The position numbers were made by a program, and so were the translations under genes. A stretch of 41,694 nt of DNA from Richelia intracellularis (GTDB lineage Bacteria; Cyanobacteriota; Cyanobacteriia; Cyanobacteriales; Nostocaceae). The notes under the pieces were generated by a model, which was not told the DNA's origin, searched no databases, and saw only the letters and a list, made by a program, of their open reading frames with translations. Below are positions 1 through 41,694 of this stretch, one piece after another. Where the stretch lies: NCBI GenBank assembly GCA_000613065.1, contig CBZS010000794.1, positions 1 through 41,694 on the forward strand, read 5' to 3'. Position 1 is the first letter of the stretch, and each line of letters opens with the position of its first letter.

Positions 1-467
1 GATTTACCCTGTTCTCTATCATAGGAACCTTTGAGGGTCTTAGCATCAATAGGAATTATCTGTGCTCCTGCGGCTTCAACTATTGATTCTACCCAACGTC
101 GAAACCATCCCTCAAATACTTTTGGGTTAATGGGTTCAAACACCCGTGGAAAGGTATCTGCACTTGGGATGCCCTCTGGTAAAGCTAAAAACTGCTTTAA
201 CCAGTCGTATTTACTCAATCCATAATTTTCCATGTCCTCCCATCCCTTACCTCTTGCAATCACTGATAGTATTCCAATGATTAAAATATCTGTTAATAAA
301 TGGACACCGGTTCTTTCTACACGTGGATCTTCTATCTCACTAAAAACTAATGACATTTTTTCTGTCAATGCAGTGGCATTGGCTATACTCAAATTTTTTG
401 AGCTTTTAATCTTTGGTTTTGATGATTTGAAACCCGTAGGCGCAAGCCTTCTTGTCAGAGATCCCAT
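1..467 (-). CDS. ISAs1 family transposase, N-terminal part
   Basis: DDE transposase of the ISAs1 (H-repeat-associated) family. The visible 155 codons are open from an ATG at 467 to the window edge. They carry the family's N-terminal region (IEDPRVERTGVHLLTDILII), then NYGLSKYDWLKQFLALPEGI, PSADTF and the first catalytic region IPIDAKTLKGSYD, which contains the first Asp. Unlike the copy at 37005-39187 it shows no frameshift in the visible part. Copy 2 differs by a lost ATG and a 4-bp insertion after GAAAAT. Homologues are about 370-380 residues, so the remaining ~60% lies to the left of the window. A start 37 codons further in (ATGTCATTA) is possible. Whether this copy is functional cannot be judged from here. 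Confidence 0.8.
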   Translation of the reverse strand, partial: MGSLTRRLAPTGFKSSKPKIKSSKNLSIANATALTEKMSLVFSEIEDPRVERTGVHLLTDILIIGILSVIARGKGWEDMENYGLSKYDWLKQFLALPEGIPSADTFPRVFEPINPKVFEGWFRRWVESIVEAAGAQIIPIDAKTLKGSYDREQGK

Positions 468-829
468 TAGACTAACCCGTTCAGTTAAGATAGACCCTTT
501 GCGTCCTTAGCATACTACTTAACTTCTTTAATACTTAAATCTCCATTTTTGTGCCCCACCAGTGTTCCAGGAACTGGGGAAGATTGGGTGGCGTAGGGGA
601 GTGCCAGGTGGGGGTATGAGTGATTATTGGGCTTACTCAAGGTCTTTATGCCCCTACCTAGCACCACTGAATCTAGGGAAGCGTTCCCCAGTTGCGTCAA
701 CTTTTTTTGGCGATGCCCCTCCAGTACCCCCCAAAGGGCGTTGGCGTTCGCACTTGACAATCAAGACATACCCCACAATTATGTACAACAATCTGTAATT
801 TTCACTACAAAATTAGATGCGCTTACCCT
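1..829 (-). mobile_element. ISAs1-family element, copy 1 (partial, runs off left edge)
   Basis: This is the 5' part of an ISAs1-family insertion sequence transcribed on the minus strand. Its outer end is the terminal repeat GATGCGCTTACCCT at 816-829. About 350 bp of non-coding leader lies between that end and the transposase start. Positions 1-829 match 38831-39664 of the second copy almost base for base, which fixes the boundary. The other end and the target duplication lie outside the window. Confidence 0.85.
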
Positions 830-1028
830 ATGAAGGTATCCAAAGTGCTATCTTCTTTATAGGGTAAAAAGCAAGCAACACTAGAACACCGATTCAGTAG
901 TTAGGATTAATCATCTAGGAAAGTAATAATGTTGATGGTTAAAAGTTGTATAAAGTTATCCTTTTCTCCATTTTTATCTCTGCTCACCTCACTTAACCGA
1001 GACTTTCGGCGTTACTTATCATTCCCTT

Positions 1029-1379
1029 CTACTCATAATCCACACAAATTACTAGACCTGCTAATAATTCCTGTAAAACGGTTTGCGATATGTGTCCTAA
1101 ACGAGCCACAAAACGCTCTAAGGAGATACTACGAACTTGTAATAAATTGCCTGCAGAATCTTGAGCTAAACCATTTTCGTCATTGCGGTGAATAGCTACC
1201 ATAAAAGGGCGTTCATGAAACTGTTCTTGCCAACTAGTTAAAGGAACAATAATTCGCATAGGAATCATAGCAAATAATTCGGAGTTAATTACCACAGCTG
1301 GTCGAGTTTTTCGGAGTTCTTGCCCTACGGTGGGGTCGAGTTGTACCAGCCAAATTTCCCGACGTTTGGGATTGATCAT
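1029..1379 (-). CDS. MazF/PemK-type toxin (endoribonuclease) of a toxin-antitoxin module
   Basis: A 116-residue protein of normal MazF length. The family motifs are all there: an N-terminal RREIWLVQLDPTVGQELRKT, then RPAVVINSE, then PLTSW, and QVRSISLERFV near residue 82. Proteins of this family cut mRNA or tRNA at short motifs and are held in check by a partner antitoxin encoded just upstream. Directly upstream, in a frame that overlaps the toxin ATG as ATGA, is what looks like the tail of an antitoxin (residues like VAKCGDETDMR). It has a one-base frameshift and no open reading frame further up, so the original antitoxin gene seems lost. The next upstream gene, a UPF0175 protein at 1836-2228, may supply or replace the antitoxin. 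Function is known for the family; activity of this copy is inference. Confidence 0.8.
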   Translation of the reverse strand: MINPKRREIWLVQLDPTVGQELRKTRPAVVINSELFAMIPMRIIVPLTSWQEQFHERPFMVAIHRNDENGLAQDSAGNLLQVRSISLERFVARLGHISQTVLQELLAGLVICVDYE

Positions 1380-1710
1380 CTCATATCCGTCTCATCGCCC
1401 ACATTTAGCTACTTTAACCTTTTAAGGTACCAGACAATTGTTGGTTCTCTCACTTTAGATGACTCTTTGTCAAGGTAGTTAAAAATCTAGTCCCTAGTAC
1501 CGCAAGACAGAAGTCAAAAGTGAGCCATTGCCGTGGACGGGTTCGCCGGCATAAAGCAAATGGCGAACTCCGAAGGAGTCAAAAAGCTTATTGAGTAGGC
1601 TTCGGATTAATCTAAAATGTTTACCTTGCTTATGCCGAGGTTTACTAAGCATATATAGGACTAATCATTCCAAGCCACCTTTTGTGTCTGAACTCCTAAC
1701 AAATAAAACC

Positions 1711-1801
1711 GGCGTTGCTGAATCAGGGGATGAATTAGCGTTTGAAACCATTGAGAAATCGTTGAAAATTTAGTGAAATCATCCCCTGATTCAGCAACGC
1801 C
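1711..1801 (-). mobile_element. 91-bp palindromic MITE, copy A
   Basis: Both ends are of the GGCGTTGCTGAATCAGGGG kind and form a near-perfect inverted repeat. It is flanked by a perfect 8-bp direct repeat ATAAAACC (1703-1710 and 1802-1809), a target-site duplication. The strand given is the one with the continuously open frame. It lies between the UPF0175 gene and mazF. Confidence 0.93.
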
Positions 1802-1835
1802 ATAAAACCTATACCTGAAAAGAGTGATCTCAAAT

Positions 1836-2228
1836 CTAACACTCTGTCAATTCGGGATCATTAAAAAAGTCTTCTGCTGTTGCAGCAATGAAAGGAACTA
1901 GCAATTTATGACGTTCTTCTATGGGTAAAGCGGCAATCTCTTGGAGAGATAATTTGGTTTCGGGACTGCACTGTGGTTGATGGTTCCCAACCATTGTCAT
2001 CTCCTTATGTGGCGCATCTGCTAATGGGTTGCTCTGATACCGAGAGACAGCATCTGCAAACTCAGAACAACTTAAACCAGCAATTTCTGCTGCTTGTAAG
2101 CGGGAGACGGTTCCCAACTCATACCATTTAATTGCAGCTGCTATACGCATTTCCTGAACAAATTCCTTCGGTTGCTGGTGGATGTCAGAAAATACATTTT
2201 CCGGTAAATTAATGGAAACGCTCGTCAC
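1836..2228 (-). CDS. UPF0175 family protein, probable antitoxin
   Basis: A 130-residue protein. Residues about 1-65 match the UPF0175 pattern: SVSINLPENVF, then an alpha-helical stretch ending IKWYELGTVSRLQAAEIAGL, a helix-turn-helix-like segment, and SEFADAVSRY. In cyanobacteria this family usually sits next to a toxin gene and is thought to be the antitoxin. The C-terminal part (PIEERHKLLVPFIAATAEDF) resembles toxin-binding tails of cyanobacterial antitoxins. Here the downstream gene on the same strand is mazF, 457 bp away, with a MITE insertion in between, so any former operon has been stretched. The usual partner of UPF0175 is a PIN-type toxin, so the pairing with MazF is inference. It may be an N-terminal UPF0175 domain fused to the tail of another antitoxin. 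Confidence 0.65.
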   Translation of the reverse strand: MTSVSINLPENVFSDIHQQPKEFVQEMRIAAAIKWYELGTVSRLQAAEIAGLSCSEFADAVSRYQSNPLADAPHKEMTMVGNHQPQCSPETKLSLQEIAALPIEERHKLLVPFIAATAEDFFNDPELTEC

Positions 2229-2251
2229 TGTGATTTACCCCTAATCAGGCC

Positions 2252-2545
2252 TCAAAAGTCTTCTTCATCAACGAAAAATTCGGCATCATCGTCTAAGACG
2301 TTATTGTCCTGTCTTGAATTGCCAATATTCCAAAACGGTTGTATTACTGTCACGCCAATCATGCCTATACCAGTACTCAAAGCTAGTAAGATCCCAAAAG
2401 GAATTTGAATTGACTGTGAAGTAAAAAATTTCAGGGATACAGGGGTGTAGTTTTGTACCGAGAGAATAGCGATCGCTACTATCCAGAAAGCTATAACTAT
2501 GGATGTGATCACGTTAGCAATAGTTCTCATTGCAGTTTCACCCAT
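2252..2545 (-). CDS. LapA-domain (DUF1049) small membrane protein
   Basis: A 97-residue inner-membrane protein with two predicted transmembrane segments, about residues 10-30 (VITSIVIAFWIVAIAILSV) and 45-67 (IPFGILLALSTGIGMIGVTV). The short linker VQNYTPVSLKFF between them is typical of the lipopolysaccharide assembly protein A domain. A strongly acidic cytoplasmic tail (LDDDAEFFVDEEDF) ends the protein. Cyanobacterial members have no established role. The chosen ATG has a GAGG about 6 bases upstream; a second in-frame ATG five codons later is possible. It is followed after 23 bp by the UPF0175 gene on the same strand, so the two may share a transcript. Confidence 0.7.
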   Translation of the reverse strand: MGETAMRTIANVITSIVIAFWIVAIAILSVQNYTPVSLKFFTSQSIQIPFGILLALSTGIGMIGVTVIQPFWNIGNSRQDNNVLDDDAEFFVDEEDF

Positions 2546-3216
2546 AGAAAACCTCTTCGCCTACTGAGATAGTAGAATTTAAGCACAAAAAATATCTCCT
2601 CTTCTAGTCACTATATTGCTCTTGTAGGTCAATAATTGTTAACCAAGATAAGAAGTAGCTATCTGTAGCACCATAGGTTCTAGTTATGGATGAAACAATC
2701 ATATAGGAGCGATAAAGTTCGTGCTCGTGGTTAATTTTCAACTTTTTCTCCCATTTCTAGCTTAGCAATTTCACTAATATTTGTCACAATAGGATCAGTA
2801 ACCTTGGGAATGGTCTTAGTAAGAACCATTTAACTGCCATTTCCAAGCAGGAGTACCTTTCAGGGCTCTTCTCAAATATTGTTGATTTGTTAGGTTATTA
2901 GCCCATCATGTTTACATTAACTATGGGATGATTACGGATATTGGCATAGTAAATCAACAGCTGATTTTTGTTTTCAGTTCGAGGGATGGGAAGTTTTGGT
3001 CATCCAGAGGGAGAGTTTTCTATCTATCGCTGGTCTTCACGAATTGATGAATGAAAGAGTCTCAAGTCATTGTCAGTGCTGTTTACCTAAATTTTATTGC
3101 TGGTATGGCTGTGGGTATTCAGTATCGTCACTTACCTATCCTATTTTTTCCATTTCGTGGGGAATAGGAAAATGTTGAAAAAGCCCATTTATATTTTTTC
3201 TCATTGAATATCAGCA
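2546..3216. other. 670-bp stretch with decayed coding traces
   Basis: No intact gene is visible. On the minus strand at about 2734-2900 a protein-like sequence can be read in two frames (YLRRALKGTPAWKWQLNGS, then TKTIPKVTDPIVTNISEIAK ending in a stop), which suggests the frameshifted tail of a lost gene. On the plus strand at about 2990-3175 another protein-like segment (VIVSAVYLNFIAGMAVGIQY, RHLPILFFPF) appears in one frame with stops around it. I do not recognise either. The upstream ends probably hold the promoters of the flanking genes. Confidence 0.35.
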
Positions 3217-4136
3217 ATGTCAATCCCTATTCGACCTTCTGCCAGTTATCACCTTTGGTCTTTGTGCGCTCCCTGCGTGGGGAAAAAACGCTGGCATTGT
3301 CAAATGAGAAGGGGATTTGTCAAAGCTAGACAAAAGCAGCCGCAAGTCAAAGCCTTGTCGAGGTAAATGACTCCGCCCCAACGTATTGGCTTAATTCCCC
3401 AAAAGCGTATTTATGAATTTCATCACAATATACATCTGTTAAGAAAATCTGGGGTTGCATAAGTGCGGGATGATTTCACTAAATTTTCAACGATTTCTCA
3501 ATGGTTTCAAATGCTAATTCATCCCGCACTTATGCAACGCCGAAAATCTAATGGTATGGAACGCATAGCTCAGTTGTTAAAGCTGGATAACTGTATACAG
3601 GAAGTACAAAAGCGTGTAAGGCAGATTTTACAAAATTATCAACATAATATGCCTTTACTTTTAAATAAACGAATTCTGCTGGTAACCCGAGGAGATGAGG
3701 GCTTTCCTAAACCTATTTTGATCCAACAAACAGATTCTCGCTTCCGTTTATATGCGGCAATGGACTGTATTTTCAGGGAGAGCAATGGTATTATAAATAT
3801 CTTAGATTTTAAAACTGGTAAATCTTCGTTTGATCGCCGGCAGGCTTTAGTATATTTATTACCTGCCCGTTACCTTTATCCTGGATATGAAACGATCGCT
3901 TTTTCTATAATTTAGAATCTTGCCATCAATCAGAAATTATTAAAGTTACCAAGCATGAGCTAGATCAAGTGGAATGTGAACTAGCTCAGATTGCTAAAAA
4001 ACACCAGCAAGACTTGCGAAAATATCAAAGGGAAGACAAAAATTTCAGCAGCATATTTCCCCCTAATCCAGGTTATCATTGCCGCCATTGTCCATTTAAT
4101 AGTATTTGTGAATTCTCTGCTGTTGCAGACAGATAA
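3217..4136 (+). pseudogene. PD-(D/E)XK nuclease family protein, broken by nonsense, MITE and frameshift
   Basis: A RecB/Cas4-like nuclease that would be about 270 residues. The ATG at 3217 opens MSIPIRPSASYHLW, and the frame reaches a TAA at 3364-3366 that interrupts the conserved run QMRRGFVKARQKQPQVKA / MTPPQRIGLIPQKRIYEF. At 3451-3541 a MITE sits between duplicated GAAAATCT. After it the gene resumes in the same frame with SNGMERIAQLL, KRILLVTRGDEGFPKPILIQ and the catalytic core ILDFKTGKSSFDRRQA (Asp and Lys visible). Near 3890 a T-run is one base short, which shifts the frame. The rest reads FYNLESCHQSEIIKV and ends CRHCPFNSIC, a Cys cluster like the 4Fe-4S ligands of Cas4 and AddB nucleases. 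Three independent lesions make it a clear pseudogene. Family assignment is from motifs. Confidence 0.8.
3451..3541 (+). mobile_element. 91-bp palindromic MITE, copy B, inside the nuclease gene
   Basis: Both ends are of the second kind (GCATAAGTGCGGG and its complement), with the outer GGCG changed to GGGG on the left. The 8-bp duplication GAAAATCT lies at 3443-3450 and 3542-3549. The insertion keeps the host frame. The only stop it brings is TAA, in the left end at 3460-3462. Confidence 0.93.
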
Positions 4137-4169
4137 TAATTGATAGCGAACGCTATCAATTATTATCTG
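4130..4169. terminator. Perfect hairpin between convergent genes
   Basis: Two 19-base arms (4130-4148 and 4151-4169) pair perfectly around a 2-base loop. The hairpin lies just before the end of the nuclease pseudogene and 37 bp from the topA stop. There is no clear T-run, so a bidirectional terminator role is inference. The core TAGCGAACGCTA recurs in part at 7353, 11550 and 34250. Confidence 0.5.
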
Positions 4170-4206
4170 GTTACCCATGATTAGCGATCACTATTTCACT
4201 CAACTT

Positions 4207-6888
4207 TTATGTACTTTCTTGACTGGTCTTAGTTGTTTTTGTTTTCTTTGTAGAAGTTTTTGTATACTTAGTAGATTTTGCCTTTGTTGCGGTTGAAGAT
4301 TTAGTTTTCTTACGTGTGGTTTTTTTCGTTGAGGCTTTACTAGCCAACAATTCCAGTGCTGTAGTTACACTAATTTTCTCCACAGATTCCCCTTCTGGGA
4401 TGCTGACATTGGTTTTACCATGTTTAATATAAGGGCCATAGGGACCATCATAAATATTAATTGGGTCTCCATCTTCTGGATGGTTTCCCAACTCCCGCAA
4501 CGCAGTTTTAGTTCTACCACCTCTACCTTTTTTCGGTTCAGATAATAGTTCTAGTGCCCTTTCTAGAGTAACTATCAAAACATCATCTGCCCCCTTTAAA
4601 GAACGATAATCCGGCTTCCCTTCAGCACCTTTTTTATTCACCACATAAGGACCAAATCTTCCCAAACTTGCTTGGATGGTAGCACCAGTTTCTGGGTGAG
4701 TTCCTAATGTGCGGGGAAGGGATAACAAGCCTACAGCCATTTCCAAGGTGACGTTTTCGGAAGTTACACCTTTGGGTAAGGAAGTTTGTTTTGGCTTAGG
4801 ATTCTCTTCTGTTTTTTCCCCTAACTGCACATATGGGCCATATGGACCAATAAGTATATAAATAGGTTCTCCCGTTTCTGGATGTCTTCCTAGTTCATCA
4901 GGACCAGCAGTTTTTTGTTTGAGGAGAGTTTCCACTTTTTGGGGATCGAGATCGGAAGGGGTTAAATCTCTGGGGATGGAAGCTGTCACAACCTCCTCAC
5001 CATTCTCCTTTTCTACATAAGCTCCATATTTACCAATTCTGACTTTGGCATCCAAATTTTCTAACAACACAGTCCTAGCCATATTGCTATCAATTTGACT
5101 TTTTTGCTCTTTAACTAATGTCTCTAAACCCTTTTCACCTAGATAAAATTCTTGCAAGTAGGGCAACCAAGCCGCTTCTCCTGTGGCAATATCATCCAAG
5201 GTTTGTTCCATTTGGGAAGTAAAACCAGGATTCACGATGTCTGGAAAATGTTTTTCCAGTAAGCTACTGACAGCAAAGGCAGTAAAAGATGGTACAAGGG
5301 CATTGCTAATTAATTGGGCATAGCCTTTATCAATAATCGTACCAATGATGCTGGCGTAGGTGCTAGGGCGACCAATACCTTCACTTTCCAAGGTTTTTAC
5401 CAAGGTTGCTTCCGTATATCTTGCAGGAGGTTGAGTCTCATGTCCTACCGTTTCCAAGTCTGTACATTTGGGATTCTCGCCAACGGTAAGAGGGGGCAAA
5501 ATAATTTCTTGGTCTTCTAGTGCAGCTTCGGGATCATCGGAACCTTCCACGTAAACTCGTAGGAATCCGGGAAAATCAATCCGCTTGCCGGAGGAACGAA
5601 AACCAGCATCCTCTATCTCAATTTGTACGGAAATTTGGGTTTGCCGAGAGTCAGCCATTTGACAAGCAACAGTACGCTTCCAAATGAGTTCATAAACCTT
5701 GAATTCTCTGCCACTTAACCCAGTTTCTTGGGGAGTACGGAAACTGCTACCCGCAGGGCGAATTGCTTCGTGGGCTTCCTGGGCTCCTTTAGATTTTGTG
5801 GTGTATTGTCTTACTTTCGGACTTAAATATTCTTTACCGTAAAGTTGTTCTACACAACTGCGAGCTGCGGCGAACGCTTGGTCTGACAAATGTACTGAGT
5901 CTGTCCGCATATAGGTAATATAGCCCTGCTCATACAAACTTTGGGCAGTTCGCATGGTATCCCTGGCAGACAGACGAAGTTTGCGGTTGGATTCCTGTTG
6001 TAGGGTGGATGTGGTAAATGGTGGTGCTGGTTTACGGGTAACTGGACGTTCATCAATTTCTTTAACGGTCCAAGTTTTATTTTGAAAACGCTCTTTGAGT
6101 GCTTCTGCTTCACTTTCAGATAGCAATACCACATTACGTCCGGCGGCAATTTGTCCCGTCTTGGGATCGAAATCGCTACCAGTAGCCAATTTTTTACCCC
6201 CCAGGGTGACTAACTGGGAACCAAAGGATTGACTGGAATCATCTTTTTTTCCGGCGGGGATCAACGTAGCTTTTAAATCCCAGTAAGAAGCTTGACGGAA
6301 AGCACGTCTTTGTCTTTCCTTTTTTACTAACAATAATACAGCCACCGATTGTACCCGCCCCGCAGATAATCCCCAGGCAATTTTTTCCCATAACAGGGGT
6401 GACAGGGTATAACCCACCAAGCGGTCCAAAATGCGCCTAGTTTCTTGGGCACGTACTAGCTTTTCATCGATATTACGGCAATTTTTTAACGCCTTAGCGA
6501 TTGCATCCTTGGTAATCTCATGAAATACCATGCGTTTGGTAGGGATTTTGGGTTTGAGGAGTTGATACAAGTGCCAACTTATGCTCTCACCTTCTCGGTC
6601 TTCGTCAGTTGCCAGGATTAATTCAGAAGCTGTTTTCAATGCTTCTTTTAACTGGGTGACAACTTTCTTTTTATCCTTGGGAACAACATATAGTGGCTCA
6701 AATTCCGATTCTACATTGACTCCCAATTTCGCCCATTTCTCCCCTTTTACACTGCTGGGAATTTCACTAGCCGATTGGGGCAGATCCCGGACATGCCCCA
6801 TGGAAGCCTCTACCTGATAGCTTTTTGGCAAGTAGTTGCGAATGGTACGAGCTTTAGTGGGAGATTCGACAATGACGAGAGTTGACAT
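4207..6888 (-). CDS. topA: DNA topoisomerase I
   Basis: Type IA topoisomerase of 893 residues that relaxes negatively supercoiled DNA through a covalent 5'-phosphotyrosine. The TOPRIM domain begins at the N-terminus (LVIVESPTKA with Glu8; TDEDREGE with Asp95 and Asp97). The active-site tyrosine lies in YITYMRTDS, about Tyr326. GIGRPSTYASII further on is also family-typical. The C-terminus has no zinc-finger cysteines. It holds at least four glycine-aromatic repeats (GKYGAYVEK, GPYGPYVQLG, GRFGPYVVNK, GPYGPYIKHG) and then a Lys/Thr-rich tail of about 50 residues, the usual cyanobacterial arrangement. The gene is intact and seems monocistronic. The upstream 670 bp holds no other gene on this strand. 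Confidence 0.97.
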   Translation of the reverse strand: MSTLVIVESPTKARTIRNYLPKSYQVEASMGHVRDLPQSASEIPSSVKGEKWAKLGVNVESEFEPLYVVPKDKKKVVTQLKEALKTASELILATDEDREGESISWHLYQLLKPKIPTKRMVFHEITKDAIAKALKNCRNIDEKLVRAQETRRILDRLVGYTLSPLLWEKIAWGLSAGRVQSVAVLLLVKKERQRRAFRQASYWDLKATLIPAGKKDDSSQSFGSQLVTLGGKKLATGSDFDPKTGQIAAGRNVVLLSESEAEALKERFQNKTWTVKEIDERPVTRKPAPPFTTSTLQQESNRKLRLSARDTMRTAQSLYEQGYITYMRTDSVHLSDQAFAAARSCVEQLYGKEYLSPKVRQYTTKSKGAQEAHEAIRPAGSSFRTPQETGLSGREFKVYELIWKRTVACQMADSRQTQISVQIEIEDAGFRSSGKRIDFPGFLRVYVEGSDDPEAALEDQEIILPPLTVGENPKCTDLETVGHETQPPARYTEATLVKTLESEGIGRPSTYASIIGTIIDKGYAQLISNALVPSFTAFAVSSLLEKHFPDIVNPGFTSQMEQTLDDIATGEAAWLPYLQEFYLGEKGLETLVKEQKSQIDSNMARTVLLENLDAKVRIGKYGAYVEKENGEEVVTASIPRDLTPSDLDPQKVETLLKQKTAGPDELGRHPETGEPIYILIGPYGPYVQLGEKTEENPKPKQTSLPKGVTSENVTLEMAVGLLSLPRTLGTHPETGATIQASLGRFGPYVVNKKGAEGKPDYRSLKGADDVLIVTLERALELLSEPKKGRGGRTKTALRELGNHPEDGDPINIYDGPYGPYIKHGKTNVSIPEGESVEKISVTTALELLASKASTKKTTRKKTKSSTATKAKSTKYTKTSTKKTKTTKTSQEST

Positions 6889-7558
6889 GGAGGTATTAGA
6901 AGAGGATAGCAGCTAGGCTCAAAAGTGTAAGTTTGAGATGTTCTGGGGGTAGATATCAAGGTTAAGTATTGAGAACAAGGAAATGTGATTTCATCCTGAC
7001 ACAAACTGCACCTTTGTCAAAATTCAGTTGCAAGTTATCCATGGATGGATATCAACAACTTCTTTTCTACTTTTTTACCACCAATAGACTTGTTGGTGTA
7101 AAGGGTATACCTCGGCTGTCCCCGGTAGCCAGGGCAAGGAATACAGGTATTTTGTAAAGTAGAGTCGGAAACCAACTATTGTTTCTATTTCCAACAACTA
7201 TCTCAATCTTTAACTCATATCAAGCATAATTGACGACTACTAGGGAGAAAATCTTTCTTCATATCAATACAACTATATTGGCTTTAAGCAATTTTGGCAG
7301 TCCCACAACTCGAGAAAATTTAGTTTAATTTTTGATATTTACCCAAATTTATAGCGAACGCTACGAGGGAAAATGTATTTTAAACTACAGGAACAATAAT
7401 CCATCTAAGGGCAATTACATTAGAAATTCCTTCCCGATAACTTGTGTTAGGATAGGGCATAGAGAATTAAGTTCGGCAGTAAATGTTCTTGTTTAGTTTA
7501 AAATTGCAAGCGTCTCTCCGGATCAACGTCTCTGCATCATCAAATTCTGGAGAGTTTC
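6889..7558. other. Divergent intergenic region between topA and the RNA-binding protein gene
   Basis: About 670 bp with no convincing gene. It must contain both promoters. The last ~110 bp before 7559 look like a long 5' leader for the RNA-binding protein, with GGAGAG just upstream of its ATG. Leaders of this length are common on cyanobacterial rbp genes and may mediate cold response, but nothing in the sequence proves it here. Confidence 0.4.
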
Positions 7559-7876
7559 ATGTCAATCTACGTGGGTAACATCTCTTACCAAGTTACAGAA
7601 GAAGATTTAACAGAAGTATTTTCTGAATATGGTAAAGTCACAAGAGTCCAAGTTCCAATGGACAGAGAAACTGGTCGTCAGCGCGGCTTCGCTTTTGTAG
7701 AAATGAAAACAGAAGAAGAAGAAACTGCTGCAATCGCAGCCCTAGACGGTGCTGAATGGATGAGCAGGACTATTAAGGTTAATAAAGCAAGACCCCGTGA
7801 AAATAGAAATAACAACAACCGCTCAGGTGGTAATTGGGGAGGCTCAGGTAACGATAGATACTCTAGAAGTTACTAA
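7559..7876 (+). CDS. RRM-type glycine-rich RNA-binding protein (Rbp family)
   Basis: A 105-residue protein with one RNA-recognition motif covering residues 1-80 or so. RNP2 is IYVGNI (residues 3-8) and RNP1 is RGFAFVEM (42-49). After the RRM comes a short tail rich in Asn, Gly, Arg and Ser (NNNNRSGGNWGGSGNDRYSR). Cyanobacterial proteins of this shape bind single-stranded RNA and are often induced by cold. The tail marks the glycine-rich subgroup. The start is supported by GGAGAG 5 bases upstream. The gene stands alone. A MITE lies 166 bp downstream. Confidence 0.93.
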   Translation: MSIYVGNISYQVTEEDLTEVFSEYGKVTRVQVPMDRETGRQRGFAFVEMKTEEEETAAIAALDGAEWMSRTIKVNKARPRENRNNNNRSGGNWGGSGNDRYSRSY

Positions 7877-8042
7877 TAACTTCAGTAACACCAGTCAAAA
7901 TATTGGTAGATCCAATCTTTAGTCCTTAAGTTTGATAAGAATAATTTATCACTACGACAGTACAGTGAAGATGGCCATGGCAATTTAGTAGAAAAAACTC
8001 TACTCATTTGCAAGCAAGCAGATCAGTAGACTACAGATCTGC

Positions 8043-8133
8043 GGCGTTGCTGAATCAGGGGATGATTTCACTAAATTTTCAACGATTTATCAATGGTTTC
8101 AAAGGCTAATTCATCCCGCACTTATGCAACGCC
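8043..8133 (+). mobile_element. 91-bp palindromic MITE, copy C (hybrid ends)
   Basis: The left end is of the GCTGAATCAGGGG kind and the right end is the complement of GCATAAGTGCGGG, so the two ends do not pair well. Flanks repeat CAGATCTGC (8034-8042 and 8134-8142), a 9-bp identity that fits an 8- or 9-bp target duplication. It lies in the leader region of ndhB. The frame shown is open throughout. Confidence 0.93.
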
Positions 8134-8315
8134 CAGATCTGCTTGTTGTTTTATTCAATCACATCACCCTTGTATACAAGGCAAAGATAATCCCAGCATC
8201 ATTTCCAAATGTTATTTTTTTGATAAAAATAAGATATATTCATAAAAATATCAGAAAAAACAATAAAATTAACTCAGCTAGTCTGAATATCTAATAGCCA
8301 AAACCTATATATTTC

Positions 8316-9878
8316 ATGGATTTTGCTAATTTCGCATCCCAGCTAAACGCGGGAACAATTTTGCCAGAGGGTATAGTAATTATTACCCTCCTGGGGGTTT
8401 TGATTGTAGACCTAATCGCAGGGCGTACATCCTCACGCTGGATTGGATATTTAGCGTTCGCAGGTTTGTTTGCTGCAATTGTGGTTCTATGTTTTCAATG
8501 GGACAATACTAATCCCATCTCCTTTGGCGGCGCTTTCAACGCAGATGACCTCGGCATTGTCTTTCGGGGCATTGTGGCTCTATCTGCTGCTGTTACCATT
8601 TTAATGTCCATTAGTTACATTGAACAAAGTGGGACAGCATTAGCAGAGTTCATTGCAATTTTGCTGACTGCGACTTTGGGAGGGATGTTTGTCTCCGGAT
8701 CTACGGATCTGGTGATGATTTTTGTCTCCCTGGAGACGTTAAGTATCTCCTCCTATTTAATGACGGGTTATACCAAACGCGATGCCCGTTCTAATGAAGC
8801 AGCGTTAAAATATCTGCTGATTGGAGCTGCTAGTACTGGTGTATTCCTTTATGGAGTATCCCTACTTTATGGACTATCTGGAGGACAAACACAACTAGGT
8901 GCGATCGCTACTGGCATCGCTAGCGGTAATTTGGGTCAATCTCTAGGTATTGTTATTGCCTTAGTATTTGTAATTGCAGGTATTGGCTTTAAAATTTCCG
9001 CCGCACCATTCCACCAGTGGACACCAGATGTTTATGAAGGTGCACCCACACCGGTCATTGCCTTTTTATCCGTAGGTTCTAAAGCAGCAGGATTTGCTCT
9101 AGCAATTCGACTGTTAACCAATGTCTTCCCCTTGGTAGCAGAGGAGTGGAAGTTTGTATTTACTGCCCTGGCTGTGTTGAGTATGATTCTGGGTAATGTA
9201 GTTGCTCTTGCCCAAACCAGTATGAAGCGGATGCTGGCTTATTCATCCATTGCCCAAGCAGGATTTGTAATGATTGGCTTAATTGCGGGTACAGAAGCTG
9301 GATATGCCAGCATGGTGTTCTATCTGCTAATTTACTTATTTATGAACCTGTGTGGTTTTACCTGTGTGATTTTATTCTCACTCCGCACGGGAACCGACCA
9401 AATTGCGGAATACTCAGGCTTGTATCAGAAAGATCCCCTGTTGACCCTGGGTTTAAGTATTTCCCTGTTGTCTTTGGGTGGTATTCCTCCCTTGGCTGGT
9501 TTCTTTGGTAAGATTTATCTATTCTGGGCTGGTTGGCAAGCAGGTCTGTACGGCTTAGTCTTGTTGGGATTAGTTACCAGCGTTGTCTCCATTTACTACT
9601 ACATTCGTGTAGTCAAAATGATGGTAGTCAAGGAATCCCAAGAGATGTCGGATGTGGTCAGGGATTATCCACAAGTTACTTGGAATTTACCAGGATTAAG
9701 ACCTTTACAGATTGGTTTAGTAGTTACTTTAATTGCTACTTCCATCGCTGGGATTTTATCTAATCCCTTGTTTACCTTGGCAAATAATTCCATTACCCAC
9801 ACTCCCCTTCTCCAGGCTAGTTTGGTGAAAGCAAATCAAATAAGTGCAATTTCGCCAAATGTGACAGAGGAATTATAA
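8316..9878 (+). CDS. ndhB: NAD(P)H-quinone oxidoreductase subunit 2 (NdhB)
   Basis: A 520-residue, very hydrophobic protein with about 14 membrane segments. It is the NuoN-like proton-channel subunit of the thylakoid NDH-1 complex, which serves respiration, cyclic electron flow around photosystem I and CO2 uptake. Hallmarks include [20 protein letters not shown], the core [19 protein letters not shown] with its charged and histidine residues, [16 protein letters not shown] and [13 protein letters not shown]. Length fits the family. The gene is single, ends at 9878, and has a clean rho-independent terminator behind it. The MITE at 8043-8133 lies 182 bp upstream of the ATG and may have displaced regulatory sequence. 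Confidence 0.97.
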
Positions 9879-9915
9879 GTCCATTAATTAAGTATATTAA
9901 CTTTTAGGGGACTAG

Positions 9916-9944
9916 GGGACGCAATGCGATCGCGTCCCTTTTTT
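9916..9944 (+). terminator. Rho-independent terminator of ndhB
   Basis: A 7-bp stem GGGACGC / GCGTCCC with a 9-base loop is followed by six T residues (9939-9944). It begins 38 bp after the ndhB stop. The loop contains part of a HIP1-like GCGATCGC. Confidence 0.8.
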
Positions 9945-9986
9945 GTGAGCATTGTTAATTACTGAGTTTAAATTAATGCAACTCAT

Positions 9987-10209
9987 CTAGACATCGCTTT
10001 TGGCATCCTGCCCAATAATCGCAATCGTAGGTTTATGATTTACTTCATTATTTAGCTCAAAAAGGCTGGGTAAGTCTACGGCGATGACAGGAGATATTTT
10101 ATATCTTTGTTGGTTGAAAATCTTCATTCTTGCTTTTGAAGAAGTTACGACTGACAGCATGAGGAGTCCATCGATCTTTGTCAAAGTCGTCGATTATTTC
10201 TTGATAAAG
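9987..10209 (-). pseudogene. Decayed fragment of an unrecognised gene
   Basis: Two protein-like stretches are read on the minus strand in different frames. The first is YQEIIDDFDKDRWTPHAVSR, followed by NFFKSKNEDFQPTKI and a stop. The second is SPVIAVDLPSLFELNNEVNH, followed by KPTIAIIGQDAKSDV. Together they look like one frameshifted gene whose C-terminal half ends near 9987. I do not recognise the family. The segment IAIIGQD is only loosely reminiscent of uracil-DNA glycosylases. No start is evident. Confidence 0.4.
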
Positions 10210-10389
10210 TGATACCAGTTATGATTTCGTTGTCAAAAAAATATTACAAAGTATTTTCGTTAGCGCAGTAAATTATTGATTCTTGAATTTAGAAAAAGCA
10301 ATATTTTCAGTCATTGCACATCACTTAACAAAAAATTTTGTATTACCCAAAAACCAGTGGAACTTAAATCCTGATTGGTATGGGAGCGG

Positions 10390-12027
10390 CTATGGTTCTC
10401 CATAATCAGGGTTAGGAGTAATCACAGGAACGATTATATCAGGACTAGGAGTAAAGGTTACTGATGGAGAGGGAATATCTGTAGGTATGGGTGAAGGGAT
10501 ATCTGTAGAAATATCTCTAGGTATAGGTTGAGCGATCGCTTCTAGCCCCACGTAAAGGCTGTAATCACTTTCACTTACCTGCGGTAATGTAATTAAGTCA
10601 ATTTTATACTCCCCGTCAACAGGTAATATACCCTGGTAAAAAGAAACATTTTCAGATGTATTCTCTATTCGCTGCTCGTTAGGAGCTAAAACGTTGAAAG
10701 ATACTCCACTTTCTTGCACCAACATTACAGTAATTTGCTCTCCTGCTTCACCCCGAAAAGTATAGCGAACCAGCTGATTAGATGTGATGGTATCATCCAC
10801 CTTAGCTGTATTGGATGAGTTAAAAATGAGACGCTTAATTTTCCTCTGCACAGGTTGCTCTTCCGTAGGTGTGGGTGTAGGAGTTGGTGTCAACCTCGCA
10901 CTAATTACAGGAGAGGGAAAAGTTTGGGGTGCTCCAGTCGTGATGGTGGTAGCAGATTGATTATCTTGCTGGGTGCGGACTGAGCGTACCAAAGCCCAAG
11001 AGCCAAATCCCGCTAAAATCACCACACTTGCACCTATAGCTCCAATTACTAGGGGATTATCTAAAACGGAAGTTGGGGGAGGGGGAATAACCGCATTATT
11101 TCTAGCTGGTGTATTTGATTCTACAGCATCGGGGTGATGAGCTACGGCAATTGTTTGGATCTGGGATACATCCGCATTGCTACTACCTCCTTCCTCCACT
11201 GATGTTAATATTGGTGCTAGTTCTGCTGCACTTTGATACCGATCGCCTGGTCGATAACTCAACATCCGATTCAGTACCTGGGCAAATTTTGGATTTACTC
11301 TCACCCAACGCTGCCAATTCCAGGTTAGTTGTTGTTCATCAAAGAGTTCTTGGGGTTCTTTACCGGTTAACAATACTATTGCTGTTACAGCCAAAGCATA
11401 CAAATCACTACTGGGATAAACTTGTCCTGTTTGCATTTGTTCTATGGGAGAATAACCCAATTTGCCTACATAGGTATTGCTCGTAGTACTAGGAGTTTGT
11501 AAACGATTAGCTAATTCCTTAACTACCCCAAAATCAATTAAAACAGGTAAGCGAACGCTATCCCGCAGAATAATATTATCTGGCGAGATATCTCTGTGAA
11601 TAATTCCTTTCCCGTGGATATAAGTCAATACAGGTAGTAACGATTGTATTAAATACATTACTTCAACTTGTGTGAATACAGCATTACTAGCCTGACGTTC
11701 ATCTAATAAAGCCCGGTATGTTTTCCCCTCAACATAGTCCTGTACCAGAAATAACCGTTGGTCTTGTTCAAATTGTTCTCTAAATTGTGGTATCTGGGGA
11801 TGTTTAATTTGATATAAAACTTCAGCTTCTCGACGAAATAAATCTTCCGCTTTTTGCCAACTAGAAGTACTTGTCCTGGTGGCAATTAATTCCTTCAGGG
11901 TACATAATTCATTAAAGCGTCTTTGGTCTTCCGTCAGATAAGTTCTGCCAAACCCACCCTGACCAAGAGTTTTAATAATGCGATAACGATTTTGGAGAAT
12001 TGTGCCAGTGGTAATTGGTGGTTGCAT
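10390..12027 (-). CDS. Membrane-anchored Ser/Thr protein kinase (Hanks type)
   Basis: A 545-residue bacterial eukaryotic-like kinase. The catalytic domain spans about residues 14-275: glycine loop GQGGFGRTY (22-30), Lys45 in TLKEL, catalytic loop HRDISPDN (144-151), DFG at 165-167, and GYSPIEQ in the activation segment. One membrane segment follows (about 325-349). The outer part is rich in Pro and Thr (PTPTPTPT) and includes a beta-rich domain (LVRYTFRGEAGEQITVMLVQ; DGEYKIDL; SDYSLYVGL) that resembles pre-peptidase C-terminal or sensor-like domains. The tail repeats DIPSP. The kinase probably senses something outside the membrane and phosphorylates cytoplasmic partners; the ligand is unknown. 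It is a single gene. Behind it on the same strand there is only the decayed fragment near 10 kb. Confidence 0.92.
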   Translation of the reverse strand: MQPPITTGTILQNRYRIIKTLGQGGFGRTYLTEDQRRFNELCTLKELIATRTSTSSWQKAEDLFRREAEVLYQIKHPQIPQFREQFEQDQRLFLVQDYVEGKTYRALLDERQASNAVFTQVEVMYLIQSLLPVLTYIHGKGIIHRDISPDNIILRDSVRLPVLIDFGVVKELANRLQTPSTTSNTYVGKLGYSPIEQMQTGQVYPSSDLYALAVTAIVLLTGKEPQELFDEQQLTWNWQRWVRVNPKFAQVLNRMLSYRPGDRYQSAAELAPILTSVEEGGSSNADVSQIQTIAVAHHPDAVESNTPARNNAVIPPPPTSVLDNPLVIGAIGASVVILAGFGSWALVRSVRTQQDNQSATTITTGAPQTFPSPVISARLTPTPTPTPTEEQPVQRKIKRLIFNSSNTAKVDDTITSNQLVRYTFRGEAGEQITVMLVQESGVSFNVLAPNEQRIENTSENVSFYQGILPVDGEYKIDLITLPQVSESDYSLYVGLEAIAQPIPRDISTDIPSPIPTDIPSPSVTFTPSPDIIVPVITPNPDYGEP

Positions 12028-12067
12028 TTTTGGTTCATTGTAATAAATCTAGAGGGAAGCGAATAAC

Positions 12068-12244
12068 TTATGACAAAAATTTTTCTTCTTTTCTAAATAT
12101 TTCAGTCCAACTTAAATTGTCTTCTTCAACTACTGCTATTAGGAATAAATCAAACAACCATTCATAACAATAGTCCCTAAGCTGAAAATCACGCTCTTGT
12201 CACTTTTCCACAGTCCGAATCAGTTCAATCTTGCGGTTACTCAT
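12068..12244 (-). pseudogene. Small ORF of 58 codons with one in-frame TGA
   Basis: From an ATG at 12244 the frame reads MSNRKIELIRTVEK, then TGA (12200-12202), then QERDFQLRDYCYEWLFDLFL and IAVVEEDNLSWTEIFRKEEK to a TAA at 12068. The composition is protein-like on both sides of the stop, and TGG to TGA is the simplest change. I do not recognise the family. It lies 40 bp upstream of the kinase gene on the same strand. A sequencing error or a true pseudogene cannot be told apart from here. Confidence 0.4.
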
Positions 12245-12422
12245 TAATTGTGGCAAGTTTATGTTATTTGACGTAATTATTATATTTTGACAAACTAGCT
12301 TTACTATAGGTTAATTATAAATGGCTGTCTTTTAAGTATAGATACGGTATTTGTGCTTTTTTTTTAAACTAACTCTAGGGGTCTAAGTTTACAGGTATAA
12401 TTTATTTTACTTTGGCTATGTC

Positions 12423-12581
12423 TCAATCGACATGAAATAAACCATTGGTAATTCTACTTGCAGTTACAAGTCTGAAAAGATGATAAATTTCTGCTAAACC
12501 ATTGACGAAACAGTAGTCATTCTCAATAAATGCAGTGAGTAAATCAGGTGATTGAAATCAATGGAAATATAGTTTGCACAT
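12423..12581 (-). pseudogene. Possible gene remnant of 52 codons with an in-frame TGA
   Basis: An ATG at 12581 opens MCKLYFH, a TGA follows, and then PDLLTAFIENDYCFVNGLAE and IYHLFRLVTASRITNGLFHV run to a stop at 12423. The part after the TGA looks protein-like. I do not recognise it. The remaining gap between 12245 and the IS630 element at 12704 is AT-rich and shows nothing else. Confidence 0.25.
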
Positions 12582-12697
12582 TTAGGGGTGCAGAATTTCA
12601 GTCAATGAAATTGTAATTACAGAGTTTCCTATCTCATGTATTTTCCTAGTAGTTTTTACTTATAGACACCATGGCTATTTCTCATCGTTATACAAAA

Positions 12698-13762
12698 TTA
12701 ATATGAAGCTGCATAGAAAAGAACTTCTAAAATAAAGTTGTAAGAGGAGATAGATATTACCTGCTCAAATGTAAGTTGCTCGAAGAATTGTTGTATGCGC
12801 TCACGTAAATCTTGCAAAGAAGAGAAAAGTTCGTTTTTGAGAGGTTTTTTGAGAAAGTGCCAAAGCCTTTCGATTGGATTAAGTTGAGGGGAATGAGGTG
12901 GTTGAAGCAGGGGAATAATATTTTCTGGCCAATTAATCCCACAACTTGTATGAGCAGGAGCTTGGTCAATTTTACAAATTGACCAAGCTCCTGCTAACTG
13001 CTGAGATAGCCAATCTAAAAACGGTTGAAAACAGTCACCGTTGAGTTTGGGGTACTCCTGTTGGAAATGTTTTCCTGTTAATGGTTCAATTGCACCATAA
13101 ATCCAAAAATTTTCCTTTTCCCATTTAACGTCAACAGTTGGCTTTACTCCAGAAGCAGTAATCACTTTTCCTGTGAGGGTTTTCAATCCAAACCTAGTTT
13201 CATCCTGACACAAATAATGAACGCACCTCCCATGTGCTAGATGTTTTTCTAGACAATTGAGAATGATACCGAGTTTTTTTTTAACTCAGATACCAGCTTT
13301 TCATCCTGTTTGTAGCTTTGAGGAGGTGGTACTTTTAGTTTTGCTCCCAATCCATATCGAACCAATGCATAAACCGTTCCATACTCAATATCAAGTCCAT
13401 GCTCTTTTTTCAACCATTCTACTATCCCACCATAGCTACTAAACCCTTTTCCTGTTTTTAACTCCTGTATGAGTGCTGCGATCCCATCATCATTGATTTT
13501 TCGTTTTGCTCCTGCCGCTTTCTTGATTTCTAATAAGCCAGACACACTACCAGTTCTATACTTCTGCAACCATCTTGTCACTATTGAAGTATCTCTAGCC
13601 AAGGGTTTCCCGATTTCTTGGTGCTCGTTTACTTGTCCACTCGGCATTGAGCCATCACAACATCTGTAGTTTTTCTTTCTGCTTTCCCAACCTGGCTGTC
13701 TCTAGCAGTTTTTTTAGTTCCTCTTCGCTCTGCGTCTTCTCAATATTAAATGGCCGGCTCAT
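12698..13762 (-). pseudogene. IS630 family transposase, frameshifted
   Basis: The N-terminal half starts at ATG 13762 (MSRPFNIEKTQSEEELKKLL), meets a TGA and a frame change near 13650, and continues as helix-turn-helix sequence (RDTSIVTRWLQKYRTG) to about 13249. A run of nine A on the coding strand (13274-13282) marks the change to the frame with the DDE core: CQDETRFGL (first Asp), KIDQAPAHTS (second Asp) and NPIERLWHFLKKP (Glu). The A-run could be a programmed slippage site, as in other IS630 elements, but the additional upstream lesion suggests this copy is dead. The stop codon lies just outside the IS end, in flanking DNA. Confidence 0.85.
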
Positions 13763-13811
13763 GAGTATTTAAACCGATCAAGTTTGCTTGGTTCTATTAT
13801 ATGTAGCTTCA
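12704..13811 (-). mobile_element. IS630-family element, copy 1 (1108 bp)
   Basis: The ends are inverted repeats TGAAGCTGCATA (left) and TATGTAGCTTCA (right), each bordered by TA (12702-12703 and 13812-13813). IS630/Tc1 elements duplicate a TA target. The second copy at 20436-21543 has exactly the same length and a few percent divergence. Confidence 0.9.
12954..12994. repeat. Perfect 41-bp palindrome inside the IS630 transposase gene
   Basis: Arms of 19 bases (12954-12972 and 12976-12994) with a 3-base loop are fully complementary. They encode AGAWSICKIDQAPAH, including the second catalytic Asp. The same palindrome is present in copy 2 at 20686-20726. Confidence 0.95.
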
Positions 13812-13813
13812 TA

Positions 13814-14131
13814 TTCAAGTGGTATTACACAAGAAATGTCTAATTCTCAGTTATAAATGTATATGGGTAGAGAAAATTTTCTATCCTACATATTAGCTTG
13901 CTGACTTAGATTACTATTTAAGACTGCAATACTCTCATCTATATCGTGGTTTTTTCGGTTGAGATGGCTGGAAATTTGGCATAACTCATTTATCAAAAGA
14001 TCAAACAACAGGGGGTGATAAATATTATGGAGAAATATTTAAAATTTGTATGAAAGCTTCAATAAAACACATAAAACTTTTAACCGAATTACTTCGGTTA
14101 AATCTGTCAAATATCTAATGATAAGATTGCC
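13814..14131. other. Upstream region of prs
   Basis: 318 bp without a gene. At 14080-14101 a 9-bp perfect stem (TTAACCGAA / TTCGGTTAA, 4-base loop) lies 30 bp before the prs start. It may fold in the 5' leader of the transcript. No T-run follows, so it is not an obvious terminator. Confidence 0.4.
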
Positions 14132-15148
14132 ATGAATGCACATCGAGGATCTGCTGTGCTCAGTTCTGCAACTCTAAAAATGCCATCAGTAGCAACAGGA
14201 CTGACGGGAAATCACCGTCTGAGGCTGTTTTCTGGCTCTGCCAACACCCAACTTTCTCAAGAAGTCGCCTGCTACTTGGGTATGGAATTAGGACCGATGA
14301 TCCGCAAACGGTTTGCGGATGGAGAACTGTATGTTCAAATCCAAGAATCGATTCGCGGTTGTGATGTTTATTTAATTCAGCCGAGTTGTCATCCTGTGAA
14401 TGATAACTTGATGGAATTACTGATTATGATTGATGCTTGTCGTCGCGCTTCTGCCCGACAGGTTACGGCGGTAATACCATATTATGGTTATGCCCGTGCC
14501 GATCGCAAAACGGCGGGGAGGGAGTCAATTACAGCTAAATTAGTGGCTAACCTGATTACCCAAGCAGGTGCAAGCCGAATTTTGGCAATGGATTTACACT
14601 CCTCTCAAATCCAAGGGTATTTTGATATACCTTTAGATCATGTATATGGTTCGCCGGTAGTACTAAATTATTTAGCAAGTAAAAACCTTTCTGACATTGT
14701 AGTTGTATCTCCCGATGTTGGCGGTGTCGCCAGAGCTAGAGCATTTGCGAAAAAGCTCGATGATGCGCCTCTAGCTATTATTGACAAACGTCGTCAGGCT
14801 CACAATGTTGCCGAAGTGTTAAATGTTATTGGTGATGTTGAAGGAAAAACAGCAATACTCGTAGATGACATGATTGACACTGGTGGCACAATTGCGGCAG
14901 GGGCGAAGTTATTACGGGAAGAGGGAGCAAGTCAAGTATATGCTTGTGCTACCCATGCCGTATTTTCTCCCCCTGCTATTGAGCGTTTGTCTAGTGGTGT
15001 GTTTGAGGAAGTAATTGTCACGAACACAATTCCTATTCCAGATCGCGATCGCTTTCCCCAATTAACTGTACTTTCTGTGGCAAATTTATTAGGAGAAACT
15101 ATCTGGCGAATTCATGAAGATACTTCTGTAAGTAGTATGTTCCGCTAG
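14132..15148 (+). CDS. prs: Ribose-phosphate pyrophosphokinase
   Basis: A 338-residue enzyme that makes PRPP from ribose 5-phosphate and ATP for nucleotide, histidine and tryptophan synthesis. Seen in order: LRLFSGSANTQLSQEVACYL, KRFADGELYVQIQESIRG, the ATP-binding loop PYYGYARADRK, the region MDLHSSQIQGYFDIPLDHVY, SPDVGGVARAR, and the PRPP-binding motif VDDMIDTGGT. The first ~27 residues before the conserved core are an extension typical of cyanobacterial annotations; an internal Met at residue 17 is an alternative start. The gene is intact and stands alone between an IS630 element and a broken exoprotein gene. Confidence 0.96.
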   Translation: MNAHRGSAVLSSATLKMPSVATGLTGNHRLRLFSGSANTQLSQEVACYLGMELGPMIRKRFADGELYVQIQESIRGCDVYLIQPSCHPVNDNLMELLIMIDACRRASARQVTAVIPYYGYARADRKTAGRESITAKLVANLITQAGASRILAMDLHSSQIQGYFDIPLDHVYGSPVVLNYLASKNLSDIVVVSPDVGGVARARAFAKKLDDAPLAIIDKRRQAHNVAEVLNVIGDVEGKTAILVDDMIDTGGTIAAGAKLLREEGASQVYACATHAVFSPPAIERLSSGVFEEVIVTNTIPIPDRDRFPQLTVLSVANLLGETIWRIHEDTSVSSMFR

Positions 15149-15324
15149 TCTTTATATAAAAAGGCTAGCTTTAAAGTTTAGGGGGTATGGGTGAAGCATG
15201 AACAGGCTAACATCCTACCTTTTTTTTTCAACGAAAATTATTTGTCTGTACAAATAAAATAAAAGATAGATTGAACTGGAATTTTGGAAACACTGAATAA
15301 CAATAGTTCGCCAAAAAAATTAAG

Positions 15325-18189
15325 ATGCTGAAGTTAATACCAGCTCGCCTCTATCTATTCTGTGGTCTTACTACCTATCTTTTATTTATATCCCAGCCCT
15401 CGGTAGCTCAAGTTACTTCTGATGGTACTTTGAGTACAACAGTTAACAATCCGTCCCTAGATGGGAAGATTTTTATCATTAACAATGGCGATCGCTCCGG
15501 TAATAATCTCTTCCATAGTTTTGATAAATTCTCTATACCCACTAATGGGTCGGCTGTTTTTAACAATGCAGCAGGTATTCAGAATATCTTTGGATGGGTG
15601 ACGGGTGGTACTATTTCTAACATAGATGGGTTAATTGAGGCTCAAGGCACAGCCAACCTATTTTTGCTTAATCCCAGTGGAGTAATTTTTGGTCCTAATG
15701 CTTCTCTGAATCTGAGTGGTTCTTTTATAACCTCTACAGCAGATAGTATTATCTTTCAAGACAATATCAAATTTAGTGCGATCGACAAAACTACTCCACC
15801 ACTCCTGACAATGAGCGTTCCCGTGGGATTGGAACTGGGTGCAAATCCTGGCGCAACTATTACTGTTACAGGTAATGGTAACAATTTGAAACTGCAAAGA
15901 TATTCTTCTCTTAATACTAGTATTCGTCCCCAGGGACTTCACAATCAAAAGGTGACCAATCAAACTTTGGCACTGGTGGGGAATAATTTAGTTTTAGATG
16001 GGGGCAATATTACTCTTCCCAAAGGAAGATTAGAACTGTGGTCAGTTAATAATGGTCAAGTGTCTCTAGTAAACAATAATGGGCAATTACAGTTAGAACC
16101 ATTACAAGGAATTAATTACAGTAATATTGACCTGCAAAAAGCCGCATCCGTAGATATTAGTGGTAATAATACGGCAGTTGCTCAGATACGAGGTAAGGAA
16201 ATCAACCTGAAACAACGATCAGTGATTTTGGCAGAGACTAAAAACAATGGTCTGGGGGGAATCTTAAATCTTCAGGCATCTGAATTCCTCACAGTTGAAG
16301 GATTTGCTTTAAATCAAAACATACAGGTTTTTAGCGGAATATTAGCTGACGTTGCCCCCAATGAAAATGGGCAAGGTGGTAATATCTTCATCAATACGAA
16401 AAATTTGTTTGTTAAAGATGGTGGTCAAATTTCCACTGGTACTTTTGGTCAAGGTAATGCGGGAAATTTAACTATTAAAGCACAGGATGTGGAAGTGACA
16501 GGGACGGTTGTGGTTCCCAATCGTGGTACATTTGCAACCTTGTTATCTGCTAATGCCAGGGAAACTACAGGTAATGCGGGTACTTTAACCATAGAAGCCA
16601 ACTCTTTGAAGGTAAAGGATGGAGCTCAAATTCCTGCTACTACTAGTAGTCAGGGTAATGCAGGCAAAATCGTTGTTACAGCAAAAGATATAGAGTTAAG
16701 TAACTCAGGTAGTGGTCTATTTAGTTTCACCACCCCAGGAGCAAAAGGTGTGGGTGGCGACTTACAAATAACAACCGACAGCCTCAAGATTTCTCATGGA
16801 GCTGCCATTGTTTCCACTACTAGTAGCTCGGAAAAGGCAGGAAATATAAAAATTGATGCGACTCAATCGGTGTAACTCACTGGTACATATGCATCAGGAG
16901 CTCGTAGTGGTTTATTTGCCAGTGCCATAATTGACGAGGGAGATGGTGGAAATATAAACCTAACCACAGATCAGTTGATTATAAAAGATGGGGCAATTAT
17001 CAATGTGAGTAATTTTGCTGCCAGTGGTAATTCTCCTGCTGGAAAAGGTAAAACTGGTAACTTACAAATTAATGCTCAATCTATCTTATTAGATAGTGCC
17101 GTTCCGAATAGCTTTAGTCGTATTACCGCATCCAGCGCAGTCAAGGATGGTGGTGACATATTCTTGAATGTGACAGATTCATTCATTGCCCGTAATGGTA
17201 GTAAAATACTGGCTGAAACTAGGGGAGATGGAAAAGGAGGTACTCTGAATATCAACAGTAACTCTGTGCAATTTACGACTGGTGCTGCAATTAGTACTAG
17301 TACCATCATAGATAAGGGAGATGGTGGCAAGATTAACATTCAAACCAATGAACTTAGTTTAGACGGCCTGTCCACAGGATTATTTAGCAAAGCAACAGCT
17401 AACTCATTAGGTAATAGTAGAGATATTAATATTCACGGCAAACGGGTATCCCTTACTAACGGGGCACAAATCTCTACAATTAGTTCAGGTTTAGGTCAAG
17501 CAGGTAACATTAATATCTTATTTGAGCGATTGGAAACTAATGACGGAAAAATAACCGCTACTTCTGAAAAAACAGGTGGTGGTAATATCTCCTTAATTGC
17601 CACTTCTAGCGAAATCTTTCTGCGTAACAGAAGCTTGGTTAGCACTAGTGTTTTTGATAGCACAGGTAGCGGAGGTAACATTTTTATTAGTGCAGATACG
17701 AATGCGCTTCTGGAAAATAGCGAAATAAAAGCTAATGCTGTGTTTGGTCCTGCAGGCAATATTCAAATAAATACTAAAGGTTTGTTCTTATCTCCAGACA
17801 GTAAAATTACTGCTAGCTCAGAATTTGGTATTGATGGAGAAGTAGAAGTTAACAATACAGAAGAAAATAAGAAAATCAACAGCCAAGAATTGCCAGCAAC
17901 TCCCCTCTATGCCAATAAATTGGTTGCTAGAAGTTGTTCCCAAACGGAAAATTACTTCGTAGTCGCCGGTAGAGGTGGATTACCAACCAATCCCAGCCAA
18001 GGGTTGAGAAGTCAGAATGTATGCATGGATTTACGTTCTCAAAATGGCAAACTAGCACAAAGCCAACCTAAACAAATCAATGACTCTGTGAATCAGACTT
18101 CAGAAAACACACAGAAACAAGTACAATCAAATCCATCTCAACTGCTAGAAGCCCAAGGATTGATAGTCAATGCTGATGGGAAGCTATAA
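15325..18189 (+). pseudogene. Two-partner-secretion exoprotein (filamentous haemagglutinin N-terminal domain) with one nonsense codon
   Basis: The gene would encode a secreted protein of about 954 residues. A signal peptide (about residues 1-28, ending QPSVAQ) is followed by a TPS domain: GNNLFHSFDKFSIPTNGSAV, NIFGWVTGGTISNIDGLIEA, then LFLLNPSGVIFGPNASLN. A long series of beta-helix repeats follows (KDGAQI, SLGNSRDINI, TGSGGNIFIS and so on). The C-terminus carries the family's closing region (SCSQTENYFVVAGRGGLPTN). The frame is broken only once, by TAA at 16873-16875 (read V-stop-LTGTY), which a CAA to TAA change would explain. Downstream of it 438 codons stay open, so the loss looks recent. 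No TpsB-type outer-membrane transporter gene is in the window. Confidence 0.88.
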
Positions 18190-18343
18190 TTAGTGGTTAA
18201 TCCTTCTCAGACACATGCTCATGCATCTCAAAATCTCACAAATAAGTGCTAATTCTTAGGTTAAATTCAAAAAGATTTGCGACAGATCAAGTGTCCAGGG
18301 TATTCTTTCCATGCCCCTAAGGATTAATTAATTATGTGTCGCA

Positions 18344-19810
18344 TTATTTTTTTAAAGAGTTACTGGAGTCTAACAAAGGCTTTACAGACGTTTGGGTTCT
18401 CAACTGACTAGTTCTGTCTAGAATTTCTTCAATTTCCTCTTCCGACAACTGTTGTACATAATTGAGTTTGACTTCTTCAAGAAAATCGATGAATAAGTTC
18501 TGAATTTCTGAAAGGACGTGTTTTTTTTGCATTTCCCCCCCTAAAACTTTGGTGAAACGTTCCATTAGTTGACTAGAAAGTTCGGCTGATATAGGGTCTT
18601 CAACGCTACTAACCAGAGCTTGATAAACATTGCTTGTGATTTGAGTAGCTAGTTCTTCGCTCAATTGTGTTTGCATTTTCCCTAACCCAGGAAGGTTTTG
18701 TAAATTGCGATAAATCGGAGTTTGGTTCAGAACAGTATTAATTTGGTATTGCAGTATTGTGGCTATTTCAGGCTTGATTTGGGGAATTACTTGATATATG
18801 AGGGCTTGAACAAAAATTCCCGCGATCGCTTCTATTTCGTTAACATTATTAATATCTACATAAGGACGCAAATTATCCCCTTGCAATAACCATCTAGTTA
18901 ACTCTCCCCGACGAATGGAAGTTTGAGTTTGATTAATTACTCTCACAACAACCATCTCAGTAATTTCCTCGGCAAAATTAGCCACAATTAACTGCTGGGC
19001 TTGTCGCCGTAATTGATGCATTCGCCAGAGTTCGGCTTTTTCTAAACGAAATAATACTGGTACTATGCGTGTCCATCTCCACAATGGCAAGATTAGCCAT
19101 AGGTCATACCAATGCCATAACATTACGCTCAAGTAACTAAAATTAGGATGGCGGCGTTTTAACCATAAGCTACGAATTACAAATTCTAAGCCAAATAAAG
19201 CAACAAAAGGTAAGTCTAAAATCCAAAACAAATCGACAAACTTACCATTTTCATCAATGTGACGGAAATAATTACTAGCAATTAAAGGTCGAATCTTGCG
19301 ATTCATAAAAACCTTTTCCCGACCCCATCCTTGGGATAATAAATAATCCTGAGACCAAAATATATTAAAGGCTTCTTTCGAGGAAGATATTTTATCACCA
19401 TTCCTTGCAGCCGCTATGCGATCGCGCATATTTCTTTTAATCTTTTCCAAGCTTCCCGTTTTGCCAACCCCAGCAAATGGATCGTTATCAATCATTTCTA
19501 TACTTAGGCTGCGTAACTCACTCAGCTTTTTCTTTGCTCCTTGAGACTGCAAGCCGGAGAGTTCTATGGCTGCTTGAAGTTCATCTACTGTTGTTAAATA
19601 TTTTTCTGTATCTCGGTGAGGTTCAATACCTTTCATCAAGTCATATCTCTGGGTAATTTCTGGGAAGTTTTTAAAGTAAAAATTACGCCAATGTATATAA
19701 CTTAAGTCAAACATCACTAAACCTAAATTAACGGTGGCAATTATTGCCATTACTCTCTCAAAGAATAGGCCGATGCTGTTACTTTTATTCTTATATTTAT
19801 GGTTATTCAT
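18344..19810 (-). CDS. Conserved cyanobacterial membrane protein of unknown function
   Basis: A 488-residue protein. A membrane segment lies near residues 17-36 (VMAIIATVNLGLVMFDLSYI). Others lie around 193-213 (VDLFWILDLPFVALFGLEFV) and 225-250 (SYLSVMLWHWYDLWLILPLW). Between the first two sits a soluble domain of about 150 residues. The C-terminal half (about 260-488) is helical and soluble, with EEITEMVVVRVINQTQTSIR and two alternating hydrophobic-amphipathic blocks. The layout loosely recalls ion-channel-like voltage-sensor regions, but no selectivity filter is visible. I recognise it only as a type of protein conserved in cyanobacteria. The gene is intact and convergent with the exoprotein pseudogene, 154 bp apart. 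Confidence 0.75.
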   Translation of the reverse strand: MNNHKYKNKSNSIGLFFERVMAIIATVNLGLVMFDLSYIHWRNFYFKNFPEITQRYDLMKGIEPHRDTEKYLTTVDELQAAIELSGLQSQGAKKKLSELRSLSIEMIDNDPFAGVGKTGSLEKIKRNMRDRIAAARNGDKISSSKEAFNIFWSQDYLLSQGWGREKVFMNRKIRPLIASNYFRHIDENGKFVDLFWILDLPFVALFGLEFVIRSLWLKRRHPNFSYLSVMLWHWYDLWLILPLWRWTRIVPVLFRLEKAELWRMHQLRRQAQQLIVANFAEEITEMVVVRVINQTQTSIRRGELTRWLLQGDNLRPYVDINNVNEIEAIAGIFVQALIYQVIPQIKPEIATILQYQINTVLNQTPIYRNLQNLPGLGKMQTQLSEELATQITSNVYQALVSSVEDPISAELSSQLMERFTKVLGGEMQKKHVLSEIQNLFIDFLEEVKLNYVQQLSEEEIEEILDRTSQLRTQTSVKPLLDSSNSLKK

Positions 19811-19974
19811 TTATATAACAATTATGACTCCAGATAATTCTATTCTTATATTAATTTATGCTCAAAGATAATTTTGTTCTGTATTGGAAAGTCTAGACTA
19901 TAAAGTCACAATATCAGATACTTGTTGGAATGATGAAGAGATCAAAAAACTATCCTCTCACCCAGCAATATTCT

Positions 19975-20162
19975 TTAAATGGGTTGCCAGATTTTAATAG
20001 TGTCATCATCACTAACACTAACCAAAGTTTCCTCATCTGGACTACAAGCGATCGCTCTGACATAATTTTCATGACCTGTGAGAGTTGCTATTTCTCTACC
20101 TGTATTTACTTGCCAAATTTTAATAGTTCGATCCCAACTCGCACTAGCTATACTAAGAACAG
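19975..20162 (-). pseudogene. WD40-repeat protein, C-terminal fragment
   Basis: On the minus strand two WD40 repeats are readable: SASWDRTIKIWQVNTGREIA, then TLTGHENYVRAIACSPDEET, then LVSVSDDDTIKIWQP and a stop at 19975. The first repeat seems to have lost its SPDGKTLA portion. The 5' part is cut off near 20162, where another IS630-type element begins. It is a remnant of a typical cyanobacterial WD-repeat protein. Confidence 0.75.
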
Positions 20163-20246
20163 TTAAAAGCTGGACTTTTGTATAGCAGTAATAACAAGTA
20201 TTATAAATTAATAAACAATATTACTTGATAAACCAGGTAAAGTCTG

Positions 20247-20433
20247 ATGTTAAAAATAGATTTTACCCAAGAAGACATTGATAAACTTCATTATGAAAGA
20301 TATCATTATCCTCATCCATTAGTACAGAAAAAGATCGAAGTTCTGTATCTAAAAAGTCAGGGTATAAAACATAAAGATATTTGTAGTTTGTGTAAAATAT
20401 CAAAAACAACATTAATAGTTCCTATAAAATTAA
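20247..20433 (+). pseudogene. N-terminal fragment of a second IS630-type transposase
   Basis: An ATG at 20247 opens MLKIDFTQEDIDKLHYERYH and continues YPHPLVQKKIEVLYLKSQGI, then KHKDICSLCKISKTTL, an N-terminal helix-turn-helix of the IS630 superfamily that differs from the 1108-bp element. The frame is cut at 20434 by the insertion of IS630 copy 2, and the rest is not found on the other side. The segment 20163-20246 probably holds its terminal repeat (AAAGCTGGACTTTTG). Confidence 0.7.
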
Positions 20434-21494
20434 TATGAAGCTGCATAGAAAAGAACTTCTAAAATAAAGTTGTAAGAGGAGATAGATATTACCTGCTCAA
20501 ATGTAAGTTGCTTGAACAATTGTTGTATGCGCTCACGTAAATCTTGCAAAGAAGAGAAAAGTTCGTTTTTGAGAGGTTTTTTGAGAAAGTGCCAAAGCCT
20601 TTCGATTGGATTAAGTTGAGAGGAATGAGGTGGTTGAAGCAGGGGAATAATATTTTCTGGCCAATTAATCCCACAACTTGTATGAGCAGGAGCTTGGTCA
20701 ATTTTACAAATTGACCAAGCTCCTGCTAACTGCTGAGATAGCCAATCTAAAAACGGTTGAAAACAGTCACCGTTGAGTTTGGGGTACTCCTGTTGGAAAT
20801 GTTTTCCTATTAATGGTTCAATTGCACCATTAATCCAAAAATTTTCCCTTTCCCATTTAACGTCAACAGTTGGCTTTACTCCAGAAGCAGTAATCACTTT
20901 TCCTGTGAGGGTTTTCAATCCAACCCTAGTTTCATCCTGACACAAATAATGAACGCACTTCCCCTGTGCTAGATGTTTTTCTAAACAATTGAGAATGATA
21001 CCGAGTTTTTTTTTTACTCAGATACCAGCTTTTCATCCTGTTTCTAGCTTTGAGGAGGTGGTACTTTTAGTTTTGCTCCCAATCCATATCGAACCAATGC
21101 ATAAACCGTTCCATATTCAATATCAAGTCCATGCTCTTTTTTCAACCATTCTACTATCCCACCATAGCTATTAAACCCTTTTCCTGTTTTTTACTCCTGT
21201 ATGAGTGCTGCCATCGCATCATCATTGATTTTTCGTTTTGCTCCTGCCGCTTTCTTGATTTCTAATAAGCCAGACAGACCACCAGTTCTATACTTCTGCA
21301 ACCATCTTGTCACTGTTGAAATATCTCTAGCCAAGGGTTTCCCGATTTATTGCTGCTCCTTTACTTGTCCACTCGGCATTGAGCCACCACAACATCTGTA
21401 GTTTTTCTTTCTGGTTTCCCAACCTGGGTGTCTGTAGCAGTTTTTTTAGTTCCTCTTCGCTCTGCGTGTTCTCAATCTTAAATGGGGGGCTCAT
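20430..21494 (-). pseudogene. IS630 family transposase, inactive copy
   Basis: Homologous to the copy at 12698-13762. The DDE half (20430-20945) is open with CQDETRVGL, KIDQAPAHTS and NPIERLWHFLK. Upstream, TTA in front of the A-run has become TAA (GAGTAAAAAAAAAACTC on the coding strand), giving a stop at the slippage site. A further stop appears where AACTCCTG in copy 1 is TACTCCTG here. It therefore carries more damage than copy 1. Confidence 0.85.
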
Positions 21495-21543
21495 GAGTAT
21501 TTAAACCGATCAAGTTTGCTTGGCTCTATTGTATGCAGCTTCA
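20436..21543 (-). mobile_element. IS630-family element, copy 2 (1108 bp)
   Basis: Same ends as copy 1 (TGAAGCTGCATA and TATGCAGCTTCA), bordered by TA at 20434-20435 and 21544-21545. It sits between a truncated transposase and a truncated SMP-30 gene. The eight bases before the left TA (AAAATTAA) are the same as in copy 1, while the right flanks differ. Confidence 0.9.
20686..20726. repeat. Perfect 41-bp palindrome, IS630 copy 2
   Basis: Identical to 12954-12994: arms of 19 bases and a 3-base loop within the transposase gene. Its presence in both copies means it arose before they separated. Confidence 0.95.
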
Positions 21544-21545
21544 TA

Positions 21546-21776
21546 TTAAATTATTATAATGTTTACTGTAGCGGTTCAGGAGGCGTGTGGATTTTCTCTC
21601 CAACAGGTACACTCGTAGATAAAATTGCTGTTCCAGAATCAGTAACTAATTTACCTTGGGGCAATCAAGATTCTCAAACACTTTACATGACAGCAGGTAA
21701 GAGTGTTTATCAGGTGCGCCTGAATATTGCAGGGATAGACCCAGGAGAAGAATCAACAATAAAAAATGAAGGATAA
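21546..21776 (+). pseudogene. SMP-30/gluconolactonase family protein, C-terminal fragment
   Basis: The 76 codons after the IS630 insertion read YYNVYCSGSGGVWIFSPTGT, then LVDKIAVPESVTNLPWGNQD, then SQTLYMTAGKSVYQVRL. This is the last blade of the beta-propeller in SMP-30/gluconolactonase/LRE-type hydrolases (GGVWIFSP.G and TLYMTA are typical). The rest of the gene is absent; only the 3' end is left, ending at 21776. About 200 bp with nothing evident separate it from moeA. Confidence 0.75.
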
Positions 21777-21973
21777 AAGCTTGCTATTATTTTGTTTCGG
21801 CTCCTTAGAACTTTGGTAAACAATTGGCTAGCAGTTACATATACTTTAATGAAAAGTACAACTTATAGTGGTAACCAAGAACTCAGGAAATTTCTGGGAA
21901 GATAATTGGTATGATTCATATCAAATTCCGATGATTAGTGATAATACAATTTCTGGATTCGCATCTGAATTAA

Positions 21974-23215
21974 CTAATAATTACCAATTTTTAATACCTT
22001 TACCGCATCACCGGCAGCAATCAAATTCTCCCCTAAACGAATGACTGCTAAAGCATTAGTTTGAGCCAAATTAATTAAATTCCCAGAACTATGATTACCA
22101 CCAGCCAAGTGAAATTGATACATCCCATCAACTAAACTTAACTTCCCCCACAGATAGGTTTCTCGTTTACCAGCACCGTGCAAGTCTCGAGTTGCCACAG
22201 CATTAACAAATTGCGGTTGCCAACCATCTACTACACCAGACAATTTTGCGATCGCAGGTTGTACAAATCGCCAAAATGTTACTAAAGCAGATACGGGATT
22301 ACCTGGTAAACCAAAATATAATACAGGGCGATTATTCCGTTTAAAAGTCGTAACTGTTAAGGGTTTACCTGGTTTCATTGCCACTGCATGAACATGAATT
22401 TGTCCTTGTAAATGTGTAATAATTTTTTCTACGTAATCATATTCACCTACAGAGACACCACCGGAAGAAAGAACTATATCTGCATGGGAAATAGAGCTAT
22501 CAATGGCTTGTTGCAAAGCTTCTTTATCATCAGGGATAATCCCCATAATTAGTGGTTCTATACCCATTTGTCTGACTAAAGCAGCCAAAGCATATTGATT
22601 GGAATCCACAATTTGTCCTGGTTTGAGGGGTTGATTGGGCGTTACCAATTCATCTCCCGTAGATAGAATGGCTATTTTTGGCTTGCGGTAAACATTAACT
22701 CGCGGGCATTGAACCGCAGCTAAAACAGCAATTTCTGGAGCATTTAAACGTATACCTACTGGTAATAATTGACTTCCAGCTTGATAATAACTACCTTGAT
22801 GTCGAACAAACTCCTGGTATTTGGGGGCGTTTAAAATTATTACGCGATCGCTTTCTCTACGGCTTTCTTCTTGCATTACTACTGTGTCCGCACCCTTGGG
22901 CATAACTGCACCAGTAAAAATCCGTGCAGCTTGCCCTTGTTGAATGTTTGATTGGGGTTGGTATCCACCTTGAATTTCCTCTACAATCTCTAGATAAACT
23001 GGCTTATCTTTAGTTGCTTGTTGTACATCTGCATACCTCACTGCATAGCCATCCATGGCTGAATTATCCCAGTGGGGGAAGTCTAATTGACTAGTAATTG
23101 GCGTAGCAAGAATGCGATTTTCTGAGGATAAATCCACCACTTCCGTATCTTGTGGATATTGTAAAGGTTGAACTAGGTTGAAAATGATGGTTTCCGCATC
23201 CTTCACAGATAGCAT
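21974..23215 (-). CDS. moeA: Molybdopterin molybdotransferase
   Basis: A 413-residue MoeA that inserts molybdate into adenylated molybdopterin, the last step of molybdenum cofactor synthesis needed, for example, by nitrate reductase. Motifs: FPHWDNSAMDGYA near residue 50, FTGAVMPKGADTVVMQEE near 100, then PKIAILSTGDELV, VLSSGGVSVGEYDYV and the closing FGLPGNPVSALVTF. Domain order and length fit the family. It lies downstream of the cysteine desulfurase on the same strand, 202 bp away, with a dispersed repeat in that gap. moaE, 11 kb to the right, belongs to the same pathway. Confidence 0.96.
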   Translation of the reverse strand: MLSVKDAETIIFNLVQPLQYPQDTEVVDLSSENRILATPITSQLDFPHWDNSAMDGYAVRYADVQQATKDKPVYLEIVEEIQGGYQPQSNIQQGQAARIFTGAVMPKGADTVVMQEESRRESDRVIILNAPKYQEFVRHQGSYYQAGSQLLPVGIRLNAPEIAVLAAVQCPRVNVYRKPKIAILSTGDELVTPNQPLKPGQIVDSNQYALAALVRQMGIEPLIMGIIPDDKEALQQAIDSSISHADIVLSSGGVSVGEYDYVEKIITHLQGQIHVHAVAMKPGKPLTVTTFKRNNRPVLYFGLPGNPVSALVTFWRFVQPAIAKLSGVVDGWQPQFVNAVATRDLHGAGKRETYLWGKLSLVDGMYQFHLAGGNHSSGNLINLAQTNALAVIRLGENLIAAGDAVKVLKIGNY

Positions 23216-23326
23216 ACAGATGGACTCCCGATAAATAAGTAGGTGGGTGTTGACAAGTTCTTTTTGCTGGTTGATGGTGATACAAGTTTATCTTTATCTC
23301 TTTCGCTTTCGTTAGTTACACGCGAT

Positions 23327-23412
23327 AACTTGCACCATTCTCAACAAGAGTCAGAGGCTATATTTTCTAGTTACTAGGCTCGGCCTACTAGTTATTGTAG
23401 TTGGTGCAAGTT
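23327..23412. repeat. Short dispersed inverted-repeat element, copy 1
   Basis: About 86 bp bounded by AACTTGCACCA and its exact complement TGGTGCAAGTT. The inner left part CATTCTCAACAAGAGTCAGA is nearly repeated at 25983-26000, with the same kind of ends. It starts 6 bp beyond the cysteine desulfurase stop. It is a second MITE-like family or a structured 3' element. Confidence 0.7.
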
Positions 23413-23417
23413 GTTAT

Positions 23418-24590
23418 TTACACTAAACTACCCTGTTTTCGCAAACTGGTAACTGTAGAAATAAAATGTGCTGCGACCTGGTTAATTTCCTCCTCCGTAT
23501 TGTTTTTTCCGATACCAAACCGTACAGATGCATAGGCTAAGTCTTGCGAGCGCCCTAAAGCCGTCAGTACATGAGAAGGTTCAGTTTTGGTCGAGGAACA
23601 AGCAGAACCAGAAGATATTGTCATTGTAGGTTGCAACCCTCGCAACAATGCCGCACCATTTACCCCCGCAACACTAACATTTAAATTTTCACCTACCCTT
23701 AAAGTGGGATGTCCATTGAGATAAATCCCCTCTAATTGAGAAATTTGCGACCATAACTTATCTCGTAATCTAACTACACGTTGGTTTTCTTTATCTTGCT
23801 CTGCTACAGCAATTTCTACAGCCTTACCAAATCCTATAATTTGCGGTGTCGCCAAAGTACCTGATCGCATTCCTTGTTCATGTCCACCCCCATGTTGTTG
23901 GGGTGCTAATTGTACCCTGGGGTTGCGCCGACGCACGTATAATGCACCAACCCCTTTGGGACCATATATCTTATGGGCAGTGAGGGACATTAAATCTATC
24001 TGCATTTCCTGCACATCTAAGGTAATTTTCCCAATTGCCTGGGCGGCATCTGTATGGAAAAGGACATGATTTTGTCGGCACATCGCTCCAATTTCTGCCA
24101 ATGGTTGCAGTACCCCAATTTCATTATTTACTGCCATTACCGATACCAATACTGTATCGTCACGCAAAGCCTCTCCCAATTGGTTTAGATTAATAATTCC
24201 ATCCCCTTGTACCAGGAGTATGGTAATTTCAAAACCTAAAGATTGCAAATATTGGCAGGGATCAAGTACTGCGTTGTGTTCTGTGGCAACGGTAATTATA
24301 TGCTGTCCTTTCTGAAAATAAGCTTCCCCTACCCCCTTAATAGCTAAATTATTGGCTTCTGTGGCTCCACTAGTAAAAATAATTTCTTCAGGAGTTGCAT
24401 TGATTGCCGTCGCGATGATCTCCCTAGCTTGCTTAACAGCGGCTCCCCCTTCCCATCCATAAATATGATTACTAGAGGGATTGCCAAAGCATTCCGTGAA
24501 ATAGGGTAACATTGCCGTCAATACCCTTTCATCCACAGGGGTAGTAGCATGATAATCGAGGTAAATGGGACGATTAGACATAATTGCCAC
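23418..24590 (-). CDS. Cysteine desulfurase (NifS/IscS type)
   Basis: A 390-residue PLP enzyme that takes sulfur from cysteine for iron-sulfur clusters and other thio-cofactors. Seen: YLDYHATTPVD, FTSGATEANNLAIKGV, TEHNAVLDPC with its histidine, HTDAAQAIGK, the PLP lysine in LTAHKIYGPKG, and the persulfide-forming cysteine in SSGSACSSTKTEPSHVL. This loop places it in group I (IscS/NifS). No nif genes are near, so a housekeeping role is more likely than nitrogen-fixation specificity. A second Met three codons in (MSNRPIYLDY) may be the true start. Confidence 0.95.
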   Translation of the reverse strand: MAIMSNRPIYLDYHATTPVDERVLTAMLPYFTECFGNPSSNHIYGWEGGAAVKQAREIIATAINATPEEIIFTSGATEANNLAIKGVGEAYFQKGQHIITVATEHNAVLDPCQYLQSLGFEITILLVQGDGIINLNQLGEALRDDTVLVSVMAVNNEIGVLQPLAEIGAMCRQNHVLFHTDAAQAIGKITLDVQEMQIDLMSLTAHKIYGPKGVGALYVRRRNPRVQLAPQQHGGGHEQGMRSGTLATPQIIGFGKAVEIAVAEQDKENQRVVRLRDKLWSQISQLEGIYLNGHPTLRVGENLNVSVAGVNGAALLRGLQPTMTISSGSACSSTKTEPSHVLTALGRSQDLAYASVRFGIGKNNTEEEINQVAAHFISTVTSLRKQGSLV

Positions 24591-24855
24591 AGGTAAATAT
24601 GGGATTGCAGAGGAGGCAGAAGTTTAACCATGCGTTCGCAATATATGCACTATTTTTTACACCCCTACAAGTTTAATAATACTAAGTTGTCACGCATTTA
24701 AATCGTATATATGTGTTTAGCCATAAAATATCAGATTCTTTTTGCCTCTGATCTCATCGGTGGTTGTATGCAGAGAGCCTAATCTGTGGTATATCTAAAT
24801 AAAAATCCCCTAATCCTATCAGAGAGCCGTAGATTGTTTCCAGAGGTTGCAAACA

Positions 24856-25872
24856 GTGGGCATAGTAGTTGAAAACGTATCTAAACAGTTCGGTAATTTC
24901 CAGGCTGTAAACCAAGTAAATTTAGAAATTAAAAGTGGCTCTTTAGTAGCATTATTGGGTCCTTCGGGTTCTGGTAAATCTACTTTATTGCGACTGATTG
25001 CCGGATTGGAAATGCCAGATGCGGGTAAAATTTGGCTAACTGGTAAAGATGCAACCTATCAAAGCGTACAGGAAAGGAACATAGGCTTTGTGTTTCAACA
25101 CTATGCCTTGTTTAAACATATGACAGTGAGACAGAATATTGCTTTTGGGTTGGAAATTCGTAAAGCTGCCAAAGGTAAAATTAAGTCGCGGGTAGAGGAG
25201 TTATTAGATTTAGTCCAATTAAGTGGATTAGGCGATCGCTTTCCGTCCCAATTATCTGGGGGACAAAGGCAAAGAGTGGCATTAGCTAGGGCATTAGCAG
25301 TAGAACCTAAAGTATTATTATTAGATGAACCTTTTGGTGCATTAGATGCCAAGGTGCGTAAAGACTTACGTGCTTGGCTGCGTCGTCTCCACGATGAAGT
25401 TCATGTTACCACCGTTTTTGTTACCCACGATCAAGAAGAAGCCATGGAGGTTTCTGACGAAATTGTGGTGATGAATAAGGGAAATGTGGAACAAATTGGT
25501 ACTCCCGCAGAAATTTATGACCATCCTGCCACTGCATTTGTCATGAGTTTTATTGGTCCTGTGAATGTATTACCTAGCACTTCCCGTATTTTCCAGGAAC
25601 ATGGTTTTGACTCTGCTCACCCAGAAATGTTTCTCCGTCCTCAAGATGTAATTGTAGAAACATCACCTACTAATACATCAGTACCAGCACGGGTGAAGCG
25701 TTTAATCCATTTAGGTTGGGAAATTCAGGTAGAATTAAGCTTAGATGATGGACAAGAGGTAACTGCACATTTAAGTCGGGAAAAATTCGACCAGTTACAT
25801 TTAGAACCAAGACAGCGAGTATATGTCAAACCCAAGGATGCTAAATCTTTCCCATTGTATTACTCGATTTGA
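24856..25872 (+). CDS. cysA: Sulfate/thiosulfate ABC transporter ATP-binding protein CysA
   Basis: An ABC ATPase of 338 residues from the GTG chosen here. Walker A is GPSGSGKST, the signature [15 protein letters not shown], Walker [13 protein letters not shown], and the switch histidine lies in FVTHDQEEA. The C-terminal ~100 residues form a TOBE-like regulatory domain ([11 protein letters not shown]). Length and [13 protein letters not shown] match CysA of sulfate uptake. No ATG is available at the start. GTG at 24856 has AGAGG ending 9 bases upstream, better placed than for the in-frame TTG at 24847. The sulfate permease and binding-protein genes are not adjacent, so the subunits must come from elsewhere. 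Confidence 0.9.
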
Positions 25873-25972
25873 GACTTGGGAGAATCTCAACTTTTCCAAT
25901 AAAAACCATTTAGGATTCAATGATTCAGTATACCAGTCTTCGTTTTTGTTAATTTAACGCCTATTCTGTGAC

Positions 25973-26066
25973 AACTTGCACCATTCTCAACGAGAGTCAG
26001 ATACTCTATGTTCTGGTTGTTCTGGTTACCAGACTTAGCTTCCTAGTTATTGCAGCTAGTGCAATT
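25973..26066. repeat. Short dispersed inverted-repeat element, copy 2
   Basis: About 94 bp. It begins AACTTGCACCATTCTCAAC and ends near TAGTGCAATT. The first ~28 bp and the last ~20 bp match the element at 23327-23412; the middle differs. It lies 100 bp after the cysA stop. Confidence 0.6.
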
Positions 26067-26198
26067 TATGAGCTTGAAAAGACTTGATATCAATGAGGTA
26101 ATAGTTCTAAATTTTCCTTTAATAACTTGACGGCACAAACAAACTAGTTTATGTTAAGGTAGTTTGCCGTTGGCCATTAAGGTCAATTTAATTTGTAT

Positions 26199-26270
26199 GC
26201 CGGCATAGCACAGTGGTAGTGCATCCGACTTGTAATCGGAAGGTCGTCGGTTCAAATCCGACTGCCGGCT
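26199..26270 (+). tRNA. tRNA-Thr(TGT)
   Basis: A 72-nt cloverleaf. The acceptor stem GCCGGCA pairs with TGCCGGC before discriminator T. The D-arm is AGCACAGTGGTAGTGC. The anticodon arm TCCGA-CTTGTAA-TCGGA gives anticodon TGT, which reads ACA. The T-arm is GTCGG-TTCAAAT-CCGAC. CCA is not encoded. Confidence 0.95.
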
Positions 26271-26461
26271 TATAGATAAAATAAAATTGCGATCGCACAT
26301 TGTACATGGATAAAAGATTGCACCAGATCAAGTGATTACCAAAGTCTGTGGCTAGATGACTTTTTTGGTTAATTTCTTTGTGGCAGTATGACACACCTAA
26401 AAGGGAGATGATGGTACTTTCTTGTTGAGCGACTTACTTTGCGCCAATCACAAGACAAGTT

Positions 26462-27100
26462 ATGACTCTTAATTTATACTTCCTACGCCATGGAGAAACT
26501 ACTTTCAGTCAAAGTGGTAATTTTTGTGGCGAAACTGATGCAGACTTGACGCCCGAAGGTATACAGATGGCACATAGTTTTGCCGATGTGTATCAAAAAT
26601 TAAAGTGGAAAGCAGTTTATACTAGCCCCATGAAACGTACAATCGCCACTGCCAAACCATTTTGTGATGCGATCACAATTGATATGCAGGTTCGTGAGGG
26701 ATTAAGAGAAGGTAGTTACGGCGAATGGGAAACTAAAAGTAAGTCATTTGCTCAGGAAAATTACCCAGAAAATTATGTGAAATGGTTAACTGAGCCTGCT
26801 TGGAATGCACCCAAGGGAGGGGAAACAGCAGTAGATATTGCTAACCGCTCTATGACTGTAATTTCTGAAATTAAAGAAAAACATCCAGAAGGTAATGTTT
26901 TAGTGGTTTCCCACAAAGCCACAATTAGAATTATGCTTTGCAGCTTATTGGGTATTGATTTGGGACGTTATCGCTATCGGGTAAATATTTTAGTGGCATC
27001 CGTAAGTCTGGTTAAGTTTGACGTTAATGGTCCCTTATTAGAAATTTTAGGCGATCGCTACCATATTCCACAGCATATTCGCTCTCGTCCAGGGACATAG
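26462..27100 (+). CDS. Histidine phosphatase family protein
   Basis: A 212-residue member of the phosphoglycerate-mutase-like phosphatases. The catalytic RHGE motif is in FLRHGETTFS near residue 9. The second arginine is in YTSPMKRTIATA, the acidic residue in REGLREGSYGEWE, and the second histidine in VVSHKATIRI. Proteins like this act on small phosphate esters; substrates vary and cannot be told from sequence. An IS1 element has inserted 43 bp downstream, without damage to the gene. Confidence 0.9.
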   Translation: MTLNLYFLRHGETTFSQSGNFCGETDADLTPEGIQMAHSFADVYQKLKWKAVYTSPMKRTIATAKPFCDAITIDMQVREGLREGSYGEWETKSKSFAQENYPENYVKWLTEPAWNAPKGGETAVDIANRSMTVISEIKEKHPEGNVLVVSHKATIRIMLCSLLGIDLGRYRYRVNILVASVSLVKFDVNGPLLEILGDRYHIPQHIRSRPGT

Positions 27101-27142
27101 TAAAAGTTGATGGTTGATACTTAACTGTTAATAGTTAAAATT

Positions 27143-27893
27143 CTGGCGTTGCATATTTGCGGGATGAATCAACCAAATACAGGTATTTCTCTATACTTAA
27201 AGTAATGAGGTAACAATCCAATAGAGTGCTGAAGCATATCTACGGATTTAGAGTAGCATAATGTTTTTCGATGTAGACGTGGGAGATAATGACGTAAACG
27301 TGTGTTTTCCCCTTCTACTCTGGTCATTCTTTTGCTAATAATATGGTCTCCTGGTTCAACACTGGCGTAAACTTTCCATCCATCTGTGACATAAAAATAG
27401 CACTTCCAGAGGTAGAGAATATCCCACAAAGCTTGAAAGGTTTCTGCACTATGGTCTCCCAGTACCCAAGCTAAAATTCCTTGGCGGAAATGGTCTACTG
27501 CTGTCCACAACCAAATTTTGTTTTGTTTTAACCGGCGAAAGTTTCTAATTCGTCCAGTTCTCCAACTTCTGGGATATCCTCTATTGATGGTGCATCTGGC
27601 AATTTTTCACCAACTTGTTTTACCCAACTAATTATGGTTGTGTGATGAACTGCTTTTTGGCGTTCAATAGCCCTAAATTCCGAGCCATTAACCTATGCTT
27701 TTAAGCATTCTTGTTTGATCTCATTTGAGTATCCTTTTGGTGGATTATAGATATCTATAAATTGGCGAACGCAATTTACACAAATGTGATTTTGTTTACC
27801 TCGACGTTTCACATTTTTTCTAATCCTCGTAGACTTGCAGTATGGACAATGCACAGTAGAACACCTCAATTCATCCCTCTATTATGCAACGCC
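27143..27893 (-). mobile_element. IS1-family element
   Basis: About 750 bp with inverted ends GGCGTTGCATATTTGCGGG (left, 27145) and the complement of GGCGTTGCATAATAGAGGG (right, ending 27893). A 9-bp repeat GTTAAAATT flanks it (27134-27142 and 27894-27902), with two additional bases CT on the left. Size, two-part transposase and duplication length fit IS1. Its ends are nearly those of the seven MITEs. Confidence 0.85.
27169..27854 (-). pseudogene. IS1 family transposase (InsA-InsB type), inactive
   Basis: From GTG at 27854 the first part reads HCPYCKSTRIRKNVKRRGKQ with a zinc-finger pattern CPYC...CVNC. It meets a TAG after QECLKA, continues with AIERQKAVHHTTIISWVKQV, and stops at a TAA near 27535. 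The second part is in another frame: NKIWLWTAVDHFRQGILAWV through VTDGWKVYASV and HYLPRLHRKTLCYSKS to 27169, the catalytic half. A -1 shift is normal for IS1, but the TAG inside the first half is not, so this copy should not make a full transposase. Confidence 0.85.
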
Positions 27894-28030
27894 GTTAAAA
27901 TTATTACTTCCAAAATCACTTCATTGCTTTTTGCTCCTATTGTAGTGAGATACACTATTTTTTTATCCATACAAGTTAATTTAATCCGGTGCAATGGAGT
28001 GTCTGGGGTGCATTTACTCAACCATGATTT

Positions 28031-28729
28031 TATCCCACTAATAGCAGAAGGTGATAATATGCCTGTTAAGTAAGAGGGGTTATATCATCTGATGGCTGGA
28101 CCTTTTGAAGGACTGAGTAATTTGGAGTGGTCTTTGTTTGAGGATATTTTTCCGAAACCGACAGAGAAACGGGAACGAGGAATGCCACATTCTTCATTTC
28201 CTTCTGTACTCAATACCTTACTGTATATATTGATAACAGGGTGTGCTTGGTCTGACGTTCCAAAAGGAGAAATATGGGCATCAAAGAGCTCTGCACATCG
28301 ATGGCTCAAAGGTTGGCAGTTGGACGGGACCTTAGAGGCTTTACAAGCACGAATATTGAGGATTGGACAAGAGAAAGGGTTAATCAACTGGAGTTATGGC
28401 GCGGTGGACGGGTCTTTTTCCCCCCGGAAACCGCTGAAAGTGCTTGCTGCTGAGAAAGCCTACGATTGTAAGGATAAGCGCGCTGGTTTACCTAGACGTG
28501 GTATTAGGCCGCAATGGCCCAAGCGGGTTTGGAAGACAAAGAAGAACAAGGGCAGACCCATTAAAGTTTCCGTCCCAGGTTTTCAACAAGAACGTTGTTT
28601 CCCATGGTTAAAAAAAAATATCGTCGTCTTGTTTGTTGTCATATGGGAAAGAATTTCAGCTTGTTTTGATGCTTTTTTGTCTCTTGCAACAATCCATATT
28701 TGGATTAACAAAACTATATTAGTGGGATA
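28031..28729 (+). mobile_element. IS5-family element, internally deleted
   Basis: Inverted ends TATCCCACTAATA (28031-28043) and TATTAGTGGGATA (28717-28729). At about 700 bp it is shorter than intact members because the transposase has lost an internal block. It lies 40 bp before the start of the dienelactone hydrolase gene, where the promoter would be. Confidence 0.7.
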
Positions 28730-28735
28730 TAACCA
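28092..28735 (+). pseudogene. IS5 family transposase, deleted and frameshifted
   Basis: The N-terminal part is typical: MAGPFEGLSNLEWSLFEDIF, HSSFPSVLNTLLYILITGCA, then LINWSYGAVDGSFSP with the first catalytic Asp. Directly after it the sequence jumps to KPLKVLAAEKAYDCKD, so about 65 codons between the first and second Asp are missing. Later RGIRPQWPKRVWKTKKNKGR and PIKVSVPGFQQER are intact. Then a frameshift in an A-run near 28612-28620 replaces the expected KKYRRLVVRWERI. It cannot code for an active enzyme. Confidence 0.8.
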
Positions 28736-28931
28736 TAAGTTTTTGCTTTGTGAAAGGGAGAAAAGTACGTGCAAATTACACAGCGCAATGTGGAATTGAG
28801 GGTAGATGATAGTTTAATGCGCGTTTATCTAGCTGCACCAAAACCACCAGGGCAATATCCAGGAATCTTATTCTACAGCGATATTTACCAGTTAGGTGGT
28901 GCGATGACTCGTTTAGTTAACTATCCATCTT

Positions 28932-30366
28932 CTGTCACTCTCCGGGATACGCAAATAGTTCAGGAGCTAAATCATCCAGAAACATAACAGGATTTGAATT
29001 GATTCATAGCAGCAATTAAATGATTGAATCCCAGTAAGAACTGTGAATTAGGAAAAATATCAATCCAGGGATAAATCAACCAAAATAGTAAAAGTGGTTG
29101 GACGATTAGACGCAGATTCTTTAAAACATTCTTCCATCCACATTCATGATTCCATTGTTGATGATTAGAAAAATCAATATGACTATTTATTTGCCGCTCA
29201 GTCTTAACTTGACAAGATTGATTTAAGGCTAATAATGCTGGAGAATTCAAACTAATCATCGTGTAAACACAAAAAATAATCTCCCACCACCTCTCAATAT
29301 GTTGAAAGTTTGTAAACCGATAATCTGTCCAACCTAATTCTTGTTTACACTGACGAAACCCATATTCTACCCAGGTTCTTAATCCATATAAGTTGCCTAA
29401 AGTCTTTTTCAAACTTCCTTGAAGATTCGTCATTACGAAGGAGGTAGAATTTTCTGGCATAGTTTCTGGGTCATTAGTTATTTCCCAGTAAGTGATGACT
29501 CTTTTTTTTCCATAAATTATTTCTCTAATGTATCTAGTTTCTGATTTTTGATTACTAAATGTTCTCTCAAATTTACACCACTTGTTTTTTCTAACACTTT
29601 GCCCTACTGGCAACCAGACTCCGTAATTACTTCTAATTGCAACTACATAAGCTAAGTTCGATTCATCTAGTTTTCTCAGAAATTGACTACTTTCACCATA
29701 TAAACTATCTGCCAGTACTAATTCGATATTAAAGTTCTCTTCAATTAAATCTGTAATTATTTCTGACGCTAACTCTATTTTCGTTTTATATTTATCTCCT
29801 TCTTTTAACGTCCCTTCTGGTTTAAACACTTTTACCATTAATGGAAATGTTATATTATGGTAGACTCCATAAGCATTGACTGAAACTATTCCATTATCAA
29901 CTTTTCCCACACTTCCTAAGTATTGTCTCGCTACATAATCAGTCTTTTTACCTTTTTTTCTATCTCCGGTTTCATCTATTACTACTGTAATCGCCTGACC
30001 ATTCAATACTTGCTTAAGTTTATTTAATCTTCGTTGTTTTAATTCATCTACTGACCAATCTGAATTAGCTAGGAAATGATGTAATGACTGGGATGAGTTT
30101 ATACTTACTACCTTCGCTATCTCTGGTAATGATTTCCTTTTTATCGTTGATATTATTCCTAAGTGTAAATATTTGAAACACTCATAATTTCTTACTTCCT
30201 TAAATAAGTCCTTATACTCTGCACAATATTCATCTATGATGGCAATTGTTGGGTGAGCATCTCTTGCTAAATGTTTCAGTATTTGTAACTCTACATCCAT
30301 TGTCGCACTTTCCTTTCAGAGTTTTCTTTTTTTATTCTTTTATTCATAATACCCGGAAAGTGACAG
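28932..30366 (-). mobile_element. IS701-family element
   Basis: About 1435 bp between inverted ends CTGTCACTCTCCGGG (28932-28946) and CCCGGAAAGTGACAG (30352-30366). The outermost bases may extend some positions outwards; I could not fix the target duplication. It interrupts the dienelactone hydrolase gene. Confidence 0.82.
28972..30300 (-). CDS. IS701 family transposase
   Basis: A 442-residue DDE transposase and the only full-length, undamaged one in the window. Visible catalytic regions: VVIDETGDRKKGKKTDYVAR (first Asp), ELVLADSLYGES (second Asp) and TWVEYGFRQCKQELGWTDYR (Glu). The N-terminal part (LHHFLANSDWSVDELKQRRL) is family-typical. Length matches IS701 first described in Calothrix. 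The start ATG lies 66 bp inside the right end of the element. The intact frame and single host lesion suggest the element could still move. Confidence 0.9.
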   Translation of the reverse strand: MDVELQILKHLARDAHPTIAIIDEYCAEYKDLFKEVRNYECFKYLHLGIISTIKRKSLPEIAKVVSINSSQSLHHFLANSDWSVDELKQRRLNKLKQVLNGQAITVVIDETGDRKKGKKTDYVARQYLGSVGKVDNGIVSVNAYGVYHNITFPLMVKVFKPEGTLKEGDKYKTKIELASEIITDLIEENFNIELVLADSLYGESSQFLRKLDESNLAYVVAIRSNYGVWLPVGQSVRKNKWCKFERTFSNQKSETRYIREIIYGKKRVITYWEITNDPETMPENSTSFVMTNLQGSLKKTLGNLYGLRTWVEYGFRQCKQELGWTDYRFTNFQHIERWWEIIFCVYTMISLNSPALLALNQSCQVKTERQINSHIDFSNHQQWNHECGWKNVLKNLRLIVQPLLLFWLIYPWIDIFPNSQFLLGFNHLIAAMNQFKSCYVSG

Positions 30367-30941
30367 AAGAATAGTGGCTTGGAGTATTTGGATATGTAGT
30401 AGCAGCACCGGAGATTTTTCACCGTTTAGAACCTGTAGGTACGGTAATTGAACCAAATGATATTGGCAGGATGCGGGGTAATGATGATGCTCGTAGAACC
30501 CCAATTCCAGATTATGATGCTGATAGTGATGCTGTAATTAAGTGGTTACAGGCAGATAGTGCTGTAAATTCCGAACATATTGGTACTCTTGGCTTTTGTA
30601 TTGGCGGACATTTAGCTTTTCGTAGAGCTTTTGCTCAGGAAATAAAGGCTGCTGTTTGCTGCTATCCTACGGGTATTCCCAGTGGAAAATTAGGTTTAGG
30701 GATTCCTGATACTATCCATCGGGTAAATGAAATTACAGGGGAAATGTTACTAGTTTTAGGTACTCTCGACCCTCATATTCCCGAAGACGATCGCCATACT
30801 CTAATTATGACCCTAGAACAAGCAAAGATTCCCCACAAAGTACTACTATACGAAGCAGCACATACTTTTATGCCGGATGATGGCTATCGCTACGATTCTC
30901 AAGCATCTACCTCTGCATGGTTAGAAATTGTTGCCTTTCTA

Positions 30942-31733
30942 TCACGTGTTTTTCCGCAACAGAGGTAAATTTTTGACAGACACTATTCCCACTAAAGCGA
31001 TCGCACATACTATGGCTACTATATTCAAGCTGGGGATATTACTATGCTTAACAGCGATCGCAATTAAAGCCCACACTGTTACCCCAGGATAAACTATATC
31101 TGTGCTACGAAGGGCAATCAATCCAGCAATAATAGTAGCAATTATTACCATTGTTACAGTCCAAATTTTCCCGGAAATTCCCCATCCATTCCATCCTTGA
31201 GCATATAGAGCACAAGCCACATTCAGAATTGTGGCTACACTAATCCAACCCAAGTAAATACTCATGGGTCGATGAATACACCATTTTTTGCTCCGATTCA
31301 CTATCTTTTTACCTACTCCTAACCTGAGGTAAATAGTTATTAAAGGTAATAAAATCAATAACATTGCTACCACAGATAAAGCAAATAATCGATAGAGAAA
31401 TAGGTATACCCAAACACACTGAGCTACGGAAGCAATCGCTAGTAAATATCCAGTCTGGCGTAAATCTTCATCTCCCTTATGACTGGGGACTATTTGATAA
31501 ATACCAAATGCAAACAATCCCAGATAAATCAAACCCCAGATGGCAAAGGCATAGCTAGCTGGAATAATCAGCACATCTTTAAAGACAGTATTAGAAGATA
31601 TCTGCCCGATATTTACCCCTCCCGCAGGGAAAATATTTGAGATGACATTTACTACAAAAGCAGTTGCGATCGCTAGTGCGGTGATAATTTGTCGCCATAG
31701 GTCTTGATAAGACCTTGATTGAGAATTTTGCAT
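30942..31733 (-). CDS. TspO/MBR-like tryptophan-rich sensory protein
   Basis: A 263-residue integral membrane protein with about seven hydrophobic segments. The stretch PASYAFAIWGLIYLGLFAFG matches the conserved start of the TspO core, followed by CVWVYLFLYRLF and MSIYLGWISVATILNVACAL. Members bind tetrapyrroles or take part in stress signalling. This longer cyanobacterial and plant-like form has no proven role. The 3' end overlaps the dienelactone hydrolase pseudogene tail-to-tail by 27 bp. Upstream is a long AT-rich gap. Confidence 0.8.
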   Translation of the reverse strand: MQNSQSRSYQDLWRQIITALAIATAFVVNVISNIFPAGGVNIGQISSNTVFKDVLIIPASYAFAIWGLIYLGLFAFGIYQIVPSHKGDEDLRQTGYLLAIASVAQCVWVYLFLYRLFALSVVAMLLILLPLITIYLRLGVGKKIVNRSKKWCIHRPMSIYLGWISVATILNVACALYAQGWNGWGISGKIWTVTMVIIATIIAGLIALRSTDIVYPGVTVWALIAIAVKHSNIPSLNIVAIVCAIALVGIVSVKNLPLLRKNT

Positions 31734-31919
31734 AGTTTTTGATTTCTATTTTTCGCTGTGTTATTTATACGTAGTCTCTAAGTACATATTCTTTTACATA
31801 ATCTACATATTTACATTCTAATTCACAATCATTTTTACATAGAATACATATCAATACTCCTGTTACTATTTTGATGTAGATAATATCTATATGTAGTTTC
31901 AAAAATATTTATTTTATTA

Positions 31920-31967
31920 AAAGTAGTATAATCTGTGAGTTGATCTTTCCCGAGATTATACTACTTT
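31920..31967. repeat. Hairpin with 15-bp perfect stem
   Basis: Arms 31920-31934 (AAAGTAGTATAATCT) and 31953-31967 are exact complements around an 18-base loop. It could be a terminator or a structured RNA. No T-run beyond the stem supports a simple terminator. Confidence 0.7.
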
Positions 31968-32083
31968 CGCATTTGAACAATATACAAACATAGATGTTAG
32001 CTGTCACGTCTCATATCAATAATCAAACGGTTTTATTTACTTGTAAGGAATAAAATCATTGAATCAATACTTTTAAACGATAT

Positions 32084-32125
32084 TAATAAAGTAATTACAA
32101 ATCATATTTTTTAATTACTTTATTA
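32084..32125. repeat. AT-only hairpin with 14-bp perfect stem
   Basis: TAATAAAGTAATTA (32084-32097) and its exact complement (32112-32125) around a 14-base loop. Role unknown. Confidence 0.6.
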
Positions 32126-32435
32126 TGGTCACATCAAATCTATGTGAGACTTATTAAAACGTGTACAAGTATATATACTATTTATACAATAGAAAAGAAC
32201 CATTTATCTTTTGTATCTTTTTATTTTTAAATGAACATTGTATATCAGAAAAGATAGATGTGACTTTACAATTATTTTATGGATTTAAATAAAAAACATA
32301 AAAAAAAAGATTGTTCTATAACTATATTCTTTTATTTGCATTTTTAAACAAGAAAACTAAGATTAATAAAAAACCTTAACCAAGAAAAAAAATCAAACAA
32401 ATAAACAGTTTTTCCCCTTGGCAGGAGTTACAGTC

Positions 32436-32669
32436 ATGTTTTTAATATCTGGCTCTGCGACTCTCTTTTTTATATCATCTTCTACATTATCTTTCTTTAG
32501 TACCAGAAGTGATCCCTCCTATCCCACATCACTTCCTTGGGTAGAAAGTAAAAGTCGGTGTGAAGAATTCGGTCGAGTTTGGCATAATGATCGCTGTTGG
32601 GATGGAGAACATAGTCATACTAAAAAAAAATACTTGGACTATATACACTCAGTCCAAGTATTTTTATAG
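32436..32669 (+). CDS. Small membrane-anchored or secreted peptide with paired Cys-Trp
   Basis: 77 residues from the ATG at 32436, which has AGGAG 8 bases upstream. Residues 1-21 are a hydrophobic segment (MFLISGSATLFFISSSTLSF) that could be a signal or anchor. Then comes SLPWVESKSRCEEFGRVWHN and DRCWDGEHSH, with two cysteines 13 residues apart and two tryptophans. Small cyanobacterial proteins with a similar C...W...CW ending exist, but none has a known role that I can name. The last ~15 codons (KKKYLDYIHSVQVFL) lie inside a terminator hairpin, so the original stop may have been lost by mutation. Confidence 0.5.
   Translation: MFLISGSATLFFISSSTLSFFSTRSDPSYPTSLPWVESKSRCEEFGRVWHNDRCWDGEHSHTKKKYLDYIHSVQVFL
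32626..32665 (+). terminator. Strong terminator hairpin at the end of the small peptide gene
   Basis: 15-base arms AAAAATACTTGGACT and AGTCCAAGTATTTTT (32626-32640, 32651-32665) with a 10-base loop; the right arm ends in T5. It overlaps the last codons of the reading frame at 32436-32669. Confidence 0.75.
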
Positions 32670-32784
32670 CAATTGACATATTATTAACCACTATATTTCT
32701 AAAATTAAGAAACATAAACTACGTCTAATGTGAAATCTGTAGTTTTAAACAGAGCAGCTATTTAGTCCTTTAAAAGAGGACTTA

Positions 32785-33361
32785 GAGGATGTTTTAAAAG
32801 GTGGGAGGTATGATAAAAAAGCTCACAAGGCATATGCTGAAAATTATAGAAAACAGCACCCCGTGAGCAAATGACTAAGAATTATCCTAGCAATTTAACG
32901 TGGGAACAGTGGGAGTTAATCCCACAGCTGTTTCCAGAGGCAAAACCAGGTGGTCGTCCACGTACAACAACATGTATGTACCCAGTAGTAAACGCGATTT
33001 TATACGTACTGTGTCAAGGATGTACATGGCGGGCATTACCAGGAGATTTACCACCTTGGTCTACAGTCTATGGCTATTTCAGAAGATGCCGCAAAGACCG
33101 TACTTGGCTTCAGGTTCATGACAAACTATATCAATGGGTTCGGGAAGCAGCCTTTGATAGCCAATCAGTTGAAACCGCAACCATGATTTGTACGGATGTT
33201 GGTTTCGACCCAGGAAAACAAATACATGGACGTAAGCGATTTATTACCGTTGACTTGTTAGGGCTAGTTTTGCGAGTCTTGGTTAGTTCTGCAAGAGTGC
33301 CAGAACGTGCAGGGGCTAAACTAAACGTGCACGTTCTGGCAGGTTTATCAGATGAAAGATA
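32785..33361 (+). mobile_element. IS5-family element, copy A (3' end missing)
   Basis: Left end GAGGATGTTTTAAAAG as in the full copy at 37490-38410. It follows that copy to 33360 (GATGAAAGAT) and then stops at MITE copy D. It also has a 30-bp internal deletion relative to the full copy, where ASREPSPWEA is absent. Confidence 0.85.
32871..33361 (+). pseudogene. IS5 family transposase, 3'-truncated copy
   Basis: Starts MTKNYPSNLTWEQWELIPQL and contains GGRPRTTTCMYPVVNAILYV, GCTWRALPGDLPPWSTVYGY and the first catalytic Asp in FDSQSVETATM. The second half with the other Asp and the Glu is missing because the element ends at MITE copy D. Ten residues between YQWVRE and AAFD are deleted. It cannot be active. 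Confidence 0.85.
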
Positions 33362-33452
33362 GGCGTTGCATAAGTGCGGGATGAATTAGGGTTTGAAACC
33401 ATTGATAAATCGTTGAAAATTTAGTGAAATCATCCCCTCATTCAGCAACGCC
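33362..33452 (-). mobile_element. 91-bp palindromic MITE, copy D (hybrid ends, no target duplication)
   Basis: Identical in sequence to copy E at 35169-35259. The left end is of the GCATAAGTGCGGG kind, the right of the other kind with one change. The flanks are GATGAAAGATA and CTGCTTGTTT, which share nothing. It joins an IS5 fragment to an ISAs1 fragment, so it marks a recombination joint. Confidence 0.93.
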
Positions 33453-33524
33453 CTGCTTGTTTATCCCAACATGATGATACCTCTCAACCCGCTTGTCAAT
33501 AGAATTTTAGATGCGCTTACCCTG
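33453..33524 (+). mobile_element. ISAs1-family end fragment
   Basis: 72 bp matching, in reverse orientation, the left end of the ISAs1 copy at 36983 onwards (last transposase codons plus terminal repeat). It ends AGATGCGCTTACCCTG at 33524. Only a few substitutions separate the two. Confidence 0.85.
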
Positions 33525-33711
33525 GTCTTGATAGAAATCCCAATCCATTAATTAAAATAGCTTTGACTAATATCCCCGATGCAATATTCTCACGAGAATC
33601 TATTCCTAGTTTAGAATTAATTATTTCAACTATTCCTATTTCATCAATTAACCCTGCTACTATTCCTAAGTGGTCGATATTTTTAATTTCTGTATTTTCC
33701 ATGGGAGACAT
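33525..33711 (-). pseudogene. IS1634-type transposase (DUF4277), N-terminal fragment
   Basis: The first 60 codons are left: MSPMENTEIKNIDHLGIVAG, LIDEIGIVEIINSKLGIDSR, then ASGILVKAILINGLGFLSRP. This is the DUF4277 start of large IS1634-like transposases. The gene is cut at 33524 by the ISAs1 end fragment. The catalytic part is nowhere in the window. Confidence 0.8.
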
Positions 33712-34299
33712 TTTTCACCCTGAAATATTTTCAGCTTTTTGATTGTCTCACTTGGATTGAACCAATATATATTTAGTTTTATCAAAAGCTTGTAATCAAT
33801 TTTTTCTAAGCAATCCAAGCTTCAACGACTTCCGGAGCGCAGGTTTATTTCTAAAGGCAAATTCACTGAACATTCTATGTATTATTATTTACTTTTACTC
33901 GAAAATAACTATGTAATTCACTTATACTACACTTTGAAGTGCGAAATGTGGGTTCTAGGAGATGGTGCCGTAGACCCTTTTATAGAATAAATCCCTATTA
34001 TGCTACAATTTTGCGGATTAACAGGCAAATTAGGAGATTAGAAAGGGGTAAGATTTACGATTTCTATGATTTCTATTGATCCTATTTTCCTGCAAATTTA
34101 GGGAAAAATCCTCATTTGGTAAATAATTTATCCGATAGCCTACAAGGGTATCAATATTTTTGCTGAAGGATATACCTGTTATGTCTTACACCTTCTTTAT
34201 TGGTAAAATCTAAATGATATAAGTAACTTCAAAATCAGGTTATAAGTTAGCGAACGCCAATTTATATCATTAATAAATACCCACATAATAAGTAAATCT
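33712..34299. other. 588-bp region without a gene
   Basis: Upstream of the IS1634 fragment and of moaE. It probably contains the outer end of the IS1634-type element, which I could not locate, and the moaE promoter. No open frame of note is seen. Confidence 0.4.
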
Positions 34300-34788
34300 A
34301 TGGCAACTAATCAAACAGTTTCAGAGACTCAACAAATAAGAAAGGATAGCTTTGCCATTAGTTTTGCTCCATTATCAATAGAGGAAATTGCACCATTAGC
34401 GGATGCACCCGCTAATGGTGCAATTGTGGTGATGAGTGGTATGGTTCGCAATCAGACTGACGGAAAACCAGTTGTTTCCTTGGAATATCAAGCCTATGAA
34501 CCCATGGCGAAGCAAATATTTCTGCAAATAGCCAAGGATATTCGTCGAAAATGGTCTGATGTCAATCGGGTAGTAATCCATCACCGTATCGGACATTTAC
34601 AAGTAGGAGAAATTAGCGTCCTAGTTGCTATAGGTTGTCCCCATCGTGCTGAAGCATTTGCGGCTTGTCAGTATGCCATTGATACTTTAAAACACAATGC
34701 ACCTATTTGGAAGAAAGAACATTGGGCTGATGGTTCTAGTAGTTGGGTGAGCATTGGAGCTTGCGAACAATTAGGAGAATCTTGTTAA
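34300..34788 (+). CDS. moaE: Molybdopterin synthase catalytic subunit
   Basis: A 162-residue MoaE, the large subunit that transfers sulfur from MoaD thiocarboxylate to precursor Z to form molybdopterin. Conserved parts: GAIVVMSGMVRNQTDGKPVV, LEYQAYEPMAKQ, HRIGHLQVGEISVLVAI, PHRAEAFAACQYAIDTLK and the active-site lysines in APIWKKEHW. The first ~20 residues are a variable extension. A moaD gene is not adjacent. It acts in the same pathway as moeA at 21974-23215. Confidence 0.95.
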   Translation: MATNQTVSETQQIRKDSFAISFAPLSIEEIAPLADAPANGAIVVMSGMVRNQTDGKPVVSLEYQAYEPMAKQIFLQIAKDIRRKWSDVNRVVIHHRIGHLQVGEISVLVAIGCPHRAEAFAACQYAIDTLKHNAPIWKKEHWADGSSSWVSIGACEQLGESC

Positions 34789-34912
34789 TATTTGTGAGTG
34801 CTTTCTCCCTTAACCTTTTCTTTTTCCCCTATTAATAACTTTTAATATTGGGTCAACTTCTACAGAAGTTGACTACAGATAGCAATGAAAATTGTGTGGG
34901 GAATTATGGAGA

Positions 34913-35168
34913 ATGGATAATTCCAATCATTTTGATGCGATCGTCATTGGCTCTGGGATTGGTGGATTAGCAGTTGCTGCGATTCTTGCCAAGTTCAATG
35001 GTAAAAAAGTGCTGATTCTAGAGCAACATTTCACCATTGGTGGTTTTACCCGCGATTTTCAACGTAAGGGTGGTTTATCCTGGGATGTAGGACTCCACTA
35101 TGTAGGTGAGATGGCAACAGGTAATACTGGTAGCGCTGTATTTGACTACATCACGGACAAAAAATTAC
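34913..35168 (+). pseudogene. FAD-dependent oxidoreductase (CrtISO/retinol-saturase-like), 5' fragment
   Basis: From ATG 34913 (preceded by GGAGA) the frame reads MDNSNHFDAIVIGSGIGGLA, a dinucleotide-binding GxGxxG motif, then VLILEQHFTIGGFTRDFQRK and SWDVGLHYVGEMATGNT to KKLR at 35168. There MITE copy E begins and the frame ends within it. Relatives (carotenoid isomerase, phytoene desaturase and retinol saturase family) have about 500 residues, and the missing ~415 are not found behind the MITE. The gene has therefore lost its 3' part together with the insertion. Confidence 0.85.
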
Positions 35169-35259
35169 GGCGTTGCATAAGTGCGGGATGAATTAGGGTT
35201 TGAAACCATTGATAAATCGTTGAAAATTTAGTGAAATCATCCCCTCATTCAGCAACGCC
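35169..35259 (-). mobile_element. 91-bp palindromic MITE, copy E (hybrid ends)
   Basis: Sequence-identical to copy D. The flanks AAAATTAC and AAAATTTT agree in six of eight bases, so a perfect target duplication is absent. It marks the point where the oxidoreductase gene is cut. Confidence 0.93.
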
Positions 35260-35300
35260 AAAATTTTTCGCGATCTAGCGATCGCAATTTAAGCAGTTTC

Positions 35301-35828
35301 CTACGATGGACTAGGAAAATGTGATTTCAATACCTCAAGCCATCTCGCAATCCGATCATCAGTCTTATCCCTTTCATTAATTTCATCTATGGGTAGTCCA
35401 ACAAATTTACCATCACGCACAGCAAATGAATATTCGTAACTATACCCATCAGTAGGAAAATCACCCACTAAAGTTGCACCTAATTTATTGAAGTGGTCAT
35501 ATAACGTTCCCAACGCACTCACAAACTGCTCCCCATGGGTGACATAGTCTCCCGCACCAAACAATGCAATGGTTTTACCAGTGAGATCTGGCTTGTCTAT
35601 TGACATATCAAATAAAGGATCACGCCAATCGTTTTGTACCTCACCAGAACCCCAAGTGGAACAACCAAAGAGTAAATAGTCATATTCCAGCATTTCATCA
35701 ACACTAGTAAAATCTTCCTCCATGCTGTAAATATCGCATAATTCCTCACCAAAATACTCGTGTATTTTCGTGGCGATTCCTTCAGTTATACCGGAAGTAC
35801 TGCCGTAAAAAATAGCCATTTTTGCCAT
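35301..35828 (-). CDS. Flavodoxin, long-chain type
   Basis: A 175-residue FMN protein that can replace ferredoxin as a soluble electron carrier. The FMN-phosphate loop YGSTSGITE lies near residues 9-17. The 60s loop with Trp is CSTWGSGEVQNDW, and the 90s loop is LFGAGDYVTHGEQFVSALGT. The long-chain insertion and C-terminal GKFVGLPIDEINERDKTDDR follow. It resembles IsiB/NifF-type flavodoxins but differs at the W loop, so I give no symbol. The gene is intact. MITE copy E lies 41 bp after its 3' end. Confidence 0.92.
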   Translation of the reverse strand: MAKMAIFYGSTSGITEGIATKIHEYFGEELCDIYSMEEDFTSVDEMLEYDYLLFGCSTWGSGEVQNDWRDPLFDMSIDKPDLTGKTIALFGAGDYVTHGEQFVSALGTLYDHFNKLGATLVGDFPTDGYSYEYSFAVRDGKFVGLPIDEINERDKTDDRIARWLEVLKSHFPSPS

Positions 35829-35930
35829 GGTTATATTTCCTCTAAATGTGAGTGGTTTAATTTTCTCAATAGGTGAGGATTTTTATTGGCAGAGATTCTC
35901 TATGAATAAGGATTAACTTTTAGGCGATTG

Positions 35931-36677
35931 TTAAGTACTAACAATATCTTTTTTAATAATATTTATTGGCTGCATTTCTAAAAATCTTGATATTTGTTCG
36001 CTAACTATTTGGGAATGAAAATGATGGAAAAAGTGACTACCTTGAGGACATTGCCAAATGATATCTCCTGGCTTTAACCATTTTTCCCACTCATTCAGTT
36101 CTGGATATGGCAAAATCATGTCAATTTGCCCACCACATATCAGTAGCGGCATAGGAACACCTCCTGTTGGTAATTTTTCTATTTTAAATAAGGAATGCAT
36201 TAAAGGTATATTTTCTAAGTCTTGATAAAATTTATCCATTAAATTATGTAAGTTATCCCTATGACAGGGAAAGTTATCTCGAAATATATGATGAAGTGTA
36301 TTTGATAAAGCTTCCCCTTGATTTTGACTATATATTTGACGCTGCTGATAATAATGAATATGCCAAGTTCTTGCTGGTTGGGCTGCAACTGAAAGTAAAA
36401 TTAAAGACTTGACATACTCGGGATATTGGCGAGCAAAAATTAAGGCGATAGTACCCCCAATATCATGACCAATTAAATTAACAGGAGATTCTCTTTTTTT
36501 TATATAACTGTGTAAAAGTTCTACAGCAGTCTCCATACAAGCAGACTCATCTAAAGACTGAATATATTCCCACACTGAAACATTGGCACTCCTGAATAAT
36601 TTTTTGAGAAGAGGCATATGTAAACACCTCAAAAAAGGACTACCACTAACCCAGACAATATCACCGTACATTGACAT
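35931..36677 (-). CDS. Alpha/beta hydrolase fold protein
   Basis: A 248-residue protein. The nucleophile elbow reads NLIGHDIGGTIALIFA, with Asp where many hydrolases have Ser, as in haloalkane dehalogenases and epoxide hydrolases (GHDxGG). A likely acid lies in CGGQIDMILPY and the base histidine in QGSHFFHHFHS near the C-terminus. The start of the fold (first strand and oxyanion HGxP) seems missing from the N-terminus, which begins MSMYGDIVWVSGSPFLRCLH, so the protein may be N-terminally shortened. Substrate unknown. The gene stands 102 bp upstream of the flavodoxin gene on the same strand. Confidence 0.75.
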   Translation of the reverse strand: MSMYGDIVWVSGSPFLRCLHMPLLKKLFRSANVSVWEYIQSLDESACMETAVELLHSYIKKRESPVNLIGHDIGGTIALIFARQYPEYVKSLILLSVAAQPARTWHIHYYQQRQIYSQNQGEALSNTLHHIFRDNFPCHRDNLHNLMDKFYQDLENIPLMHSLFKIEKLPTGGVPMPLLICGGQIDMILPYPELNEWEKWLKPGDIIWQCPQGSHFFHHFHSQIVSEQISRFLEMQPINIIKKDIVST

Positions 36678-37325
36678 ACTAAATACCTCAAAGCAATTGA
36701 CAGATAGCTACCTTACAACTATTAGCAATAAACGCATTAACCCTAAAAATGCAATCATCCTTGCTAAATAAGCGATTAATACTCATCAAGTAAAACTGCT
36801 TAATGACTATTAATCGCAATAAACTTCAATTAAATAGTAATTAGATTAAAAATAAAAAGAAGTTTAAATTTGACAAATTACATTTTTTATAATGAATATT
36901 TTGTTACATTTATTCATAAATCAGAATATTTGTATGCAATTAAATCCACTAACTTCCACGTAGTTTATGCAGGGTAAGCGCACAGGGTAAGCGCATCTCA
37001 AATTCTATTGACAACCGGGTTGAGAGGTCTCATCATGTTGGGATAAACAAGCAGTAAGAACAGTCAGCATATAATTATTATCCATAGCGGCTCGATTAGA
37101 TTTTTGGCGATTACTACGTTTCAAAGATTGCTCTAGGTTTAAAGCATTAAGAGCTATTCGCCGCAGAAGTGCTAAGTTTTGTGGAGCATGACCAGTAAGG
37201 ACACCACAAGGATCTTCAAAAAAAGTGACATCTAAAGTCCAATGCAACCCATTTTCCACACCCCAATGAAGACGAATCACTTGTCCTAAGTTACGAGCAT
37301 CACAATTTAAACTAGTTAGATAAAA

Positions 37326-37416
37326 GGCGTTGCTGAATCAGGGGATGATTTAACTAAATTTTCAACGATTTATCAATGGTTTCAAAGGCTAAATCATCCC
37401 CTGATTCAGCAACGCC
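37326..37416 (+). mobile_element. 91-bp palindromic MITE, copy F, inside the ISAs1 element
   Basis: Both ends of the GCTGAATCAGGGG kind. Perfect 8-bp duplication AGATAAAA (37318-37325 and 37417-37424). The frame shown is open throughout but runs opposite to the interrupted transposase gene. Confidence 0.95.
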
Positions 37417-37575
37417 AGATAAAACTGAACTTCACGGGTTGTTTTATTCCAAAGATGTCGTACCCGCACAAGCATGACAACGCATTTAAGAGGATGTTTT
37501 AAAAGGTGGGAGGTATCATAAAAAAGCTCACAAGGCATATGCTGAGAATTATAGAAAACAGCACCCCGTGAGCAA

Positions 37576-38097
37576 ATGACTAAGAATTATCCTAGCAATT
37601 TAACGTGGGAACAGTGGGAGTTCATCGCACAGCTGTTTCCAGAGGCAAAACCAGGTGGTCGTCCACGTACAACAAAATGTATGTACCCAGTAGTAAACGC
37701 GATTTTATACGTACTGTGTCAAGGATGTACATGGCGGGCATTACCAGGAGATTTACCACCTTGGTCTACAGTTTATGGCTATTTCAGAAGATGGGGCAAA
37801 GACCGTACTTGGGTTCAGGTTCATGACAAACTATATCAATGGGTTCGGGTCGCAGCCAGTCGAGAACCAAGTCCATGGGAAGCAGCCTTTGATGGCCAAT
37901 CAGTTGAAACCGCAACCATGATTTCTACGGATGTTGGTTTCGACCCAGGAAAACAAATACATGGACGTAAGCGATTTATTACGGTTGAGTTGTTAGGGCT
38001 AGTTTTGCGAGTCTTGGTTACTTCTGCAAGTGTGCCAGAACGTGCAGGGGCTAAACTAAACGTGCACGTTCTGGCAGGTTTATCAGATGAAAGATAA
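37576..38097 (+). CDS. IS5 family transposase, first reading frame
   Basis: 173 residues. Starts MTKNYPSNLTWEQWEFIAQL, then GGRPRTTKCMYPVVNAILYV, GCTWRALPGDLPPWSTVYGY and the first catalytic Asp in FDGQSVETATM. It ends NVHVLAGLSDER. The second frame starts 11 bp before this stop, the two-ORF layout of the IS427-type group of IS5, in which a frameshift joins both halves into one protein. Confidence 0.85.
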   Translation: MTKNYPSNLTWEQWEFIAQLFPEAKPGGRPRTTKCMYPVVNAILYVLCQGCTWRALPGDLPPWSTVYGYFRRWGKDRTWVQVHDKLYQWVRVAASREPSPWEAAFDGQSVETATMISTDVGFDPGKQIHGRKRFITVELLGLVLRVLVTSASVPERAGAKLNVHVLAGLSDER

Positions 38098-38377
38098 AGT
38101 TAAAAGACTGCACACTATCTGGATGGATGGAGGATATCGGGGGGAAGATTTTGCCCACTGGATAATCGATGTTTTTCGTTGGGTTGTGGAAGTGGTTATC
38201 AGACTCTTAGAAAAGAAGGGTTTTACCCTTTTACCAAAACCTTGGGTTGTAGAACGAACTTTCGGGTCGCTCAATTGGTGTAGAAGATTAACTAAGGACT
38301 ATGAAAGGCTACCTGAAACTTCTGAGACTTTAATCTATATTGCAATCATACGTATCATGGTCAGGGGACTTGCATGA
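38087..38377 (+). CDS. IS5 family transposase, second reading frame
   Basis: 96 residues in the frame overlapping the first part. It carries the second catalytic Asp in IWMDGGYRGEDFA and the Glu in PWVVERTFGSLNWCRRLTKD, then YERLPETSETLIYIAIIRIM. The overlap region ATGAAAGATAAAGTTAAAAG contains A-rich runs where slippage could fuse the frames. Whether the shift is programmed or accidental cannot be settled from this single complete copy. Confidence 0.85.
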   Translation: MKDKVKRLHTIWMDGGYRGEDFAHWIIDVFRWVVEVVIRLLEKKGFTLLPKPWVVERTFGSLNWCRRLTKDYERLPETSETLIYIAIIRIMVRGLA

Positions 38378-38749
38378 TTTGTAACTCACTTCGACTTTTA
38401 AAACATCCTCTAAGACCAACCCAATTGTCTTGGTTATGCAAAGTTTGCAGTTGAGAAATAGGAACACACCAAATTTGAGGTTTTTCAGTACGATGATGAC
38501 CTTTCTCTACCCGTTTATCATAACTATGGATAATACCTTTAAAGCCTTGAGATAACTGTTGCTCAAACCAATTTTTCACTTGTCCGTAAAGTGTAGGATC
38601 ATTACCTTTGAGTGCTAAAACATAATCTGCTTTTGCATTAAATATTTGGGATGCAATTGCTGTTTGCGTACCCATGGCATCAATGGTAATAATACATCCA
38701 GCCATGTCTAATAATTCCAATAATGCAGGGATTGCTGTAATTTCATTCC

Positions 38750-38800
38750 ATTGATTTATCGTCTTGTTTTACTTGTCCTAAAACAAGACGATAAATCAAT
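38750..38800. repeat. Perfect hairpin (21-bp arms) inside ISAs1 copy 2
   Basis: 38750-38770 and 38780-38800 are exact complements around a 9-base loop. The site is where homologues encode the LVLGQVK...NEITAIP stretch, so the palindrome replaces coding sequence. Confidence 0.95.
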
Positions 38801-39545
38801 CTATCATGCACTAACTAGATGTAACGCTGATTTACCCTGTTCTCTATCATAGGAACCTTTGAGGGTTTTACCATCAATGGGAATTACCTGTGCTCCTGGG
38901 GCTTCAACTATTGATTCTACCCAACGTCGAAAGCATCGCTCAAAGACTTTTGGGTTAATGGGTTCAAACACCCGTCGAAAGGTATCTGCACTTGGGATGC
39001 CCTCTGGTAAAGCTAAAAACTGCTCCAACCAGTCGTATTTACTCAATCCATAATTAATTTTCCATGTCCTCCCATCCCTTACCTCCTGCAATCACTGATA
39101 GTATTCCAATGATTAAAATATCTGTTAAGAAATGGACAGGGGTTCTTTCTACAGGTGGGTCTTCTATGTCACTAAAAACTAATGACATTTTTTCTTTCAA
39201 TGCAGTAGCATTGGCTATACTCAAATTTTTTGAGCTTTTAATCTTTGGTTTTGAAGATTTGAAACCCGTAGGCGCAAGCCTTCTTGTCAGAGATAGGATT
39301 AGACTAACCCGTTCAGTTCAGATAGACCCTTTGCGTCCTTAGCATACTACTTAACTTCTTTAATACTTAAATCTCCATTTTTGTGCCCCACGAGTGTTCC
39401 TGCTACTGGGGAAGATTGGGTGGGGTAGGGGAGTGCCAGGTGGGGGTATGAGTGTTTATTGGGCTTACTCAAGGTCTTGATGCCCCTACCTGGCACCACG
39501 GAATCTAGGGAAGCGTTCCCCAGTTGCGTCAACTTTTTTTGGCGA

Positions 39546-39586
39546 TGCCCCTCCAGTACGCCCTTTGGGGGCGTACTGGAGGGGCA
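39546..39586. repeat. Perfect hairpin (18-bp arms) in the leader of ISAs1 copy 2
   Basis: 39546-39563 and 39569-39586 are exact complements (GCCCCTCCAGTACGCCC in the left arm). In copy 1 the left arm is nearly the same (714 onwards) but the right side reads GGGCGTTGGCGTTCGCA and does not pair. Confidence 0.95.
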
Positions 39587-39783
39587 CTTGACAATCAAGA
39601 CATACCCCCACAATAATGTACAACAATCTGTAATTTTAACTACAAAATTAGATGCGCTTACCCTGGTAGTTTATGTCGTTAAAATTTACATATCCATATA
39701 ATAAGTAGCGAAAATCACTAAAATTATGTTTTAAAAAAAACCATTTAGTGATATTTTCCCAACTTGCGTTTTGGAGGATGCTA

Positions 39784-40350
39784 TTGACAGCAAATCAGCT
39801 TGACTTGTTCTCACAATTAGAAATTAGTTCTGTAGCTACCTACAGAAAACCGGTGTTACTGATGGATGAGAAGACTCTCAAGAGTTGGAAATCCAAAATA
39901 TCTATCTATCAGCAGCAGGTAAGAACACGGGAACCGATTCAACAAGCTAGTTTATTTGAAATACCTAAATCCCACGTCGAGCCCGATGCGATCGACCCCT
40001 TTAGTTTATCCCTATCTTCCTTATCATTCTATCGTTCGCCTGTGGATAATCCAGGTCAAGCTTGTCTTTATTTTGTCATTGATAGTAAATCTAATCTACT
40101 TCTATATGTGGGAGAAACTTGTAAATCGAACCATCGCTGGAAAGGGGTGCATGATTGCAAGAGTTACATTGAGAACTATTTGGACTTGCATTACCAATAT
40201 GATTTATCTACAGCAGTAAATATTGCTTTTTGGTGGGATGCACCAGTTAAAACTCGTCCCCGACAACAGTTAGAATTGGCATTGATTAAAAAATGGAAGT
40301 CTCCCTTCAACAAGGAAAACTGGAAACATTGGAGTCAACCTTTTGGTTGA
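39784..40350 (+). CDS. GIY-YIG nuclease family protein
   Basis: 188 residues from the TTG at 39784, which has GGAGG ending 6 bases upstream. An in-frame ATG at 39778 directly abuts that GGAGG, and a GTG at 39748 is also possible. The C-terminal half carries a GIY-YIG-like core: ACLYFVIDSKSNLLLYVGET followed by CKSNHRWKGVHDCKSYIENY, with the arginine and the later glutamate in RQQLELALIKKWKSPFNKEN. The N-terminal half has no known domain; LFEIP precedes a Ser-rich stretch. Possible roles are DNA repair or mobile DNA maintenance, but cyanobacterial members are unstudied. It starts 118 bp after the right end of ISAs1 copy 2. Confidence 0.75.
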   Translation: MTANQLDLFSQLEISSVATYRKPVLLMDEKTLKSWKSKISIYQQQVRTREPIQQASLFEIPKSHVEPDAIDPFSLSLSSLSFYRSPVDNPGQACLYFVIDSKSNLLLYVGETCKSNHRWKGVHDCKSYIENYLDLHYQYDLSTAVNIAFWWDAPVKTRPRQQLELALIKKWKSPFNKENWKHWSQPFG

Positions 40351-40460
40351 ATATAACAGCCAAAATTGACGTGTAAAAAAATACTATATATGTGAGAGGA
40401 TTATTAGCTGAAGAGAAAGGAAAACCTTTGTGTTATGGACATATAAGTTCTGCTTTCTTC

Positions 40461-40551
40461 GGCGTTGCTGAATCAGGGGATGATTTCACTAAATTTTCAA
40501 CGATTTATCAATGGTTTCAAACGCTAATTCATCCCCTGATTCAGCAACGCC
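40461..40551 (+). mobile_element. 91-bp palindromic MITE, copy G
   Basis: Both ends of the GCTGAATCAGGGG kind. Perfect 8-bp duplication CTTTCTTC (40453-40460 and 40552-40559). It lies in the convergent gap between the GIY-YIG gene and the amidotransferase gene. The frame shown is fully open. Confidence 0.95.
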
Positions 40552-40581
40552 CTTTCTTCCTTCTCAGATTGGGAGTAAGCT

Positions 40582-41352
40582 TTATAAATCCAAAGGTAAA
40601 CCATCTTGAAATGCTAGCAACTTACCCTCTGGAATAATTGTCCAGACTTCATTGTCAGTTAAGGGTGTAGTGGCAATTACAGCAACGCGATCGCTTGGTG
40701 TGGTTAACTCATTAAAATCTACACTCACATCTTGATCTATCAAATGAGCCGCAGCAAATGGTGCTTGGCGGACAATATAGCAAAGTTTGGTGGAACAGTG
40801 GGCAAAAAAGTATTCTCCATCGGACAGCAAGTAATTAAACACACCTTCTTCATAAATTATATCTGTAATTTCCCTTAGTGTAGGGTAGATTTCTTCTAAA
40901 CTAGGCTTTTTATGGGGAAAGCGTAAGCGTAAAGTTTCCAAGATTAGACAAAAAGCTTGTTCGCTATCTGTATTACCTACGGGGCGGTAGAATTGTGTTG
41001 GTGGTAGTTTAAAGTTAGGCAAATCCCCATTGTGAGCAAATACCCAATATCTCCCCCAAATTTCTCGGCGGAAGGGATGGCAATTTGCCAGGGAAATCTC
41101 TCCTTGGGTGGCTTTGCGAATATGAGCAATGACGTGAGTGGAGTGGATGGGGTAGCATTTCACTAATTCTGCTGTGGGGGAGTTAATCGAAGGCTTATCA
41201 TCCACAAACATCCGACAACCTTTATCTTCAAAGAAGGCAATACCCCAACCATCTTTATGATCGTCAGTTTTACCTCCCCTGGCTGCAAAACCCTCAAAGG
41301 AGAAGCAAATATCCGTTGGTACATTGCAGTTCATTCCTAGGAGTTGACACAT
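40582..41352 (-). CDS. Class II glutamine amidotransferase (YafJ-like)
   Basis: A 256-residue protein whose Cys2 right after Met is the N-terminal nucleophile (MCQLLGMNCNVPTDICFSFE). Other family marks are DHKDGWGIAFFED, VIAHIRKATQGEISLANCHP with the Arg and His of the glutamine pocket, and WVFAHNGDLPNF followed by GNTDSEQAFCLIL. These stand-alone domains hydrolyse glutamine in vitro; the acceptor reaction is unknown, though relatives occur in ergothioneine-like pathways. Length is normal and the frame intact. Confidence 0.93.
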   Translation of the reverse strand: MCQLLGMNCNVPTDICFSFEGFAARGGKTDDHKDGWGIAFFEDKGCRMFVDDKPSINSPTAELVKCYPIHSTHVIAHIRKATQGEISLANCHPFRREIWGRYWVFAHNGDLPNFKLPPTQFYRPVGNTDSEQAFCLILETLRLRFPHKKPSLEEIYPTLREITDIIYEEGVFNYLLSDGEYFFAHCSTKLCYIVRQAPFAAAHLIDQDVSVDFNELTTPSDRVAVIATTPLTDNEVWTIIPEGKLLAFQDGLPLDL

Positions 41353-41694
41353 GGGTGGTGATGCTCGTGTTAAAAATCAGGGAAACAAGAGATAAAAACT
41401 ATACTGCTGGATGCAAGTAAGAAGTAATAACATTACTAATCACAATATTCCCGTGAATTTAAGATACTTTAGAAGTCATCCTACAAAATGACATAATTGT
41501 TTCAGTTTGGTAATGTTTGGGGTTGCAAGATACTCGTAATGAGCCCCAGTCAGTTTTCTCGTGGAGTTCATGAATTATTCGTAGGGATTTAACAATGCTA
41601 AAATCCTATTCATATGCCACATTCTTTTTTCAATCTTGTACTACCCTCCATCCCAAACCCATTTTTTACATATATGGTAATGGACATATTGGTT
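41353..41694. other. Right-hand end, upstream of the amidotransferase gene
   Basis: 342 bp, probably promoter region. Two overlapping frames on the plus strand are open to the edge, from ATG at 41595 (MLKSYSYATFFFQSCTTLHP) and from ATG at 41614 (MPHSFFNLVLPSIPNPFFTY). Too little is visible to call a gene. Confidence 0.3.

Follow-up and report, generated by a model that had tools for sequence, protein, structure and literature searches.

A 91-bp IS1-type MITE of Richelia intracellularis with a neutral open reading frame and rare, apparently tolerated, in-frame insertions in protein genes

The window, that is the whole stretch of DNA that was analysed, comprises 41,694 nucleotides of Richelia intracellularis (positions 1 to 41,694 of contig CBZS010000794.1, assembly GCA_000613065.1). 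It contains seven full copies of a MITE, named A to G and each 91 bp in length, as well as a degraded element of the IS1 family and the remains of a nuclease gene in which copy B resides. Frame +1 denotes the one frame and orientation of the MITE that had been named as fully open in an earlier reading made from the letters alone, which is referred to here as the sequence-only reading. The features are as follows.

1711-1801, minus strand: copy A, 91 bp, frame +1 open, exact 8-bp duplication GGTTTTAT
3217-4130, plus strand: PD-(D/E)XK nuclease pseudogene hosting copy B, placed by tblastn of Nostocales orthologues and by stop positions
3443-3450, plus strand: left 8-bp target-site duplication of copy B, GAAAATCT, identical to 3542-3549
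3451-3541, plus strand: copy B, 91 bp, two GCATAAG-type arms, frame +1 closed by TAA at 3460
3542-3549, plus strand: right 8-bp target-site duplication of copy B, GAAAATCT, a perfect match to the left one
8043-8133, plus strand: copy C, 91 bp, frame +1 open, duplication CAGATCTG readable with a 1-base offset
27145-27893, minus strand: degraded 749-bp IS1-family element with MITE-type terminal repeats and a PF03400 match at 27214-27528
33362-33452, minus strand: copy D, 91 bp, TGA at codon 5 of frame +1
35169-35259, minus strand: copy E, 91 bp, TGA at codon 5 of frame +1
37326-37416, plus strand: copy F, 91 bp, frame +1 open, exact duplication AGATAAAA
40461-40551, plus strand: copy G, 91 bp, frame +1 open, exact duplication CTTTCTTC

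Copy B and its two duplications together occupy positions 3443-3549. The window also carries an IS-like transposase gene twice, at 32784-33361 (the shorter copy, including 33142-33361) and at 37489-38096 (including 37877-38096), and the start of copy D at 33362 directly abuts the end of the shorter one. In addition, a long direct repeat is present at the window ends (1-507 and 38829-39339), the two parts being 93-95% identical and lying about 38.8 kb apart.

The sequence-only reading had proposed that each insertion adds 99 bp, namely 91 bp of element plus an 8-bp duplication, and this was borne out well beyond the window. We read 2.19 Mb of the 5.49 Mb genome directly (the window and the loci L111-L210 and L241-L279) and found 323 copies, 314 of which are exactly 91 bp long. 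Over the first 1.52 Mb the 8-bp duplication was exact in 101 of 230 copies and had at most one mismatch in 137 of the 230. When the left flank of one copy was paired with the right flank of another, no exact and only 1 single-mismatch duplication was obtained (some copies being counted twice in this control). The left part of the duplicated target sites is rich in A and the right part in T. The element itself lacks a transposase and ends in terminal inverted repeats of about 23 bp, whose arms come in two types, TGAATCAG and ATAAGTGC, combined as T/A in 197 copies, A/A in 63, T/T in 49 and A/T in 1. Rare arm variants were seen on both arms of the same copy 21 times, as compared to 3.8 times expected if the arms were independent, which suggests occasional copying of one arm onto its partner in a form of palindrome correction.

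Across the whole assembly (5.49 Mb in 857 contigs) a pattern search allowing up to 3 mismatches detected about 535 copies of the MITE, and the reversed control detected 0. The contigs that were read directly had been picked for holding copies, which leaves the frame statistics unaffected and makes the genome-wide pattern count the proper measure of density. With a strict pattern, matches were found in only 5 of 218 genomes of the family: 388 in the present genome, three in genome G010 and one in each of three others. The burst of this MITE is therefore specific to this species among the 218 genomes searched. The related copies outside this species, one to three per genome, are located in G010, G065, G066 and G194; G010 has three, and GAA TAA closes frame +1 in one of them. 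Being short and devoid of a transposase, with terminal inverted repeats, many near-identical copies and a duplication of fixed length, the element has what defines a MITE.

The IS1-family element at 27145-27893 is a relative of the likely source of the transposase that would serve the MITE. The IS1 transposase domain PF03400 is matched 53 times in the genome, in many cases with stops, and the ends of the IS1 copies read GGCGTTGC..AA....GGGATGA, like those of the MITE. The ends that the MITE and IS1 have in common extend over 22-23 bp, single IS1 copies bear exactly the right-arm sequence of the MITE, GCATAAGTGCGGGATGA, and exact 8-bp duplications flank seven of the IS1 units measured. The MITE is thus found to share its ends with an autonomous element that would be able to move it. 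Two hybrids, L222 and L238, have the first ~48 bases of the MITE fused directly to a whole IS1, the MITE being broken at a nearly identical position in both. The L238 hybrid, composed of the left half of the MITE, a complete IS1 and the IS1 right end, lies between perfect 8-bp duplications, AATAAAAA. The perfect duplication around the whole of it indicates that this hybrid moved as one unit, and hence that one end of the MITE type and one of the IS1 type acted as a pair.

Taken together, the common ends, the 8-bp duplications of IS1 and the L238 hybrid make it most likely that the MITE has been moved by the IS1 transposase. A transposase from outside the IS1 family that acts on similar ends could be invoked instead, given that a complete IS1 with the TGAATCAG arm of its own, which would be the direct parent, was not found among the 30 IS1 copies examined, and that the MITE core did not significantly resemble the ends of the IS1 copy used for comparison (p = 0.18). 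This alternative is nevertheless hardly credible in view of the 22-23 bp of common ends, the identical length of the duplication and the perfect duplication carried by a hybrid MITE/IS1 unit. In terms of classification, the MITE resembles the IS1 family in its type of terminal repeat (GGCGTTGC...GGGATGA), in having the same 8-bp duplication in this genome and in forming hybrid units, but it differs in being only 91 bp long, in lacking a transposase and in having a core that is not recognisably IS1. With regard to a putative origin by internal deletion of an IS1 element, the ends agree, but the core gave no significant match to the IS1 ends compared.

Copy B had been described as lying in the nuclease gene in precisely the orientation and frame that would permit read-through, with the TAA of the element as the only obstacle. 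This does not hold. The Nostocales nuclease orthologues align by tblastn over 3217-3900 and then over 3903-4130 in another frame, and the lesions comprise a nonsense TAA at 3364 as well as the TAA of the element at 3460 and a frameshift near 3900. To judge from these lesions, the gene around copy B is dead; its match to PDDEXK_1 is weak (E 0.0023, below the Pfam cut-off). Since it sits in a pseudogene that has a frameshift and a nonsense codon outside the element, copy B cannot illustrate an in-frame protein insertion and was rejected as such.

The description of the frame itself proved accurate for the window copies: A, C, F and G are open in frame +1, B is closed by TAA, and D and E are closed by TGA. 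The same frame stands out among the 314 copies of exactly 91 bp. Counting frame +1 first, the six frames contain 131, 405, 878, 892, 855 and 1111 stops, and they are open in 201, 6, 1, 0, 0 and 0 copies, respectively. In view of these counts, frame +1 is genuinely the only usable frame of the MITE. About one third of the copies are closed in it, most of them by the GCATAAG form of the left arm.

An open frame of this kind needs no special explanation, because about 60% of shuffled elements have one: at least one of six frames was open with a probability of 0.63 in shuffled 91-mers of the same composition and of 0.59 in shuffles keeping the inverted-repeat structure. Likewise, the net length would be a multiple of three by chance in one case out of three. 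The sequence-only reading had called for a test of purifying selection on the frame, and we examined the rare alleles of the core. In frame +1 these comprise 69 synonymous changes (71.8 expected), 205 missense changes (210.3 expected) and 39 stops (30.9 expected), which corresponds to observed/expected ratios of 0.96, 0.97 and 1.26, and the changes are spread over the three codon positions as 97, 110 and 106. The spectrum of rare mutations in frame +1 is thus neutral, and on these grounds purifying selection as a force conserving the encoded peptide was rejected.

At least four intact-looking open reading frames in this genome carry the MITE as an in-frame insertion of 33 codons, in all cases in frame +1. 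Their number is a minimum, as 2.19 of the 5.49 Mb were read directly and the best 150 places were listed for each peptide search. The four hosts are the following.

L241 (contig C395): VPS10-like lipoprotein, 937 codons, duplication with one mismatch
L147 (contig C520): CNNM/CorC-type protein, 524 codons, exact duplication AAAATTTT
L200 (contig C496): ChaN-like haem-binding family protein, 411 codons, exact duplication GAAAAAAC
L245 (contig C9): CAP-domain protein, 219 codons, exact duplication CAAACAAA

The VPS10-like protein begins like a lipoprotein and then carries 3-keto-disaccharide hydrolase-like and Sortilin-Vps10 domains, as assigned with Pfam. The L147 protein consists of CNNM, CBS and CorC_HlyC domains, and the MITE is inserted after the first CBS domain. 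In the ChaN-like protein the insertion lies within the family profile, in a loop, and in the CAP protein, whose domain was likewise assigned with Pfam, it lies in the linker after a signal-peptide-like start. The frame +1 of the MITE being free of stops, 33 amino acids would have been added in at least these four apparently intact genes with the gene left unbroken.

A search for the peptide flanked by conserved protein sequence had been suggested, and it yielded these four hosts. Orthologues of three of them lack the insert. Using queries from which the insertion had been removed, and taking the alignments as the ranges given by the search tool, we observed for the CNNM, ChaN and CAP proteins that the genome's own match splits at the site of insertion and that the relatives align through it. 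CNNM orthologues without the insertion were found in 19 genomes (49-69% identity), ChaN orthologues in nine relatives (50-71% identity, with alignments spanning the insertion site), and CAP orthologues in G001, which belongs to the same genus (77% identity over residues 1-181), as well as in a further eight genomes (60-67%). For the VPS10-like host there was no close full-length orthologue in the genomes searched. The idea of an in-frame element was to be given up if no intact gene carried it in frame and if stops were equally common in all frames. Neither is the case, because intact-looking genes do carry the MITE, all four in the named frame, where 131 stops compare with 405-1111 in the others.

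Several further candidates were set aside as intact hosts, namely a glycosyltransferase (L197) with a separate nonsense codon upstream, an old-yellow-enzyme fragment (L209), two transposase fragments (L243 and L244), and L123 and L242, where the element is upstream of the likely true start. At the latter two loci (L123:1459 and L242:2367) the element immediately precedes the likely start codon of its neighbour, a BlaI-like regulator and an O-methyltransferase-like gene, respectively, and is in frame with it and free of stops. These copies possibly provide an N-terminal extension or an altered start.

Insertions in genes are rare. We rebuilt the empty sites of 202 copies with good duplications and asked for open reading frames of at least 250 codons with at least 20 codons on each side. 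Only 9 of the 202 copies (4.5%) lie in such frames, as compared to about 36% of random positions, which indicates that genic insertions are strongly purged. Four of these nine are in frame +1, corresponding to 0.33 of the random expectation, versus 0.08 for the other five frames together. Genic insertions are therefore depleted, in-frame ones included, and those in frame +1 are only less depleted than those in the other five frames. The excess of frame +1 among genic insertions is what simple tolerance predicts. It is borderline and threshold-dependent, with a binomial p-value of 0.048 and values from 0.005 to 0.5 at other thresholds, and should be regarded as suggestive rather than firm.

Two objections to tolerated insertions of a neutral frame deserve consideration. 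One is that the MITE is an adapted protein-insertion element, whose open frame and multiple-of-three length are kept by selection as has been proposed for the Rickettsia palindromic elements (RPEs). This would agree with the opening of a single frame in 201 of 314 copies when the other five are nearly always closed, with the exclusive use of frame +1 in the four intact-looking hosts, and with the lesser depletion of this frame in long open reading frames (0.33 versus 0.08 of random expectation). Yet rare mutations are neutral in this very frame, with stops at 1.26 times expectation; an open frame turns up in some 60% of shuffled elements; about a third of the copies are closed, mainly via the GCATAAG left arm; and of the foreign copies visible in other genera one has GAA TAA in frame, others being open. 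We consequently regard adaptation as very unlikely. The same low probability is attached to a milder form of the idea, in which weak selection at the level of lineages favours an open frame divisible by three, since gene-compatible copies would persist and seed more copies. If true, the MITE would be a cyanobacterial element that had evolved by itself into one for in-frame insertion in proteins.

The other objection concerns the hosts, all of which might be recently hit genes that are already non-functional and have yet to decay, so that the in-frame cases would merely reflect the survivorship of young copies. Indeed, decayed genes and IS relics abound in this genome, and the other in-frame cases are two transposase fragments, the glycosyltransferase with its nonsense codon and the old-yellow-enzyme fragment. 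Moreover, the element in the ChaN-like host has no differences from the consensus at the positions scored. The elements in the other three hosts, however, have 2-3 differences, which is near or above the family mean of 2.1, and their hosts have nonetheless remained open over 219-937 codons. The sites of insertion also fall into three kinds: interdomain stretches, a loop within the family profile, and linkers that follow a signal-peptide-like start. On balance we consider it unlikely, but worth keeping in mind, that none of the hosts is functional. We infer instead that the four host proteins may be made and may work with their 33-residue insert. In-frame insertion of the MITE thus appears to be real, rare and tolerated, RPE-like in its effect and with no sign of adaptation.

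The comparison with known systems leads to the same division. It is not unusual for MITEs that lie within genes to give rise to in-frame fusions, and with RPEs the frequency becomes high (PMC10969869). As summarised there, nearly half of the RPE copies, for three of ten families, are in open reading frames, each with a conserved peptide (Ogata et al. 2000, 2002, via PMC10969869). On that description, the present element is like an RPE in being a short, palindrome-ended repeat that lies in frame in protein genes and adds tens of residues at tolerated sites, but it differs in being an IS1-type MITE with 8-bp duplications that is mostly outside long open reading frames and encodes a neutral peptide. 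Of the traits that characterise RPEs, intact-looking genes with the element in frame were found (the four hosts, three of them with contiguous orthologues). A large share of copies in frame in open reading frames was not observed (9 of 202, four in frame +1), nor was a conserved encoded peptide, the mutation spectrum in frame +1 being neutral. The parallel to RPEs drawn in the sequence-only reading therefore stands for the effect, that is in-frame inserts in intact-looking genes, and falls for the notion of a protein-adapted element, given the neutral peptide and the few genic copies. Homology to RPE sequence families is unlikely, as may be deduced from the different phylum and the IS1-type ends, the two being set apart here by description.

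Among other repeats, the enterobacterial RU-1, RU-2 and RU-3 elements are MITE-like, 103-168 bp long, and have open frames fused to annotated genes (Delihas 2007; PMC2759123). Compared by description, they resemble the present MITE as repeats with an open frame joined to genes. However, their fusions are at C-terminal regions, with no repeats inside conserved domains of superfamily proteins (PMC2759123), whereas the insertions in the CNNM protein (after the first CBS domain) and in the ChaN-like protein (within the profile) are internal, with clean duplications and orthologues that are empty at the site. The cyanobacterial MITEs MITEb and MITEe of Anabaena PCC 7120 and Nezha are likewise small and non-autonomous, and some have open reading frames, according to their description in PMC10969869. 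The present family is best filed as a new IS1-type MITE with a neutral open frame that occasionally gives tolerated internal insertions.

Altogether, we consider it highly probable that the element is an IS1-family MITE whose open frame arose by chance, and that a few of its insertions in genes are tolerated as 33-residue inserts. The net length of 99 bp and the single open frame would then be accidents of the founder sequence. As a non-autonomous member of the IS1 family, the MITE would have been spread to about 535 copies by the IS1 transposase acting in trans on the terminal repeats of ~23 bp, each insertion duplicating 8 bp. Most insertions into genes would have been purged. Those that happened to fall in the stop-free orientation and frame, in a loop or a linker, would keep the reading frame, and a few of these may have survived as 33-residue inserts in intact genes.

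The effect of in-frame insertion is thus essentially accidental and not the work of a specialised protein-insertion device. This MITE family offers a clean null model for in-frame insertions of mobile elements in bacterial proteins, since one sequence is present in about 535 copies, its mutation spectrum has been measured and is neutral, and several intact hosts have it in frame. The CNNM/CorC, ChaN and CAP proteins are concrete cases in which the tolerance of a natural 33-residue insertion can be tested. More generally, our findings show that RPE-like insertions need no adaptation of the element: a chance open frame, together with the purging of insertions in the remaining five, can give rise to them.
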